Positions 1 through 64,000 are shown, numbered from the stretch's first letter. The stretch: DNA of 64,000 nt from Haloarcula halophila (GCF_029278565.1 NZ_CP119559.1:1116001-1180000); one strand, 5' to 3'. Made by a program: numbers and translations. The notes: generated by a model from the sequence alone, not told the origin.

Positions 1-2
1 GC

Positions 3-512
3 GTGGGGTACGCCGGCGGCACCGAGCCAGCTCCCAGTTACTACTCGCTGGGCGACCACACCGAAGTCGTCCAGGTGGAGTACGATCCCGACGTACTCGA
101 CTATCCAGACCTGCTGGACGTCTGCTGGCGCAGTCACGATCCGTTCTCGGCGGCCCGCAAACGCCAATACCGCGGGGTAATTCTCGTCCACGACGACGAC
201 CAGCGGGCGGCCGCCGAACGGTCCCGGGACGAACTGGCCGACCGGACCGGCAAGTCCGTTCGGACGCCGATCGAACCCCTGGAGGCGTTCTTCCTCGCGG
301 AGGAGACCCACCAGAAGTACGAACTCCGATCGACGCCGATCCTGGGCGACGAACTCGTCGAACAGTACGGTGACGGCTTCGTCGATTCGACGGTCGCCGC
401 CCGCCTCAACGGCTTCGTCGCCGGCCACGGCGAACAGGCACAGCGCGACGCGTTCCTAGCGAGCGTCGACCTCCCGCCGGCCGCACTCTCGGAACTGGAG
501 CGCCGCCTGTAA
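3..512 (+). CDS. msrA: Peptide-methionine (S)-S-oxide reductase MsrA, 5'-truncated by window edge
   Basis: Reduces methionine-S-sulfoxide in damaged proteins, in the cytoplasm. The readable part opens with the family's V-GYAGG motif and continues with YHS-like and GDHTEVVQVEYDP segments that follow the catalytic GCFW motif in MsrA proteins. That catalytic motif and the real start lie before base 1, so the first readable codon (GTG at 3) is not a start. The C-terminal part has TPIEPLEAFFLAEETHQKY, close to the family's usual A-x-F-x-AE-x-HQ-x-Y. About 30-40 residues are missing at the N terminus. The stop is TAA at 510-512. Confidence 0.9.
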   Translation: MGYAGGTEPAPSYYSLGDHTEVVQVEYDPDVLDYPDLLDVCWRSHDPFSAARKRQYRGVILVHDDDQRAAAERSRDELADRTGKSVRTPIEPLEAFFLAEETHQKYELRSTPILGDELVEQYGDGFVDSTVAARLNGFVAGHGEQAQRDAFLASVDLPPAALSELERRL

Positions 513-570
513 CCCGTCGGCTGGCCCGTCGACGCACGGCTATAAGGTCGTGGCAGCCCCAGTCTCGGCT

Positions 571-1107
571 ATGACGATCTACACCGGCCGCGGCGATCAG
601 GGCCAGACCGACCTCCGGAACATGGAGCGCGTCTCGAAGGACAGCCGCCGCATCGAGGCCTACGGCACTGTCGACGAGGTAAACGCCCTCGTCGGCGTCG
701 TGCGGCCGACCGGCCACGACGACATCGACGAGAAGCTCCGGGCGGTCCAGAACCACCTCCACATCATCCAGGCGGACTTCGCGAACCCCCAGCCAGAGGA
801 GGGCGACCCGCGGCTCACCGAGGCCCACGTCGAGGAGATCGAGGCGATCATCGACGAGGCCGACGAGGAACTGGACCCCCTGGAGTCGTTTATCCTCCCT
901 TCGGGATCGGTACCGGGCGCGAAGCTCCACCACGCACGAGCGGTCTGTCGCCGTGCGGAGCGACGGTCGGTCTCGCTGGCCGCCGAGGAGGCCGTCGTCA
1001 ACGAGACGGCGATCGTCTACCTCAACCGGCTCTCGGACGCGCTGTTTACCCTCGCGCGCCTGGTGAACAAGCGCGAAGGCGTCCGGGAGGAGAACCCCGA
1101 TTACTGA
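571..1107 (+). CDS. ATP:cob(I)alamin adenosyltransferase, PduO type
   Basis: Transfers the adenosyl group of ATP to cob(I)alamin or cobinamide, making coenzyme B12. The protein has 178 residues, normal for the family. It has the N-terminal ATP-binding motif TGRGDQGQT (about residues 5-13), a GTVDEVNALVG segment, the FILPSGS stretch and the C-terminal RAVCRRAERR signature, followed by YLNRLSDALFTLAR. I chose the ATG at 571 because the family starts with a short M-x-IYTGRGD. A GTG at 550 is in frame but would add seven untypical residues. It is not obviously in an operon. A fragment of a small gene follows at once. Confidence 0.93.
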   Translation: MTIYTGRGDQGQTDLRNMERVSKDSRRIEAYGTVDEVNALVGVVRPTGHDDIDEKLRAVQNHLHIIQADFANPQPEEGDPRLTEAHVEEIEAIIDEADEELDPLESFILPSGSVPGAKLHHARAVCRRAERRSVSLAAEEAVVNETAIVYLNRLSDALFTLARLVNKREGVREENPDY

Positions 1108-1252
1108 GCAGAGATCGGCCGACGACTGGCGGTGGCGGCTCCGTCACGACACCGGTACCATCATCGCCGACAGCTACGCCAGCAAGGCCGAACAGTGCAT
1201 CGAGAGCGGCAAGACCAACGCCCCCGACGCCGGGATCGAGGGACAGGACTGA
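1106..1252 (+). pseudogene. Remnant of a small DUF1508/YegP-like protein gene
   Basis: Reading frame 2 directly after the adenosyltransferase encodes DDWRWRLRHDTGTIIADSYASK followed by IESGKTNAPDAGIEGQD and a TGA at 1250-1252. This matches the core of the small haloarchaeal HVO_2922/DUF1508 family, whose typical form is WRWRLRH-NG-IIADSGEGYSSK. The N-terminal strand and the GEG turn are missing, and there is no ATG, GTG or TTG in this frame after the preceding gene's stop. I read it as a decayed or truncated copy. A short gene with an unusual start is possible. Domain identity is by eye. Confidence 0.5.
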
Positions 1253-1308
1253 CCGAGCCGCCGGTAGCGGTTCGCAATAGCAAAGTGACCGGCCCGGAAG
1301 GGTGAGGT

Positions 1309-2283
1309 ATGAAAGCGACCGCGAAGGCCCACCCGATCCAGGGGTTGGTCAAGTACCACGGGATGCGCGACGAGGAGCTTCGCCTCCCGTACCACGACAG
1401 CATCTCCGTCTGTACGGCACCGAGTCACTCGAAGACGACCGTCGAGTTCGAGCCCGACCGGACCGAGGACAGCTACGTCATCGACGGCGAACCGGTCGAG
1501 GGCCGGGGCGCCGAGCGGATCGACGCCGTCGTCGACCACGTCCGGGAGGTGGCGGGCATCGACCACGGCGTCCGCTTCGAGTCGACGAACAACTTCCCGA
1601 CCAACATCGGCTTTGGCTCCTCGTCGTCGGGCTTCGCCGCGGCGGCGATGGCACTGGTCGAGGCCGCCGGCCTCGACATGACTCGCCCGGAGATCTCGAC
1701 GGTCGCCCGACGTGGCTCCTCCTCGGCCGCCCGGGCAGTCACGGGCGCGTTCTCGCACCTCCGGACGGGCATGAACGACAAGGACTGCCGGAGCGAGCGC
1801 ATCGAGACCGACCTGGACGACGACCTCCGGATCGTCGCCGGGATGGTCCCCTCGTACAAGGAAACGGAGGCCGCACACGAGGAGGCCGCCGACAGCCACA
1901 TGTTCGAGGCACGGATGGCCCACATCCACGGACAGATCTCGGACATGCGCGACGCGCTCTACGACACCGACTTCGACCGGGCGTTCGAGTTGGCCGAGCA
2001 CGACTCCCTGTCGCTGGCGGCGACGACGATGACCGGGCCCGCCGGCTGGGTCTACTGGCAACCCCGGACGATCGAGATCTTCAACACGGTCCGCGAACTG
2101 CGCACGGAGCGGGACCTGCCCGTCTATTTCTCGGTCGACACCGGCGCGAGCGTCTACATCAACACCACCGCCGACCACGTCGACGAGGTCGAGGCCGCGG
2201 TCGCGGACTGTGGCGTCGACACCCGCGTCTGGGAGGTCGGCGGGCCGGCCCGCGTCCTCGATTCGGACGCGGCGCTGTTCTGA
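1309..2283 (+). CDS. mvaD: Phosphomevalonate decarboxylase (mevalonate pathway, GHMP kinase fold)
   Basis: In haloarchaea this homologue of diphosphomevalonate decarboxylase acts on mevalonate 5-phosphate, giving isopentenyl phosphate for isopentenyl phosphate kinase. That substrate comes from work on the Haloferax protein and is not visible here. The 324-residue protein starts MKATAKAHPIQGLVKYHG, has the GHMP ATP-binding loop GFGSSSSG at 101-108, the RRGSSSAAR stretch near 135-142 and the catalytic aspartate region SVDTGAS (Asp277). It feeds the archaeal lipid and carotenoid supply, which links it to the squalene/phytoene synthase gene at 13982. Confidence 0.93.
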   Translation: MKATAKAHPIQGLVKYHGMRDEELRLPYHDSISVCTAPSHSKTTVEFEPDRTEDSYVIDGEPVEGRGAERIDAVVDHVREVAGIDHGVRFESTNNFPTNIGFGSSSSGFAAAAMALVEAAGLDMTRPEISTVARRGSSSAARAVTGAFSHLRTGMNDKDCRSERIETDLDDDLRIVAGMVPSYKETEAAHEEAADSHMFEARMAHIHGQISDMRDALYDTDFDRAFELAEHDSLSLAATTMTGPAGWVYWQPRTIEIFNTVRELRTERDLPVYFSVDTGASVYINTTADHVDEVEAAVADCGVDTRVWEVGGPARVLDSDAALF

Positions 2284-2340
2284 AGCGGGATGGAGCGCGC
2301 TGAGCGAGCGGTTATGGGCGTCGAGACCCAACCGGCACAC

Positions 2341-3513
2341 ATGCGCGTCGCTGTACTCGGTGCCGGCTACGCCGGCCTGACCCTCGCCCGGAAACTCGAA
2401 CGGACGCTCCCCGACGACGTGGAACTGGTAGTCGTCGACGAGAGCGCCACTCACGTGGTTCAACACGAACTCCACCGGGTGGTCCGGCGGCCGTCGCTGG
2501 CCGAGGAGATCTCGGTCGACCTCGATGCGGTGCTTGACTGCGAACTCCGGACCGCGTCGGTGACGGCTATCGACCCCGACGCGGGAACGGCGACCCTGGA
2601 CGGCGAGGAGACGCTGTCCTACGACGTGGGGGCGGTGTGTCTGGGCGCACGGACGGCCTTCTACGACCTCCCGGGCGTGCGTACCCACGCGACACCGCTG
2701 AAACGGCTCGACGACGCCCGCGAGATCCGCGAGGCGTTCCTGGGGCTGTCCTCGGGCCGAGTCGTCGTCGGCGGCGCGGGCCTCTCGGGAATCCAGGTGG
2801 CCGGCGAACTCGCCGCACTCCGCGACGAGGAGGGGACCGACACCGAGGTACTACTGCTGGAACAGGAGTCGGAGGTCGCGCCGACGTTCCCCGAGTCGTT
2901 CCAGGTCGCCGTCCACGACGCGCTGGTCGATGCCGGCGTGACAGTCCGGACCGGCGATTCCGTGGCACGGGCCGACGCCGAGACGATCTCGCTGGAGAAC
3001 GGCGAGGACCTCGCCTGCGACCAGTTCGTCTGGACCGGCGGGATCACCGGGACCGACGCGATGGGCGAGGAGCGCCCGGTCGTCCGGGCGGACCTCCGGC
3101 TCGGCGAGCGGACCTTCGCAGTCGGCGACGCCGCCCGGGTCGTCGACAGCGACGGCGAGGCGGTCCCCGCGAGCGCGTCGGCCGCGATCCGCGAGGCCCG
3201 CGTCGCCGGCGGCAACATCGCGGCGCTGGTCGATCACCTCCGGGACGGCCGGGGCGGGTTCGAGCCGCGGCTCACCCGCTACTCCTTCGACGTGCCCGGG
3301 TGGCTGGTGTCGGTCGGCGACGACGCCGTCGCGAAGGTCGGGCCGACGGTGCTGACCGGGCGAACGGCCCTGGCACTGAAAACCACCGTCGGCGCCGGCT
3401 ACCTGGGGAGCGTGGGTGCCGTCGAAAACGCTGTGGATCTGGTCCGCGAAGAGTTGGACGTCGCGATCGACGAGGACGAGATCGACGAGGCGCTGTCAGA
3501 GCCCGAGAAGTGA
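2341..3513 (+). CDS. FAD-dependent pyridine nucleotide oxidoreductase, type II NADH dehydrogenase-like
   Basis: A 390-residue flavoprotein with two Rossmann dinucleotide-binding motifs: VLGAGYAG at 6-13 for FAD, and VVVGGAGLSGIQVAGEL near 138-154 for NAD(P)H. The FAVGDAA motif near 260 is typical of the FAD ribityl contact. The family moves electrons from NADH to quinone at the inner face of the membrane. No membrane segment is clear, so attachment would be peripheral. The ATG at 2341 is preferred over the upstream in-frame 2290 because MRVAVLGAGYAGL starts the fold directly. The exact electron acceptor cannot be read from sequence. Confidence 0.82.
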   Translation: MRVAVLGAGYAGLTLARKLERTLPDDVELVVVDESATHVVQHELHRVVRRPSLAEEISVDLDAVLDCELRTASVTAIDPDAGTATLDGEETLSYDVGAVCLGARTAFYDLPGVRTHATPLKRLDDAREIREAFLGLSSGRVVVGGAGLSGIQVAGELAALRDEEGTDTEVLLLEQESEVAPTFPESFQVAVHDALVDAGVTVRTGDSVARADAETISLENGEDLACDQFVWTGGITGTDAMGEERPVVRADLRLGERTFAVGDAARVVDSDGEAVPASASAAIREARVAGGNIAALVDHLRDGRGGFEPRLTRYSFDVPGWLVSVGDDAVAKVGPTVLTGRTALALKTTVGAGYLGSVGAVENAVDLVREELDVAIDEDEIDEALSEPEK

Positions 3514-3515
3514 GG

Positions 3516-4514
3516 TCAGTCCTCGTCGTCGAGGGTCGCCTGTTCGAGCGCGTCGTCGGGCTCGATCCAGATGACGAACTGGTCCTGGTCCTCGCGGTCG
3601 ACGACGCCGTTGATGTACTCGGCGTCGACCGGCGGATCGTTGACCTGGTCCTCGGTGACGGGGGCGACCTGCCGGACCTCGTCGACGACCCAACCGATCG
3701 CACCCTGGTCTTCTGACATCTCCGGATCGAAGACGACGACGAGATCCTGGGAGCCGGTCTCTTCGACGTTCATCATCGCCGTCGGGTCGAGGATCGTCGT
3801 GATCTGTCCGCGAAGGTCGACGACGCCCTCGACGTAGTCGGCCGTGTTCGGGACCCGAGTGATGCTGTCTCGCTTGACGATCTCCTCGACGTACTCGATG
3901 TCCAGACAGTAGTGTTCCCCCGAAAGGGTGAACTCCAGGACACGGACTAACTCCTCGTTCTTGGAGCCGGTCTCCTCGCCGACCGCCGCCGCACGTGCGC
4001 CTCCCTCGGTTCTGGACGCGTCGGAGCCGGACATCGCCTCATCGAGGAGCTGCTGGTCGGGCAGTTCGACGCCGGTCGGCCCCTGCATCGCCGTCGCCGT
4101 CGCGGAGATGTCACCCGGTTGTTCGCCGCCGGGGGGAGTCGCTTCCCCGCCCGACAACTGTGCCGCCGACTGTGCCGCTCGTTCGGCCGCCGAGAGCGTG
4201 TCGTCGGCCGACTGGGGACCGTCCCCGGGATCGGCCGTCGCGTCCCCTGCGTTCTCCGACTGTTCGTCGAACCACTCCTCGGAGTCGGCTGTCGTCTCCG
4301 ACGCCGTCGGAGCGGTGTCGTCGGTCGACTCGTCCTGCTCCGGCGTCTCCCCGCGGTCCGCGTCGGCGTCCGTCGCCGACGAGTCGTCGGTCGGCTCCGT
4401 CGACGAGTCGTCGGTCGGCTCCGTCGACGAGTCGTCGGTGTCTGCCTCTCGGTCCCCTTCGCGCATCTTCCGGATGCGTTCTGCACGGTCCATACGGTCG
4501 TCGTCGTCACTCAT
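3516..4514 (-). CDS. cheW: CheW-domain chemotaxis coupling protein with long acidic N-terminal extension
   Basis: CheW proteins link chemoreceptors to the CheA kinase in membrane-associated arrays. The CheW domain lies in about residues 188-325 (start EELVRVLEFTLSGEHYCLDI, then EEIVKR, VPNTADYVEGVVDLRG and the C-terminal YINGVV). Residues 1-185 are a disordered acidic region rich in D, E, S and T with a three-fold repeat (DDSSTEPT). Usual CheW proteins are about 150 residues, so this is twice the normal size. Its start overlaps the stop of the upstream parA-like gene by four bases, so the two are co-translated. The operon suggests that the ATPase positions the CheW-containing array, which is inference. 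Confidence 0.88.
   Translation of the reverse strand: MSDDDDRMDRAERIRKMREGDREADTDDSSTEPTDDSSTEPTDDSSATDADADRGETPEQDESTDDTAPTASETTADSEEWFDEQSENAGDATADPGDGPQSADDTLSAAERAAQSAAQLSGGEATPPGGEQPGDISATATAMQGPTGVELPDQQLLDEAMSGSDASRTEGGARAAAVGEETGSKNEELVRVLEFTLSGEHYCLDIEYVEEIVKRDSITRVPNTADYVEGVVDLRGQITTILDPTAMMNVEETGSQDLVVVFDPEMSEDQGAIGWVVDEVRQVAPVTEDQVNDPPVDAEYINGVVDREDQDQFVIWIEPDDALEQATLDDED
4378..4440. repeat. 24-bp tandem repeat, about 2.6 copies, in the cheW linker
   Basis: The unit begins GACGAGTCGTCGGTCGG and is repeated at 4378, 4402 and (partly) 4426. It encodes, on the minus strand, the repeated acidic octamer TEPTDDSS. The repeat is in frame, so copy-number change would lengthen or shorten the linker without breaking the gene. 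Confidence 0.85.
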
Positions 4515-5404
4515 GCTGTCACCTCAGTGTATCCGAAGGTCCTATCGAACTCCGCGGCGATCTCCTCGAACACCGCCGCCATATCACAGTTTTCGTCGGC
4601 CGCAAACACCGACCGACCGGCGCTGAACGCCCGCTGGAGGGCGACCCGCTTTCGCACTTCCCAGACCGGACGCTCCGGGAACGCCATGTTGAACCACTCC
4701 AGCATCGTCTCGTCCTCCGCGGTCGTCTCGACCCGATTCGCGACGACACCGAGCATCTCGACGGAGACGCCCGTCTGGCGTTCCATGGCCGCCATCTGGT
4801 CCATCAGCAGTTCGATGGCCCGTTCGGAGGTGGCCTCGGTCAGCGCCGGGACGATGATGTGCTGTGCGGCGAAGACGCCGGTGTCGGTCAGTTTCCCGTA
4901 GAACGGCGGGGAGTCGATGATGACGTAATCGTAGCCGCTGATCGTCGCAAGCGCACGGTCGAGCGTGTCCAAGGCGTGACTGCCCGAGACCATCGACGGC
5001 GAGACGTTGATCGCGAACGACGCCAGCGTCTCCGGATCGATCTCGCGGTTCTGTGTCCGGACCCGTGCGATGAGGTCCGCGATCGTTAGCTCGTGTTCGG
5101 CCTGGAGCATGTCGATGCTCGACGGGACGACGTCCATCTCCTCGTGTTCGACCACCAACTCCGACAGGAGCGACGGGTCGCCGGTGAGCGCGTCGAACAG
5201 GGTGGGTGGTTCGGCGTCGTACGCGTCGACGAGTCCGAGCCCCTCGGTGGCGTTGCCCTGTGGATCGAGGTCCACGAAGAGGACGTCCCGTCCCCTGTCG
5301 TTCAACGCCCCGGCGACGTTGATGGCGATGGTCGTCTTCCCGGTCCCGCCTTTCGCGTTTGTCACGCAGATACGCGCCGGGCCGTCCGCTGCTGATCTCG
5401 TCAT
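4511..5404 (-). CDS. ParA/MinD-family ATPase
   Basis: A 297-residue P-loop ATPase of the ParA/MinD group, which forms gradients or dimers that position cargo. It has the deviant Walker A motif KGGTGKTT at 18-25, the switch-like DLDPQGNATEGLGL at about 45-58, and DYVIIDSPPF (Walker B type, about residues 158-167). There is no obvious C-terminal amphipathic helix of the MinD type, so it looks closer to ParA. It is the first gene of an operon with cheW (four-base overlap). A TATA element lies about 35 bases upstream. Positioning of chemoreceptor arrays or archaella is an inference from context. Plasmid or chromosome partition is the alternative, but no parB or centromere repeats are seen. Confidence 0.85.
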   Translation of the reverse strand: MTRSAADGPARICVTNAKGGTGKTTIAINVAGALNDRGRDVLFVDLDPQGNATEGLGLVDAYDAEPPTLFDALTGDPSLLSELVVEHEEMDVVPSSIDMLQAEHELTIADLIARVRTQNREIDPETLASFAINVSPSMVSGSHALDTLDRALATISGYDYVIIDSPPFYGKLTDTGVFAAQHIIVPALTEATSERAIELLMDQMAAMERQTGVSVEMLGVVANRVETTAEDETMLEWFNMAFPERPVWEVRKRVALQRAFSAGRSVFAADENCDMAAVFEEIAAEFDRTFGYTEVTA

Positions 5405-5436
5405 CTCGAAGTGGGGGGAACTCGTCGCCCGGTCAC

Positions 5437-5446
5437 TATAAAAATA
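5437..5446 (-). promoter_or_regulatory. TATA box for the parA-cheW operon
   Basis: The minus-strand sequence TATTTTTATA is a strong archaeal TATA element about 33-42 bases before the ATG at 5404. Confidence 0.65.
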
Positions 5447-5543
5447 CGCCCCCGATTATCAACGGCGGAACTCGGAGACGACGGCGTATTTCCCGGATAG
5501 CGGCCCCGAAGAGGCGTCTGACGGCAGTCAGACAGGGTGGAAC

Positions 5544-5552
5544 TTTTATATC
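5544..5552 (+). promoter_or_regulatory. TATA box for the ArlD/E-domain gene
   Basis: TTTTATATC lies 24-32 bases before the ATG at 5576, the spacing expected for a leaderless haloarchaeal transcript. It is divergent from the parA-cheW promoter in the same 170-base gap. Confidence 0.65.
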
Positions 5553-5575
5553 TCAGTAGCTGGAACGTGTGTACA

Positions 5576-6073
5576 ATGACTATCAATCCGCGCGACTACG
5601 ACCTCGACGAACTGCGGGAGTTGGCCCGCAAGCGCGGGGACCAGGACAACGGGTTGGGTGACGGAGAGCTCCCCGACCCGTCGAACCTCGCCGATGTCGG
5701 CCTCGGAGAGGGCGACGGCGAAGAGATGACCGGGAACTCCTTCCGGTCGGGGCTCTACCGGGAGTTGCTGCCGTTTCTCGGCGGCGACGAACTGGAGAAG
5801 CCGTATCTCGAATCGCTCCCCGAGACCTACGCGGCCGAGTTCGTCGTCTTCGAGTGGCTGGAGTTTCTGGTGTTGCATTCGGGCTATCAAGGTGCCGACA
5901 ACGCGCTGTCGTACTACGAGTCGGTCGATTGGCTCACCGAGGAGGTCACGGCCGATCTCTCGGATTACCTGTTGGGTGTCGAAGAGTCGGCCGCCAACGA
6001 GGGCAACGACCTCGACGTGGACGACCACATGCTGAGTCTGGTGTACATCGCGAAACTGACCGCGATGACGTGA
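5576..6073 (+). CDS. ArlD/E (FlaD/FlaE)-domain protein, archaellum accessory type
   Basis: A soluble 165-residue protein. The first 55 residues are acidic linker. Residues about 75-135 (KPYLESLPETYAAEFVVFEWLEFL, then a helical DNALSYYESVDWLTEEV) match the domain found in ArlD/ArlE, parts of the cytosolic ring that couples the archaellum motor to chemotaxis. No ArlC part is seen, and the main arl operon is not in this window, so this is a stand-alone domain protein. The start at 5576 is supported by TATA spacing. It is transcribed away from cheW. A role in linking the chemosensory system, ParA-like ATPase and motor is inference. Confidence 0.75.
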   Translation: MTINPRDYDLDELRELARKRGDQDNGLGDGELPDPSNLADVGLGEGDGEEMTGNSFRSGLYRELLPFLGGDELEKPYLESLPETYAAEFVVFEWLEFLVLHSGYQGADNALSYYESVDWLTEEVTADLSDYLLGVEESAANEGNDLDVDDHMLSLVYIAKLTAMT

Positions 6074-6104
6074 GGCGGTATCAGCTCTGATTCTTGAGGT
6101 GAGG

Positions 6105-6111
6105 TTATATA
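6105..6111 (+). promoter_or_regulatory. TATA box for the actin-family gene
   Basis: TTATATA in the 66-base gap after the ArlD/E-domain gene, about 30 bases before the ATG at 6140. The actin gene can therefore be transcribed on its own. Confidence 0.6.
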
Positions 6112-6139
6112 CCACACGCGAGCGAACAGGCTACCGACC

Positions 6140-7222
6140 ATGAGTGATGACGACGCAGAACCGGGAGACGACGCGGCGACCGAGAGCTGGACCGACGGTG
6201 GCACAGTACCCGTCGGCGTCAAACTCGGCAGTACCCGGACGGTCATCGCACTTCCGGACGAGGACGGCGGGAACCGGATCGTCAAGTCGTTGACCTGTAT
6301 GGCGACCTACGAGGACGCGCTGACCGGCGAGGAGAAGATCCTCTACGGCGAGGAGGCCGCCCGGGAGTACCCCGACCGCGTCCAGTACATGCTCCGGTCC
6401 GGGCTCCCCGAGGACGCGGATCGCGCCGAGATGACGAAAACGTTCTTCGAGGCGATCATCGAGGCGAACGATATCCCCGAGGACAGCGGCGTCGTCTACG
6501 CGATCCCGACGATCGACAACCCGGCCGGACTGGAGAACCTCCGGTCGGTCATCGAAGAGTCCTCGATCGGCCAGGAACTGGTCGAGAGCTACCCCGAGTC
6601 GCTGTGTGGCTCGATCCCGGCGTTCGGCGACGATCTGGAGGCCATCGACGAGATATTCGTCGCGGTCAACATGGGTTCGACGAACCTCGAAGCCTCGGCC
6701 TACCGGCGTGGCGAACAGCTCGCGCCGTTCACGACGGGTGCAGTCACTGGCAACGAGGTCGACCGGATGATCGCGAACTACGTCGAGGAAGAGACCCAGG
6801 GCCGGGTCAACATCGACACCCAGACCGCCCGCGAGTACAAGGAGGAACACGCCGATTTCGTCGACTTCGAGCCTTTTACCGACATCATCCAACAGCCCGG
6901 CGGTGGCTCCCACGAGTTCACCATCGAGCGGTCGGTGATGGACGCCGTCAACGAGTACCTCGACGAGGCGGTCGACGAGTTGGCCAACACGTTCCTGCCC
7001 GAACTCGGCAACGACCACATGAAGGTGTACCAGCTCGCCCTCGATCAGCCGATCGTGCTCACCGGCGGGATGGCCTGTATCCCCGGTATCGTCGAGGAGT
7101 TCGAGGAACGGCTCAGCGAGGAACTGGACCGGGAGGTCGAAGCGACGGCCGCCGACGAACCCGCCGACGCGGCGACTGTCGGCGCCCAACGGATCGCTGC
7201 CAGGCTAGTCGAGAACAGTTAA
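6140..7222 (+). CDS. Actin/Hsp70-superfamily protein, haloarchaeal actin homologue (salactin/volactin-like)
   Basis: A 360-residue protein with the actin-fold order: phosphate-1 loop GVKLGSTRTV (26-35), phosphate-2 loop AVNMGSTNLEAS (175-186) and adenosine loop VLTGGMACIPG (306-316). Haloarchaea have dynamic or shape-controlling actins (salactin in Halobacterium, volactin in Haloferax). I believe this belongs to that group, but I cannot say which. The usual aspartates of the two phosphate loops (DLGT and DIGGGT in MreB) are Lys28 and Asn177 here. The N-terminal 20 residues are an acidic tail. It follows the ArlD/E-domain gene with its own TATA box. Confidence 0.78.
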   Translation: MSDDDAEPGDDAATESWTDGGTVPVGVKLGSTRTVIALPDEDGGNRIVKSLTCMATYEDALTGEEKILYGEEAAREYPDRVQYMLRSGLPEDADRAEMTKTFFEAIIEANDIPEDSGVVYAIPTIDNPAGLENLRSVIEESSIGQELVESYPESLCGSIPAFGDDLEAIDEIFVAVNMGSTNLEASAYRRGEQLAPFTTGAVTGNEVDRMIANYVEEETQGRVNIDTQTAREYKEEHADFVDFEPFTDIIQQPGGGSHEFTIERSVMDAVNEYLDEAVDELANTFLPELGNDHMKVYQLALDQPIVLTGGMACIPGIVEEFEERLSEELDREVEATAADEPADAATVGAQRIAARLVENS

Positions 7223-7228
7223 CGGTTC

Positions 7229-7411
7229 TCAGGGATCGCCCCAGCAGTCCAGCCACCGTTCGATCCGCGGTCGCTTCCCACACTGAGAGAGGCCGCTGTC
7301 GTCAGTAAGCGACTCGAACACCCCGATGTCGAGACGGACGAACGGCTCTTCGCGTGCTGACGGCCGCCGCTTCTCGGGCCGGTCGTTGGCCTGCTCCACT
7401 CGCCGAGACAT
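7229..7411 (-). CDS. Small hypothetical protein
   Basis: A 60-residue open frame starting MSRRVEQANDRP and ending CGKRPRIERWLDCWGDP, with two cysteines and a basic N-terminal half. It lies alone between the actin-family gene and the PH-like gene, convergent with the former. I do not recognise it. No TATA box at the usual distance is clear, so it may not be a gene. Confidence 0.25.
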   Translation of the reverse strand: MSRRVEQANDRPEKRRPSAREEPFVRLDIGVFESLTDDSGLSQCGKRPRIERWLDCWGDP

Positions 7412-7570
7412 GGCCGACGGTACGTGAACGTGGCACCTAAATGGCAGTCAGACAGGTGTCAGTCGGAGAGCCGACGATCCGCCGTGCAGACAAAATTCTC
7501 CCCGTCACCGAGTAGGATTTTCACCGATAGCCGAAAAACACCGTCCGAGAGTATCAGGATAGATAAGAGA

Positions 7571-7582
7571 ATATCATATACA
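7571..7582 (+). promoter_or_regulatory. TATA-rich promoter of the PH-like/coiled-coil gene
   Basis: An AT-rich patch reading ATATCATATACA sits 22-33 bases before the ATG at 7604, in a locally AT-rich stretch (about 7560-7600). Confidence 0.55.
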
Positions 7583-7603
7583 AAGGCGTTGTAGAGTTGT
7601 TTG

Positions 7604-9034
7604 ATGGGTCAGATTATCATTTTAGATAATTTCGAGGATGATCTCCCGGACGTCCTCACCAGCACCGGACAGGGTGGGTTCCTGTCCCCGGGGACGCTCC
7701 AGGAGTCACCGGCTACCGCGGCACTAGAAGGGGACGAACGAGCACAGTTCGTCCTCACGAACGGGAAATACGGGGTCACGTTCGAGTCGGAGACACGCCG
7801 CGACGAGGTGCGTCCGGGGAAAGGCTACCGGACTATCGGCGTCGTCACCGACCGCCGTCTGGTGATCCTCGTCGGTGGCGTCGACGAGGACGGCGATCGC
7901 GAGTTCGCTGTCCCACACGCCGAGATCGAGCAGGTCGAGACCACAACCCGACTCCGCCACGGTGAGTTGACGATCAGACGGACCGGGGGTGCGACGCTGA
8001 CGCTGTACTGTGGAACCGACGGGCTCGGGACGGTCGCGACGTTTCTGGATGCCGTCTCGCAGGCGTGGGTTCACACCGAGACAGTCCTAGAGGACATCCG
8101 AACGTCGCTCGTCGAGGCCAGCGACCGGCGGGAAGACGGCGATATAGCCGCTGCACGAGCCGCTGTACGGAACGCCTTCGATCGGCTCAGTGACGCCGAG
8201 GCAACTGTCTCGGGCGTTCCGTCGGAACGGGCCGCCGCGGCGATGGAACGGCGCGTCGAGACGGTGTCGGCACGCGCAGCGACGGTCGACACACGGATCC
8301 GGCGGAGTTACGCGAACCAACTCCGCGACGAGGGGGAACGGTATTGGGGAGACCAGAGATACGAGGCCGCATACGACACGTTCGAGACGGCACTCGACGA
8401 ATACGAGGCAGCCCTCTCGCACCGATCCGAAGCCGTGCCGGACGTATCGACTGTCCAGTCGGAGCGTGACCGACTGCGTGAGACACTCGATCGGCTCTCG
8501 GCCGCTCCGATCGAGCGCGCCGAACAGGCGGCTGAAGCGGCGGCAGCCACGGACGAACCGGAAGAGGCTGTTACCCACTGGGAGAGAGCCCTCGAACGGT
8601 ACCGAACCGCCATGGGGCTCGACTGGGGGGCCGACGAGCGCCGGTTCGACGGCGATCCCGCGGCTATCCGGGACCGACTCGGCGAGGTCGCACAACGGCT
8701 CACGGCGACCCGGCGGACGATCGCCAGCGACAAGACCGAAGCCGGGGACTGGTACGCCGCTGCCGGTCAGTACGACCCGGCCATCGAAGAGTTCGAAGCA
8801 GCCCGAGAGGCGTTCGAGAACGCCCTGGAGACCGCCCACGACTGTTATCCCGACGCCGTCGAGCATCTCCGGACGGAACTAGACGCCGTCGAGGGGCGCA
8901 TCGAACGGGCACAGGCGGAACTGGCCGAGTGTGACGACGGGTCCCAGCCGACGACCGACCGTGACGGGGCCGTCGACGAGACGACACCGGCCCACGCGGC
9001 GGGCGAGAACAACCACTCTGTCGTCGAGAAGTAG
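7604..9034 (+). CDS. PH-like domain protein with long helical/coiled-coil C-terminal region
   Basis: A 476-residue cytoplasmic protein of unknown function. Residues about 35-150 look like a bacterial PH-type domain: repeated beta strands including a [14 protein letters not shown] segment, as in bPH/YokE-type families. Residues about 155-455 are highly helical with repeated A/E/R-rich heptads and TPR-like pieces ([38 protein letters not shown]), suggesting helical-repeat or coiled-coil scaffolding. The C-terminal 30 residues are polar. I chose the ATG at 7604 because TTG at 7601 adds one residue only. It is a single-gene unit with its own TATA box. Confidence 0.7.
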
Positions 9035-9049
9035 GTCGCGACGGCGGAA

Positions 9050-9069
9050 TCGTGCATAAATACGCACGA
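9050..9069. promoter_or_regulatory. Perfect inverted repeat upstream of the GH32 promoter (possible operator)
   Basis: TCGTGC-N8-GCACGA, six-base arms, lies just upstream of the TATA box of the GH32 gene. The position suits an activator or repressor of sugar use. No regulator is identified. Confidence 0.4.
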
Positions 9070-9082
9070 ACGATTACCGAAT

Positions 9083-9092
9083 ATTTTTATAT
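9083..9092 (+). promoter_or_regulatory. TATA box of the GH32 gene
   Basis: ATTTTTATAT lies 23-32 bases before the ATG at 9115. A second short palindrome (GAGAG-TGA-CTCTC, 9097-9109) sits between the TATA box and the start. Confidence 0.6.
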
Positions 9093-9114
9093 TCGAGAGA
9101 GTGACTCTCCGGCA

Positions 9115-11259
9115 ATGGTCGAATCGCTGCGTATCGGCTGTCTCTACGCCGACTCCTGCTCCGACGAGCAGGCGGCCGCCTACGACTGGTGCGAGGAGGC
9201 AGCCGGGACGGTCGAGCGGTGTTCGCTCACGGCAGTCGATCCCGGGGCGTTCGACGTCCTCTGGTGGCACCGCGACGACGAGTTCGATCCGGACGACCTG
9301 TCGGCCGACGCCGCGGAGACGCTTCGGTCGGCCGTCGAATCGGGCGGCGGACTGTTGCTCACGCTGGGCGCGATGGGCGCGGTCGTCCCGCTGGGCTTCG
9401 AGGCGGTCCCACCCGACGAGACCGGCTGGGAGGAGATCTCCGAACCGACCGGGCCGTTGTGGAAGGCCCTCTACGAGGACCACCCCGTCCACGCGGAGTT
9501 CGATACGCTGCGTATCCACACTCGCGGTCCCGGGGTGACGGTTCCGTACGCTCGATACGAAGGAGTGGTTCCGGCTCGGGGCGACGTGCTCGCGAGCACT
9601 GCACGGGCGGACACCGACGCAGTCTCGGAACTGTCGACGATCGCCTGGCATCCCGGTGACGGGCAGGTGCTGGGGATCGGATCGGCCGTCTCCTTTCTCC
9701 ATCCGACCCACGACATCTGCCAGCGCAACCGCGAGACGCTCGTGGGAAACGCCCTCCGCCAGCTGGCCGGCGGGGAGCGGTCGCCGCTGCTTGGTCGACC
9801 GAACGACGCCGAAACGTTTGGCTTAGCCAGGGACCGGCTGGCGACCGACCGACTGCGCCCGAACTATCACGTCACGCCGCCGGCCAACTGGCTGAACGAC
9901 CCCAACGGCCTCATCCACTGGAACGGTCGCTATCACCTCTTCTACCAGTACAACCCCGCGGGTCCGTTCCACGGGACGATCCACTGGGGCCACGCCGTCA
10001 GCGACGACCTGGTCCACTGGGAGGACGAACCAGTGGCGTTGACCCCCTCGCCGGACGGCCCGGACCGTGACGGCTGCTGGTCCGGCTGTGCGGTCGACGA
10101 CGACGGGACCCCGACGATCCTCTACACCGGCGGTCGCGAGAAGCTCCAGTTACCCTGTATGGCGACCGCCGACGACGACAGCCTGCGAACCTGGAGCAAA
10201 GACCCCGAGAACCCGATCATCCAGGAGGTCCCCCGGGAGCCACAGGTCCTCTCGACGGAGGACTGGGACGGGGAGTTCCGGGACCACTGTGTCTGGCGCG
10301 AGGACGGGACCTGGTATCAGCTCATCGGCGCCGGCATCGAGGACGGCGGCGGCGCGGCCCTGTTGTACGAATCCGGTGACCTCCGGAACTGGGAGTACCG
10401 CGGGCCGATCCTGACCGGCGACCGGGACACGGCCGGAACCGTCTGGGAGTGTCCCGAACTGCTCGACTTCGGCGAGAAACAGCTGCTGCACATCTCGAAC
10501 TACGAGGACGTCGTCTACTTCCTGGGGACCTACGAGGACGGCCAGTTCGACGCCGAACGGCGGGACAAGCTCGACCACGGCGACTTCTACGCCCCCCAGT
10601 CGATGTGGCTCGACGACGGGCAGGTCCTCACCTGGGGATGGCTCCCGGAGGCCAGGGACGTCGGCGCGCAGTGGGACGCCGGCTGGTCCGGCACGATGTC
10701 GCTCCCCCGGGAGTTGAGTCTGGCCGACGACGGCGGCCTCTGTCAGCGGCCGGCCCCGGAACTCCGGGCGCTACGCGGTGAGAACGTCGGTCACGACGTC
10801 CTCCGTCTCGACAACGAGCGCCGGACGCTCGACGTCGACAGCCGCCAGTTCGAACTGCGTGCGACGGTTCGACTGGACGACGCCGACGCTCTGGAGCTGT
10901 CGGTACTGGAGACGCCGGACAGAGCGGAACAGACGCCGATTCGGTACACACGCAACTCGGAGGTGTCGATCGATCGCTCGACGGCCAGCCTCGACGAGCG
11001 GGCCACGAGCGCGACCCAGGAGATGCGGGTGACGCCGTACGACTCGCCGCTGTCCCTGCGCGTGTTCGTCGACGGCTCCGTCGTCGAGGTGTTCGCAAAC
11101 GAGCGCCACTGTCTGACGAGTCGCGTCTACCCCACCCGCGAGGACGCAACGGGTGTCTCGCTGCAGGCCGAAGGCGGCCGGGCGACGGTCGCCTCGCTGG
11201 ACGTCTGGGAGTTGGCGGGCGCTTGGACCCGAGCCGGGACCGACCAGGGGTCACAGTAG
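9115..11259 (+). CDS. GH32 beta-fructosidase with fused N-terminal ThuA/amidotransferase-like domain
   Basis: Hydrolyses beta-fructosidic bonds in sucrose, levan or inulin. The GH32 part starts near residue 245. It has the nucleophile motif WLNDPNG (Asp262), the transition-state motif FRDH (Asp390, where most of the family has FRDP), the acid/base motif WECPELL (Glu445) and a C-terminal beta-sandwich from about residue 560 with [12 protein letters not shown]. Residues 1-225 are an extra domain with [12 protein letters not shown] and [14 protein letters not shown], resembling a ThuA/class I amidotransferase fold without catalytic residues I can identify. There is no signal peptide, so the enzyme is probably cytoplasmic. 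At 714 residues it is longer than the usual 450-550. Confidence 0.88.
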
Positions 11260-11266
11260 TCGTCGC

Positions 11267-12175
11267 TCACAGCCGCGTGCTCGTCCCCGAGAACCCACAG
11301 TCGTCACAGGCGACCGTGTGGCTGTCCCCCAGCGTGTAGGCCGCGACGTGGCCGCCACACCGCGGGCAGTTCTCGCCCGGCGAGGGCTCCCGGGCGGCCG
11401 ACACGACCCCGTCGAACGCCGGCGCCGTGGCGCTGCTGGCGACGACCTGTGCGTGGACCGTCGACAGCGACGACTCGACGGCGGCCCCCCAAAGCAACAC
11501 CGCGTCGTCGGGGACCGACCGCTGGATACCGTCGACGGCCTCGACCGCCGAGGAAAGCGTCAGTTCCGGGCCGCCGACGAGGTTGACGAGGACGGCCTCC
11601 GGCGGCCCCACGTCGGCGTACGGCGTCTCCAGTGCCCCCCGGACCGCCGTGACAGCGTCGCTCGCGGTGTCCCCGCTGTCGGTCCCGGAACCCGTCGCGA
11701 TAGCCGCCGTCGGGCCGGCCTGCAGGACCGTCCGGACATCGGCCGGATCGAGGTTGATGACGCCGGGCCGGACGAGCAGGTCCGCGAGCGTCGTCACGGT
11801 CCCGCGGACGCCGCGACGGTGCCACGCGGGCGGGACGACCACCGTCGCGTCGACCGCGTCCCGGAGCCGCGTGATCTCGCGGGCGACCGTCGGGTCGAGG
11901 GCGTCGGCCGAAGCGGGAGCGCCGATCACGGCCAGCGAGAGCCCCGCGCCGACAGTCACCCCGTCGATCCACTCGACGGAGGGCGGGACGCCGTCGGCGA
12001 AGTCCGTCAGCAGGAGCGTGACGGCCGCCTTCTCGCCGTCGGGAGCGGGTGGTTCGGCCAGCGACGTGACACCGGGGACCCGTCCCAACCCTCCTCCCAG
12101 CCGTTCGAGACCGCCGTGTCCGACGACCGCGAGCGCGTGTTCGGGGTCCGGGACGGTGGTGTCGTCGCCACGCAT
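11267..12175 (-). CDS. Degenerate FtsZ/CetZ-fold protein with C-terminal zinc ribbon
   Basis: A 302-residue protein. The middle aligns by eye with the FtsZ core: LAVIGAPASADALDPTVAREITRLRDAVDATVVVP corresponds to the strand-helix-strand after the tubulin signature, and GVINLDPADVRTVLQAGPTAAIATG matches the T7 loop region (NLDxADV, with both aspartates). A glycine loop AVVGHGG is near the N terminus, but the GTP-binding signature GGGTGTG is absent. The C terminus has CPRCGG and CDDCGFSG, a four-cysteine zinc ribbon. I chose the ATG at 12175; an in-frame start at 12262 would overlap the GH68 gene. It lies 49 bases downstream of GH68 on the same strand and could be co-transcribed. Confidence 0.6.
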   Translation of the reverse strand: MRGDDTTVPDPEHALAVVGHGGLERLGGGLGRVPGVTSLAEPPAPDGEKAAVTLLLTDFADGVPPSVEWIDGVTVGAGLSLAVIGAPASADALDPTVAREITRLRDAVDATVVVPPAWHRRGVRGTVTTLADLLVRPGVINLDPADVRTVLQAGPTAAIATGSGTDSGDTASDAVTAVRGALETPYADVGPPEAVLVNLVGGPELTLSSAVEAVDGIQRSVPDDAVLLWGAAVESSLSTVHAQVVASSATAPAFDGVVSAAREPSPGENCPRCGGHVAAYTLGDSHTVACDDCGFSGTSTRL

Positions 12176-12224
12176 CGGTTCGTCTGTCGTAGACGCGCCG
12201 GGAGACCAAAACGCTACGGCCGGT

Positions 12225-13535
12225 CTACTGTCCGTAGCTCCCGCGGTCGCTGGCCCGCCCACGCCGGATCAGTTCCCGGTCGGTCGGGGGCAGTGCCTCG
12301 CCGGCCATCGGGATGTGCCAGTGACCGAGCGCCCCGATGATCCGTGTGCGAGTGCCCTCGACGTCCAGCCGGACTGTCGGACCGAGCGTCCCACCGAAGC
12401 GGCGCATCTGCTCGGACTCGGGAAGGTGTGCGATCTCGTCCAACGTCTCGCCGGCGAACTCGTAGTAGTTGAAGAAACTCTGGACCAGCACCTCGTCGTC
12501 GTGGGGAAACGCCATCCACGAGTAGGACTGGAACGGGGCGTTCTCGGGGTTGGTCACGACCAGGCCGGAGTCGTTCAGCGGAACGTAGTCGCCGCGCAGT
12601 TCCTCGGCGACGAACCCGTACAGCGCGTCGAAGCCGTCGAGGCCGGGCGCGAACGTGTGGAGGTGACTGGAGAGAAACAGGTAGTACAGCCCGTCACGGT
12701 AGACGATGTGGGGCCGTTCGAGTTCCTGGTTGACCCCGACGGCGTCCAACAGTGGGTCTTCGAGTTCCCACTCCAGGGGATCACCCGACGGCGAGCGGGC
12801 GATCCCGACGCTGCCGTTGAACCCCTGCAGTTCGGCGTCGCCGCCACAGGCGTCGCTCCCCTCCGGGACGGGCGAGTTGGCCTCGAAGAGAAGCCAGGTC
12901 TCGCCGGTCTCGGGGTCCTCGAAGAACCACGGATCACGGAACGTATAGATCATCGCGCGGGACTGCTCCTCGCGCTCGTAGCGCTCGCCGTCGGGCCGGA
13001 GCAGCTCGTGGTGGGTCCAGGGGCCAGACAGTTCGAAGCCGTCGTCGGTGTGGAGACGGCCGCCGCCGGCACCGACGATCCGTTGGCCGTAGGTGAGGTC
13101 TTCGGCACCGTCTTCCCCGGCAGCCGTGTAGAACAGATACACCGATCCGTCGTCGTCGTACAGCGCCGAGCCGGCCCACTGGCGCTGGCCCAGCGCGTCC
13201 TCGAAGACCGGGCCGGCGTTGTGCCAGTTCTTCCCGTCGTCGGAGTAGAAACACCGGATCGTCGCCACGTCGTGGCGCTTGCCCGGCAGCAGGTCCGACG
13301 GCGCGGTCAGCGAGAAACAGACGCGGTAGCCGTCGACCTCGGCGAGCGTGCCGTCACGGTTGCGCAGGAACCACGTGTCCCAGATGTGGACCTCGGGGAT
13401 CTGGTCGTCCTCGGGCGGGTAGACGATCGGGGCAACGGTGTCGTCGGTCCGTTCGATCGCTCCGGCCTGCTCGCGGCTCCAGCCGGCGCGGGCCCGATGT
13501 CCGGGGACACCCTCGCCGAGCGACTGCTCTGTCAT
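12225..13535 (-). CDS. GH68 fructosyltransferase (levansucrase/invertase type)
   Basis: Uses sucrose to make levan or inulin-type fructans, or hydrolyses it. The 436-residue protein has the GH68 triad: Asp53 in IWDTWFL (nucleophile), Asp201 in TFRDPWF (transition state) and Glu273 in ELERPHI (acid/base). Also typical are WAGSALYDDDGSVYLFYTA and GFNGSVGIA. No Sec or Tat signal peptide is visible, although most bacterial homologues are secreted. It is transcribed convergently toward the GH32 gene, with the FtsZ-fold gene between. An inverted repeat lies 44-59 bases upstream. Whether it polymerises or only hydrolyses cannot be told from sequence. Confidence 0.88.
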   Translation of the reverse strand: MTEQSLGEGVPGHRARAGWSREQAGAIERTDDTVAPIVYPPEDDQIPEVHIWDTWFLRNRDGTLAEVDGYRVCFSLTAPSDLLPGKRHDVATIRCFYSDDGKNWHNAGPVFEDALGQRQWAGSALYDDDGSVYLFYTAAGEDGAEDLTYGQRIVGAGGGRLHTDDGFELSGPWTHHELLRPDGERYEREEQSRAMIYTFRDPWFFEDPETGETWLLFEANSPVPEGSDACGGDAELQGFNGSVGIARSPSGDPLEWELEDPLLDAVGVNQELERPHIVYRDGLYYLFLSSHLHTFAPGLDGFDALYGFVAEELRGDYVPLNDSGLVVTNPENAPFQSYSWMAFPHDDEVLVQSFFNYYEFAGETLDEIAHLPESEQMRRFGGTLGPTVRLDVEGTRTRIIGALGHWHIPMAGEALPPTDRELIRRGRASDRGSYGQ

Positions 13536-13578
13536 ACACGTGTGTGTCTCGACAATCGGGTTAACAGTTCTGGATGAC

Positions 13579-13594
13579 TACTACTGCTGTAGTA
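13579..13594. promoter_or_regulatory. Perfect inverted repeat upstream of the GH68 gene (candidate operator)
   Basis: TACTAC-TGCT-GTAGTA lies 44-59 bases before the GH68 start. It resembles the TrmB-type sugar regulator site reported in Halobacterium (TACT-N7/8-GAGTA), matching TACT-N7-TAGTA with one mismatch. It could also act as a stem-loop after the small membrane gene. Confidence 0.45.
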
Positions 13595-13611
13595 TGTTCG
13601 TTTCTGCACGT

Positions 13612-13845
13612 TCAGGAGCGATCGCCTGTCGATTCGTCTTCGGAGAGGGAGACACCTTCGGGGCCGGTGATGTCCAGCGGGCGGATCCACTCGGACCAGA
13701 CGAAGACGACGCCGAGACCGTAGCCCAGCGCCCAGACGAGGCTCCCGACGGTCGGGAACCCGAGGGCGTTGAGGAAGCCGTTTGCCAGTCCGGGGACGAC
13801 GACGACCGCGGCGATTGCCACCCCGAGCGCGATGCTGTCGTTCAT
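13612..13845 (-). CDS. Small membrane protein, two predicted TM segments
   Basis: A 77-residue protein with two hydrophobic segments, about residues 5-24 and 33-52, followed by a polar acidic tail (EGVSLSEDESTGDRS). No motif identifies a function. It is on the same strand as GH68 but separated by about 75 bases containing the inverted repeat. Confidence 0.6.
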   Translation of the reverse strand: MNDSIALGVAIAAVVVVPGLANGFLNALGFPTVGSLVWALGYGLGVVFVWSEWIRPLDITGPEGVSLSEDESTGDRS

Positions 13846-13943
13846 CGGTCGGTCACCGGCCGGTAGGCCGTATGCATGGTTGCGCTAGGGGATACCGCTG
13901 CTTATGCGTGGCGCTCCGGTCCGACCGGGATCGATAGCCACCC

Positions 13944-13953
13944 CATTTTTATC
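13944..13953 (+). promoter_or_regulatory. TATA box of the squalene/phytoene synthase gene
   Basis: CATTTTTATC lies about 25-35 bases before the two possible starts at 13973 and 13982. Confidence 0.6.
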
Positions 13954-13981
13954 ACAGTATGCCCTACCGCGGATGTCGGGA

Positions 13982-15028
13982 ATGTCTCAGAACCACACTG
14001 ACCGGTCGTCACAGGAAGACATCGAGTGGTGCTACGACGCCGTCCATCGGGTATCGCGAACATTCAGTCTGACGATAGCGGAACTCGAAGAGCCGATGGC
14101 ACGTGACATCTGCGTCGGATACCTCCTCTGTCGGGTCGCGGACACCATCGAGGACGCCGGTCACGTCCCCCCAGCCGTCCAGGCCGACCTCCTCCGGACG
14201 TACAGTCGCGTCCTTGACCCCGAGACGGATACGACCATCCGAACCTTCCGGGAGGCCGCAGACGAGTGGATTCCGGAGTCGAAAAACGACGACTGGCGCG
14301 TCGTCGACAACGCCGGCCGCGTCGTCGACGTGTTCAGAGCCCTCGAAGGGCGCTCGCCGGAGACGATCCGCAGTCCGGTCCGAGAACTCGTCGACGGGAT
14401 GGCGATGTTCGTCGACCGCTACGCCGACGAGGGCGGACTCCGTATCCAGACCCTCGAAGAACTCGAAGAGTACTGCTGGTACGCCGCCGGGACCGTCGGG
14501 TCGCTCGTGACGGGACTGGTCTCCCACGAGGCCAGCGACGAACAAGTCGCACAGATGGAGGCCAACGCGCGGTCGTTTGCCCTGTTGCTCCAGTTGGTCA
14601 ACGTCGCCAAAGACGCCGCGACCGACATGGAAGAGGAGAACAACGTCTACCTCCCGCTGGAGTTGCTCGACGAGCAGGGGCTAGACCACGGTGACGTGGG
14701 CGACACCGGCCACACCACCGCGCTGGTCCCAGTCATCGAGGCCGTCACAGAGCGGGCCGAAGGCTACCTCGACGGCGCCCAGAACTGGCTCGACGCGATG
14801 CCCGAGACCCGCGGGAACCGCCTGTCCGCGTGGGCCATCCCGTTCCTGCTCGCCGTCGGGACGATCCGCGAACTCCGTGACCGGCCGGCCGACGTCATCG
14901 AGGAGGGCAACGTCAAGATCACTCGCGAGGAAGTCCACGCGGTCTGTCAGCAGTTCAGTGGCGAGGAGAACCCCTCGCTGGCCGAACTCCGCTCGAAGAT
15001 CAGACAGCGGCCGCTCCACGAGTACTGA
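13982..15028 (+). CDS. Squalene/phytoene synthase family protein (probably squalene synthase)
   Basis: Head-to-head condensation of prenyl diphosphates. Two aspartate-rich motifs are present: DTIED (residues 54-58) and DAATD (211-215), with SRTFSLTIAELEEP near 25-38. The DTIED form and SRTFSLTI stretch are closer to squalene synthases than to CrtB phytoene synthases, so farnesyl diphosphate is the likelier substrate. Family membership is firm, the substrate is inferred. The start could be 13973 (MSGMSQ) or 13982 (MSQ); both fit a leaderless transcript. The product would serve membrane squalenes. Confidence 0.85.
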   Translation: MSQNHTDRSSQEDIEWCYDAVHRVSRTFSLTIAELEEPMARDICVGYLLCRVADTIEDAGHVPPAVQADLLRTYSRVLDPETDTTIRTFREAADEWIPESKNDDWRVVDNAGRVVDVFRALEGRSPETIRSPVRELVDGMAMFVDRYADEGGLRIQTLEELEEYCWYAAGTVGSLVTGLVSHEASDEQVAQMEANARSFALLLQLVNVAKDAATDMEEENNVYLPLELLDEQGLDHGDVGDTGHTTALVPVIEAVTERAEGYLDGAQNWLDAMPETRGNRLSAWAIPFLLAVGTIRELRDRPADVIEEGNVKITREEVHAVCQQFSGEENPSLAELRSKIRQRPLHEY

Positions 15029-15107
15029 CCGCCGACGACCCAGTGTGGTCCCGTCCGGGTTTCCGCCGGACACAATCCTGAACTGTCTCGCTCGTCTAGC
15101 CAGGGGT

Positions 15108-15488
15108 ATGTCAGAGCGGCTCGAACTCCCGACCGGCGACCGCGTCGGTCCCGACGACGTCTTCCTCTACAACGGCTATCCGTACCGGCTCGTCTGGCTC
15201 GACCACGAGACGTACGACTTCGAGCTCTCGCCGCTGTACTGGGGCGACAGCGGGATGGACATCCCCTTCCAGGACCGGGAGGCGCTGGTCGACCAGTGGG
15301 GAACCGACTCCCGGGGGCTGTTGACCGACGAGGAGTGGGCCGCCTGGATCGAGGACGCACGGGACGACGAGCGCTTCGGCGAGCAGGAGGTCGCCGAACT
15401 CGCCCGAGAGTTACCGGGCGACGCCACCGCCGGGGCCGACGCGACCGACAGCGGTAGTGGTGGCCTCCGGGATATCCTGGGGCTGTAA
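15108..15488 (+). CDS. Conserved-looking acidic protein of unknown function
   Basis: A 126-residue soluble protein. The first 85 residues look globular (LPTGDRVGPDDVFLYNGYPYRLVWLD, then ELSPLYWGDSGMDIPFQDREAL). The last 25 are a low-complexity A/D/G/S stretch ending LRDILGL. I do not recognise the family. It is 79 bases downstream of the synthase gene and probably a separate unit. Confidence 0.7.
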   Translation: MSERLELPTGDRVGPDDVFLYNGYPYRLVWLDHETYDFELSPLYWGDSGMDIPFQDREALVDQWGTDSRGLLTDEEWAAWIEDARDDERFGEQEVAELARELPGDATAGADATDSGSGGLRDILGL

Positions 15489-15530
15489 CCGACCGCAACG
15501 CGCTTACACGCCGACCGCCAATTCCCAGGC

Positions 15531-16826
15531 ATGCAGCCGCTGGACGACGGGCTCTCACGACGCCGGTTCTGCAAGGCAGCGGTCGCCGTCGGCGGCGCGA
15601 GCGCGCTTTCGGCGTGTCTCGGCCGGTTCAGGGACGAGCCAGTGCCGACCGGTGACCCCGACGCGAAGCCCGCACGCCAACACGCCTGGCGCGAGCACAT
15701 CCGCCACGACGACCACGGGAACTCGCTGTTGCCGGAACACCAACTGCTCCTCTACGTCGACCTCGACGCCGACGGGCCACCCGGCGATGACGCACGGGCC
15801 ACCGTCGACGAGGCCCTCTCGACGCTGGATCGGGCCTACGAGTGGAGCAACGACGGGCTGGTGTTCAGCGTCGCGTACTCCCGGTCGTACTTCGACCGGT
15901 TCGACCGACCACTCCCCGAAGACCTCGACCTCCCGGAACCGCGCGCGCTCTCGGGGTTCGAGACGCCGACCTTCGACACCCAGGACGCCGTGGTCCACCT
16001 CGCCAGCGACAACGCCGACGTGGTTCTCGAAGCCGAGGCGGGACTGACCGGCGACCGCGAGACGATCAACGGCGAGGACGTCACCGCACGGCTCACCGAC
16101 GCCGTGACCGTCGACTCCCGCCGGACGGGCTTCGTCGGCGCCGGCCTCCCCGCCAAACACCAGGACGCCGAAGGCATCCCCGACGGCAACCCGGTTCCCG
16201 AGGAGTCCCCGCTGTTCATGGGGTTCAAGGCCGGCTTCGTCGGCAACCAGGCGACCGAGGACTCCGTCACGCTCGATTCGGGGCCGTTCGCCGGCGGCAC
16301 GACGAAAGCCGTCGCGAACCTCCGTCAACGCCTGGGCGACTGGTACGGGGAACAGGACCACCGCGAGCAGGTCATGGAGATGTTCTCGCCCGGCCACGCC
16401 GAGGACGGCCTCGTCGAGGGGATCGGCGCCAACCTCGGGGACGACAGCAAGGTCGACCAGTACGTCGACGACATCGTCGACCAGGCCCGGGAGTTCGGCC
16501 GCGTCGGCCACGCACAGAAGGCCGCCCGCGGCAACCGTGACGAGGACGGCAACGTCAGGCTCCTACGACGCCACTTCGAGTCGACCGACGACATCGGCTC
16601 CGACCAGCAGGTCGCCAGCCTCCACTTCCCGACCCTCCAGCGGGGTATCTCCGAGTTCGAGGCCGTCCGGGAGGCGATGAACGGCACCGACATCACCGCC
16701 GAGACCCCCGCGGTCCGTCAGCGGGTGAACAACGGCATCCTGGAGTACATCTTCGTCCGTCGGCGTGGCTACTTCCTCGTCCCACCGCGGCGCCACCGCT
16801 CGCTGCCGACCCCACGGCCCGAGTAA
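15531..16826 (+). CDS. Tat-exported lipoprotein of the DyP-peroxidase-like superfamily, catalytic Asp replaced
   Basis: A 431-residue protein with a Tat motif SRRRF (9-13), a hydrophobic stretch, and a lipobox LSAC with Cys29, so it is exported folded and lipid-anchored. The body resembles dye-decolorizing peroxidases: GFKAG (231-235) at the place of the GxxDG motif, then GPFAGGTTKAVANLRQRLGDW, GHAQKAARGN with a candidate proximal haem ligand His327, LLRRHFE, and a C-terminal LHFPTLQRGISEF. The catalytic aspartate of GxxDG is Ala234, so classical peroxidase activity is doubtful. The family match is by eye. I believe InterPro lists haloarchaeal homologues under a DUF7405-type name. Confidence 0.65.
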   Translation: MQPLDDGLSRRRFCKAAVAVGGASALSACLGRFRDEPVPTGDPDAKPARQHAWREHIRHDDHGNSLLPEHQLLLYVDLDADGPPGDDARATVDEALSTLDRAYEWSNDGLVFSVAYSRSYFDRFDRPLPEDLDLPEPRALSGFETPTFDTQDAVVHLASDNADVVLEAEAGLTGDRETINGEDVTARLTDAVTVDSRRTGFVGAGLPAKHQDAEGIPDGNPVPEESPLFMGFKAGFVGNQATEDSVTLDSGPFAGGTTKAVANLRQRLGDWYGEQDHREQVMEMFSPGHAEDGLVEGIGANLGDDSKVDQYVDDIVDQAREFGRVGHAQKAARGNRDEDGNVRLLRRHFESTDDIGSDQQVASLHFPTLQRGISEFEAVREAMNGTDITAETPAVRQRVNNGILEYIFVRRRGYFLVPPRRHRSLPTPRPE

Positions 16827-17059
16827 CCGCCGGGACGCTCTCGCAGTTCGCGACCCGACACGGCGCGGTCGCGTACAGACACACGTCAACGTCGCCCTCG
16901 GCGAGGCGGGGGTTTCGAAGGCGGACTAGCCGTCGAGAGCGTCGCGACCGCCATGGACAAGTCGGATGTGGACGGCAACACGGGGGGCACCGGGTCGGAC
17001 GACTCCCGAGTCACCGCCAAGTGCCGGAAGCTAAGGGGCACGGCCACGACCCATCCGCT

Positions 17060-17410
17060 ATGGAACTACTCGTCCTCGCCGCCGCTGCCGGCGGTGCCGT
17101 CGGTCTCGGCGGGACCTACGCGATCGTGCGGTACCGTTCGTCGGACACGCGAGCGTCGAAACAGGCCCACGAAGCCGCACAGGAACGCGAGCCGCCGGTC
17201 GAGGTCGGCTCGACCTACGAGTTCGGCGTGACGGAGTTCTCGACTCACCACTCCGGGGACCGGGTCGCCGTCGGGAAAGTCGAGGGGTTCGTCCTGTTCG
17301 TCGAAGACGTCCCCGGCGGGCTCTCGACCGGCGACGTGATCCGTGCGAAGGTCCTGTCGTTCAACGAGGGCCGGACCTCCGCCGACGCGACGTTCGTCGA
17401 GTCGGTGTGA
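17060..17410 (+). CDS. Membrane-anchored TRAM-domain protein
   Basis: A 116-residue protein. Residues 1-22 are one hydrophobic segment (MELLVLAAAAGGAVGLGGTY), then a polar linker. Residues about 50-116 form a TRAM domain (VGSTYEFGVTEFSTHHSGDRVAVGKVEGFVLFVEDV, then GDVIRAKVLSF), a small RNA-binding beta barrel common in archaea. I chose the ATG at 17060 because it starts the hydrophobic segment; the frame extends to 17021. An RNA-chaperone role at the membrane is inference. Confidence 0.78.
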   Translation: MELLVLAAAAGGAVGLGGTYAIVRYRSSDTRASKQAHEAAQEREPPVEVGSTYEFGVTEFSTHHSGDRVAVGKVEGFVLFVEDVPGGLSTGDVIRAKVLSFNEGRTSADATFVESV

Positions 17411-17414
17411 CTCC

Positions 17415-17978
17415 TCAGTACCGCGAGAAGTTCTCGTCCGGGTAGACGCTGCCGTCGATGATATCGACGACGTCCAGCGTCGCTAACCGCGCCAGCCGGT
17501 CGTCGGCGTCGCTCTCGTCGAGCCCCAACTCGACCGCGCGGGACAGCACCCGCTTGCGCGTCGGGACGGTATCGACGAGTCCGTCCTCGTCGAGGACCGT
17601 CTCCTCGGCGACGATAGCCTTCAAGATCGCGCCGTGTTCCCGCTTCGACGGCGTCTCGCGCTTCCCCGTCCACTCCACGTCCAGCGAGCCGTCGTCGTTG
17701 ACGTGCGAGATGACGAAACCATCGGGTAGCGTGCGTGTCACGGCCGCCACGAGCGCCGCACTGTCCAGTCTGGCGGTGAAGTTGAACCGACGGCCGTCCC
17801 TGGATCGGTCCCCCGGTTCGATAGTGACGCCCGCCTCCTGTGCGGCCGACGAGACGGCCTCAGCGAGCTGGTCGCCGACGTCGGCGGCGACCCGATCTCG
17901 CTCGCGGGCGCGCTCTGTCGCCTCCGTCGCCAACCGCTCGTACGCTTCCATCCGTTCGTGGAGTGGCTCCTCGGACAT
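17415..17978 (-). CDS. Haloarchaeal protein of unknown function with N-terminal coiled coil
   Basis: A 187-residue soluble protein. Residues 1-50 are helical (MEAYERLATEATERARERDR). Residues 55-105 look like an alpha/beta domain, and residues 115-185 like a winged helix (ILKAIVAEETVLDEDGLVD, then RLARLATLDVVDIIDGSVYPDENF). No family is recognised. It is convergent with the TRAM gene, four bases apart. Confidence 0.7.
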   Translation of the reverse strand: MSEEPLHERMEAYERLATEATERARERDRVAADVGDQLAEAVSSAAQEAGVTIEPGDRSRDGRRFNFTARLDSAALVAAVTRTLPDGFVISHVNDDGSLDVEWTGKRETPSKREHGAILKAIVAEETVLDEDGLVDTVPTRKRVLSRAVELGLDESDADDRLARLATLDVVDIIDGSVYPDENFSRY

Positions 17979-18176
17979 ACTACAGCCAGCGTTCCCCAGG
18001 GGATTACACGTTGTGCCCGAGGGGACACCCGTAGAGACGGCGGACTCGAACCGCGAGCCGCGTTCGGTTCACAGCCCTCACCAGGATCTCCCGATACGAC
18101 CAAGACAGACGATGCACCGAACGTGAGCTGAAAACGGGACAGCGGTCGACGAAAGACTAAATTGTTCGACCAAACG

Positions 18177-18182
18177 TATTTA
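18177..18182 (+). promoter_or_regulatory. TATA box for the small single-TM protein gene
   Basis: TATTTA lies 25-30 bases before the ATG at 18207, which supports that start and a leaderless transcript. Confidence 0.5.
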
Positions 18183-18206
18183 CTGGGTTGCTGGGGATGT
18201 CCAAAT

Positions 18207-18344
18207 ATGGACTCGAATAGTCTCCCTTTGGCCCCCGATTTGGATGTCTTCCCTCGGTTCGTTCGACGACTCGTTCTCGGAGCGATACTCCTCTTTGTCT
18301 CCGCAGTTGTTCTCACGATCCTCTTCGGAATACTCAGCACGTGA
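18207..18344 (+). CDS. Small single-TM protein
   Basis: A 45-residue protein (MDSNSLPLAPDLDVFPRFVRR followed by one hydrophobic helix at about residues 22-42). TATA spacing supports it. It sits between the coiled-coil gene and the duplicated tRNA end, possibly a left-over of an integrated element. Function unknown. Confidence 0.5.
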   Translation: MDSNSLPLAPDLDVFPRFVRRLVLGAILLFVSAVVLTILFGILST

Positions 18345-18566
18345 CCGGTCGATCAACAACCCGAACGCCTGGTCGTTCACACGAGAAGGCATCCGAACAA
18401 AGCAAGACGATCGAAAGCGGACTCGGAGATCGCTTCCGTTAGCAAGGGGCGTCAGGCTGATGGGTTGGGGCGGATTCTCACCGAAAGAAGACTCGCTTGC
18501 TCGTCTTCCAGGGTTCGAATCCGACGACCCACACCAGCCGCTCACGGAGTCGTTCGCGGCAGGATA
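18345..18566. other. Non-coding stretch next to the tRNA, probable integration scar
   Basis: No convincing gene. It contains the duplicate of the tRNA-Val 3' end (18460-18477) and a tRNA T-arm-like piece (GGGTTCGAATCC, 18511-18522) whose flanks do not form a proper stem. Confidence 0.45.
18460..18477. repeat. 18-bp direct repeat of the tRNA-Val 3' end (att-like), distal copy
   Basis: ATGGGTTGGGGCGGATTC here is identical to 18566-18583, which covers the 3' end of the tRNA-Val gene. Integrases that insert into tRNA genes leave such a duplication of the tRNA 3' end. Only about 90 bases separate the copies, so the element itself is gone. Confidence 0.65.
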
Positions 18567-18583
18567 TGGGTTGGGGCGGATTC
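18566..18583. repeat. 18-bp direct repeat, copy inside the tRNA-Val gene
   Basis: The partner of 18460-18477. It covers the acceptor 3' strand and part of the T arm of tRNA-Val(CAC). Confidence 0.65.
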
Positions 18584-18641
18584 GAACCGCCGACTTCCTC
18601 CGTGTGAAGGAGGTATCATAACCGGACTAGATCACCAACCC
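18567..18641 (-). tRNA. tRNA-Val (anticodon CAC)
   Basis: On the minus strand it starts GGGTTGG and ends with the paired CCAACCC plus discriminator A. The anticodon arm is CCTCC-TTCACAC-GGAGG, giving CAC. The T arm is GGCGG-TTCGAAT-CCGCC. No CCA is encoded. A TATA-like CTTAAG lies about 30 bases upstream (18668-18677). Confidence 0.93.
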
Positions 18642-18712
18642 GGTACATCCAGCTATCTGATGACTGGACTTAAGCGTTATCGTCTGGGGGGCGGCGGCGT
18701 CGCTTCCGGCGC

Positions 18713-18982
18713 TTACGCCTCGGACTGCTCGCTCTTGCGGTAGTCACCGATCTTCTCGCGGGCGTCCTTGATCGCCTGTTCGGCGTCACCCTCCGCTCGC
18801 TGCTGGAGCTCTTGCAGGTCGGCTTTGACCTTCTCTAAGCGGTTCGGTTCGGGCTCCTCTTCCTTGCCGGTGAGTTCGCGGAACCGCTCTTCGACCGGTT
18901 CGAGTTCCTCTTTGACGCCTTTGGTCGCGGTCTCGCCGGCGCGCTTGAGGTAGTACCGTGCGTCTTCGAAGTGCTTGTTCAT
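18713..18982 (-). CDS. Small conserved coiled-coil protein
   Basis: An 89-residue, highly charged helical protein (MNKHFEDARYYLKRAGETA, then EELEPVEERFRELTG and a long K/E/Q-rich helix). I recognise it as a haloarchaeal conserved small protein without known role. The ATG at 18982 is preferred because a TATA element sits 22-31 bases upstream; the longer open frame to 19279 would pass through it. Confidence 0.7.
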   Translation of the reverse strand: MNKHFEDARYYLKRAGETATKGVKEELEPVEERFRELTGKEEEPEPNRLEKVKADLQELQQRAEGDAEQAIKDAREKIGDYRKSEQSEA

Positions 18983-19003
18983 ATCTGTCCCTACGCAGAC
19001 AAC

Positions 19004-19013
19004 GAATAAATCC
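19004..19013 (-). promoter_or_regulatory. TATA box for the small coiled-coil gene
   Basis: Minus-strand GGATTTATTC, 22-31 bases before the ATG at 18982. Confidence 0.55.
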
Positions 19014-19084
19014 TTTGTGCCCGCCTGGGCGTTTCCGGTTCCGCGGAACGAACCGTTATCCACCCGCGTGCGCAACAGCGGTGT

Positions 19085-20038
19085 ATGTTCACGCGTATCT
19101 CGGTCCCGACGCCGTTCCAGGTCGGTGCGGTCAACGCCTACATCGCCGGACGGACCGTCGTCGACCCGGGACCGGACAGCGAGGAAGCCTGGTCCCGGCT
19201 GCTGGAAGCCCTGGAAGCGCGCGGGCTCGCACCGGGGGACGTAGAGCAGGTTCTCGTGACACACCCACACCCCGACCATTTCGGACTCGCCAAGCGGTTC
19301 CGGACGGCAGGAGCGAACGTCCTCGCGAGCGTCGACGCGGAACCGATCATGGCCGAGTTCGCGGCCCGCCTGGAGTACGAGCAGTCGTACTTCGTCGATT
19401 TCTTCGAACGCTGTGGGACCTCTCGTGAGACCGCGGAGACGGTCACACAGCTCCCCGAGGCGTTTTTAGCCTACGCCGAGAGCGTCGAGACCGACCGAGC
19501 GCTGGACGCGGGTGACACCGTCACTGTCGACGACGAGCCCCTGACGGTCGACCCCGTCGACGGCCACTCCGTCGGCGAGATCGTCTTCTCGTACGACATC
19601 GACGGACGCCACGAAGCACTGGTCGGGGACAACGTGCTCGCGGATATCACACCCAATCCGTTCCTCCAGCCGCCGGCCGAACCCGGTGGGCGACGACCCC
19701 GTGTGTTGCCGGCGTTCAACGACTCGTTGCGCTGGCTCCGCGAGCAGGGCCACGATCGGTTTCTCACCGGTCATCGGGAACCCGTCGAATCACCCCAGGG
19801 ACGGATCGACGACATCCTCGCGGCCCACGAACAGCGGACCAGCGAGGTCTCGGAGATCGTCGACGAAGGTATGACCACGCCGGTAGAGGTGATGACGGCG
19901 CTGTTCGGCGATCTGCCCGCGACGGAGTACTTCTCGGGGATGAGCGAGGCCGTCGGACACCTGGACGTACTGGAAGCGCGTGACCGCGTCGAGAAACGGG
20001 AGAACGGCGGCGTGTTCGTCTACGAACGCGGCGAGTAG
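19085..20038 (+). CDS. Metallo-beta-lactamase-fold hydrolase
   Basis: A 317-residue protein with the zinc-binding motif THPHPDHFG (His60, His62, Asp64, His65), a DPGPDS turn before it, VDGHSVGEIVFSY with the third-site histidine near 159, a VGDNVLADITPNPF stretch and FLTGHREPV with a late histidine. The C-terminal 80 residues are helical, as in the GloB-like/LACTB2 branch, which often acts on thioesters. The substrate cannot be predicted. It ends one base before the nuoN stop on the other strand. Confidence 0.85.
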   Translation: MFTRISVPTPFQVGAVNAYIAGRTVVDPGPDSEEAWSRLLEALEARGLAPGDVEQVLVTHPHPDHFGLAKRFRTAGANVLASVDAEPIMAEFAARLEYEQSYFVDFFERCGTSRETAETVTQLPEAFLAYAESVETDRALDAGDTVTVDDEPLTVDPVDGHSVGEIVFSYDIDGRHEALVGDNVLADITPNPFLQPPAEPGGRRPRVLPAFNDSLRWLREQGHDRFLTGHREPVESPQGRIDDILAAHEQRTSEVSEIVDEGMTTPVEVMTALFGDLPATEYFSGMSEAVGHLDVLEARDRVEKRENGGVFVYERGE

Positions 20039-20039
20039 C

Positions 20040-21608
20040 CTACAGGAACGAGACGGCCTGGGTCGCCAGGTCCGAGACGGCCGGGAAACCGGGCAGGAGC
20101 AGGACCGTCACGACGGCCGCGGCGACGATCGCGGTGTAGAGGCCCGTCGGATACGACTCGATGCTGCGATCGCCGGTCGGTTCCTCGATCCACATCGCCT
20201 TGACGACTCGCGAGTAGTAGAACAGCGATAGCGCGCTGTTGACGATGAGCGCGACCGCAAGCGAGTAGGCACCGACGTTGACCGTCGCCTCCAGCAGGTA
20301 GAACTTCGAGAAGAACCCGCCGCCGATCGGGAGGCCAGCCAGGCTGAACAGGAACACCGTCATCGCCCCGCAGGCCAGCGGTGCCTGCTTGCCCAGTCCG
20401 TTGTAGTCCTCGAAGCGGCGACCGACACCCCAGTACTCGGCCAGGGCGATGAAGAGGAACGCACCGGTGTTCATGAACCCGTAGACCAGCAGGTGGGCCA
20501 TCCCAGCGCTCATGCTGAACGAGAGCCCCTCACCGGTCGAGGACAGCGCCGCCAGCCCGATGAGGACGTAGCCGGCGTGGCCGACGCTGGAGTAGGCCAT
20601 CATCCGTTTGACCGTCTCCTGGGTGGCCGCGGCGAAGTTCCCGACGAACATCGTCGCGATCGCCAGGATCTGGAAGGCGACGACCCAGTTGAGTGCCTGG
20701 ATCGGCCCACCGATCAGCGACTCGATGGGGAAGGCAACGGCGAAGGCACGGAACGCCAGCACGAAGCCGGCCGCCTTCGACGCCGACGAGAGGAACGCCG
20801 AGATCGGCGCGGGCGCGCCCTCGTAGGCCTCCGGCGCCCAGAAGTGGAACGGGACCGAGGCCGTCTTGAACGCGACGCCACCGATGATCATCAGGATACC
20901 GACACCCAGGATGGACATCGGGATCTCGGGACTCCCGCTCTGTGCCTGGACAGTCCCGTCGACGACCGTCTGGACGACGCCGCTGTCGATCGCGGCCGCG
21001 ACGCCGTCGAACCGGAACACACCGGTCGCGGCGTAGACCAGCGAGATCCCGTAGGCGAGGATCGCCGACGACACCGCGCCGATGAGGAAGTATTTCAGGC
21101 CCGCCTCGACACTACCGCGGTTCTTCTTCAGGAACGCGACGAGCGCGTACGACGGCAGCGAGACGAGTTCCAGCGCGATGAACGCCGTCGTCAGGCTGTT
21201 TGCCGCACTCAGCAGCGACATGCCGGTCGCGGCCAGCAAGACGAGCGAGTAGAACTCGGCCTGGTAGCTGTGCCCCTCCAGGTAGTCGTAGCTCGCCAGT
21301 GCCACGAGCGCCGTGACGCTGGCGACGATGATCATGAAGAACAGGGCCATCTGGTCGACGATCAACTGACTGTTGAACAGGGTCGGCGTTCCCTGGCCCC
21401 CCTGACTCTGGGGGATACCGGTCCCGCCGACGATGAACCAGACTGCAAGCCCGAGAGAGGTGAGGGAACCGATAACCGAGATCCCACTGAGCACCCCGGT
21501 GTTGGTCGTGTCGGGGTCGACGCTATCGGCCAGCAACAGGAGCAGTGCCGATCCGGCGAGTGCGAACACCGGCGCGAGGCCTGCCCACGAGGGAAGCTGG
21601 TGGACCAT
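20040..21608 (-). CDS. nuoN: NADH-quinone oxidoreductase-like subunit N
   Basis: One of three antiporter-like proton-pumping subunits of complex I, with about 14 hydrophobic segments over 522 residues. The conserved proton-channel helices are visible (FFMIIVASVTALVALASYDYLEG, KYFLIGAVSSAILAYG, MMAYSSVGHAGYVLIG). It is the last gene of the nuo operon and directly abuts nuoM. Confidence 0.93.
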   Translation of the reverse strand: MVHQLPSWAGLAPVFALAGSALLLLLADSVDPDTTNTGVLSGISVIGSLTSLGLAVWFIVGGTGIPQSQGGQGTPTLFNSQLIVDQMALFFMIIVASVTALVALASYDYLEGHSYQAEFYSLVLLAATGMSLLSAANSLTTAFIALELVSLPSYALVAFLKKNRGSVEAGLKYFLIGAVSSAILAYGISLVYAATGVFRFDGVAAAIDSGVVQTVVDGTVQAQSGSPEIPMSILGVGILMIIGGVAFKTASVPFHFWAPEAYEGAPAPISAFLSSASKAAGFVLAFRAFAVAFPIESLIGGPIQALNWVVAFQILAIATMFVGNFAAATQETVKRMMAYSSVGHAGYVLIGLAALSSTGEGLSFSMSAGMAHLLVYGFMNTGAFLFIALAEYWGVGRRFEDYNGLGKQAPLACGAMTVFLFSLAGLPIGGGFFSKFYLLEATVNVGAYSLAVALIVNSALSLFYYSRVVKAMWIEEPTGDRSIESYPTGLYTAIVAAAVVTVLLLPGFPAVSDLATQAVSFL

Positions 21609-23138
21609 CTATGCACCACCTCCGACGAGGGAGACGAGCGAGTTTTGAATCATCTGGTAGGAGAGGTCGGGTGCGACACCCAGGACGATGACCAGCAGGA
21701 GCAACACTACCAGCGGCGCGACGTCGTGGAACGCCGCCGGCGTCACGTCGTAGTCCGTCCCGAGTTCGAACTCACCGAACAGCGTGCGCTGCATCGCCCA
21801 CAGCAGGTAGCCGGCGACGACGACGATACCGAACATCGCGGCGCTGGTCAGGATCGGCGCGGCGCTGCCAAGCGTCGCCGCGTCGAAGGCACCCTGGAAG
21901 ATGAGGAACTCGGCCGCGAAGCCGGCCATCAGCGGCAGCCCCATGTAGCCGAAGGCGGCCGCGACGAAGACGGCGATCGTCTTGGGCATCCGGTCCGCGA
22001 GCCCGGACATGTCTCCGACCATGCGCGTGTGGGTCGTGTTGTAGATGACGCCGACACACATGAACATCAGCCCGGAGATGAGCCCGTGTGCGACCATCTG
22101 GAAGGTCGCACCGCCCATCCCGTGGGGCGTGAAGGCGACGAGCCCGAGGATGACGTAGCCCATCGACGAGATCGAGGAGTACGCGACGATCCGTTTGAGG
22201 TCACGCTGGGCCAGCGCGAGCATCGCGCCGTAGATGACGCTGACGACGCCGACGATCGCGAGCGGGATCGCGAGCGCTCGCGCGGTCTCGGCCAGCATCG
22301 TGAAGTTGAACCGCAGCAGTGCGTAGGTCCCCATCTTCAGGAGGACGCCGGCAAGCATCACCGACACCGGCGTCGGGGCCTCGACGTGGGCGTCGGGCAG
22401 CCACGTGTGCAGTGGGAAGACGGGCACCTTCACCGCGAAGCCGAAGAACATCAGGACGAACGAGATCGTCGCCAGTCCGACACCGGCGACCTCGGGGAGT
22501 CCCGACGCCGACCGGAAGGCCTCGGCCATCGCCGGCAGGGCCAGCGAGGTCAGATCCGTACTGAACACCAGCGCGAACAGGCCAGTGAACATGATCAGCG
22601 AGGCCACGTTCGTGTAGACGAAGAACTTGATCGCGGCGTACTTCCGCCGGGGGCCGCCCCAGACGCCGATCAACAGGTACATCGGGATGAGCACGCCCTC
22701 CCAGAAGACGAACCAGAGGAAGAAGTCAAGCGCCGTGAACACGCCGATGAGGCTCGTCTCCATCAGGAGCATCAGCCCGTAGAACTGGGACTGGCGCTCA
22801 CCGATGGGCGTCCAAGCCGAGACGATCGCGAGCGTGGTCAGGATCGTCGTCAGCGTGAGCAACGGCATGCTGACGCCATCGAGCCCGACGTAGTAGGCGA
22901 TCTGGAAGCCACCAAGCTCCATCCACGGGACCTGTTGGCTGAACGCGACGTCACCGGGCGAGAGTAAGGCGTTGCCCGCGCCCTGGTGTTGGGTCAGGTA
23001 CACCCAGTACATGTACACCGTCGCGACGGCTGGAACTGCGCTAATGCCGGCCGCGAGTTTTCCTGCGTGCCGGTCCGGCGACAGGAAGACGAGACCGGTT
23101 CCCAGCAGCGTCACCGCGAGTAAGGCAGCGACCCACAT
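21609..23138 (-). CDS. nuoM: NADH-quinone oxidoreductase-like subunit M
   Basis: A 509-residue membrane subunit homologous to Mrp antiporters. Marker segments are YVGLDGVSMPLLTLTTILT, the FVFWEGVLIPMYLLIGVWG helix with a channel glutamate, FPLHTWLPDAHVEAPTPVSVMLAGVLLKMGTY, and RIVAYSSISSMGYV. It abuts nuoL upstream and nuoN downstream. Confidence 0.95.
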   Translation of the reverse strand: MWVAALLAVTLLGTGLVFLSPDRHAGKLAAGISAVPAVATVYMYWVYLTQHQGAGNALLSPGDVAFSQQVPWMELGGFQIAYYVGLDGVSMPLLTLTTILTTLAIVSAWTPIGERQSQFYGLMLLMETSLIGVFTALDFFLWFVFWEGVLIPMYLLIGVWGGPRRKYAAIKFFVYTNVASLIMFTGLFALVFSTDLTSLALPAMAEAFRSASGLPEVAGVGLATISFVLMFFGFAVKVPVFPLHTWLPDAHVEAPTPVSVMLAGVLLKMGTYALLRFNFTMLAETARALAIPLAIVGVVSVIYGAMLALAQRDLKRIVAYSSISSMGYVILGLVAFTPHGMGGATFQMVAHGLISGLMFMCVGVIYNTTHTRMVGDMSGLADRMPKTIAVFVAAAFGYMGLPLMAGFAAEFLIFQGAFDAATLGSAAPILTSAAMFGIVVVAGYLLWAMQRTLFGEFELGTDYDVTPAAFHDVAPLVVLLLLVIVLGVAPDLSYQMIQNSLVSLVGGGA

Positions 23139-25244
23139 TCAGAACCACCCCCCCATGATGCCGAAGAAGGCAAGCAACAGCACGAGCCCGAGCGTCAGGA
23201 GCGCGGCGTAGTTGCTGACCACACCGGACTGGATACGCCGGATGCGGCTGCCGCCGAACAGACTGACGCTGGAGATACCGTTGACGACGCCGTCGACGAC
23301 GCCCTGGTCGAACTTGTCCATCGCGCGAGCCAGCGGGTAGGTGACGCCCGTCGCGAGCCACACCTGGTATTCGTCTTGGTAGTAGTTGTGCATGAATAGC
23401 GTCTTCAGACCGCCAAGCTTGTCGGTGTGCTCGACCGGGTCCGGGCCGCGGTAGAGCGCGGTCGCGGCACCGGCACCGGCGAGCGCGAGACCCAGCGAGA
23501 CGCCCGCCGAGGCCAGCAGCGTCGGAATCTCGCCCAGCGGGTAGCCGGCAGCGACGCCGCCGACATCGTGGAGCAGTTCCTCGTAGCGGACGAGCCCGGT
23601 CCCGAGCTGGGCCGGCCAGCCGCCCTCGTCGGGGCCGTGGAGCCACGCGTGCAGGAAGTCGATGTGTGCGCCGGTCAGTTCCGCCACGGGCTTCATGTTG
23701 ATGAACCCGATCGTCGCGGCGAGCACGCCGAGTACCGTGAGTGGCCCCTTGACGTTCCAGTGGACCGGTTCGGGGTCACGTGCGGTGTCGCTCCGGGCGT
23801 TGCCGTGGAAGGTCAGGTACACCATCCGGAAGGTGTAGAAGCCGGTGAAGAAGACGGCCAACAGCCCCATCGCGTACGCGACGAGATAGGCCGTTCCGAG
23901 ACCGCCCTCGCTCCCGAAGCCGTGGATGAGCGCCTCGTACAGCACTTCGTCTTTCGACCAGAAGCCGGCGAAGGGAACGATGCCGGCCAACGCCAGCGAC
24001 CCGGAGAGGAACGTCCAGTAGGTCACCGGCATCCGGTCTTTCAGCCCGCCCATGTCCCACATGTTCTCGTTGTGGTGCATGGCGATGATGACCGATCCGG
24101 CACCCAGGAACAGCAGCGCCTTGAACACGGCGTGGGTGGTCAGGTGGAAGACTGCGGCGATGTAGCCACCCGACCCCAGCGCGAGCATCATATAGCCGTA
24201 CTGGGAGATAGTGGAGTACGCCAGTACCTGCTTGATCTCCTGTTTGACCAGGCCCATCGTCGCCGCGAACAGGGCCGTGAACCCACCGATCAGCGCGATG
24301 ACCGCGAGTGCAGTCGGCGAGATGGCGTAGAAGCCGTACATGCGCGCGACGAGGTAGACGCCGGCCGCGACCATCGTCGCCGCGTGGATGAGCGCCGAGA
24401 CCGGGGTCGGACCCTCCATCGCGTCGGGGAGCCACGTGTGCAGCGGGAACTGTGCGGACTTCCCGATGACACCACCCAGCACGAGCAGGCCCAGGACCGT
24501 GAACCAGGCCTGTGGGCCGAGTCCGACGGTATCGAGCATCGAGATGGGGCCGGTCTCGCCGTCGACGACGGCGTGTTCGGCAAGCGCCGGGAAGCTCTGT
24601 GCGACCACTTCGCCCCCCTCCGTGATCGGAGCGAAGAGGCCGGTCCCGAAGGTAGCGAAGATACCGACCACGCCGATGAGGAAGAAGTAGTCACCGAAAC
24701 GGGTGACCAGGAACGCCTTCTTCGCGGCGCTGGGCGGGCCGTCCTCCCGGAACCAGAAGCCGATGAGCAGGTACGAACACAGGCCCACCAGCTCGAAGAA
24801 CATGAACGCCATCAGGAGGTTGTTGGCGACGACGAACCCGAGCATGCTCGCCGTGAACAGGCCCAGCCCGGCGTAATACCGGGGGAGACCCGTCTCGCCC
24901 TCGTCGTTCATGTAGCCGAGCGAGAAGACGTGGACGAGGAAGGCGATCAGACAGACGATCAACAGCATGAGGGCAGAGAGCGGGTCGATGAGCAACCCGA
25001 AGCGAAGCTGGATCGATTCCACGCCCGCGACCCACGTGTAGATAAACTCGTTGTAGGACGTGGAACTACCCGTAAAGCCACCGACAGTCAGCGCCACCCA
25101 GATCGAGAGCAGTAGCGATCCACCCGTCGCCGTGATGCCGGCCAGCGCGCCGCCCTTGGGCATCCGGTCACCGGCAAACAGTGCGACGAGGAACGATGCG
25201 AACGGCAGCAGGACGATCGCCGGAGCGTATGTGAATGCAGCCAT
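23139..25244 (-). CDS. nuoL: NADH-quinone oxidoreductase-like subunit L
   Basis: The distal antiporter-like subunit, 701 residues. It has FFELVGLCSYLLIGFWF, FPLHTWLPDAMEGPTPVSALIHAATMVAAGVYL and VLAYSTISQYGYMMLALG. The C-terminal part should form the lateral helix that braces subunits M and N. I chose the ATG at 25244 (MAAFTYAP), which has a GGTGG ribosome-binding-like sequence before it, over the in-frame GTG at 25253. It sits just after the nuoK stop. Confidence 0.95.
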   Translation of the reverse strand: MAAFTYAPAIVLLPFASFLVALFAGDRMPKGGALAGITATGGSLLLSIWVALTVGGFTGSSTSYNEFIYTWVAGVESIQLRFGLLIDPLSALMLLIVCLIAFLVHVFSLGYMNDEGETGLPRYYAGLGLFTASMLGFVVANNLLMAFMFFELVGLCSYLLIGFWFREDGPPSAAKKAFLVTRFGDYFFLIGVVGIFATFGTGLFAPITEGGEVVAQSFPALAEHAVVDGETGPISMLDTVGLGPQAWFTVLGLLVLGGVIGKSAQFPLHTWLPDAMEGPTPVSALIHAATMVAAGVYLVARMYGFYAISPTALAVIALIGGFTALFAATMGLVKQEIKQVLAYSTISQYGYMMLALGSGGYIAAVFHLTTHAVFKALLFLGAGSVIIAMHHNENMWDMGGLKDRMPVTYWTFLSGSLALAGIVPFAGFWSKDEVLYEALIHGFGSEGGLGTAYLVAYAMGLLAVFFTGFYTFRMVYLTFHGNARSDTARDPEPVHWNVKGPLTVLGVLAATIGFINMKPVAELTGAHIDFLHAWLHGPDEGGWPAQLGTGLVRYEELLHDVGGVAAGYPLGEIPTLLASAGVSLGLALAGAGAATALYRGPDPVEHTDKLGGLKTLFMHNYYQDEYQVWLATGVTYPLARAMDKFDQGVVDGVVNGISSVSLFGGSRIRRIQSGVVSNYAALLTLGLVLLLAFFGIMGGWF

Positions 25245-25246
25245 TG

Positions 25247-25549
25247 TTACCACCTCATCGTCGTCGCCTTCGTCACGTCGACGTCACTGAAGTTACGGTA
25301 CAGGACCAGGATGATACCGATCCCGACTGCCACCTCGGCCGCCGCGATCCCCATCGTGAACAGCGAGAAGACCTGTCCAGAGAGGTTGCCGTGATGGAGC
25401 GAGAACGCGACGAAGTTGATGTTCGCCGCGTTCAGCATCAGTTCGACCGACATCAGGAAGATAAGCGCGTTTTTCCGGGTCAGGATACCGAACAGACCGA
25501 TACAGAACACGGCCGCCGACAGCAGAAGGTACGCTTGAACGGGGATCAC
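25247..25549 (-). CDS. nuoK: NADH-quinone oxidoreductase-like subunit K
   Basis: A 100-residue protein with three membrane helices. FLMSVELMLNAANINFVAFS holds the conserved membrane glutamate of the E-channel. It overlaps nuoJ2 by four bases at its start. Confidence 0.93.
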   Translation of the reverse strand: MIPVQAYLLLSAAVFCIGLFGILTRKNALIFLMSVELMLNAANINFVAFSLHHGNLSGQVFSLFTMGIAAAEVAVGIGIILVLYRNFSDVDVTKATTMRW

Positions 25550-25890
25550 CGTCTCTCCCCCCCGTCGGCGGCGACGTCCTCCTCGTCGTCACGCTTTGCC
25601 AACATCAGGGCGCCGTCGAGTGCCGCATCGAGGACCACGGCAATCGCGATGAACGCGACGATGAACCCTTCAGCGGGGACGGCCGTCTGCCCATCGCCCA
25701 TCAGCGCGCCGGGTGCGATATCGAACATCGCCGCGCCGAGACTCATGGTGACGGCTGCGCCCTCGGGAAACCCGATCGGCGTCGAGAACGACGCCGTGAG
25801 GAACACACCACCCAGCACCAGAAACAGTGCGATAGCGGCCAGTCCAGCGGTGAGATTCCCCTCGGTGTTGATCTCGGGTTTCGTTGTCAT
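25546..25890 (-). CDS. nuoJ2: NADH-quinone oxidoreductase-like subunit J, C-terminal part
   Basis: 114 residues, corresponding to the second half of bacterial NuoJ, with two hydrophobic segments and a polar tail (LAKRDDEEDVAADGGERR). Haloarchaea carry NuoJ as two adjacent genes. It overlaps nuoJ1 by four bases. Confidence 0.85.
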   Translation of the reverse strand: MTTKPEINTEGNLTAGLAAIALFLVLGGVFLTASFSTPIGFPEGAAVTMSLGAAMFDIAPGALMGDGQTAVPAEGFIVAFIAIAVVLDAALDGALMLAKRDDEEDVAADGGERR

Positions 25891-26156
25891 GGTGTCACCT
25901 CGATGACCGACTCGTCCTCCCGGGTTAGCATCACCGCGAAGGTGATGAGGATGAGGACGCCGCCGACGTACACCAGAATTTGCATCGTTGCGACGAATGC
26001 GGCCTGGTTCAGCACGTAAAACACTGCGACGCTGACCAGTGACACACCCAGTAACAACGCCGAGTGCCAGACGTCGCGCACTAACACGACACCCGACGCG
26101 CTGCCCACCGTAACCATGGCGAACAGCGCGAACGCGATTGACTCGTACAGTCCCAT
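25887..26156 (-). CDS. nuoJ1: NADH-quinone oxidoreductase-like subunit J, N-terminal part
   Basis: 89 residues with three hydrophobic segments. ATMQILVYVGGVLILITFAVML matches the NuoJ helix with the pi-bulge. It follows a 145-base gap after nuoI, the only large gap in the operon, so an internal promoter is possible. Confidence 0.88.
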   Translation of the reverse strand: MGLYESIAFALFAMVTVGSASGVVLVRDVWHSALLLGVSLVSVAVFYVLNQAAFVATMQILVYVGGVLILITFAVMLTREDESVIEVTP

Positions 26157-26301
26157 CTTACTTTGAACCTCTTTCCGGCGGCCCTTTGAAGATTCCTCTT
26201 TTCGTTCGCCATCTTTTGTCGCTCAAGTGGCCGATAGCTGTCGCTCGGGACGAGAGCGTCGACGAAAAGGCGGATCCGTGGATTCGCCGCCGGAGACGGA
26301 C

Positions 26302-26763
26302 TTACTGGTAGTCGACTTCGCCTTCGCCCTCGCCGATCCAGGCGCCCCGGTCGGGTTCACGCGATTCGAGGGGGTCGATGTCCTTGTACCACGGAACGTT
26401 CTTCAGTTGTTCTTTGTCGTAAGCGAACTCGTCTTTGGTGTCCGCCGTGAACTCGAAGTTCTGGGTCAGCAGGATGGCGTCGGTCGGGCAGACCTCCTCA
26501 CACAGCCGGCAGTAGATACACTGGCCGATATGGAGGTTGTACTGCTCGCCGTTGCGCTGGTCGTCCATCACGATCTGGATGGTGTTGTTCGGACAGACGT
26601 TCTCACACTGTCGACACCAGATACACCGCTCCTGGCTCCACTTGTGGACGCCACGGAAGCGGGGGCTCACCTCGGGGGCGACGTCCGGGTACTCGACCGT
26701 GAACGTCTCCCCTTCGAGGGCGTGTTTCATCGTCGTCGCCATGGATTTCAAGACTCCGATCAT
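26302..26763 (-). CDS. nuoI: NADH-quinone oxidoreductase-like subunit I (two 4Fe-4S ferredoxin)
   Basis: 153 residues with two CxxCxxCxxxCP motifs (CIWCRQCENVCP and CIYCRLCEEVCP) holding clusters N6a and N6b, which pass electrons to NuoB. The C-terminal tail is acidic. It lies 34 bases downstream of nuoH. Confidence 0.96.
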   Translation of the reverse strand: MIGVLKSMATTMKHALEGETFTVEYPDVAPEVSPRFRGVHKWSQERCIWCRQCENVCPNNTIQIVMDDQRNGEQYNLHIGQCIYCRLCEEVCPTDAILLTQNFEFTADTKDEFAYDKEQLKNVPWYKDIDPLESREPDRGAWIGEGEGEVDYQ

Positions 26764-26797
26764 TGTGGATCACCGCCGTTGTCGAACGTCGCTGTGC

Positions 26798-27850
26798 TCA
26801 TACGTTGACCACCCCGACGATCACGGCTGTCAGCATGAGGTTCGCGAGCGAAAGCACGAGCATGCCCTTCCAACCGATCTCGATGAGCTGATCGATACGA
26901 ACACGGGGGACCGCCGACCGGGCCCACTGGGTGAACAGGAACACTGCCCACATCTTGATGATGAACCAGACGATCCCGGGGAGGACTGGCCCCGCCGGGC
27001 CACCGAGGAAGATGGTCGCGACGATAGCCCCGCCCAGGAAGATGTGGATGAACTCACCGAGGTACATCAACACGAAGTACACAGAGGAGTACTCCGTCTG
27101 GTACCCGGCGACGATCTCGGTCGGCGCTTCGGGGATGTCGAACGGGTTCCGGCCGACCTCCGCCAGGTTCGCGATCATGAACAGGACGAACGCGAACGGG
27201 TTGACGAACGCGTACCACGAGGGGATGGGACCGACCAGGGATTGCTGCTGGGCCGTGACGATCTCGCTCATCTGGAGCGAGCCGGCGAAGATGACGACCG
27301 ACGCGCCCGTCAGGATGAGCGGGATCTCGTAAGCGATGTTCTGTGCCACCGCGCGCAACCCACCCAGGAACGAGTACTTGTTGTTCGAGGCGTAGCCGGC
27401 CATCACCAGGCCGACCGAGGCGATCGAGGCCGTCGCGAAGACGTACGCCAGACCGACCTCGGGATCGGCGATCTGGATGTTGTACTCCATGTCCATCGGG
27501 ATGACCGCGAACCCGAGCAACGCAGAACTGGCCAGTACCAGCGGCGCGAGGTCCCAGGCCGGGCGGTCGACGCCCTCCGGGACGATCAGTTCCTTCGAGA
27601 GCAGGCGGACCGCGTCGGCGACGATGATGAGCAGCCCCAGCGGCCCCACGCGGTTGATGGCGATGCGGTCGGTGAACGCCGCGGTGATCTTCCGTTTCGC
27701 CCAGATGACGATGGCCGTGTTCGTCAGGACGAACGAGCCGACGGCGGCGGAGGCGATCAGCGCCATCACCAGGATGACCCCGGGGTTCGTCGGATCGAGC
27801 CCGAGCAGTTCCGCGAGCATCTCGGGGAGTGGTGCACCGCCGCTTTGCAT
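26798..27850 (-). CDS. nuoH: NADH-quinone oxidoreductase-like subunit H
   Basis: 350 residues with about eight membrane helices, forming the quinone chamber and linking the arm to the membrane pump. Key segments are GPLGLLIIVADAVRLLSKE and NPFDIPEAPTEIVAGYQTEYS with the conserved acidic loop. The ATG at 27850 overlaps the nuoCD TGA by one base (TGATG); a GTG at 27853 is in frame but less likely. Confidence 0.95.
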   Translation of the reverse strand: MQSGGAPLPEMLAELLGLDPTNPGVILVMALIASAAVGSFVLTNTAIVIWAKRKITAAFTDRIAINRVGPLGLLIIVADAVRLLSKELIVPEGVDRPAWDLAPLVLASSALLGFAVIPMDMEYNIQIADPEVGLAYVFATASIASVGLVMAGYASNNKYSFLGGLRAVAQNIAYEIPLILTGASVVIFAGSLQMSEIVTAQQQSLVGPIPSWYAFVNPFAFVLFMIANLAEVGRNPFDIPEAPTEIVAGYQTEYSSVYFVLMYLGEFIHIFLGGAIVATIFLGGPAGPVLPGIVWFIIKMWAVFLFTQWARSAVPRVRIDQLIEIGWKGMLVLSLANLMLTAVIVGVVNV

Positions 27851-29532
27851 CACCGATCGACCTCCCCGAGAACGATGTCGAGGCTACCCAGCGAGGCGAT
27901 CATGTCCGGGATGTACTCACCCTGAGACATCTCGGGCAGCGTCTGGAGGTTCGAGAAACACGGACTCCGGATCTTGAACCGTGCCGGTTTGTCCGTCCCG
28001 TCCGAGCGGATGTAGATGCCGAGTTCGCCCTTCGCGGCCTCGACGGCGCGGTAGATCTCCTCGTCCGGGTCCGGGCGCAGCGTCCGCGGGACGTTTGCCT
28101 GGATCTCGCGGTCGTCTTCGGGCCACTGTTCGAGCAGGTCGACACACTGCTCGATGATCTTCGCGGACTCCTCGACCTCGCGCATGCGGACGAGCACGCG
28201 CGAGAAGTTGTCGCCGCCGTCCTCGGTGACGACGTTCCAGTCGAGTTCGTCGTAGTAGCCGTAGGGATCGTCCCGCCGGAGGTCGTAGTCGACGCCCGAG
28301 CCCCGTGCGACGGGACCGGTCGCGCCGTACTGTTTGACCTGCTCGGGCGAGAGAACCCCGGTGTCGACACACCGCATCTGGAAGATCTCGTTGCCCGTCA
28401 CGAGGTCGTGGTACTCCTCCAGTTTCTCCGGGAGTTCGTCGAGGAAGTCCCGCGTCTTCTCGAAGAACTCCTCGCGGGGCTCGGGCAGGTCCCAGGCGAC
28501 GCCGCCCAGCCGGAGGTAGTTGAACATCAGCCGCTGACCGGTGAGGTCCTCCAGGAGGTTCTGGACGATCTCGCGGTCGCGGATGCCGTACTGGAAGACG
28601 GCGGTGAAGTCACCGAAGACGTCCAGCGCGAACGTCGCCAGCGCGAGCATGTGTGCCGCGATCCGGCACATCTCCGCGGACATGGTTCGGATGACCTGTG
28701 CGTACTCCGGAACCTCGATGTCCGCGAGGTCCTCGGCCGCGCGGGCGTATGCCCACTCGTTGAGGATGCCGGCCGAGATGTAGTCCCACCGATCGGGGTA
28801 GGGCATGATCTGGTGTCGGTAGGTCCCCTGCTGGCACATCTGCTCCTCACAGCGGTGGAGATAGCCGATGTCGGGCTCGATGTCGGCGATCTGCTCGCCG
28901 TCCAGCACCGTCTTGACGTGGAGCACGCCGTGGGTCGCGGGGTGGTGTGGACCGATGTTGACGAACATCGTGTCCGGGTTCTCCTCGCTCCGGTGGTCCT
29001 CCTGGAGCGGGTTGGCGTTCTCACGCAGCGTGACGATCTGTGGCTGGTCCTGGTTGTAGTCCTGGCCGAGCGGGTGGCCCTGCCAGGTCTCGGGCAGGAG
29101 AATCCGTTCCAGGTTCGGGTGGTCGTCGTACTCCAGCCCGACGAGGTCGTAGGCCTCGCGTTCGTGCCAGTCGGCCGTCGAGTAGACGCGGGCCGCGGAC
29201 TCGTTTCCGGGGTCGTCCTTCGGCGACGGGACGACGATCGACAGCTCCTGGGTCGGGTCCTCGTACTTTTTGAGGTGATAGATCGTCTCGTAGCGATCGT
29301 CGTACTCCTGGCCGGTGACACAGGAGAGGTGATCGAAGCCGGCTTCGGTCCGTAGTTGCGAGAGGACTGCCTGTACCTCGTCGGGGCGGATGACGAAACC
29401 CTCGGCGTTGACGTGCTGTTCGCGCTCGAGGACGTGTCCGTCGAGCATGGCGGCCAGCGCGTCGTAGTCGAGCCCGTCGTCGGTCACTCCGACATCGACC
29501 GTCGTGTCCGGTGTAGGTTCTTCGAGACTCAT
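27850..29532 (-). CDS. nuoCD: Fused NADH-quinone oxidoreductase-like subunit CD
   Basis: 560 residues. About 1-165 are NuoC (ending with YDLVGLEYDDHPNLERILLPETWQGHPLGQDY), and about 185-560 are NuoD (GPHHPATHGVLHVKTVLDGE, GYLHRCEEQMCQQGTYRH, RGSGVDYDLRRDDPYGYYDE), which forms one wall of the quinone site. The fusion is as in E. coli and other haloarchaea. Confidence 0.96.
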   Translation of the reverse strand: MSLEEPTPDTTVDVGVTDDGLDYDALAAMLDGHVLEREQHVNAEGFVIRPDEVQAVLSQLRTEAGFDHLSCVTGQEYDDRYETIYHLKKYEDPTQELSIVVPSPKDDPGNESAARVYSTADWHEREAYDLVGLEYDDHPNLERILLPETWQGHPLGQDYNQDQPQIVTLRENANPLQEDHRSEENPDTMFVNIGPHHPATHGVLHVKTVLDGEQIADIEPDIGYLHRCEEQMCQQGTYRHQIMPYPDRWDYISAGILNEWAYARAAEDLADIEVPEYAQVIRTMSAEMCRIAAHMLALATFALDVFGDFTAVFQYGIRDREIVQNLLEDLTGQRLMFNYLRLGGVAWDLPEPREEFFEKTRDFLDELPEKLEEYHDLVTGNEIFQMRCVDTGVLSPEQVKQYGATGPVARGSGVDYDLRRDDPYGYYDELDWNVVTEDGGDNFSRVLVRMREVEESAKIIEQCVDLLEQWPEDDREIQANVPRTLRPDPDEEIYRAVEAAKGELGIYIRSDGTDKPARFKIRSPCFSNLQTLPEMSQGEYIPDMIASLGSLDIVLGEVDR

Positions 29533-29538
29533 TGGTAG

Positions 29539-30225
29539 TCAGGGCGAGTTGTCCCAGTTGTACCGCATCACGAGGTCCTCCTCGTCGACCTCGTCGGCGA
29601 GCTTCTGGACGAGTTCGTCCTGTTCGAGGTCGCCGAACTGCTCCAGTTCGTATGGTTTGACCGTCACCGGCGATGACTCGCCGTTGGCGATCCGTTCCTG
29701 GAGCTTCGCGACGCCGTAGATCAGCGCCTCGGGCCGGGGCGGGCAACCGGGAACGTGGATGTCGACCGGGATGACCTCCTCGGCGCCCTTGACGACGTTG
29801 TACCCCTCCTGGAACGGGCCGCCGGAGACGGTACAGGAACCCATCGAGACGACGAACTTCGGCTCGGGCATCTGGTCGTAGACCCGCTTCATCCGCGGGG
29901 CGAACTTCGAGACGATGGTCCCCGGGACGATGATGACGTCGGCCTGCCGCGGTGAGGCCCGCGGGACGCCGGCACCGAAGCGATCGAGGTCGTGTTTGAT
30001 CGCGTAGGTGTGGATCATCTCGATGCTACAGCAGGCGATCCCGAACTGTAGCATGAACATCGAGGAGCCCCGCACCCAGTTCATGAACTGGTCGAACTTG
30101 GTGAGGATAAACGGCGTCGAGCCGAACGCTTCCCGCAGTTTGGAGTTGAAGCGGTCGTCCGCGCCCTCGCCCATCCGGGCCTCTCGTGTCGATACCTCGG
30201 TCGGCGGTGTTTGGTCACTACTCAT
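29539..30225 (-). CDS. nuoB: NADH-quinone oxidoreductase-like subunit B
   Basis: 228 residues; it holds cluster N2 with the CCSIEM motif, VPGTIVSKFAPRMKRVYDQMPEPK, GSCTVSGGPF and VPGCPPRPEAL. The first 35 residues are a polar extension. It overlaps nuoA by eight bases. Confidence 0.96.
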   Translation of the reverse strand: MSSDQTPPTEVSTREARMGEGADDRFNSKLREAFGSTPFILTKFDQFMNWVRGSSMFMLQFGIACCSIEMIHTYAIKHDLDRFGAGVPRASPRQADVIIVPGTIVSKFAPRMKRVYDQMPEPKFVVSMGSCTVSGGPFQEGYNVVKGAEEVIPVDIHVPGCPPRPEALIYGVAKLQERIANGESSPVTVKPYELEQFGDLEQDELVQKLADEVDEEDLVMRYNWDNSP

Positions 30226-30631
30226 ATGTATCTGCCCCCTTCGTTACCGACGGGTTACGCACCCATTGGACCGCGCCGTTACGCCACGCCCAGGCGAGTC
30301 CGACGACGAGGATGCCGACGAACACCGCCATCGGCAACAGAACCCTGGTGATGCCGACGGCCGACACCGCATCTCGGTAGATGAGGGTCCACGGGAAGAT
30401 GAGGACCGTCTCGATGTCGAAGACCACGAACAGCAGCGCGACCATGTAGTACTGGATGTTGAAACGGATATGTCGGCTGCTGCCAGTCGGCACCTCACCG
30501 GACTCGTAGGTGGTTCGTTTGCCTTGTTCGGGAACGCTCGGCCGGAGAAGGCTCGACGCCGTCATCATCCCCAGCGGGATTGCGAGCCCCACGAGCGCGA
30601 GCGCACCGATGGCAATCCATGCATTACTCAT
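30218..30631 (-). CDS. nuoA: NADH-quinone oxidoreductase-like subunit A
   Basis: 137 residues, three membrane helices, with YESGEVPTGSSRHIRFNIQYYMVALLFVVFDIE and its conserved acidic residues at the membrane. It is the first gene of the 11-gene operon. Genes for the NADH-binding module (NuoEFG) are absent, as in other haloarchaea, so the electron donor is not NADH bound by the usual flavoprotein. Confidence 0.95.
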   Translation of the reverse strand: MSNAWIAIGALALVGLAIPLGMMTASSLLRPSVPEQGKRTTYESGEVPTGSSRHIRFNIQYYMVALLFVVFDIETVLIFPWTLIYRDAVSAVGITRVLLPMAVFVGILVVGLAWAWRNGAVQWVRNPSVTKGADTYE

Positions 30632-30670
30632 TCCGGAATCTCCTATCGTTCGCCGGTTAGGTGTACTCGC

Positions 30671-30678
30671 ATATAAGG
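30671..30678 (-). promoter_or_regulatory. TATA box of the nuo operon
   Basis: Minus-strand CTTATAT lies about 40-47 bases before the nuoA ATG, implying a short 5' leader. Confidence 0.5.
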
Positions 30679-30807
30679 GTTCATTGTTCGGGTTTCGAGT
30701 GAGTCACGCCCCGTCGGCGGGGTTCGTCTGTGACGCGATGCGCGGGTCGCCAGACACCCGAGCGAACACTACCACGGCAGTTCGACGCCGGCCACCTCGC
30801 CCGCCGG

Positions 30808-31458
30808 TTATTCGTCCCAGTATTCGGCCTTGAACCCGGGCGTTCCCAGTTCGTGGAGGTCCCGCGAAACGTCACCGACCCCTTCCTGGAGACCCTGATG
30901 GTACTCGATCAGTCGTTCGCGGAGGTCCTCGTGCTCGCGTGCGAGGATCTGGACGGCACTCAGTGCGGCGTTGAACGACTTGCCCGCGTCGACGGCAGTG
31001 ATCGGTGCCCCCTGTGGCATCCCGATGACCGAGTCGACGGACTTCTCCTGGACGGGGACGCCGATGACCGGCAACGGGTACGCGATCGAGGCGGTCATGT
31101 TCGGGAGGTCGGCCGACTTCCCCCCGGCACCAGCGATGACCACGTCGAGACCACGGTCGGCAGCGGTCTCCGCGTACGCGTACATCAGTTCCGGGGTCCG
31201 GTGTGCCGAGACGACGAACGTCTCGAAGGTGAACCGAGCGTCGGGGGCGTCGGCGTAGTCGGTCTGTTCCTCGAAGCCGAGTTCCTCCGCGAGCGCGGCG
31301 TACGCGCCCGGCCGTTTCCCCTTCCCGCCGGCCATCGTCGCCAGATCCGAGTCGGATCCCATGACGATTCCCACGTCGGGTGTCAGTTCGTCGGGCTGAT
31401 CCGTCGCCGCTTCCTCGTGGAGTTGGTCGATCAGGGACTGCACGCTGTCGGCTGTCAT
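30808..31458 (-). CDS. purE: N5-carboxyaminoimidazole ribonucleotide mutase PurE
   Basis: Converts N5-CAIR to CAIR in purine synthesis, using the product of PurK (41294). The 216-residue protein has VGIVMGSDSDLATM, VVSAHRTPELMYAYA, AGAGGKSADLPNMTAS and GMPQGAPI. Between GSDSDL and SAHRTP there is an insertion of about 25 residues (AGGKGKRPGAYAAL...) that bacterial PurE lacks. An N-terminal extension of about 25 residues is also present. purE and purK are not adjacent here. Confidence 0.94.
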   Translation of the reverse strand: MTADSVQSLIDQLHEEAATDQPDELTPDVGIVMGSDSDLATMAGGKGKRPGAYAALAEELGFEEQTDYADAPDARFTFETFVVSAHRTPELMYAYAETAADRGLDVVIAGAGGKSADLPNMTASIAYPLPVIGVPVQEKSVDSVIGMPQGAPITAVDAGKSFNAALSAVQILAREHEDLRERLIEYHQGLQEGVGDVSRDLHELGTPGFKAEYWDE

Positions 31459-31562
31459 AGCCCAGGCTCCACGGCGGGGAACCTAAGCGTATGTGGTTTC
31501 GCTCACGCCGACCCCAGCCAAGAAAGGAAACGCTCTTGCCCCACACCGACACATCGTCGTAC

Positions 31563-32864
31563 ATGAGCAACGGGGACGACGAGGCACCCGAGGACGAGAC
31601 CGAGGCGCCCACGGACGACGCCGCGGCGTCTGACGACAGCGCCGGCGCGGACGTGACCGCCGACGCACTCGAATCACGGCTCGACGAGGCCGAGAGCGCC
31701 CTCGATGGCGCCGAGACCGAGGCCGACCTCGACGAGATCGAGGCGACACTGGACGACATCGAGAGCGCGCTGGAGTCGGCCGACCTCCCGGAGCCGGACG
31801 AAGACGACGAGGACGCCGAGAACCCCCGAGAGGAATTGGAGTCGAAGCTCTCGGACCTCCGGGACGGCCTCGAAGCGCAACGCGGCCCGTACGCCGAGGA
31901 CGTCGTCGGGATCGTCGAGACCGCACAGTCGACGGTCAACGACAGCGAGTGGACCGAAGACGGCGAAGGCGAAGCACTCGAAGCGGTCCGGTCGTTCCTC
32001 GAGACGGCGAGCGACCACGTCACCCACGACGCCGACACCGAGACGGACCTCATCAACGCTGGCTCCGCGCTTGAGACGGTCGCCGACGCGATCGACGCCG
32101 CCGGGCTGGACGCCGACGAGGACGCCGACACGATCACCTCGCTTCTGGAGGTCGCCGAGACGCTAGCAGACGATCTGGAGGCCGCGGAGGTCTGGGACGA
32201 TCTGACCGTCCGGGAACAGCTCGACGCACGGGGCTTCTACGATATCCTGACCAACGAGAACCGCAAGGACTTCCCACCCGAGTGGAACGCGGCCAAACTC
32301 CACGCGAAGCAGGGCAACATCGAAGACGTCCTGTTCGCGTTCGAGAAGCTGGGCTCGGAGTTCATGGACGAGTACATCATCGACATCTTCTATCACCTCG
32401 GGAGCGACGCCGAGCCGGCCTTCGAGGCGATGCACGAGAAGGCCCAACGGCGCGACAAGGGACCGATCAAGGTACTCGGGAAGATCGGCGACGACCGTGC
32501 CTGCGAGACGCTCCACGACTTCATCGACGGGGACGGCGACCCCGCACTCCAGAAGGTGACGCTGCGCGCGCTGGGCTCGATCGGCAGCCCCGACTCCGTC
32601 CAGCCGGTCGCGAACTGTCTCGACTCGGAGAACGAAGACATCCGCTCGGTGGCCGCACGCACGCTGGGCCTGCTCGGCGATACCCGTGCGGTCGAACCGC
32701 TCGCTGACCTCCTCAAGAGCGACGAGAGCGACCAGGCCCGCGCGTCGGCCGCGTGGGCACTGCGCCAGATCGGCACCGAGCGCGCGCTCGACGAGGCCGC
32801 ACAGTACGTCGACGACCGCGCGTACCTCGTCCAGGCAGAGGCCGAGAAGGCCGCAAGCGCCTGA
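31563..32864 (+). CDS. HEAT-repeat protein with acidic N-terminal region
   Basis: A 433-residue protein. Residues 1-115 are very acidic and helical, with repeated LDEIEATLDDIESAL-type heptads. From about residue 265 onward there are PBS lyase-type HEAT repeats (ALGSIGSPDSVQPVANCLDSENEDIRSVAARTLGLLGDTRAVEPLADLLKS), a protein-binding scaffold. No catalytic motif is seen. The ATG at 31563 starts the acidic region; the frame upstream to 31491 has unsuitable composition. Confidence 0.82.
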   Translation: MSNGDDEAPEDETEAPTDDAAASDDSAGADVTADALESRLDEAESALDGAETEADLDEIEATLDDIESALESADLPEPDEDDEDAENPREELESKLSDLRDGLEAQRGPYAEDVVGIVETAQSTVNDSEWTEDGEGEALEAVRSFLETASDHVTHDADTETDLINAGSALETVADAIDAAGLDADEDADTITSLLEVAETLADDLEAAEVWDDLTVREQLDARGFYDILTNENRKDFPPEWNAAKLHAKQGNIEDVLFAFEKLGSEFMDEYIIDIFYHLGSDAEPAFEAMHEKAQRRDKGPIKVLGKIGDDRACETLHDFIDGDGDPALQKVTLRALGSIGSPDSVQPVANCLDSENEDIRSVAARTLGLLGDTRAVEPLADLLKSDESDQARASAAWALRQIGTERALDEAAQYVDDRAYLVQAEAEKAASA

Positions 32865-32922
32865 TCCATCGCTCGTCCCCACGGCCGAACCTTCTTGTAC
32901 CGAAGGGCGACCAAACTCTCCG

Positions 32923-34548
32923 ATGCGGTCGTCCGTCGCCTTCGCGTTGATCTGCCTGCTCGTCACCCCAGCTATCGGTCCCCCGGTCGCTGCCGGCCCG
33001 GGATCGACTTCGACCGCGACCGATCCGTCGATTCACGCGGTCTACCCGAATCCCGTAGCCGGTGGCGACACCGGCGAGTTCGTCGTCCTCGACGTTCCCG
33101 AGCGGACCGGTCTCAGTCGATACGCGCTCTCGGACGGCCAGTCAACGGTCACGCTTCCGAACGAGACGGTCACCGGAACGGTCGCGCTGACCGCGGCGCC
33201 GGACGCCGTCCGACCACTCGTTGATCATCCCGTCGTCGCGCTCCCGGACCACCCGGAACTGGCCAACAGCGGCGAACGGGTCCGGCTCGTCGCCGACGGT
33301 GAGACGATCGACAGCGTCCGCTACACCGACGCCGAGGAGGGAGCCGTCGGCGTCGTCGCCGGCTCCACGATCCGCTGGCGACCACTCGGTGCTTCGGACA
33401 GACCGATCGTCACCGCGGGCCGCGGGTCCGTCCGGGCGTTTACGCTCCCGGACGCGCCCGGCGCCCCACTCGGACCCCTTCGAACCGCCGAGAGTCGGGT
33501 CCTGCTGGCCGGCTACACCCTCACCTCCGAGCGGGTTGCCGACGCCCTGATCGCGGCAAAACGACGCGGAGCGAAGGTGCGTGTGCTGCTGGAGGGCGAC
33601 CCAGTCGGCGATCGGACTCGTACCGAGGCACGAACACTCGACCGTCTCACCGACGCCGGCGTCGAGGTGCGGTTGCTCACGGGGCCGCGGGCACGCTACC
33701 GCTATCACCACGCGAAGTACGCGGTCGCCGACGGGAGCGCGGTCGTCCTGACCGAGAACTGGAAACCGGCCGGGACCGGCGGCAACAGCAGCCGCGGGTG
33801 GGGTGTCGTGACCGAACAGCCGAGCGTCGTCGAGGGGCTGGCGACGACGTTCCGCGCCGACGCGGGATGGCGAGACGGGACGGCCTGGCGCTCCTACCGG
33901 CGTGGCCGTCAGTTCGAACGTGGCGAACGGGCAGTCGGGAGCTACCCACGACGCTTCGAACCGACGAGCGTCCCGGTCGAGCGGACGGAGCTACTGGTCA
34001 CACCCGACAATGCACAGCAACGTCTGATCGAGACGATCGACGACGCCGACCGGCGAATCGCCGTCGTCCAGCCGACGGTCGGCGGGTGGGACGAGCCGCT
34101 TCTGCGGGCGGTGCGTCGGGCGGCCCAGCGCGGCGTCGAGGTCCGCCTGCTCCTGAGCGACGCCTGGTACGTCCGCGAGGAGAACCGAGCGACGGTCGAG
34201 CGGTTCCGGGAGTGGGCCGACCGGACCGACAGCCCGCTCTCGGCCCGCGTCGCCGACCCCGCCGGCCGGTACGAGAAGATCCACGCGAAAGGCGCGGTCG
34301 TCGACGACCGCGTCGTGGTCGGCAGCCTCAACTGGAACGAGCAGGCCGCGACCACGAACCGGGAGGTCGTCCTCCTCCTCCACGGCTCGGAGGTGGCGTC
34401 GTACTACCGGGAAGTGTTCGACGCCGACTGGCAGGGCGGAAGAAGTGGCTTACCGCTCGAACTACTGGGAATCGGTCTCGGCGTCGGGATCGTAGCCGTG
34501 CTGGCGTTGCGTCGAGTTGAGTTCGCGGAGACCGTCGGACGAGGCTGA
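32923..34548 (+). CDS. Exported phospholipase D-family protein with lamin-tail-like domain and C-terminal anchor
   Basis: 541 residues: a signal peptide (MRSSVAFALICLLVTPAIG, cleavage after about 24), a lamin-tail-like beta domain (about 35-140: GEFVVLDVPERTGLSRYALSDG), and two PLD domains with HxK motifs (HAKYAVADG at His263/Lys265 and HAKGAVVDD at His454/Lys456). At the end there is a hydrophobic helix followed by a short basic/polar tail. It is a surface enzyme facing out, probably a nuclease or phospholipase. Lamin-tail plus PLD is known from extracellular nucleases, so DNA is my preferred substrate, by inference. Confidence 0.82.
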   Translation: MRSSVAFALICLLVTPAIGPPVAAGPGSTSTATDPSIHAVYPNPVAGGDTGEFVVLDVPERTGLSRYALSDGQSTVTLPNETVTGTVALTAAPDAVRPLVDHPVVALPDHPELANSGERVRLVADGETIDSVRYTDAEEGAVGVVAGSTIRWRPLGASDRPIVTAGRGSVRAFTLPDAPGAPLGPLRTAESRVLLAGYTLTSERVADALIAAKRRGAKVRVLLEGDPVGDRTRTEARTLDRLTDAGVEVRLLTGPRARYRYHHAKYAVADGSAVVLTENWKPAGTGGNSSRGWGVVTEQPSVVEGLATTFRADAGWRDGTAWRSYRRGRQFERGERAVGSYPRRFEPTSVPVERTELLVTPDNAQQRLIETIDDADRRIAVVQPTVGGWDEPLLRAVRRAAQRGVEVRLLLSDAWYVREENRATVERFREWADRTDSPLSARVADPAGRYEKIHAKGAVVDDRVVVGSLNWNEQAATTNREVVLLLHGSEVASYYREVFDADWQGGRSGLPLELLGIGLGVGIVAVLALRRVEFAETVGRG

Positions 34549-34552
34549 CCGA

Positions 34553-36472
34553 TCAGACGTCGACGTCTTCGGGGAGCGCCGTCGAACTCCCGAGTTCCTC
34601 GTCGATCTCGGCCTCGGCCATCTTCTCGACGAGGGCGTCGAGCACCTCGTCGCGCATCCCGGAGACGAACTTGATCGAGCCGACGACGAGGTGGCCCCCG
34701 CCGGAGACCCCGCCGCCGTCGACCTCCGCGGTCAGTTCGCTGACCATCCGCGGGATGTCCAGCCGGACGCCGTCGCTCCGGAGGACGGCGAAGTCGGGAC
34801 CGTAGCCGATGGTGATGACCGGGTCGCCGGTCTCTGCCACCTTCCGGTCGTGGATCTCGCCGGTGGTCTTCCCTGGAGCGGGATAGGTAAAGCGGTGGGC
34901 GTGGTTCTCGACGTCGATCCGGTAGAGGTGGGCACCGTTGTCGAGTCGCTCGTGATCGACGTGGTGCATCGCGGCGTCGAGTTGGTCCGCCACGTCGCGC
35001 TCGGCCCGGTCGGCGAGGAACTCGACGATCTCCTCGTGGCGTCCGCGGTCGTCACAGTCGACGTTGAGCACGTCGGTCACGAGCTGTTCGCCGGAGCTGT
35101 AGCGAAGCCAGTGGGTCGCGTAGTCGAGCGCCTCGCCGATGTCCCGCAAGTCGCCCTCGTCGTAGCCCATCTCGCCGGCGAGTTCGAGGTAGTCCGCCAT
35201 CGCCTCGCCCTCGGAGCGATCCGAGAGGCCGGCGACGGCAGGGACGTGCTGGAGTCCCTCGCTCAGCGTCGGGTCGATCATCCGGGCGAGTTCGACACAG
35301 AGCATCCCGGTCGTGATCCGGTAGTCCTCGTCGTGGAGATACGGATTGACGTGGTGCTCGATGAGCGGTTCGACGGCCTCGGGGTCGGGGTGGTGGTGGT
35401 CGACGACGACCACAGGGATATCGTAGTGCCGGAGGTTCCGGTAGGCCGGCGTGTCCTCCTCGGTCGAGCCGTTGTCGAGCATCAACAGCATCGGGAGCTT
35501 CTGGCCGTGGCGGGTCCGGTCCTCCAGCGCGAAGTTCAGGTCCCGGGTGACGTCTTCCATCTCGTAGTAGGGGGCCTTGCTCGGCAGGCGCTTGAGGAGG
35601 TGCTGGGGCGCGTCGCTGTCCTCGTACTGCTCGGCGATAAATCGCTGGAGCGCGACCTGCAGCGGGACGCTGGCACAGAGCCCGTCACCGTCGGCGTGGT
35701 GGCGCATCCGGATCGGCCGACCGGCGAGTACCGTCCGGCGGAGTTCGGTCGCGACCTCCCGCAGGTCGTCCCAGAGCTTCTCGAAAGCCGGCCACTCGAC
35801 CAACGGGTCGATATCGGCCGGCTCGGCCAGTTCCGAGAGGGCGGCGTCGAGGTCGTCCCGCACGGCAGCCGCCGGCTCGCCGTCGAGGACGGTCAGCGAT
35901 TCGACCTCGATCTGGACGCCGCCGTCCCGCTCCTCGGCGCGGCCGGCGATCCGGACGATGTCGTCGATCTCGACGCCGGGATGGGCGCGGACACCGGCCT
36001 CGTCGAAGGCCGCACACGGGACAACGCCGGTCGTGTCCCGGAGCTGGAACACGGTCGGACCGCCGGTCTGTTTGATCTGGACGACGGTCCCCTCGACGAT
36101 CACAGTATCACCGGTCGCGCCGCCGAGGTCGGCGACGGTCGTCAGGTCGCCGTGAGCGACCGGTTCGAGCCGGTAGTCGTCGAGTCGGACCTCGTCGAAG
36201 CTGAGGTCGCCATCGGGGCGGACCTCGGCGAGTTCGACGACGAGTTCGTCGCCGACGTCGTAGTCGCCCAGCAGGTTCGAATCGTGGACGAGTCCGGAGA
36301 CGGTATCGGAGAGATCGACGAAGACACCGTACTCGACGACGCCGTTGACAGTCGCGAGGTAGCGGCCATCGTCCTCCAGATCGTCGGCGGTACACTCTGC
36401 AGCGAGATCGTAGACGACAGTCCCCCCATCGGGGACCGCGGCACCGTCGTCGGTGCCGGTTGGCGAAGACAT
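34553..36472 (-). CDS. DHH/RecJ-family phosphoesterase with S1 and OB nucleic-acid-binding domains
   Basis: 639 residues. An S1-like domain at about 35-90 (NGVVEYGVFVDLSDTVSGLVH), a second OB domain at about 115-195 (VIVEGTVVQIKQTGGPTVFQLRD), then a DHH core with HHADGDGLCA (Asp261, Asp263), MLDNGST (Asp333) and VVDHHHPD (Asp358-His361), and a C-terminal DHHA1 with GGGVSGGGHLVVGS. All catalytic metal ligands look intact. The family includes archaeal RecJ-like exonucleases and GAN. A DNA or RNA 5' exonuclease is likely. Confidence 0.88.
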   Translation of the reverse strand: MSSPTGTDDGAAVPDGGTVVYDLAAECTADDLEDDGRYLATVNGVVEYGVFVDLSDTVSGLVHDSNLLGDYDVGDELVVELAEVRPDGDLSFDEVRLDDYRLEPVAHGDLTTVADLGGATGDTVIVEGTVVQIKQTGGPTVFQLRDTTGVVPCAAFDEAGVRAHPGVEIDDIVRIAGRAEERDGGVQIEVESLTVLDGEPAAAVRDDLDAALSELAEPADIDPLVEWPAFEKLWDDLREVATELRRTVLAGRPIRMRHHADGDGLCASVPLQVALQRFIAEQYEDSDAPQHLLKRLPSKAPYYEMEDVTRDLNFALEDRTRHGQKLPMLLMLDNGSTEEDTPAYRNLRHYDIPVVVVDHHHPDPEAVEPLIEHHVNPYLHDEDYRITTGMLCVELARMIDPTLSEGLQHVPAVAGLSDRSEGEAMADYLELAGEMGYDEGDLRDIGEALDYATHWLRYSSGEQLVTDVLNVDCDDRGRHEEIVEFLADRAERDVADQLDAAMHHVDHERLDNGAHLYRIDVENHAHRFTYPAPGKTTGEIHDRKVAETGDPVITIGYGPDFAVLRSDGVRLDIPRMVSELTAEVDGGGVSGGGHLVVGSIKFVSGMRDEVLDALVEKMAEAEIDEELGSSTALPEDVDV

Positions 36473-36626
36473 TTACCGTCACTTCGGTGTTGTGCCGTTT
36501 GTACTCTTCGGAATCGCTGGGTAGCGCCGCTCGATCCGAGCGACGATAATTGGCCGGGAAAGCACGGGACGCGAGCCCGCTGGCCGGAGACACAACCCTT
36601 AGAAGCCAGCCCCACCGACTGTGTGT

Positions 36627-37124
36627 ATGGCGTTGTTCCGCTCGGGCGGTATCCTCGGTATCGCCGAGTCCGCACTGGAGTTTGCACGTGCCGCCTCGGA
36701 GGAGTCACACCCCAACGAGTACATGGGGCTGCTCCGTGGCGACGACGCGACGAAGGTCGGACTCGACGAGGACGGGACGGTCCTGACCGACGTGCTCGTC
36801 ATCCCGGGCACCGAATCGAACCCGGTGAGTGCGACCGTCAAGACGAGTATGGTCCCCAACGATATGCGCGCCGCGGGGTCGATCCACTCGCACCCCAACG
36901 GCGTCTTACAGCCCAGCGACGCCGACCTGGCGACGTTCGGTCGGGGTGACGTCCACATCATCCTGGGGTACCCGTACGGCCCCGACGACTGGCAGGCCTT
37001 CGACAACGAGGGCCAACCGATCGACCTCCCGGTACTCGACGTCGCCCCGCCGGAGGAGACGTTCTTCGATTTCGACCAGTCGGACATCGACCGCGAACTG
37101 CGCGACGAGGAGTTCGACTCGTGA
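36627..37124 (+). CDS. JAMM/MPN-domain metalloprotease
   Basis: 165 residues with the complete zinc motif: Glu31 (NEYMGLL), His87 and His89 (SIHSHP), Ser97 and Asp100 (PSDADL). Such proteins cut isopeptide bonds of ubiquitin-like modifiers; in Haloferax one removes SAMPs. Which modifier this one serves is unknown. The ATG at 36627 is preferred over the in-frame GTG at 36621. It overlaps ribL by four bases, so the two are co-translated. Confidence 0.87.
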
Positions 37125-37549
37125 CGCGGGTCGTCGCACAGGGGACCTTCGACATCCTCCACCCCGGACACGTCCACTACCTCCGGGACGCCGCCCGGAT
37201 GGGCGATGAACTCCACGTCATCGTCGCGCGCTCGGTCAACGTCACGCACAAGGAGCCGCCAGTGGTGCCCGACGAGCAACGGCGGGAGATGGTGGCGTCG
37301 CTGAAGCCGGTCGACGAGGCCCATCTGGGCCATCCCGAGGACATCTTCGTCCCGATCGAACGGCTCGAACCGGACGTGATCGCGCTGGGATACGACCAAC
37401 ATCACGACATCGAGAAGCTCCGGAACGCGCTCTCCGAGCGCGGTATCGACTGTGACGTCCGGCGGGCGAGCCCGCTGGAACAGGAGGGCGACGAGTCCCT
37501 CCTCTCGACCGGTCAGATCATCGCCCGCGTGCTCGACGAGCGCGAGTGA
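37121..37549 (+). CDS. ribL: Archaeal FAD synthase RibL
   Basis: Transfers AMP from ATP to FMN to make FAD. 142 residues with the nucleotidyltransferase motif [10 protein letters not shown] (His14, His17) and the C-terminal [12 protein letters not shown] (ISST-like). It has a GTG start overlapping the JAMM gene stop (GTGA). With ribH at 38765 this places two flavin genes close together. Glycerol-3-phosphate cytidylyltransferase is the sister family, but archaeal context favours RibL. Confidence 0.88.
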
Positions 37550-37607
37550 ACACGGTCCGGACGGCGTGTCGTGAAAAGGGCTGTACGCCGACTCGCTGGA
37601 TGGACCG

Positions 37608-38768
37608 CTACAGCAGGTCGTGCTCGGCCAGTCGGTCGACCGCTTCCTGCAGGCGCTCCTTGCTGTTGGCGTAGGAGATACGGGCGTAGCCGGGCGTCCC
37701 GAACGCGCTGCCGGGGACCGTCGCGACCTGGGCCTCCGAGATCGCCTTGTCACACCACTCGGTGTCGTCGCCGTCCGGGGCGATCTCCGGCATCATGTAG
37801 AACGCGCCCTCTGGCTCGGGGACGTGGACGCCGTGATCCTCGAACAGGCCCATCAGGAACTCGCGCCGTTCCGCGAACGCCTGGCGCATCTCCTCGACGG
37901 CCTCGTCGGTGTTGGTGATCGCTTCGACGCCGGCGTGCTGGACGAAGTTCACCGCACAGGAGACCGAGTGGGAGTGGACCTTCCCGGCCTGCGAGACCAG
38001 TTCCTCCGGGGCCGCGAAGTACCCCAGCCGCCAGCCGGTCATCGAGTAGGCCTTCGAGAAGCCGTTGAGGGTGACGGTCCGGCCCTCCATACCGTCCAGA
38101 GTGCCCAGCGAGACGGCCTCGGCGCCGTCGTAGGTGATCTCCTTGTAGATCTCGTCGGAGATCACAGTGATATCGTGTTCGACGGCCAGGTCACGGACGC
38201 CCTCCATCGCCTCGCGGGAGTAGACGGCACCGTGGGGGTTGCCCGGCGAGTTGACCACCAGCAGTTCGGTGTCGTCCGAGACCGCGGCCGCGAGGTCGTC
38301 GAGTGCGCCCGCTAGCTGGAAGTCGTGAGCGGCGGTGTCGACGCGAGTCAGCGTCCCGCCGGCGAGTTTCGCCATCGCCTCGTAGGAGACCCACGCCGGG
38401 TCCAGCAGGGCCACCTCGTCCCCGTCGTCGATGATCGTCTGGAAGACCTCGTAGAGGGCCTGCTTCCCACCGGGCGTGACGATGAGGTTCTCCGGGCCGT
38501 ACTGGGTCAGGCCGTCGTCGTGGAGCTTCTCGGCGATGGCCTCCTTGAGTTCCGGGATACCGTTCGAAGGAGTGTAGCCGGTGTGGCCGGCGTCGAGAGC
38601 GTCCTTGGCAGCGTCTTTGATGTTCTCGGGGGTATCGAAGTCGGGTTCGCCGACCGAGAGGTCGACGACGTCTTTCCCCTCGGCCTCCAGTTCGGCGGCC
38701 TTGTTGCTGATCGCGAGCGTCGCGCTCGGCTCTACACGTTCGACTCGGGATGCGAAGTCCATAGTCAT
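37608..38768 (-). CDS. Class I pyridoxal-phosphate aminotransferase, aspartate aminotransferase type
   Basis: 386 residues with the fold I signature: Lys239 in NGFSKAYSMTGWRLGY binds PLP, Asn173 in SPGNPHG, Asp205/Tyr208 in SDEIYKE, Arg247, and the C-terminal YARISYA arginine. It most resembles AspC-like enzymes of the I-gamma branch. The start ATG overlaps the ribH stop (ATGA), so it is co-transcribed with ribH. An ATG at 38762 is possible. Confidence 0.9.
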   Translation of the reverse strand: MTMDFASRVERVEPSATLAISNKAAELEAEGKDVVDLSVGEPDFDTPENIKDAAKDALDAGHTGYTPSNGIPELKEAIAEKLHDDGLTQYGPENLIVTPGGKQALYEVFQTIIDDGDEVALLDPAWVSYEAMAKLAGGTLTRVDTAAHDFQLAGALDDLAAAVSDDTELLVVNSPGNPHGAVYSREAMEGVRDLAVEHDITVISDEIYKEITYDGAEAVSLGTLDGMEGRTVTLNGFSKAYSMTGWRLGYFAAPEELVSQAGKVHSHSVSCAVNFVQHAGVEAITNTDEAVEEMRQAFAERREFLMGLFEDHGVHVPEPEGAFYMMPEIAPDGDDTEWCDKAISEAQVATVPGSAFGTPGYARISYANSKERLQEAVDRLAEHDLL

Positions 38769-39175
38769 GGTAGTTGGGTAGCGAGTTCGATGGCGCTCGT
38801 GACTGCCGAGCCGCCCTTGTGAGTCCGTGCCTCGGCTTCGGCCGTACTCATGCCGGGGCCGATGATCCCCAGCGTGACGGGCGTGTCGCGGTCGAGGGCG
38901 ACGTCGGTCAATCCCTGTGCCGCCGCGTCGGCGATGACCGCGTCGTGGGCGGTGTCGCCTTCGACGATAACGCCGAGGACCGCGACGGCATCGACATCGT
39001 CCCGGCGTGCCAGCCGGTCGGCGGCGAGCGGCGTGTCGTAGGAGCCGGGGACAGCCACCGTCTCGACCACGTCGGCGTCGTGGTCGGCGGCGGCCTGTCG
39101 GGCCGACTCCTCCATCTCCTCGACGACTTGCCCGTGTTTGTCGTACTGGGCGACGACCAGTCCGAGCTGCACCAT
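38765..39175 (-). CDS. ribH: 6,7-dimethyl-8-ribityllumazine synthase
   Basis: Joins the pyrimidine and the C4 sugar phosphate in riboflavin synthesis. 136 residues: VPGSYDTPLAADRL, AVLGVIVEGDTAHDAVIADA with the catalytic histidine (His after DTA), and THKGG near the end. It is the first gene of a two-gene operon with the aminotransferase. Confidence 0.92.
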   Translation of the reverse strand: MVQLGLVVAQYDKHGQVVEEMEESARQAAADHDADVVETVAVPGSYDTPLAADRLARRDDVDAVAVLGVIVEGDTAHDAVIADAAAQGLTDVALDRDTPVTLGIIGPGMSTAEAEARTHKGGSAVTSAIELATQLP

Positions 39176-39266
39176 ACTCGTGTGGGTGGCTGTTATCCCT
39201 AAAGAACTACCGTTCCGGCTTCGGGAAACCAGAAGTGTTCTAACGACCGCTGTTCACACACCGGGT

Positions 39267-41243
39267 ATGGCTGTGCCGCCCCGCGAACTCTCGCGGCTGA
39301 AACGCCTGCGGGAACGTGTCGCTGCCTGGGCCGACGGCGACGACTACGCCGTCGCCAAGGTGGTCCTCGGAATCACCCTCCTGTCCGTCGCCCTCCGGGT
39401 CGTCGGTCTCGGTTCCCGGGTCGCCCACTACGACGAGGGACGGGTCGCCTACTGGGCGCTGAACCTCGCCGAGACGGGATCGTTCACCTACCGGTACATC
39501 ATCCACGGCCCGTTCATCCAGCACGTCGACGCCTGGCTGTTCTCGCTCCTGGGAACGAGCGACCTGATCATGCGACTCCCCGTCGCGCTCGTCGGGGGAC
39601 TGTTACCGGTGACGGCACTGCTCTTCCGTGAGCACCTCCGCCGGGAGGAGATCGTCGGCGTCGCCGCCTTCCTCGCGTTGAACCCCCTGCTGCTGTACTA
39701 CTCGCGGTTCATGCGCAGCGACGTGCTCGTCGCCGCGTTCATGTTCACCGCCTTCGGCCTGCTCGTTCGGTTCTACGACACCCGGAAGGCCCGCTATCTC
39801 TACGGCGTCGGCGCGTTCGCTGCGCTGGGGTTCGCCTCGAAGGAGAACGCCATCGTCTACGTCGTGACCTGGTTCGGGGCGACCGGGCTCTTGCTGGCGA
39901 AGGTTCTGGTACTGCCCAACGGCTACCGCGACGCGGCGTCGTTTCTCGCCAGTGTCCCGTCGCCGTCGGCGATCTGGAACCGGATGGCCGGTCGCGTCCG
40001 CGCGGACGTAGCCCTCGTCGTCGAGACTGTTCGATCGTTCCGCGAGCGACACGGAACCCCCTGGCAGGTGGTCGTCGCCTACGTCGGCCACGTCGGGATC
40101 GGGCTGGCGATCTTCCTCGCCGTCTCGCTGTTCTTCTACGCGCCACGTGGAGCCGGACTGGCCGGCATCCAGCACCCGCCGGCGACACCCACGGCCGACA
40201 GCGTCAACTTCTGGAACGGCGTGACCAACCCGGCGATGTTCCCGGAGTTGGTCCAGGTGACTTCCGACCGAGTGATCGAGCAGTACAGCAACTGGTTCAA
40301 CCCGGCCTCCGAGCGGGCGACGACCACCGGCGAGAGCACGTTTCAGGAACGTTTCGACCGGTTCTACAAGGAAGTCGACGGTCACTACGGGATCCTTTTA
40401 GAGGCGCTTGCCTACACCTGTGGCCCGCTGGTCGCCTTCTCCGCGTTCGGCTACGCGCTGGATCGGCTGGGTTCGATCCGGCCGCGACATCTCGTCCCGT
40501 TCGCGGCCTACTGTGGCTACGTCTCGATCGTCGGCTACCCGATCGGCACCGACATCGGCAACCCCTGGATCGGTGCCCACGTCGTGGTTCCCCTGGCGAT
40601 TCCGGCCGGCGTCGGTGTCGCCGCGATATTCCGCTGGGGTGTCGAAGCGCTCTCGGCCGACGACGTGACCGGCGTCGCCACGTCCGCGCTCGTGCTCGTT
40701 CTCGTCACCGCACTCGTGGGCAACGTCGCCGCCACGACCGTCTACAGCAACGCCCACGAGGAGTCGAACCCGCTCGTCCAGTTCGCACAGCCCCAGGAGG
40801 AACTGCGCAGCGACCTCACCGCGATGGAGCGCATCGCCCGCGACAACCAGGGGACCGACGTGGTGGTCTACTACGGGGAGAGCGGCGACAACTTCGACGA
40901 CGGGAGCGCCTACGTTCAGGAGAACCGCGACGAGTGGGGCGAGGCCTTCTGGAACCTGCGGCCGACCTGTCTGAAGTGGTACAACACCCTGCCGTTGCCG
41001 TGGTACTTCGCCTCGGGGGAGATGGAGACCGTCTGTGAGAACGACCGCGAGCAGTTGAGTCGGATGGTCAGCGACGAACAGCCACCGATCGTCATCACAC
41101 AGCCGTTCGACGGGACACAGCCAGGGAAACAGCTCGGCCCGGCCGGGTACGAACGGCGCACCCATCAGCTACGGACTGGCGGGTACAAGAACACGTTCAC
41201 CGTCTGGATTCACGAGTCACACACCGACCAGCGCCCGTCGTAG
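39267..41243 (+). CDS. Agl23-like membrane protein / GT39-type glycosyltransferase
   Basis: 658 residues with about 10-12 membrane helices and a C-terminal extracellular-type domain. The HYDEGRVAYW motif (Asp56-Glu57) at the first external loop is typical of polyprenyl-phosphate-sugar-dependent transferases and of the haloarchaeal family named flippase activity-associated Agl23. Other marks are NPLLLYYSRFMRSDVLVAAF and ASKENAIVYV. It is probably involved in N-glycosylation of surface proteins. The true activity of the Agl23 group is not certain. Confidence 0.85.
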   Translation: MAVPPRELSRLKRLRERVAAWADGDDYAVAKVVLGITLLSVALRVVGLGSRVAHYDEGRVAYWALNLAETGSFTYRYIIHGPFIQHVDAWLFSLLGTSDLIMRLPVALVGGLLPVTALLFREHLRREEIVGVAAFLALNPLLLYYSRFMRSDVLVAAFMFTAFGLLVRFYDTRKARYLYGVGAFAALGFASKENAIVYVVTWFGATGLLLAKVLVLPNGYRDAASFLASVPSPSAIWNRMAGRVRADVALVVETVRSFRERHGTPWQVVVAYVGHVGIGLAIFLAVSLFFYAPRGAGLAGIQHPPATPTADSVNFWNGVTNPAMFPELVQVTSDRVIEQYSNWFNPASERATTTGESTFQERFDRFYKEVDGHYGILLEALAYTCGPLVAFSAFGYALDRLGSIRPRHLVPFAAYCGYVSIVGYPIGTDIGNPWIGAHVVVPLAIPAGVGVAAIFRWGVEALSADDVTGVATSALVLVLVTALVGNVAATTVYSNAHEESNPLVQFAQPQEELRSDLTAMERIARDNQGTDVVVYYGESGDNFDDGSAYVQENRDEWGEAFWNLRPTCLKWYNTLPLPWYFASGEMETVCENDREQLSRMVSDEQPPIVITQPFDGTQPGKQLGPAGYERRTHQLRTGGYKNTFTVWIHESHTDQRPS

Positions 41244-41293
41244 TCAGGCAAAGAGAGAACCCTTAACCCGACCGCTGAGGTATCGCCCGGTAC

Positions 41294-42442
41294 ATGACAC
41301 TCTCCTCGCCAGGGCCGACCGTCGGGATCGTCGGCGGTGGCCAACTCGGCCGGATGCTGGGGGAAGCGGCTGCCCCGCTTGGGATCGACCTCGTGGTCTC
41401 GGACCCGACGCCGGAGTGCCCGGCGTTCCCGGTCGTCCACGACCAAGTCGTTGGTGAGTTCGACGACCGCGAGACGCTCCGGGAACTCGCCGAACGCGCC
41501 GAGTATCTGACCTACGAGATCGAACTCGCGGACCCGGACGTGCTGGAAGCGGTCGCCGAGGCGACCGGAACACCCGTCCACCCGGCGCCGGAGACGCTGC
41601 GGACCATCCAGGACAAACTCGTCCAGAAGCGCCGACTGGCCGACGCGGGCGTCCCCGTCCCGGCGTTCCGCGCGGTCGAGAGCGCCGACGACCTCCGGGA
41701 AGCCTGCGACGAGCTGGGCTACCCGGCGATGCTCAAGGCCCGGACCGGCGGCTACGACGGTCGCGGGAACGTTCCCGTCGAGGGACCGGACGACGTGGAG
41801 GCGGCGATCGACACCGTCGCCGGGCCGGCGATGGTCGAGGAGATGGTCGATTTCGAGCGGGAGCTGGCGGTCATGGGCTGTCGCGGCGACGGCGAGCGGG
41901 CGACGTTCCCGGTCACCGAGACGGTCCACGAGGAAGAGATCCTTCGCGAGATGGTCGCGCCCGCACGAGCGAGCGAGCGGGTCCGAGAGCACGCCCGCGA
42001 AGTCGCGCTGGAGGTGCTGGACGTGCTGGACGGTCGGGGCGTGTTCGGGATCGAGCTGTTCCAGACCGGCGACGACCGCATCCTGCTCAACGAGATCGCG
42101 CCCCGGCCCCACAACTCCGGACACTGGACCATCGAGGGGTGTCACACCTCGCAGTTCGAGCAACACCTCCGGGCGGTGACCGGCCGACCACTCGGCCCGA
42201 CCGACCAGCGGTTCCCTACGGTCTCGACGAACATTCTCGGGGATGTCGACGACCGGCAGCCTGCGACGCTCTCGGGCGAGGGGCCGGTCTTCGAAACCGA
42301 TCGGGCCCACCTCCACTGGTACGGCAAGCGCGAAGTGTACGACCTCCGGAAGATGGGACACGTCACGTTGACCGGCGAGGATCGCGAACGACTACTCGCG
42401 GACGCGCGGGATCTGCGATCGGGGCTGACGTTCCGGGCGTAG
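41294..42442 (+). CDS. purK: 5-(carboxyamino)imidazole ribonucleotide synthase PurK
   Basis: ATP-grasp enzyme, 382 residues: GIVGGGQLGRMLGEAA at 13-28, TYEIELADPDVL (usually TxExE), KARTGGYDGRGN, the IELFQTGDDRILLNEIAPRPHNSGHWTIEGC segment with metal ligands, and SQFEQHLRAVTGRPLG. It provides N5-CAIR for PurE (30808). It appears to be a single-gene unit here. Confidence 0.95.
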   Translation: MTLSSPGPTVGIVGGGQLGRMLGEAAAPLGIDLVVSDPTPECPAFPVVHDQVVGEFDDRETLRELAERAEYLTYEIELADPDVLEAVAEATGTPVHPAPETLRTIQDKLVQKRRLADAGVPVPAFRAVESADDLREACDELGYPAMLKARTGGYDGRGNVPVEGPDDVEAAIDTVAGPAMVEEMVDFERELAVMGCRGDGERATFPVTETVHEEEILREMVAPARASERVREHAREVALEVLDVLDGRGVFGIELFQTGDDRILLNEIAPRPHNSGHWTIEGCHTSQFEQHLRAVTGRPLGPTDQRFPTVSTNILGDVDDRQPATLSGEGPVFETDRAHLHWYGKREVYDLRKMGHVTLTGEDRERLLADARDLRSGLTFRA

Positions 42443-42489
42443 CAGTTCGGAACCGAGGTGTCTTTGTCCGTCCAGTCCCGAACGCGACC

Positions 42490-42927
42490 ATGGAGCGACG
42501 GGCCTACCTCCGGGCTGTCGGCGCGGTCACAGTAGCTGGCCTCGCCGGGTGTATCGGCACTAGCGGCACGAGCGCCGAGTACGACGTCGGAATGTCCGCC
42601 AGAGCGTTCCGCCCAGAGACGATCGAGGTCGCGCCGGGGACGGAGGTGGTCTGGCGCAACACGAGCAAGCAGGGCCACTCCGTGACGGCCTACGAGTCCG
42701 GCCTTCCTGAGGGGGCCGATTACTGGGCCTCCGGCGGCTTCGACGATGAGGAGAGCGCCCGGGAAGCGTGGGGTGCAGGCGACGGCGGGACCCTCTTCGA
42801 GGGCCAGAGCTACAGCCACACCTTCGAGATCCGCGGGGAGTACCCGTACTTCTGTATCCCCCACGAACGGGGCGGGATGGTCGGAACCGTCGTCGTCACT
42901 GACGACCCCAGCACGACGACGGGATAG
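42490..42927 (+). CDS. Halocyanin-like blue copper lipoprotein
   Basis: 145 residues. N terminus MERRAYLRAVGAVTVAGLAGC has an RR pair, a hydrophobic stretch and a lipobox with Cys21, so it is a Tat-type lipoprotein. The type 1 copper ligands are all there: His63 (QGHSVTA), Cys122 (YFCIPH), His125 and Met130. It probably carries electrons on the outer face of the membrane. An insertion of about 25 residues lies between the His63 strand and the C-terminal ligands (ADYWASGGFDDEESAREAW). Confidence 0.88.
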   Translation: MERRAYLRAVGAVTVAGLAGCIGTSGTSAEYDVGMSARAFRPETIEVAPGTEVVWRNTSKQGHSVTAYESGLPEGADYWASGGFDDEESAREAWGAGDGGTLFEGQSYSHTFEIRGEYPYFCIPHERGGMVGTVVVTDDPSTTTG

Positions 42928-42977
42928 CCGGCGTCGCCACTTCGAAGCGGCGCGACGAAAAAGTGTGTTCGGGCGGA

Positions 42978-43619
42978 TTAGCTCTCGACTTCGACGTCTT
43001 CCTCGTCGACGTCGACGGAGGTTTCCTCTTCGGCTGCGACTTCCTCGGGCCGGGCTTCCAGCGTCGTCTTCTGGATCTCGACGCGGCGCAGGGGGTAGAT
43101 GTCCTTCGCCTCGCCGTAGATGGCCGAGGAGAGACGGCCTTCGACGACGCTGTCGATGACCTCTTCGAAGGTCCGGTCTTTGGCCGTCTCCTCGACGAGG
43201 TCGATCATCGTGCGGCGGATCGCCTTCTCCTGGGAGGCGTCGGCCTTCTTGGTCGTGACAGCGACCGGCTGGATCTGGACACGGTAGTCGTCCGTGGTCA
43301 GTACGGTGATGAAGGCCTCGACCTTCGAGGAGCCACGGCGCACGAGCGAGCGCAGGTAGTCCCGCGTGAGCTCGTGTTTGGTGAACTCGGTGTACGCCGA
43401 GTCCGAGGCGACCTCGTTGATCTTGAAGGTCAGCTTCGTGTTGTTCTCGCTGGCGTCGTTCTGGAGTTCGCCCAGCGTGGTCTCGATGGTGCGACCGAGC
43501 ACCTTGTCCGGTTCGTCTGCTGTGGTCTCACCGAGTACCTCCCGGTCGAACTGCTCGGGAGCGTAGACGGTGTACCACCGTTTCTGCTGTTTGCGCTTGG
43601 AGACGCTTCGTTCACTCAT
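42978..43619 (-). CDS. rps3ae: Small ribosomal subunit protein eS1 (S3Ae)
   Basis: 213 residues starting MSERSVSKRKQQKRWYTVYAP, with LGRTIETTLGELQND, KLTFKINEV, DYLRSLVRRGSSKVEAFI and a C-terminal acidic tail. Start at 43619 inside the upstream pcc1 gene end (overlap of eight bases). Last gene of the uS15-RecJ-like-Pcc1-eS1 cluster. Confidence 0.96.
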   Translation of the reverse strand: MSERSVSKRKQQKRWYTVYAPEQFDREVLGETTADEPDKVLGRTIETTLGELQNDASENNTKLTFKINEVASDSAYTEFTKHELTRDYLRSLVRRGSSKVEAFITVLTTDDYRVQIQPVAVTTKKADASQEKAIRRTMIDLVEETAKDRTFEEVIDSVVEGRLSSAIYGEAKDIYPLRRVEIQKTTLEARPEEVAAEEETSVDVDEEDVEVES

Positions 43620-43854
43620 GGTTTGTGTCGTGTGTCGGTTGGTCGGAAAGCTGTGCTGCAACCCGGAGGTTGACGACGTAGTCGTCGACGGTCGCCTGGA
43701 GGCCACCGATCGACTCCCGATCGATGGTGGTCACTACGGTGTCGCCCTCGACGCGTGTCCGCATCTCGTCGGTGTTGTCCGGCCGGAGCGCGGCCGCGAT
43801 CCGTTCTGCGACCGCGGGCGTGCCGTGGGTCGTACGGATCTCGGCGTCGTTCAT
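43612..43854 (-). CDS. pcc1: KEOPS complex subunit Pcc1
   Basis: 80 residues of the Pcc1 fold (RIAAALRPDNTDEMRTRVEGDTVVTTI, then GGLQATVDDYVVNLRVAAQL). It works with Kae1/Bud32 in making t6A on tRNA. It overlaps both neighbours by four to eight bases. Confidence 0.9.
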   Translation of the reverse strand: MNDAEIRTTHGTPAVAERIAAALRPDNTDEMRTRVEGDTVVTTIDRESIGGLQATVDDYVVNLRVAAQLSDQPTHDTNHE

Positions 43855-44969
43855 ACTGCCTCCCGGAACGCTTCGATGAGGTCGGCCGTCGACACGTCGA
43901 ACCGTGCCCGCGCACGGGTCGTCGTCCCGACCGCCTCGCCGTCGACTGTGGCCGCCGCCGCGTCCATCGCGGCAGCGACGTCACGGCCGTCCGTCGCCCG
44001 AGCAGCGGCGTGGCCGTCGGTGACGACCAGCGTTACGGGCTCGGGCGAGCGGTACTGCGAGAGCAGTCGGGCGACGGTTCCGATCGGCATCTCGTCGCCG
44101 CGGGCGACGAAGAGGCCCTCGTAGCGGCCGGTCGTGACCGTCTGGACGGCCTCGTGAGCACGGTTCGCGTGACGGCGCCAGGCGGCCACTGCGTCCTCGC
44201 GGACCCCGTCGTGCCCGAGCGCGAGCGCGACGGCGGTACCTGGCTGTTCCCGCCCGACAGTATCGAGCACGTCCGCGTAGCCGCCGACCGTCTCGAAGGG
44301 GCCGCCGACGTAGGGTCGGAGCGCCCGCTGGACGGCCTCGGCGGCGCGTGGCGAGGCGTCTTCGGCGTCGGTGACGGCGAGTGCGGTAAGCGAGGCGACG
44401 CGCCGGTGGTCGTCCTCGCTCAGGTCGTCCGGGAGGTCGAGCGACGCCAGCGCGGCCCGTGCCGCGTCGGAGTCACCCGAGAAGGGAGCCGAGAGCAGCG
44501 TCGAGTGGGCCAGCCCGTCGGCCAGGTCCGTCGCCGGGACGGCGACGCCCGGTCGGCGGGTCACGCCGGCCTGCTCGGCGGCTTCGGCGATTCGGCTGTC
44601 GGTGTCGCCGGCCGCGATCGTCCCGGCAAGCGCCAGCGTCGGGCTGGCGGTCACGCCGAGTTCGCGGGCGGCCTCGAAGGCCGTCGGCGCGATCCGATCG
44701 CGGACGGTGTGATCCGCAGCCGTGTACTGGCGGCCGAGTGCGACGGTGACGTCGGCGTCGGTCGACCGGTCGGGGTCGGCGAAGGGGCCGACGGCGCTTG
44801 CCTGGAACGGCGTCCCGCCGTCGGCCAGTGCCCGCGCCAGCACACCGGTACCGGCGAGCGCATCGCCGGTGACGCCGCTGACGAGACGGACGAACGTCGC
44901 GTCGGCGAGCGCCGTGGCGATATCACTCGGGATGGTGGCCGACGCGTCGTCCCGACCGGTCGTCGACAT
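43851..44969 (-). CDS. RecJ-like (DHH superfamily) protein with degenerate catalytic motifs
   Basis: 372 residues. By position between uS15 and Pcc1 and by overall fold pattern this is the RecJ-like protein found at this locus in archaea. Expected motif I (GHxDxDG) is replaced by SGVTGDA near residue 34, and motif III (DHH) is not found. The C-terminal RARARFDVSTADLIEAF resembles DHHA1. It is probably a non-catalytic, Cdc45-like or structural member. Identity rests partly on gene order. Confidence 0.7.
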   Translation of the reverse strand: MSTTGRDDASATIPSDIATALADATFVRLVSGVTGDALAGTGVLARALADGGTPFQASAVGPFADPDRSTDADVTVALGRQYTAADHTVRDRIAPTAFEAARELGVTASPTLALAGTIAAGDTDSRIAEAAEQAGVTRRPGVAVPATDLADGLAHSTLLSAPFSGDSDAARAALASLDLPDDLSEDDHRRVASLTALAVTDAEDASPRAAEAVQRALRPYVGGPFETVGGYADVLDTVGREQPGTAVALALGHDGVREDAVAAWRRHANRAHEAVQTVTTGRYEGLFVARGDEMPIGTVARLLSQYRSPEPVTLVVTDGHAAARATDGRDVAAAMDAAAATVDGEAVGTTTRARARFDVSTADLIEAFREAV

Positions 44970-44974
44970 CGTGG

Positions 44975-45445
44975 TTACTCCAGTCCGAGGGCTTCGACGG
45001 CGTTGTCGTAGCTGTAGGTGAACTCCTCGTCGATCTCGTCACCGCGGTAGTAGTCGATGAGCCGGCGGATCTTCGACTGCGTGTTCTGGAGCGCACGCTT
45101 GTTCTGGTAGTCCGTCGGGTTCTCGTCCATGTGGTCACGGAGGCGCACGGCCCGTTCGAGGAGGCTCCGGAGGTCCTCGGGGAACTCCGGTTCGGCCTCG
45201 TTGTCCTCCAGGATCTCGGTGACCTTCTTGCCGGTCGCGAGTTTGACGTTCGGGACGGGAGTGCCCTGGACGCCCTCGTCGCGCAGTTTCAGGCCGATCT
45301 CGCTGGGCGAGTGGCCCTGTTCGGCGAGTTCGACAACGCGATCCTCGATGGCATCGGCGTCGACGTCGCTCCACTCCGGGGGTTCGTCTGCCGCCGGCTT
45401 GTCCGAGTCGGACGAGCCACGGCGGCGTGTATGCATTCGTGCCAT
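44975..45445 (-). CDS. rps15: Small ribosomal subunit protein uS15
   Basis: 156 residues starting MARMHTRRRGSSDSDKP, the archaeal S15 (S13e-like) form. It shows VVELAEQGHSPSEIGLKLRDEGVQG in the archaeal N-terminal extension and DYQNKRALQNTQSKIRRLIDYYR in the RNA-binding part. First gene of the cluster. Confidence 0.96.
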   Translation of the reverse strand: MARMHTRRRGSSDSDKPAADEPPEWSDVDADAIEDRVVELAEQGHSPSEIGLKLRDEGVQGTPVPNVKLATGKKVTEILEDNEAEPEFPEDLRSLLERAVRLRDHMDENPTDYQNKRALQNTQSKIRRLIDYYRGDEIDEEFTYSYDNAVEALGLE

Positions 45446-45862
45446 AGTTGTGTTGGAACTGCACGAACCGCTCGTCGCTACCGGTCGCGAGGCGTATTGG
45501 CACCGTCCGGTGCCGAACACGGCCGCAATCCCGAGCCGTGGAAGCCCACGGCGTGTCAGATTTGCGGTCGTGCTGTTCCCGTCCGACGTTGGTCTACCGA
45601 CGCGTATAACGGTTACTACTCGCTTCGAACAGACTGTCCCGGGACAAGCGACGACGGGAGTGGTGGGACCGGGCCGGCCGTCGGCGGACAGCGAACGAAC
45701 CTGTCGGCGCGACGGATCGGCCACAAATATCATATGTGAAAACTGGATAGGTAGGAGTATCCATACGCGAACACGAGTCAGGACAATGGGGTCACGAGAG
45801 CGGGTCGCTGTGGGCGGTTGTCGGGACAGCACGACCGACACAGCGTCGACGGAGCGTGAGGT
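45446..45862. other. 417-base intergenic region with divergent promoters
   Basis: It separates rps15 and the large pilin-like gene. An AT-rich patch CACAAATATCATATGTG at 45722-45738 and the short palindrome GGATA-N8-TATCC at 45746-45763 are possible control sites. A plus-strand frame here has a CQIC motif but no other sign of a gene. Confidence 0.4.
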
Positions 45863-47668
45863 ATGGTGAGCAACCCACCAGGAATCGGGAAGCGGGGCCA
45901 GAGCAGTCCGCTCGGTGTCATTCTCATCCTCGCGATCGTCGTCAGCGGCACCGCGCTGACAGTCGCACTCGGAGCGGAAGCGTTCGGCTCGACACAGAAT
46001 CAACTGTCGATAGAGCGTGCCGAGAAGTCGATGACGCAACTGGACTCGCAGGCGGCGATGGTCGCCCTCGGGAACTCCCAGGTCCAGGAAGTGTCACTCG
46101 CCACGTCGTCGGGCGACAGCTATCGCGTCGCGGAGAACACCGGCTGGATGGACGTCACCTACACGAACCTCACCGGTGGGGGGTCGACGACGATCATGAA
46201 CGAGTCGATGGGTGCGATCGTCTACGACAACGACGACCGTGAGATCGCCTATCAGGGCGGGGGAGTCTGGCGATCCGACGGCGAGAACAACGCCGTGATG
46301 GTGTCGCCGCCGGAGTTCCACTACCGGGAGGCGACGCTGACACTCCCGCTAGTGACTGTCTCGGGTGACGAATCGATCGACGGCCGAGCCGTCATCAGCC
46401 GCAACACGTCCCAGGCGTACTTCCCCAACGAGTCGACCAACGGTAACTTCACGAACCCGCTGGAGCGCAGCGAGGTCGAGGTGACCGTCCAGAGCGACTA
46501 CTACCGGGCCTGGGGGACCTTCTTCGAGCAGCGGACGACGGGCAACGTCAGCTACGATCATCCCAACAGCCGCGTGACCGTCGACCTCGTCACGCCGCTA
46601 CAGGCCAGCGACGTCAACTCGGCGGCCGCGAGCCTGGCCGCCAGCGGGACCTTCGAGGTCAACGGTGCGGCAAAGAGCGTCTGTCGGGCCGACACCTACA
46701 CTGACAGCTACAACTCCTCGGGGACGAGCGACGACTACTGTAGCCAGACGCCGGGCAACAAGGGTGACGTCATCTACGGGAACGATATCGACATCAGCAG
46801 CGGGTCCGGTGGCGACAACTTCTACGGCTCGCTGGTCTCGGGCGGGACCGTCAAGGTCGGCAACGGCGGCGGTAAACCCGACGTCGGCGGCGACATCAAC
46901 TACACGACGGCCTGCCAGCCGAGCATCGCCGACTGTCAGTCCAGGATCACGACGGCGAGCGGGACCGTCAACCAGATCGACGGAATCCAGAAGCGCGGCG
47001 CGCTCGATTATCTCATCCGGAGTACAGTCGAGGAGGCCGACGACAGCAACGGCAACGGGGGAACGAGTAGTATCTCCGGTGACACGCTCGATTACGGCGC
47101 CGCGGGCCCGTCCGACGAGGTCACTATCGGGCCGGGTAACTACTATCTGGACCGGATCGACGCCTCCGGCAAGGAGATCTACTTCGATACGACGAGCGGG
47201 AACGTCACGCTCTCGGTGCGGGAGTACATCCACCTCGTCGACAGCGACATCGAGGTGCTGGGCGACGGCGTGGTGTTCGTCTACGTCGAAGGCGCCGGCC
47301 CACACACCGAAGACCTCTACTTAGACAAGGATTCGGCGATCACCAACGCCGGCGACGACGCGAACCAGTTCCGTATCTTCGGCCAGGCCAACTTCACGGG
47401 CCGGATCGGCTCCGGCGGCGGCGGGAGCGACCCCGCCAAGTACGTCGGCGTCATCTACGCGCCGCCGGGCAACGGCGGGACCGGCGACGTGAACCTCGAC
47501 TTCGGCGAAGTGTACGGTGGGTTGGTCACCGGGACGACGACGATCAACAAAGGGTCGATCCACTACGACGAAGCACTCCGTGAGAAACAGACCCTGACTC
47601 GCGGTGACGACGTCGTCCGGGTCACGTACCTGCATATCTCGACCAACCGCGTCAACGTCACCAGCTGA
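45863..47668 (+). CDS. Large pilin-like surface protein (DUF7289-type)
   Basis: 601 residues. The N terminus KRGQSSPLGVILILAIVVSGTALTVALG is a short basic segment then one hydrophobic helix, as in archaeal type IV pilin-like proteins. The rest is extracellular: rich in N, T, S and G, with many N-x-S/T sites, two cysteine pairs near residues 273-286 and 352-359, and a repetitive beta-rich part (DYGAAGPSDEVTIGPGNYYLD). It is convergent with the orphan five-gene pilin-like module, so possibly a client or partner. I recall the group as DUF7289, unverified. Confidence 0.75.
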   Translation: MVSNPPGIGKRGQSSPLGVILILAIVVSGTALTVALGAEAFGSTQNQLSIERAEKSMTQLDSQAAMVALGNSQVQEVSLATSSGDSYRVAENTGWMDVTYTNLTGGGSTTIMNESMGAIVYDNDDREIAYQGGGVWRSDGENNAVMVSPPEFHYREATLTLPLVTVSGDESIDGRAVISRNTSQAYFPNESTNGNFTNPLERSEVEVTVQSDYYRAWGTFFEQRTTGNVSYDHPNSRVTVDLVTPLQASDVNSAAASLAASGTFEVNGAAKSVCRADTYTDSYNSSGTSDDYCSQTPGNKGDVIYGNDIDISSGSGGDNFYGSLVSGGTVKVGNGGGKPDVGGDINYTTACQPSIADCQSRITTASGTVNQIDGIQKRGALDYLIRSTVEEADDSNGNGGTSSISGDTLDYGAAGPSDEVTIGPGNYYLDRIDASGKEIYFDTTSGNVTLSVREYIHLVDSDIEVLGDGVVFVYVEGAGPHTEDLYLDKDSAITNAGDDANQFRIFGQANFTGRIGSGGGGSDPAKYVGVIYAPPGNGGTGDVNLDFGEVYGGLVTGTTTINKGSIHYDEALREKQTLTRGDDVVRVTYLHISTNRVNVTS

Positions 47669-47764
47669 GATCGGCGTTTACGGGTCGGCTCCGACGTTTT
47701 TGCCTCCGTCTCCGGGGACGACGTGAACCGGCCGACTGCCGAGTCACCGATCGAGCCTTCCGGC

Positions 47765-48541
47765 TTACCGCTCGATGTCGAGAGCGATGTCGTAGGCCGG
47801 AACGAGGAGCCGTTCCAGTGAACTACCGCTGCCGAGAGTACATCTGACGAACGGGTCGTCGCTGGCGTCGGTCCCCTGGATGCAGTTGCTGAACCCTTCG
47901 GCCTCCAGTGCGGTCTCCCAGTGGTTCCGCCGGGGCGACGTGACGTTGACGTAGACCTCGTCGTAGTCGTCGTCACTACTGCTGTCGTCCGTCTCGGCGA
48001 TAGGGACCGTCGTCTCGACCATATCGGCCCGCACCAGCGCCGTCGATCCGCCAACGCTCGTCCGCCCCGGGGACACCGTCGCCACGATCGGGACCAACAC
48101 GCGGTCGGACTGGACGACGAGGGGCGGGTCCCGGACGACGAGTCCGCCGTCACGTTGCGTCCGGAACACCGCGCCGCCCTCGTAGACGAGTCGGCGGTCG
48201 TCGCCGGCCTCGTAGACGAGCGGACGGACCGCACGCGTGACGGTGACGTCACCGCTTGGCCCGTCGGTCGCGGTAACGTTGATCGTCACGTTGTCGCCCG
48301 TGTACAACTCTACTCCCTGGAGACTGATCTCGGTCGCCCGGCTCGGCGCGCCCCGCTGGTAGATGTCGGCCATGTTCTCCGAGAGGACGTCGAAGGCGCG
48401 CTCGGCGTTGTTGAGTTGCTCGGCGTCGCGAGCGTCCTGAAGCGTCTGGACGCCCGAGACGGAGACGAACACGATCGAGGTCAGGATGATCACAAACACC
48501 AGCGTGAAGCTCAGCACCTCACTCGCGCCCCGATCAGCCAT
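47765..48541 (-). CDS. Pilin-like protein, fifth gene of orphan module
   Basis: 258 residues. MADRGASEVLSFTLVFVIILTSIVFVSVSGVQ forms a single N-terminal membrane anchor, then a helical stretch (ARDAEQLNNAERAFDVLSENMADIY), then a beta-rich outer domain with one cysteine pair (FSNCIQG, VRCTLGS). The start at 48541 overlaps the previous gene by eight bases. Resembles the DUF7289 group (from memory). No function is known. Confidence 0.75.
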   Translation of the reverse strand: MADRGASEVLSFTLVFVIILTSIVFVSVSGVQTLQDARDAEQLNNAERAFDVLSENMADIYQRGAPSRATEISLQGVELYTGDNVTINVTATDGPSGDVTVTRAVRPLVYEAGDDRRLVYEGGAVFRTQRDGGLVVRDPPLVVQSDRVLVPIVATVSPGRTSVGGSTALVRADMVETTVPIAETDDSSSDDDYDEVYVNVTSPRRNHWETALEAEGFSNCIQGTDASDDPFVRCTLGSGSSLERLLVPAYDIALDIER

Positions 48542-48971
48542 TGGACACCTCCAGGTCACCGCTGGTGGTGTTCCTGACCGTGACGGCTCCCCCGTCGACG
48601 GTCGAGGACGACAGCGACGTCCGGAGGTCCACGGGGAGCGTCACCACGATGTCGGGGTTGTTCATCGAGAGGACCAACTGCTGGCTCGCGGGATCGAGTT
48701 CGATGTCGTAGGTCCGGCCGGTAAGGCGCTCCGGGAACGTCTGCTCGATCCGGACCGTCGTCGATCCGTCACCGGCGACGACGAGTCGGTCCGCCCGCTG
48801 GAGGTCGGCGTTGATCTGCTCGCCGATGACACGCAGTTCCGAGCGGACGACCTGCTCCTGCTGGCCCTCGACGAAGCTGGTCCCCGAGAACAACAGTCCC
48901 GTCACCAGCAGCGACGCGATCGCGATACTCAACACGTAGTTGAGCGTCGACGAGACTGCGCGGTCGGTCAT
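48534..48971 (-). CDS. Pilin-like protein, fourth gene of orphan module (DUF7266-type)
   Basis: 145 residues. RAVSSTLNYVLSIAIASLLVTGLLFSGTSFVEGQQEQVVRSEL is closely similar to the fourth gene of the second module (VSPAVTQALTIGISTLLVTGLLIAGGSLIEGQTENVAREG). A single anchor is followed by a small beta domain. It overlaps the third gene by four bases. Confidence 0.78.
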   Translation of the reverse strand: MTDRAVSSTLNYVLSIAIASLLVTGLLFSGTSFVEGQQEQVVRSELRVIGEQINADLQRADRLVVAGDGSTTVRIEQTFPERLTGRTYDIELDPASQQLVLSMNNPDIVVTLPVDLRTSLSSSTVDGGAVTVRNTTSGDLEVSNG

Positions 48972-49918
48972 GCCGGCTCACCCGGTGCGACCCGGACCTC
49001 GGTCTCGTAGGTTATCGACGAGCCGTCGTAGCGGTAGGTGACAGTGACCGCGTAGATCCCGTGTCGAGTGCCGGGATCGTCCGTCCCGATGCCACTCGTC
49101 AGGTTCCCGTTCGTGTACTCGTCCTGGTCGACGACCAGCGAGTAGTTCCCGCTGACGAGGTGGCTGTTGTTGTACTCGATGTCGTACCCGCTACCGACGC
49201 CCTCGCCGAACGCGAGCGGCGCGCACGGTTCGCCGCCGACGCGACCGCCCGTGAGATCGATGTCGACGGGACCGCCGGTCGGCGATGCGGTACAGACGCC
49301 AGACTCGCCGCCGAACTCTCTGACGCCGACCGCAATGTCACCGGAGGCCTGTTCGGTGACGTTGACTCGCCAGGTATCCGACCCGTCGGTGACGTTCAGC
49401 CGGAACTCGTCGGTCTTCGTCCCGCCGAAGTTGGCACCACCGGCAGTATTGGCGTCGTATATCCGCATCGTGTACGCCCGGGCGTTGACACCGGTAGCGA
49501 CGGTCCAGTTGTCCGTCGAAGCCGCGCCTCTGAACTCCGAACCACCACTGGCGTTGTCGACGATCCGTGTCCCGTGTGTGTATGCCGGCCCCGAGACGGT
49601 GACGATCCGTCCACTGACCGACTGCTGTCTCGTAACTGCCTGGGAGACGTTGTCGACACTCGTGGCGACACTGCTGTTGAGAGCCGGCTCTGTGGAGCTG
49701 TTGTACGTGTTCGCGTTGGTCACGGCACGGCCGACGGACTGCTCGACGCTGTGACGGAGTAGTAACGCGTCGTCGCTCCCCGCTGTCTCCCCGCGGCTCG
49801 CGAGGTTCTCGGTGAAGATCGCCGCGTTGACCACCAACGCAAGCGCGATGAACGTCACCGCCAGCGCGAACGCCGCGATCAGGATGATCTGGCCGCGGTC
49901 GTCGCTCAGATCCGCCAC
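48968..49918 (-). CDS. Pilin-like protein, third gene of orphan module (DUF7261-type)
   Basis: 316 residues. DRGQIILIAAFALAVTFIALALVVNAAIFTENLA is the anchor, matching the paralogue at 62758 (SRGQLLLVGGIAIAIVFLLSIILTNSLV). A helical segment (LLLRHSVEQSVGRAVTNANTY) and a long beta-rich, N/T/S-rich outer domain follow with paired cysteines (VCTASP, GEPCAP). It overlaps the second gene by 13 bases. Confidence 0.78.
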   Translation of the reverse strand: MADLSDDRGQIILIAAFALAVTFIALALVVNAAIFTENLASRGETAGSDDALLLRHSVEQSVGRAVTNANTYNSSTEPALNSSVATSVDNVSQAVTRQQSVSGRIVTVSGPAYTHGTRIVDNASGGSEFRGAASTDNWTVATGVNARAYTMRIYDANTAGGANFGGTKTDEFRLNVTDGSDTWRVNVTEQASGDIAVGVREFGGESGVCTASPTGGPVDIDLTGGRVGGEPCAPLAFGEGVGSGYDIEYNNSHLVSGNYSLVVDQDEYTNGNLTSGIGTDDPGTRHGIYAVTVTYRYDGSSITYETEVRVAPGEPA

Positions 49919-50490
49919 GTGATCACCTCCACACGGACGACGTTGTAGACGTTCCCACCGGTGTCCTGCATGTAGAAACTCGTCGCGTTGGTCACGCCCG
50001 ATCCCGGAATCGGTTCCTCGCTGGCCGAGTACAGCGGGTCGTCGTCGGTGATCGTGACGGTCCGACTCGTCACGACGGCGTTGTCGCTCGGAACCCCCTG
50101 ATCGACCAGTGGTCGTCGGAGCGACTCGCCGTCCGGTTTCTGGAAGACGATCCGGACGTTGTACGAGATGCTCCGGTCGTCGAACGAACGCGAGAGCATC
50201 CGCCCGAAGGTCGTGTTCGGCGGGCCGTTGGTGTAGTATCCGATGTCGCTCGTCCCGTGGAACCGCTCCGAGGAGTTGTTCCAGAAGAGGACCGTCGATT
50301 TCAGCGCCCCTTCCTCGGCAGCAGCCGACAGGATGCCGTTGGTGACCGACCGCTGCTGGTTCTCGATATGCTGGCTGGACGTACTCGCCGACAGCGGCGT
50401 CACTGCAGTCGTCTGGAGCGCGAAGATGATACTGCTCAACAGTAGCAGGCCCGCGACGACCGCTTCCAGCGTATGTGCTTGTCCGCGCAT
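49906..50490 (-). CDS. Pilin-like protein, second gene of orphan module (DUF7288-type)
   Basis: 194 residues. MRGQAHTLEAVVAGLLLLSSIIFALQTTAVTPLSAS is the anchor with a glutamate shortly after the RGQ, recalling the Glu+5 of type IV pilins. Outer part: SRTVTITDDDPLY and the end YNVVRVEVITWRI, both echoed in the paralogue at 62162. It starts one base after the first gene's stop. Confidence 0.78.
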   Translation of the reverse strand: MRGQAHTLEAVVAGLLLLSSIIFALQTTAVTPLSASTSSQHIENQQRSVTNGILSAAAEEGALKSTVLFWNNSSERFHGTSDIGYYTNGPPNTTFGRMLSRSFDDRSISYNVRIVFQKPDGESLRRPLVDQGVPSDNAVVTSRTVTITDDDPLYSASEEPIPGSGVTNATSFYMQDTGGNVYNVVRVEVITWRI

Positions 50491-50491
50491 G

Positions 50492-51034
50492 TTACCACAT
50501 CACCACTTCGACGGTGACTGCTTCACCGTGGAGTGAGACGACCCGCGTCGCCGTCACCGAGTCGGCGTTCGTCTTCGGTGCCTGGTCGCCAGCGGCGAGC
50601 GTCACGTCGTTCGTCCCGGTACAGCCGCTGTCGGTCTCGGCGAGCGCAGCGGCGCTGTCGTCCCAACACAGGCGGTCCGATCCCGGATCGGGGTCGGCCG
50701 AGACGTTACCGATGACCGTGACGTTGACGTTCTCCCGGGGAGCGATCCCCACGCGTTCGTTCGTCGTCGAGCCGGCGAAGTGACAGCCACCCGGTGTCGT
50801 GCCGTCGAAGAACGCGACGGCACACTCCCGGTCCCAGACGTTGGGCTCCGACGGCGACCCCAACAGGCCAAGTGCCAGGTCGTCGGCGACGCGGTTGGCC
50901 GTGACTGTCTCCGACGGCGTCCCGTCGGTAAACGTCGTCAGGATCCCTGGAACGAACAGGTAGACGAAGAGAACGATGGCGAGGAAGAGGCTGATTCCGA
51001 CTGCGAAATCGAGCGTCGTCTGTCCACGACTCAT
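50492..51034 (-). CDS. Pilin-like protein, first gene of orphan module (DUF7287-type)
   Basis: 180 residues. MSRGQTTLDFAVGISLFLAIVLFVYLFVPGIL is the anchor. The outer part has cysteines in ECAVAFFDGTTPGGCHF and LCWDDS...SGCTG, and ends ATRVVSLHGEAVTVEVVMW, much like the paralogue at 61662 (ATRVISL...W). The ATG at 51034 is chosen because it begins the RGQ anchor; the frame runs up to 51145. First gene of the minus-strand operon. Confidence 0.78.
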   Translation of the reverse strand: MSRGQTTLDFAVGISLFLAIVLFVYLFVPGILTTFTDGTPSETVTANRVADDLALGLLGSPSEPNVWDRECAVAFFDGTTPGGCHFAGSTTNERVGIAPRENVNVTVIGNVSADPDPGSDRLCWDDSAAALAETDSGCTGTNDVTLAAGDQAPKTNADSVTATRVVSLHGEAVTVEVVMW

Positions 51035-51253
51035 CGGAGAACCCAGTGTATTTGACCCTGCTTCATGTTTCAGACCCCGAAGTATGTCCACGACCGGTGA
51101 TGACCAATCAACTGTCGGGACGCTGCAAACGGTTGTAGCGAACAAGAGGCCCCCCTGATTTAGCTATTCTGGCCGTGATCTTACAATTGATAATTGGACG
51201 TTTCGGGCGCGAGGTTGCGTGCTACTCTCCCTGATACCCCGATCACTTCGATG

Positions 51254-51262
51254 GGTTTAATT
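51254..51262 (+). promoter_or_regulatory. TATA-like element for tRNA-Ala
   Basis: GGTTTAATT about 28-36 bases before the tRNA 5' end. Confidence 0.4.
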
Positions 51263-51289
51263 GCCGTGCCAGGATATCCTGGGATGCGA

Positions 51290-51361
51290 GGGCTCGTAGA
51301 TCAGGGGTAGATCACTCCCTTGGCATGGGAGAGGCCCCGGGTTCAAATCCCGGCGAGTCCA
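51290..51361 (+). tRNA. tRNA-Ala (anticodon GGC)
   Basis: The acceptor GGGCTCG pairs with CGAGTCC (one G-U), discriminator A at 51361. The anticodon arm is CTCCC-TTGGCAT-GGGAG, so the anticodon is GGC. The T arm is CCGGG-TTCAAAT-CCCGG. No CCA is encoded and no intron is seen. Confidence 0.95.
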
Positions 51362-51455
51362 TCTTCTTCGGTCACTCCATTCCGCAGTCGATGGACGCGC
51401 CGAACGTCGCAAACGCTTCGTGTTGGCTCACGAGAAACCGGTACGCCGACCGTCG

Positions 51456-52433
51456 TCAGCGGTTCCGGCCGATCGGGAACTTGATCCGGTCGGGGTCGTC
51501 GTTGAACGCCCCCAGGATCCGCTCGTACAGTTCGTTTCGGACCCGCTGTCCCCGTTTCGGGTGGACGAGATACCGCAAGCGCAGTTCGACCCAGGACTCC
51601 TCCTGTACCACGTTGACAGTCGGTCGATCCCGCACTTCCAGTTCCACGGGCGTCTCGGCCAGTCGCTCGCGGTAGCGCTGGATTCGTGCGGCCATTTCGT
51701 CGCCCAGGAACTCGTCGGCTTCCCGCTGCATCGTCGCGGTCGCGTAGTCCAGTTCCGTCTCGTAGGCCACCTGGATCGTGAGTTCGTTCCAGATGTAGGG
51801 GAACTCCTCGCGGGTGTAGTTCTTGACGTGCGAGGAGAGGACCACGCTGTTCGGCAGCGTGATGATCCGGCCGGAAGGCTGGTTCGAGGAGACGAGTTCG
51901 CCGTTGATCTCCCAGAGTGTCGTCACCAGGAACGACACCTCGACCACGTCGCCTTTCGAGGACTCGATGGCGACACGGTCCCCGACCTGGTAGGGTCGCT
52001 TGATCATGATGTACAGCCAGCCGATCAGCGAGAACAGGGGTTGCTGAAGTGCGAACGTCACCGCGAACCCGACGACGCCCAGCGAGAACAGCAGGCCCAA
52101 CCACTGCTCGGTGACGACGCCGAGTGCCGCGGCGACGCCGGCGACCCCGAACGCGAGTCGAAAGACGTTCTTCGCGTCGTGGCGCCGGCGCTTGTCCGGC
52201 GTATGACGATCGAAGGCCGTCAGCGCCAGCCGATAGCAGCCGTAGGTAACGAAGACGACAGCCAGTATCGAGAGGCCCCGCACGAGGACGAACGAGACGG
52301 CGATCCCCTCGACGGTGCCCCCGACTCCGAACCGCTGGACTGCGGCGATACCGGCACTGCAACACAGTGCGAGGACGAGCGACAGATACCCGAGTGGGCG
52401 ACTCACATCAGAGTCCTCGTGAGGCCCGTACAA
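51456..52433 (-). CDS. MscS-family mechanosensitive channel
   Basis: 325 residues. Three or four membrane helices in about residues 14-130, with the pore helix region GLLFSLGVVGFAVTFALQQPLFSLIGWLYI, then the MscS beta domain with YQVGDRVAI, GDVVEVSFLVTTLWEINGELV and ITLPNSVVLSSHVKNYTRE. The C-terminal vestibule domain follows. It should protect against hypo-osmotic shock, important for a halophile. Single-gene unit. Confidence 0.9.
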   Translation of the reverse strand: MYGPHEDSDVSRPLGYLSLVLALCCSAGIAAVQRFGVGGTVEGIAVSFVLVRGLSILAVVFVTYGCYRLALTAFDRHTPDKRRRHDAKNVFRLAFGVAGVAAALGVVTEQWLGLLFSLGVVGFAVTFALQQPLFSLIGWLYIMIKRPYQVGDRVAIESSKGDVVEVSFLVTTLWEINGELVSSNQPSGRIITLPNSVVLSSHVKNYTREEFPYIWNELTIQVAYETELDYATATMQREADEFLGDEMAARIQRYRERLAETPVELEVRDRPTVNVVQEESWVELRLRYLVHPKRGQRVRNELYERILGAFNDDPDRIKFPIGRNR

Positions 52434-52576
52434 AACGATGGGGCACGACCGCGGGACTGGCTGTCCGGCAAGCGTGGCCGATACGTCCGTGCTGTCGTCC
52501 CGTCTCGTGCTCCCGAGCGGTTCGGCGCGTCCGCAGTTCCGACGGATTCATACCCGTGCTGGCGCATCTATCGGCA

Positions 52577-53941
52577 GTGTCTCTGACCCTCCTCCACTAC
52601 TCCGATATCGAGACGGCACTCGACGACCCCGAGCGATGCGCGCGCCTGGCCGGCGCGATCGACGAACGCCGCGGTGCCGACACCGTCGTCGTCGGTACCG
52701 GGGACAACACCGCGCCGGGGGCGCTCCCGCTTGCGACCGACGGCCGGATCGCACTGGAGTTCTTCGAGGCGGTCGAGCCCGACGTCGATACCTTCGGGAA
52801 CCACGACTTCGATTTCGGCGTCGAGACGGCCCGCGAACTGGCCGGGTCGGCACCACAGAGCTGGCTCTGTGCGAACGCGACCCTCGACGGCGAGCGCTTC
52901 GCCGCCGCCGAGACGGTTCCACACACGGTCGTCGAGACCGAACAGTACCGCGTCGGCGTCGTCGGGGTCGCTCATCCCGAGACCGACGAGATCAATCCCG
53001 CCGCCGACGCCGTCGACTTCCACGATCCGGTCCCTGCCGTCCGGGAGTCGGCCGCTACGCTCCGCGAGCGCGATGTGGACTTCGTCGTCGTCGCCTCCCA
53101 CTGTGGCGAAGGCGACAGCCGTATCGCCCGCGAGACCGACGTAGACGCTGTTCTGGGCGGGCACGTCCACGACGTCCACGTCGAGACGGTCGCCGACACC
53201 GTCGTCGTCCGGCCGGGTCGTGCTGCACGGTACGTCTCCGTGGTCCAGTTGGGAACGGGTACCGAGGTGGCCGTCCACGAGATCGGTGACGACCACCGCC
53301 ACGACGGGCTCGCGGCGACGCTCGCGGACCGCCTCGCGACGACCGGTCTGGACGAGGTGGTCGCGACCGTCGCCGAACCGATCGAACTGACCGAGGAGGC
53401 CGTCACGGTCGCCGAGAGCCGGGCGGGGAACTTCGTCACCGACGCGCTCCGCTGGCGCGCCGGGGCCGACGTCGCCATCAGCCCGACCGGCGCGCTCAGG
53501 TCGGGCGACCCGCTGGCCGGGGAGGTGACCGTCGCGGACCTGATCGGACTCGCCCCGTACCGGGACGATCTGACGCTGGTCGAACTCTCCGGGGAACGGC
53601 TGCGTTCGGCGCTGGCTGCGGTCCCGGTCGGTGCACACAACGACGCGTTCCCGCGGCGGTTCTGCAGCCACCTCAGCGGCGCTCGTATCGTCTTCGACGA
53701 CGAAGCCGACGAACTCCGGTCGGCGACCGTCGACGGCGAACCGATCGACCCCGAGGCGACCTACACGCTCGCCGTCGCGGAGTACCTCGTCGAGACCGAC
53801 CACGTCGTCGGCGTCTTCGGACCCGACGACGTCGTCGAGCGCTGTGGGGTCGCACACGACGCGATCGTCGAGTCCGCCCGCGAGGGCGGGATCGATCCCG
53901 ACGTCGGCGACCGGATCGAACGGCCGACGCTCGACCACTGA
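52577..53941 (+). CDS. 5'-nucleotidase / UshA-like metallophosphoesterase
   Basis: 454 residues with a GTG start. Metal-binding motifs: HYSDIE (Asp10), GTGDNT (Asp43), FGNHDFDFG (Asn75, His76), ASHCGEGD and GGHVHDVH. The C-terminal 5'-nucleotidase domain starts near residue 280 (ESRAGNFVTDALRWRAGADVAISPTGALRSG). No signal peptide is visible, unlike bacterial UshA, so it would act inside the cell. The first motif lacks the usual DxHG histidine (DIE here). Substrate unknown. Confidence 0.85.
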   Translation: MSLTLLHYSDIETALDDPERCARLAGAIDERRGADTVVVGTGDNTAPGALPLATDGRIALEFFEAVEPDVDTFGNHDFDFGVETARELAGSAPQSWLCANATLDGERFAAAETVPHTVVETEQYRVGVVGVAHPETDEINPAADAVDFHDPVPAVRESAATLRERDVDFVVVASHCGEGDSRIARETDVDAVLGGHVHDVHVETVADTVVVRPGRAARYVSVVQLGTGTEVAVHEIGDDHRHDGLAATLADRLATTGLDEVVATVAEPIELTEEAVTVAESRAGNFVTDALRWRAGADVAISPTGALRSGDPLAGEVTVADLIGLAPYRDDLTLVELSGERLRSALAAVPVGAHNDAFPRRFCSHLSGARIVFDDEADELRSATVDGEPIDPEATYTLAVAEYLVETDHVVGVFGPDDVVERCGVAHDAIVESAREGGIDPDVGDRIERPTLDH

Positions 53942-53989
53942 GAAGCGCCGTCCCTAGCCTCGCTCCGCACTCCGGGCCGTCGCGCCGGC

Positions 53990-54580
53990 CTACGCATCCC
54001 AGTACTCGGGCTCGTTGCCCTCGCGCCACTTGATCGAACAGCCACGGGAGGGGCGTTCGGAGGCGGTGATCTCCTCGCCGGCGAGCAACGTCTCGACGTG
54101 GCCGGCCATCTCGCGCTCCGTGGGTTCGTCGTCGGGGTTCGTCGCGTCGTCCAGCCGGCCGTGGTAGGCCAGTCGGAAAGTGCCGTCGTCGTTGTCGAAC
54201 AGGAACGGATCGGGCGTACACCGAGCGCCGTAGGCCGCCGCGACAGTCTGGTCCTCGTCGAAGAGATACGCGTCGTAGTCGATCGTCCCGTCCTCGACCA
54301 GGTCCTGCATCCGCTCGAAGGAGTCCTCGGGGTACTGTTCTGGGTCGTTGGAGTTGATCCCCACGACCGCGAGGTCGTCGTACGCCGCGGCCAGGCGGTT
54401 GAGTTCGTCGAACTTCGCTTTCGCGTACGGGCAGTGGTTACAGGTGAACACGACCAGCAGCGCCTCGCGATCGGCGAAGTCGGCAAGCGACCGGGGCTCG
54501 CCGTCGGTATCGAGCAGTTCGAAGTCCGGTGGGGCGTCGCCGTGCTGGAGTACGTCCGAGTCGGAATCGAGTTCGACCAT
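53990..54580 (-). CDS. Thioredoxin-fold redoxin (AhpC/TSA/ResA-like)
   Basis: 196 residues with FTCNHCPYAKAKFDELN, where Cys47 and Cys50 form a CxxC redox pair, followed by VVGINSNDPEQYPEDS and the cis-proline region CTPDPFLFDND. This matches a redoxin-domain family often annotated as thioredoxin family. A third cysteine is in RGCSIKW near the end. The ATG at 54580 is preferred (MVELDSDSDV); the frame runs to 54676. Confidence 0.85.
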   Translation of the reverse strand: MVELDSDSDVLQHGDAPPDFELLDTDGEPRSLADFADREALLVVFTCNHCPYAKAKFDELNRLAAAYDDLAVVGINSNDPEQYPEDSFERMQDLVEDGTIDYDAYLFDEDQTVAAAYGARCTPDPFLFDNDDGTFRLAYHGRLDDATNPDDEPTEREMAGHVETLLAGEEITASERPSRGCSIKWREGNEPEYWDA

Positions 54581-54809
54581 GGTGGGTCCGGCTACGGGCG
54601 TCGGCGTCAAAAACCGCGTGGCTCCGGAGTCGCTGGGGTCCGGTACCACGCCAGGGTGGGTCCGACCGGAGGACACCGGCGGTCAGGCCGGCACCAGTCT
54701 GCCGAGACCGATCGACACGACTCCGACGCTCAGCCGCGACTGTGAGTTCGGGACCGCGGGGTCGTCACTGGCCGGCCAGCGGTGAAACCCGTCGCCGTTC
54801 ACCCCGCTC

Positions 54810-55142
54810 TCAGTTTCCTGTCTGGAGGTGCTTGACGACGGCGTCGTCGAATGCGCTCGCCGCCTGGTACACCTCGCTGTCGGTGTCGACGGAGAACGTC
54901 GCCTCTTCGCCCTCCGGGTCGTCTTTCGTCAGGAGGCCGATGTCGACGATATCCTCCAGGGTCCCGTCGAGGTACAGCGTCTTCAACGGGACGCCGGCGG
55001 CATCGCTGAGTTCGGTCTTGGTGTACGCTTCCTCTGGGTCCAGTCGGAGCGCGGCGTCGATGACGGCTGCTGACTCGTCGTGGCGTGCGACGTGTGCCCA
55101 CCCGGAATCGGTATCAGGGCGCTGTGTGCCCTTGTCGTACAT
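54810..55142 (-). CDS. Small winged-helix-like haloarchaeal protein
   Basis: 110 residues. DESAAVIDAALRLDPEEAYTKTELSDAAGVPLKTLY followed by LEDIVDIGLL looks like a winged helix-turn-helix. The rest is acidic. It lies divergently from the Lrp-like regulator gene with about 130 bases between. A DNA-binding role is inference. Confidence 0.6.
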   Translation of the reverse strand: MYDKGTQRPDTDSGWAHVARHDESAAVIDAALRLDPEEAYTKTELSDAAGVPLKTLYLDGTLEDIVDIGLLTKDDPEGEEATFSVDTDSEVYQAASAFDDAVVKHLQTGN

Positions 55143-55271
55143 CGTCGGTGTCGATGGACGCCACCGTGGTAAAGCCTCCGTCATCCTCGCGGCTGTGGGC
55201 GAGACGCCGTGTCTGACAGGCATTCACACGACGGAGCAAGGTTTTTGTCCGCCACCGCCCGCCGTCTCTGT

Positions 55272-55766
55272 ATGAGTAGCCGCCGAGAGATTCTCGAACT
55301 CCTCCGGGAGAACGCCCGGTACACCACCGAAGACATCGCCCACATGACCGGCCAGTCGGCCGACGAGATCGAGTCGGCCATCGAGGAACTAGAGGAGGCC
55401 GGCGTCATCCGTGGCTACCAGGCTGTCGTCGACTGGGAGGCGGTCGAGACCGACGAGGAGCGGGTCCGCGCGACCGTCGAACTCAACGTCACCCTCGACC
55501 GGGAGACCAGTTACGCCGACATCGCCGACCGGATCGCCAAGTTCCCCGAGGTGACCTCGCTGCGGTTGATCAGCGGCGACTACGACTTCGATCTGGAGGT
55601 CGAGGGCGACTCAATGCGTGAAGTATCACACTTCATCAGCAACAAGATCGCCCCCATCCCGGAGATCACCCAGACGGTCACCCACTACGTGATGGACTCC
55701 TACAAGGAGCGAGGGGTGCGCTTCGACGACCGGGACGACGACGATCGACTCTCGGTCTCGCCATGA
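55272..55766 (+). CDS. Lrp/AsnC-family transcription regulator
   Basis: 164 residues: N-terminal helix-turn-helix (REILELLRENARYTTEDIAHMTGQSADEIESAIEELEEAGVI) and a RAM-type ligand domain (VRATVELNVTL, FPEVTSLRLISGDYDFDLEVEG). Its stop overlaps the ATG of the aminotransferase by four bases, so they are co-translated and the regulator likely senses an amino acid handled by that enzyme (inference). Confidence 0.9.
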   Translation: MSSRREILELLRENARYTTEDIAHMTGQSADEIESAIEELEEAGVIRGYQAVVDWEAVETDEERVRATVELNVTLDRETSYADIADRIAKFPEVTSLRLISGDYDFDLEVEGDSMREVSHFISNKIAPIPEITQTVTHYVMDSYKERGVRFDDRDDDDRLSVSP

Positions 55767-56908
55767 CCTTCGAGCCGTCCGCCCGCGTCGAGTCGGTGCC
55801 GCCGTCGGGAATCCGACGGTTCTTCGAGTTGGCCGAGGAGATGGACGACATCATCTCGCTGGGGGTCGGTGAACCCGACTTCTCGGCACCCTGGGCGGCC
55901 CGTGAGGCGGCGATCGCCTCGCTCGAACAGGGGAAAACGTCCTACACGGCAAACCGCGGCAAGCGTGAACTCCGCGAGCGGATCGCCGACTACGAGGCGG
56001 CCGAACACGCCCTCACCTACGACCCCGACGAGGAGATCCTGGTGACCGCCGGTGCCAGCGAGGGGATCGATCTGGCGTTCCGAGCGTTGCTGGACCCGGG
56101 AGACGCCGTCGCGGTCGCACAACCGTGTTACGTCTCCTACGTCCCGGGAGTGACATTCGCCGGCGGCGAAGTCATCGATGTCCCGACGCGCGTCGAAGAC
56201 GAGTTCAAACTCACTCGCGAGGTGCTGGAGGCCTCGGGTGCGGCCGACGCCGAGGCGCTCATCTACTGCTACCCGAACAACCCCACTGGGGCGACGATGA
56301 CCGGAGACGAACTGCAGGAGGTCGCGGCGTTCTGTCGCGAACACGACCTGCTCGTCTTCGCCGACGAGATCTACGCCGATCTGACCTACGAACACGACCA
56401 CACCTCCATCGCGACGCTGCCGGGGATGCGCGAGCGGACGGTCGTGTTCAACGGCTTCTCGAAGGCGTTCGCGATGACCGGCTTCCGACTGGGGTACGCG
56501 ATGGCGCCGCCCGAGGCGATCACGGCGATGAACCGCATCCACCAGTACACGATGTTGTCGGCGCCGACGACGGCACAACACGCAGCGATCGAGGCCTTGG
56601 ACAACTGCCGGGCGGAGGTCACCGAGATGGCGACCCAGTACAACCGCCGACGGAAGTTCATCCTCTCGCGGTTCGCCGAGATGGGGCTGGACTGTTTCCC
56701 CGCGGCGGGCGCGTTCTACGCGTTCCCCGAGTGTCCGTGGGACGACGCCGAGGCGTTCGCCGAGGCGCTGCTCGAAGACCAGGGCGTCGCGGTCGTCCCG
56801 GGTAATGCCTTCGGCGCCGGTGCCGAGGGCCACCTGCGGGTGTCGTACGCGACCGGCATGGCGGACCTGAAGACGGCGATGGACCGGATCGAAGCGTTTC
56901 TCGACTGA
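55763..56908 (+). CDS. Class I PLP aminotransferase paired with Lrp regulator
   Basis: 381 residues: Lys234 in NGFSKAFAMTGFRLGY holds PLP, YPNNPTGATM, FADEIYADLTY, and the C-terminal LRVSYAT arginine. It is of the I-gamma aspartate/aromatic aminotransferase type. About a third of the residues match the enzyme at 37608 by eye. The operon with an Lrp regulator is common in archaea for amino acid metabolism. Confidence 0.9.
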   Translation: MTFEPSARVESVPPSGIRRFFELAEEMDDIISLGVGEPDFSAPWAAREAAIASLEQGKTSYTANRGKRELRERIADYEAAEHALTYDPDEEILVTAGASEGIDLAFRALLDPGDAVAVAQPCYVSYVPGVTFAGGEVIDVPTRVEDEFKLTREVLEASGAADAEALIYCYPNNPTGATMTGDELQEVAAFCREHDLLVFADEIYADLTYEHDHTSIATLPGMRERTVVFNGFSKAFAMTGFRLGYAMAPPEAITAMNRIHQYTMLSAPTTAQHAAIEALDNCRAEVTEMATQYNRRRKFILSRFAEMGLDCFPAAGAFYAFPECPWDDAEAFAEALLEDQGVAVVPGNAFGAGAEGHLRVSYATGMADLKTAMDRIEAFLD

Positions 56909-57108
56909 GTGCCGCGCGTCGCCCGGTCACAGGTTGCCGCTACCCCTCTAATTATCAGTAATAAAATTCGACCCGAAACCTTCAGTACAGATGGTACTGT
57001 AGCGTTGCTACATCATGTCAGGGAGTGTCGGTCTCCGGGACGACCAGCCAGTCGTGGCACAGACCGGTGCCGGAAAGTTTTTTCACCTCCACGAAGGGAT
57101 GAATTACA

Positions 57109-59601
57109 ATGGCAATTGAGGACACAGATGGGGCAGTCGACAACATAGGGGATGTCGACAATCGGGATGCTGCCGTGGGTGAGTACACGTGGGACGATTT
57201 CAGACAGGAATACCACGGCGGCGGACGCTTCGACCGGAGCGAGTATCTCGGATTCGAGCCGCGGTATCTCGAACAGTTGATCGAGGACGGGGGTGCCGTC
57301 GCGAAGACGATCAGGGAGCCGTTGGACGCCTCCCTCGATCCCGACGTGACGCCGGTCGCGAAAGACCGGTACAGTTGGGAACATTTCAAGCGCGAATACC
57401 ACTACAAGGGCGGCGAACCGCCGGCGAACACGGCCGACGCGGAACCGTTCGACGGCGAACAGTACCTCGGATTCGCTCCCGACGACACCCAGGACCGTGT
57501 CGATGAGGCCGGGCGTATCGGGACGGCCCTGGCCGAATACGTCGACGAACACACCGTCGACGTCAACGAAGAACTGGACGAAGACGAGTTCTTCTCGACT
57601 CGGGAGGGGTATACGACCGTCGTCAACCGATACGATCTGGAAAAGTCCGTCCCGGAGAACAAGAAATCACACTTCCGCGAGATCGAACGCTACTGGGTGA
57701 ACAAACCCTACGCGTGTGTTGTTATCTTCCACTCCCGGAAGGAAAACGAGAAGAAGTACTACGTCATCGAACCACATCTCAACCCGATCGAAAACGACCT
57801 CAAGGAGTTCCTCTCGCGGAAGCTCAAGACAGCGATCAAATACTCCGAGGACGACGTTATCGTCCAGGGATCGACCGAGGACCGAGCACAGGTCATCCAG
57901 CGTGAAGCGGAGGATCTGCTCTCCCGGTACGACCTCTACGACGGCACTGTCTCCAGTGGGACCGGTGAAGGCGGTGGGATGTTCGACCAGTTCAAGGCGA
58001 TGCTCGGGATGGGTCCCGACACCGAGCAGACCAGCGGCCAACTCACCGGGCTGTCGACGCGTCCGGAGCCGAAGATCCTCGAAGACGACCCGGCGACACT
58101 CAACGAGTACCAGGTCGAGAAACTGCTGTACGAACTCAAGCGGAACTTCGTCGGCTACGCACGCATCGACCCGGTCAAACACGACATCAACGTCGAGGAC
58201 ATCTCCTGTGACGGCTACAACTCGCGTGTGTTCGCCTACCACACCGACTACGAGCAGATCATCTCCAACGTCGAACACGGCGAGCAGGAACTGGACGACT
58301 TCGTCGTCAAACTCGCCCAGCGGTCGGGGAAGGGTATCTCGAAACGCCAGCCCCAGGTCGACGCGACCCTCCCGGACGGCTCACGTGCTCAGTTGACCCT
58401 GGGACGGGAGGTCTCGGACCACGGGACTAACTACACCATCCGTCAGTTCAAGGACGTCCCGTTCACGCCGATCGATCTGATCAACTGGAACACGTTCAGT
58501 CTGGACGAGATGGCGTTTCTCTGGCTCTGTATCGAGAACCACAAGTCGCTCATCTTCGCCGGGGGTACTGCCTCGGGGAAGACGACGAGCCTGAACGCCG
58601 TCTCGCTGTTCATCCCCTCGAACTCCAAGATCGTCTCCATCGAGGACACCCGCGAGGTCGAACTCCCCCAGCGCAACTGGGTCGCGAGCGTCACCCGACC
58701 GTCGTTCGGCCAGGACGACACCGGCGACGTCGACGAGTTCGACCTGCTGGAGGCCGCGCTCCGCCAACGACCCGACTACATCGTCATGGGTGAGATCCGT
58801 GGGGAAGAGGGGCGAACCCTCTTCCAGGTCATGTCAACGGGTCACACCACCTACACCACCTTCCACGCCGACTCGGTCGGCGAGGTCATCAAGCGGTTCA
58901 CGACCGAACCGATCAACGTCTCGAAGACGCTGTTTACGGCGCTGGATCTGGTCTCGATCCAGACCCAGACCCGTGTCGACGGCAACAAGGTCCGGCGGAA
59001 CAAGTCCCTGACCGAGATCAACGAGTACTCCGCGGAGAACGACGAGATCAACGTCCGTGACGTCTACGAGTGGCGTGCCGAGACCGACGAGTACATCCAG
59101 ATGGGCAACTCCAACACCCTCGAAGAGGTCAAGTTCGACCGCGGGTGGACCCAGGAGAAACTCGACGAGGAACTGTTCAAGCGCAAGGTCGTCCTGGCGT
59201 ATCTCATCGAGCAGGGGCTGAACACCTACACCGAGGTCGCCGCGACCATCCAGGCGTTCATCAACGATCCGGATACCATCCTCACGCTCATCGCGAACGG
59301 GCAACTCGAACTCTCGCTTGAGGACCTCCGGGAGATGGAGTCGGTGCAGATCGATATCGATCCGGAGAAAGAGGAGATGGTTCCGCGACCGGAGGCACCC
59401 GAGGAGATGCTCGAAGAGAGCAAGGACATCCTCGACAACGCACAGCCGCTGTTCGATCAGTTCATGAGCCGCGAGACGCCCGATATCGTTTCGGCGCTGA
59501 TGGACGGCGACACCCTCCAGGAGGACGAAGAGGAAGAGGAAGACGAGGTCGACTTCGGTCAGTTCGTTCCCAAAGCTGGCGCGGAGGCTGACGACGGATG
59601 A
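57109..59601 (+). CDS. pilB: PilB-family type IV pilus assembly ATPase
   Basis: 830 residues. The motor domain is in about residues 340-720: Walker A GGTASGKTT (485-493), the Asp box SIEDTREVELP, Walker B region DYIVMGEIRGEEG and the His box TGHTTYTTFHAD. The N-terminal 150 residues carry a duplicated module: YTWDDFRQEYH...YLGFEP (about 26-51) and YSWEHFKREYH...YLGFAP (about 88-124). The tail is acidic. It hydrolyses ATP at the membrane to drive pilin polymerisation through the PilC-like protein encoded four bases into its end (overlap). Confidence 0.93.
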   Translation: MAIEDTDGAVDNIGDVDNRDAAVGEYTWDDFRQEYHGGGRFDRSEYLGFEPRYLEQLIEDGGAVAKTIREPLDASLDPDVTPVAKDRYSWEHFKREYHYKGGEPPANTADAEPFDGEQYLGFAPDDTQDRVDEAGRIGTALAEYVDEHTVDVNEELDEDEFFSTREGYTTVVNRYDLEKSVPENKKSHFREIERYWVNKPYACVVIFHSRKENEKKYYVIEPHLNPIENDLKEFLSRKLKTAIKYSEDDVIVQGSTEDRAQVIQREAEDLLSRYDLYDGTVSSGTGEGGGMFDQFKAMLGMGPDTEQTSGQLTGLSTRPEPKILEDDPATLNEYQVEKLLYELKRNFVGYARIDPVKHDINVEDISCDGYNSRVFAYHTDYEQIISNVEHGEQELDDFVVKLAQRSGKGISKRQPQVDATLPDGSRAQLTLGREVSDHGTNYTIRQFKDVPFTPIDLINWNTFSLDEMAFLWLCIENHKSLIFAGGTASGKTTSLNAVSLFIPSNSKIVSIEDTREVELPQRNWVASVTRPSFGQDDTGDVDEFDLLEAALRQRPDYIVMGEIRGEEGRTLFQVMSTGHTTYTTFHADSVGEVIKRFTTEPINVSKTLFTALDLVSIQTQTRVDGNKVRRNKSLTEINEYSAENDEINVRDVYEWRAETDEYIQMGNSNTLEEVKFDRGWTQEKLDEELFKRKVVLAYLIEQGLNTYTEVAATIQAFINDPDTILTLIANGQLELSLEDLREMESVQIDIDPEKEEMVPRPEAPEEMLEESKDILDNAQPLFDQFMSRETPDIVSALMDGDTLQEDEEEEEDEVDFGQFVPKAGAEADDG

Positions 59602-61643
59602 GTCTCGATACCCGGGGGCAACAACAGCTAAGTGACAACGGGACGCTGGGGGACACCTTCTACCCGGCATACCAGATGCTGTTCGACGAGGACAGCGACT
59701 TCGTCGGCAGCGTCGAGAAGAAACTCTCCCAGGCCCGGATGGCGGACAACGTCGAGATGTTCCTCGCCCGGGCACTCGCCGTCGGTATCATCTCCGGTAT
59801 CGCGTTGTGGCTGCTCGGGACCTTTCTGGGCGTCGTCTTAGTCGAGTTGTTCTCGCTGACCGGCGAGGAACTGGAACTGCTCGGGATCACCGTCTCCGAC
59901 TCGGTAGCGGGGATCATCAACATGCTGAAGATCCCGCTATTGATCCTGATTACGGGGTTGGTGTTCGGAGCGATCGGGTTCGCCATCGGCTTTGGATCGC
60001 TCGTCTCGATCCCGTATTTCAGGGCCAACGCCCGCGAGCGTGAGATCAACGTTCTGCTGTCCGATGCCGTCTCTTTTATGTACGCGCTCTCAGTGGGGGG
60101 ACTGAACCAACTGGAGATCCTCCAGGCGATGGCACAGGCCGACGACACGTACGGTGAAGTCGCCCTCGAGTTCCAGTCGCTCGTCCTGGAGACGGAATAC
60201 TTCGACACCGACTACCGGACGGCCGTCCGGAACCAGGCCCTAGAGACCCCGTCCGACGAACTCTCACAGTTCCTCACCGACATGCTCTCGATCATCAACT
60301 CCGGTGGGGACATGACCTCGTTCCTCGAAGACCAGAAGGAGAAACACATGCGGACCGCCCGCCAGGAACAGGAGAAGATGCTGGAGACCTTGGAGCTGTT
60401 CGGCGAGATGTACATGACCCTCTCGCTGTTCCCACTCTTGCTCATCATCATCCTCGTCATCATGTCGATGATGGGTAACGCCCAGCAGATGCTCATCTAC
60501 GGGACGGTCTACGTCCTGATCCCGTTGGTCGGCGTCGGCTTCCTCGTCCTCACGTCGACGGTCACCCAGGACTCGATCGGTGACGGCTACCTGCGGCCCA
60601 ACTCCGGCGAGGAGGACATCGTCGTCGACGAAGGTGTCGGCGTGTTCAACCTCGGCCTCGTCGAGCGCTACACCGGTGAGTTCAGTGTCTTCGATCGGAT
60701 CAAGAGCCGGGAAGGGACCTACGAACTGGTCGGAATCCTCGCGGAGCCACACTACTTCTTCCGTGACCACCCGCTGTTGGTGCTCGGGCTGACGATCCCG
60801 ATCTCGATCGTCGCGGTCGTCGCCGCCGTCCTCCTCGGGTTCGCCCCGCTCCAACTGGAGGGTCCCGGCGGGTTCATCCAGAACCCGGTCCGGTCGACGT
60901 TCTTCTGGGTGTACATGCCGATGTACATCAACTTCCTTCCGTTGACGATCTTCTACGAATGGAACCAACGTTCGCGAAACGCCATCGTCAACAACCTCTC
61001 GGAAAACCTGCGGAAACTCGCCTCGGCAAACGATACAGGGATGACGCTGCTTGAATCGATCAAGGTCGTCTCCGAGACCTCCTCGGGTAAGCTCTCCGAG
61101 GAGTTCGAGACGATCCACGCGAAAGTCAACTACGGGACCAGTCTGAAACAATCACTCAGGGAGTTCAACAACAAGTACCACGTCCCACGGCTGGCCCGGA
61201 CAGTGAAACTGATCGCGGAGGCACAGGAAGCCTCCAGTCAGATTCAGGACGTCCTGTCGACGGCCGCACAGGCCTCCGAGAACCAGGACGACATCGATCG
61301 GGACCGAAAGTCCCGAACGCGGATGCAAGTTGTCATTATCCTTATGACCTATCTCACGCTGCTTGGAGTGATGGCCCTGCTGAAGACGCAGTTCCTCGAC
61401 GTGATGTCCGGATTGGCAACCCAGGCGTCAGGATCGAGTAGTTCAGCCGCCGGTGGCGGGCAGTTCGGCGGGAACGTCGATACGGAGGCACTGTCGATGC
61501 TGTTCTTCCACGCGGTGACGCTCCAGGCGATCCTGTCGTCGTTCATCGCCGGATATATACGTGAGGTGAAAATAGCAGCGGGTGTTAAGTTCGCGGTCGT
61601 CCTCCAGACGATCGCACTCGCGGTGTGGATCGCGGTGGGATGA
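59598..61643 (+). CDS. pilC: PilC/TadC-like membrane platform protein (type II secretion F fold)
   Basis: 681 residues with two T2SSF-type repeats, about 150-310 (LLSDAVSFMYALSVGGLNQLEILQAMA) and about 450-610 (LSENLRKLASANDTGMTLLESIKVVSE), and seven to nine membrane helices. It forms the inner platform that takes pilins from the membrane. The start ATG overlaps pilB by four bases. The small pilin-like genes follow 18 bases later. Confidence 0.92.
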   Translation: MSLDTRGQQQLSDNGTLGDTFYPAYQMLFDEDSDFVGSVEKKLSQARMADNVEMFLARALAVGIISGIALWLLGTFLGVVLVELFSLTGEELELLGITVSDSVAGIINMLKIPLLILITGLVFGAIGFAIGFGSLVSIPYFRANAREREINVLLSDAVSFMYALSVGGLNQLEILQAMAQADDTYGEVALEFQSLVLETEYFDTDYRTAVRNQALETPSDELSQFLTDMLSIINSGGDMTSFLEDQKEKHMRTARQEQEKMLETLELFGEMYMTLSLFPLLLIIILVIMSMMGNAQQMLIYGTVYVLIPLVGVGFLVLTSTVTQDSIGDGYLRPNSGEEDIVVDEGVGVFNLGLVERYTGEFSVFDRIKSREGTYELVGILAEPHYFFRDHPLLVLGLTIPISIVAVVAAVLLGFAPLQLEGPGGFIQNPVRSTFFWVYMPMYINFLPLTIFYEWNQRSRNAIVNNLSENLRKLASANDTGMTLLESIKVVSETSSGKLSEEFETIHAKVNYGTSLKQSLREFNNKYHVPRLARTVKLIAEAQEASSQIQDVLSTAAQASENQDDIDRDRKSRTRMQVVIILMTYLTLLGVMALLKTQFLDVMSGLATQASGSSSSAAGGGQFGGNVDTEALSMLFFHAVTLQAILSSFIAGYIREVKIAAGVKFAVVLQTIALAVWIAVG

Positions 61644-61661
61644 CATCTGTTGGGTGGTTGT

Positions 61662-62168
61662 ATGAACAATAGGGGACAAACGCCACAGGACTTCGCTGTC
61701 GGAGCGAGCATCTTGCTCCTCACGATCATCGGGACCTTCGTGTTCATTCAGGGCGGTGGGCTCTCAGTGTACGAAGACCCCGTGACAGCGATCGAACAGC
61801 CACAGGCCGACAGAGTCGCGTCGTACATCGTCGAGAACTACAGCGTCAGTGACAATCGGAATACGCTCCGCTACGACGAGCCAGGCGGGATCGACAGACT
61901 CCCGTCGGACCTCGGGGATCTCTCTTCACACGCGGGGGTCAACGTCTCGTCGGATAGACGGACAGATCCGACACTCAGCGTGAGTATCGTAAACAACTCG
62001 ACGTTGCAGTCCGGAGAGCTCCGTCCGCACACCGGGGCAACAGATCTCGCGTGGGGTGCAGAGTACGACAACCAGACCGCCTCGACTGCGACGCGAGTTA
62101 TCAGCCTCAACAACGACACAAACGACGTCTGTGACCCGATCTGTTGGTTGGTGGTGCGCGCATGGTGA
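61662..62168 (+). CDS. Pilin-like protein, first gene of pilB/C-linked module (DUF7287-type)
   Basis: 168 residues: MNNRGQTPQDFAVGASILLLTIIGTFVFIQGGG anchor, then an outer domain ending ATRVISLNNDTNDVCDPICWLVVRAW, which mirrors the paralogue at 50492. The ATG at 61662 has a GGTGG sequence before it; an upstream GTG at 61650 would add four residues. Confidence 0.8.
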   Translation: MNNRGQTPQDFAVGASILLLTIIGTFVFIQGGGLSVYEDPVTAIEQPQADRVASYIVENYSVSDNRNTLRYDEPGGIDRLPSDLGDLSSHAGVNVSSDRRTDPTLSVSIVNNSTLQSGELRPHTGATDLAWGAEYDNQTASTATRVISLNNDTNDVCDPICWLVVRAW

Positions 62169-62764
62169 GTGGCTCCCGTGGCCAGGCGTACACGCTCGAA
62201 GGCGTCTTGGCGGCGATCCTCGTGATCTCGGCGACGGTGTTCGGGATCACTTCGATCGACACGCGTGCCTGGGAAGACGGAACGAGAGAGGAAACCCGTC
62301 GGCTCGAAGCCCGGGCCGACGACCTATTGACTGTCAGCAAGAACACTGGCGCACTGGAAAACGCCGTGCTCTGCTACAATTCGGGCCGATCGCGCATCAA
62401 CGGCAACAATTCGAGCAACCCGGCGGAGTTCGAGGAGATGCTCAACCTGACCTTCGACTCCCGGGGGAACCAGTACAACATATACTTCAACTACCTCAAC
62501 GAGACCGGTGAGGAACGCGTCACGGAACTCGTCTCCGAGAACTCGCCCGCGAGTGCGAACCGCCCGTCGACAGGTGCCGCCACCGTGACACGGACCGTCG
62601 CGATAACCGACGACATGCGGGTCCGGACCAACAATGCGTCGAAATCGAACGCCTGTGGGAACGAGGGACCGAGTGTAGAGTCGATATCGAGTTTCTACAT
62701 CCCCGATGCCGATGACAAGACACAACTGTACAATCTGGTGGAGGTGCGACTGATCGTATGGTGA
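62162..62764 (+). CDS. Pilin-like protein, second gene of pilB/C-linked module (DUF7288-type)
   Basis: 200 residues: SRGQAYTLEGVLAAILVISATVFGITS anchor; VTRTVAITDDMRV and the end YNLVEVRLIVW match the paralogue at 49906. It has many asparagines (possible glycosylation) and a cysteine pair (VLCYN, NACGN). It overlaps the first gene by seven bases and the third by seven. Confidence 0.8.
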   Translation: MVSGSRGQAYTLEGVLAAILVISATVFGITSIDTRAWEDGTREETRRLEARADDLLTVSKNTGALENAVLCYNSGRSRINGNNSSNPAEFEEMLNLTFDSRGNQYNIYFNYLNETGEERVTELVSENSPASANRPSTGAATVTRTVAITDDMRVRTNNASKSNACGNEGPSVESISSFYIPDADDKTQLYNLVEVRLIVW

Positions 62765-63678
62765 GCGCTGCCGATTCCCGTGGCCAGTTGCTGCTCGTCG
62801 GCGGGATCGCGATCGCGATCGTGTTCCTGCTGTCGATCATTCTCACCAACAGCCTCGTCGTGACCTCGTATACGGCGACCCCCGAGAGCGCCGACCGGAT
62901 CGAAGAAGTCGAGGACCGCGAAACGGCCGTTCAGCAAGACCTCACGACCATCGCGACGGCAGTCCGCAGCAACACGACGTTCTCGGACTACAACTCCTCG
63001 CTCAACGCGTCGCTGCGGAACTACACGCGGTATCGAACGCGGGTCAGCGGCTCACAGTCGGGTGTGTACATCAATGCGACGTTGAACAGGACGGCGTCAG
63101 AGGGGAACATCACGAGCCAAACGGGTTCGAGCCCAACCAACTTTCAACGACCAGATCCAAGCGGACCTGGTCCAGGTTATGACTGGACAATAGCCAACGA
63201 CGTAGATCAAATAGTGCTGTTCAATCTCACACTATCCAATGTTATCGGTGGGCCATCGAATACGTTCACTATTGAAGTAACTGGTCAAGGTGGGAGCGGG
63301 AGTAGTTGGAGACTTGAAGCCGTACCATCCGGAGGGGATATTCGGATCGATACCACTACGGGAACAGATGTCTGCCCTTCGGGAACCAGCGATCCAGAGT
63401 TGAATCTGATTGCCGGCACCTGTAAAGGATCTAGTGGTCCTCCGGAGAATTTCACTACGTTTGAAGACACTTTGGATAAACCGTACAATATCGAGATTAG
63501 GAACGGAAACAAAGTCAATGATGGTAAGTACTGGTACGGTTCTACAGGTGAATTCCCGAGCACCAGTTACAATTCGGGCGATTACTCACCGTATCCAATC
63601 ACTCCCGCCGTCGATCTCACCTACACCGGCCCACAGACCGGCTACAACCGCACCATCATGCTGGAGAACAGCACATGA
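62758..63678 (+). CDS. Pilin-like protein, third gene of pilB/C-linked module (DUF7261-type), with low-GC outer domain
   Basis: 306 residues: SRGQLLLVGGIAIAIVFLLSIILTNSLVV anchor, then ESADRIEEVEDRETAVQQDLTTIATAVRSNTTF helix, then an outer beta-rich domain. The DNA for about residues 120-280 (63115-63600) has much lower GC and more A/T-ending codons than the rest of the gene. A cysteine pair DVCPSG and GTCKGS lies in that part. It ends with an ATGA overlap to the fourth gene. Confidence 0.8.
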   Translation: MVSAADSRGQLLLVGGIAIAIVFLLSIILTNSLVVTSYTATPESADRIEEVEDRETAVQQDLTTIATAVRSNTTFSDYNSSLNASLRNYTRYRTRVSGSQSGVYINATLNRTASEGNITSQTGSSPTNFQRPDPSGPGPGYDWTIANDVDQIVLFNLTLSNVIGGPSNTFTIEVTGQGGSGSSWRLEAVPSGGDIRIDTTTGTDVCPSGTSDPELNLIAGTCKGSSGPPENFTTFEDTLDKPYNIEIRNGNKVNDGKYWYGSTGEFPSTSYNSGDYSPYPITPAVDLTYTGPQTGYNRTIMLENST

Positions 63679-64000
63679 TTGGGTCGTTGTTCGCCGACAC
63701 ACGCGGTGTCTCGCCGGCGGTTACACAGGCGTTGACCATCGGCATCTCGACGCTCCTGGTCACCGGTCTGTTGATCGCCGGTGGGTCGCTGATCGAGGGA
63801 CAGACCGAAAACGTCGCCCGCGAGGGCCTGATCGACATCGGTTCGGGTGTCGCAACCGATCTGGTCCGACTCGACCAGTTCAACACGTCGACGCTGAACT
63901 CCGACATCGAGTTCCGGTCGCGCTATCCCGAGCGCGTCGCCGGCGAGCAGTACCGGATCTCGCTCGTTCCGACGAGCAGCCAGACCAGAATCTACGTCAA
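63675..64000 (+). CDS. Pilin-like protein, fourth gene of pilB/C-linked module (DUF7266-type), cut by window end
   Basis: The first 108 residues are visible. RGVSPAVTQALTIGISTLLVTGLLIAGGSLIEGQTENVAREG has the archaeal pilin-like RGVSP junction and the same anchor as the gene at 48534. The frame stays open to base 64000. The fifth member would be expected just outside the window. Confidence 0.8.
   Translation, partial: MIGSLFADTRGVSPAVTQALTIGISTLLVTGLLIAGGSLIEGQTENVAREGLIDIGSGVATDLVRLDQFNTSTLNSDIEFRSRYPERVAGEQYRISLVPTSSQTRIYV

Follow-up and report, generated by a model that had tools for sequence, protein, structure and literature searches.

The window analyzed here is a stretch of 64,000 nucleotides from Haloarcula halophila (GCF_029278565.1, NZ_CP119559.1:1116001-1180000). 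On its minus strand, between positions 47765 and 51034, lie five ORFs that abut or overlap one another, with distances between successive genes (1 to 5) of +1, −13, −4, and −8 bp, bearing out the tight packing described in the original prediction. All five encoded proteins passed the Pfam gathering cut-off, each for a family of unknown function:

50492..51034 (−), gene 1: DUF7287 pilin-like protein, 180 aa (PF23958, E 4.5e-40), start MSRGQTTLDF, 4 Cys
49906..50490 (−), gene 2: DUF7288 pilin-like protein, 194 aa (PF23959, E 2.8e-64), start MRGQAHTLEA
48968..49918 (−), gene 3: DUF7261 pilin-like protein with a predicted concanavalin-like sandwich head, 316 aa (PF23922, E 1e-9)
48534..48971 (−), gene 4: DUF7266 pilin-like protein, 145 aa (PF23928, E 9e-25), start MTDRAVSSTL
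47765..48541 (−), gene 5: DUF7289 pilin-like protein, 258 aa (PF23960, E 1.9e-66), start MADRGASEVL; an alternative longer start is possible at 48559

Each of the five proteins carries an archaeal prepilin-like R[GA] motif within its first residues, followed by one hydrophobic helix, and the R[GA] start is also present in the listed homologues of the set. The basic/RGQ start proposed for all five holds as far as R[GA] is concerned, but RGQ itself is confined to genes 1–3 (gene 4 has DRAVS and gene 5 DRGAS). Homologues of gene 1 keep the motif as R[GA]Q, and among 67 DUF7288 homologues R2, Q4, L8, and E9 (R..Q...LE) are invariant. A prepilin-like filter (R/K-G/A within 20 residues, then a strongly hydrophobic 20-mer) was passed by 9 of the 302 reading frames in the whole window, seven of which belong to this set, its convergent neighbor, or a paralogous set described below; four of the five proteins pass the hydrophobicity filter, gene 4 being under the threshold. 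The expected N-x-S/T sites were found in all five (2, 4, 10, 1, and 3 for genes 1–5), while the cysteine pairs expected in each have a counterpart in only three (4, 0, 2, 0, and 2 cysteines), genes 2 and 4 having none. Pilin_N (PF07790) matched none of the five, either when they were scanned against Pfam to E 0.1 or when the genome was searched with it, and was found above cut-off in 18 other genes of the same genome. An NCBIfam search of the set gave sub-threshold chance matches only.

The surroundings of the set include a convergent gene, a divergent tRNA gene, and a second, motor-linked pilin-like set:

45863..47668 (+), convergent: DUF7289 pilin-like N-terminal part fused to DUF7305, 601 aa (PF23960 and PF23981)
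51290..51361 (+), divergent: tRNA-Ala(GGC), directly upstream of gene 1
57109..59601 (+): PilB-type secretion ATPase, 830 aa (PF00437; PilB3_N and PilB3_C below cut-off only)
59598..61643 (+): PilC/TadC platform protein, 681 aa (PF00482)
61662..62168 (+): paralogous DUF7287 of the PilC-linked set (PF23958, E 1.3e-28)
62162..62764 (+): paralogous DUF7288 of the PilC-linked set (PF23959, E 2.5e-46), 29% identity to gene 2
62758..63678 (+): paralogous DUF7261 of the PilC-linked set (PF23922, E 1.3e-5, just under cut-off), 24% identity to gene 3
63675..64000 (+): start of a paralogous DUF7266, cut at the window end; DUF7266 and DUF7289 continue at L009 676-1904

The statement that no ATPase or platform gene accompanies the five genes is correct within the operon itself. 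Only 6 kb away in the window, however, are a PilB-type ATPase, PilC, and a second set of five genes paralogous to the first. The PilC-linked set has the same five families in the same order as the detached set, and the two pair gene by gene at 24–41% identity (blastp). From the presence of the pilin set and the sub-threshold PilB3-like parts, we infer that the window's ATPase is of the PilB4 type. The convergent DUF7289-DUF7305 protein is a candidate large adhesive subunit: a large convergent DUF7289-type gene comes after 25 of the 26 detached sets and after 58 of the 72 others, and such genes carry a DUF7305, DUF7308, or CARDB domain in the tested cases. Convergent to the PilC-linked set is a 1267-aa protein with a DUF7289 start and weak PKD/Fn3-like matches (L009:2243-6046, minus strand). 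Another ATPase locus of the same genome (G000:C1:1331484-1335050) has an 861-aa DUF7289 frame nearby.

The distribution of the system was surveyed in an evenly drawn sample of 59 Halobacteria genomes, with DUF7288 and this kind of PilC as markers. Each marker was present in 55 of the 59; 54 genomes had both, three had neither, and each occurred alone in one (Fisher p 5e-4, an optimistic value given that the genomes are related). Judged by the position of DUF7288, PilC is immediately followed by the set in 42 of 45 cases outside the Haloarculaceae, where the five families follow PilB-PilC in identical order, and in 9 of 18 inside this family, to which the window belongs. Detached sets were found at loci of Haloarcula, Halomicroarcula, Halomicrobium, Halapricum, Halorientalis, Halosimplex, and relatives, nearly all of those examined having a divergent tRNA-Ala(GGC) gene directly upstream. 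Halosimplex, Haloarcula pellucida, and Halomicroarcula rubra have PilB-PilC without a set in cis and a tRNA-Ala set 2–9 kb away; these genomes also have further DUF7288 copies elsewhere, accompanied by a second PilC in the latter two species and by none in Halosimplex. In one further genome (G002) unrelated genes come after PilB-PilC, and the sole set is about 1.4 Mb distant. The prediction that the five proteins are pilin-like and depend on PilB/PilC encoded elsewhere is thus supported both by the 42 of 45 sets directly behind PilC and by the several Haloarculaceae PilB-PilC pairs without a cis pilin.

Some loci depart from these arrangements. At L022:1-5085 (genome G050) the divergent set is opposite in orientation to PilC, and none of the three sets of this genome directly follows PilC. 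Possible remnants of a tRNA-Ala set are a lone DUF7287 beside tRNA-Ala (L027:15222-15812, plus strand) and a locus with only DUF7287 and a shortened DUF7288 match (L071). At L037:3730-8672, PilC and the tRNA-Ala set are separated by several minus-strand ORFs that have no assigned function and include one of 605 aa. Use of the tRNA-Ala gene as an integration site may explain the separation of set and PilC.

A tree of four concatenated genes placed all 26 detached sets in one clade (SH-aLRT 99), nested among the PilC-linked sets of other families, with most PilC-linked Haloarculaceae sets forming a separate clade. An AU test rejected the idea that the two sets arose by a recent duplication within the Haloarculaceae (p-AU 5e-5); in this test the groups to be joined, the detached and linked Haloarculaceae sets, were named after the tree had been seen. 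Single-gene trees recovered the linked clade for all four genes, at supports of 25 to 97, and the clade of all 26 detached sets for DUF7287 only, not for DUF7288, DUF7266, or DUF7289. In the PilC tree, the Haloarculaceae are monophyletic, with a Natronomonas-containing group as sister. Most simply read, a divergent set took over the place behind PilC that the ancestral one had held. These sequence comparisons indicate that in the Haloarculaceae the ancestral set is the detached one, kept beside tRNA-Ala(GGC), and that a separately diverged set usually follows PilC. An origin as an orphan module, as the original prediction had it, is not supported; in this reading the set represents the ancestral pilins of the haloarchaeal PilB4-type pilus system already known (PMC4858521) and became detached later.

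Structure models were compared for two of the five proteins. The AlphaFold model of DUF7288 (pLDDT 92) consists of a helix (residues 3–59) and a small alpha/beta head, for which no significant fold match in the PDB was found (Foldseek best 0.37); the pilin fold was not among the matches, and no PDB sequence profile matched DUF7288. DUF7261 (pLDDT 87.9) is modeled with N-terminal helices and a strand-rich head. Foldseek gave no significant match for it (best 0.0036), and its VIA matches, at middling Z scores of 7.0–9.0 and tied with many sandwich folds, were mostly concanavalin-like sandwiches, including GH32 C-terminal domains, GH16 glucanases, galectins, LG domains, and the lectin-bearing minor pilin PilC of Streptococcus sanguinis (7oa7/7oa8, Z 7.7). 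The model of DUF7261 suggests a concanavalin-like sandwich head, which may bind glycan. GspH-K, PilV/W/X, and TadE/F/G were not among the matches listed for either model. Three designed Ig-like proteins that matched DUF7261 in the search of PDB sequence profiles were taken as chance resemblances.

DUF7261 is the fastest changing member of the set, with a mean identity of 38% vs. 46–56% for the other four; it was not found in some Halobacteriaceae loci and is duplicated in others. Such a pattern might be expected of a head-bearing accessory subunit. Some of the DUF7261 proteins of other species are longer; a Halapricum member (L103:1479-3404, plus strand) has FG-GAP-like repeats above the Pfam cut-off, and others have weak Ig-like matches.

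Three kinds of known system invite comparison. The PilB4-type locus is known from computational work on haloarchaea, including the Haloferax volcanii HVO_1160 locus (Makarova et al., 2016; PMC4858521), and comprises an ATPase that is specific to Halobacteria and has extra N- and C-terminal parts, a TadC/PilC platform, and a pilin set that includes one shared family (PMC4858521). The window's PilC-linked operon and the loci of other families likewise carry ATPase, platform, and pilin set, and we infer that the window's system is the counterpart of the H. volcanii locus; the Haloarculaceae differ in that their ancestral set is detached and its position in cis is occupied by a set that diverged separately. 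The PilB3-PilC3 locus of H. volcanii, which encodes no pilins and serves PilA-family pilins in trans (PMC4858521, PMC6491452), offers a precedent for motor genes working with trans-encoded pilins (there PilA1-6), whereas the unit that moves in the present case is a fixed set of five genes, none of them matching Pilin_N. Minor pilins form the third case. The S. sanguinis tip complex of PilA, PilB, and PilC, one subunit of which bears a concanavalin-like lectin module (PMC9934059), resembles the present set in being a small minor pilin set and in the DUF7261 match noted above; unlike that complex, the present one is a prediction, sequence similarity between the two was not detected, and the Z score is tied with those of unrelated lectin-like folds. 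The GspH-I-J-K and PilV-W-X sets, which the original prediction had offered for comparison, are similar in that four to five subunits, each with a single N-terminal helix and one of them large, are encoded together, but for DUF7288 and DUF7261, the two modeled proteins, no sequence or fold match to them appeared among the matches listed.

Taken together, we regard the five genes as probably the ancestral pilin-like set of the conserved haloarchaeal PilB4-type pilus, now detached and serving in trans as a tip complex, and we give this reading a probability of about 0.72. That the detached set works in trans with a PilB4-type PilB/PilC is, from the genomic arrangements, most likely, because some Haloarculaceae PilB-PilC pairs lack a cis pilin and one genome has its only set about 1.4 Mb away. 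The N-terminal helix of each protein is predicted to insert it into the membrane, and a prepilin peptidase would cut at the R[GA] motif. PilB and PilC encoded elsewhere (in this genome 6 kb off, where they also bear the second, divergent set) would then draw the subunits into the filament. The leading role for the resulting complex is that of a tip adhesin and priming complex, combining initiation with adhesion at a presumed tip position: DUF7287, DUF7288, DUF7266, and DUF7289 would form its scaffold as pilin-like parts, DUF7261 would display the concanavalin-like head as a possible glycan binder, and the convergent DUF7289-DUF7305 protein would be its large adhesive partner. The adhesin idea in the original prediction gains some support in this way, from the DUF7261 head and from the adhesin-like large partner. 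As Pilin_N is absent from the five but present in 18 other genes, the filament body may be of the PilA type. More tentatively, and with the odds against it, one Haloarculaceae PilB/PilC motor could serve both a cis and a trans tip set, each complete with five subunits and the two anciently diverged from each other, so that cells could switch the adhesive tip, including its lectin-like head, on a single pilus machine.

Four other readings compete with this one. The same distribution of Pilin_N means that the five need not serve PilA pilins, and for the PilB4 locus Makarova et al. (2016; PMC4858521) have predicted a major pilin of its own and suggested a structural role for potentially all of its pilins. 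The five would then be a complete filament set of one major and several minor pilins, from which PilB4/PilC4 build a separate pilus. We consider this a serious but less probable alternative, as no small, abundant major pilin candidate stands out among the five, and a fixed order of single copies would be more like a stoichiometric complex. The choice of motor is also a matter of probability: seven loci in the genome pass the ATPase cut-off, which leaves the partner of the set short of proof, and in H. volcanii PilB3-C3 can replace PilB1-C1 (PMC6491452). Service of the detached set by a different pair, e.g., of the PilB1 or PilB3 type, nevertheless seems unlikely when 42 of 45 such sets outside the Haloarculaceae adjoin this PilC and both are absent together in three genomes.

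Minor pseudopilin sets are typical of type II secretion systems (T2SS), and the linked motor genes contain T2SSE and T2SSF domains; however, the partners of the five carry adhesin-like modules and related archaeal loci are described as pili (PMC4858521), making it rather improbable that the five are pseudopilins of a T2SS-like secretion machine and not part of a surface pilus. That they are ordinary membrane-anchored surface proteins with a merely similar N-terminal anchor would fit their diverse heads and the lack of a PDB pilin match for DUF7288, but is very hard to reconcile with the invariance of R..Q...LE in DUF7288 and with the fixed operon with PilB-PilC.

If the proposed tip complex is correct, five haloarchaeal families of unknown function gain a testable joint role and a named likely motor. 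Genomes in which motor and set are far apart, or in which two sets accompany one motor, are natural experiments that bear on how archaeal PilB/PilC pairs choose among pilin sets, and, judging by the modeled lectin-like head of DUF7261, archaeal pili may be equipped with tips dedicated to glycan binding, cf. S. sanguinis. Our literature search found no paper naming these DUF families. The PilB4-type locus and the service of pilins in trans by PilB3 were already known (PMC4858521, PMC6491452); new, as far as that search shows, are the detachment in the Haloarculaceae, the cis replacement by an anciently diverged set, and the predicted concanavalin-like head of DUF7261.

Two further observations concern expression signals in the window. 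A scan for sigma-70-type promoters returned nothing, as expected for an archaeon. An Rfam S15-Halobacteria ribosomal protein leader was identified at 45517-45582 (−), upstream of the gene ending at 44975.
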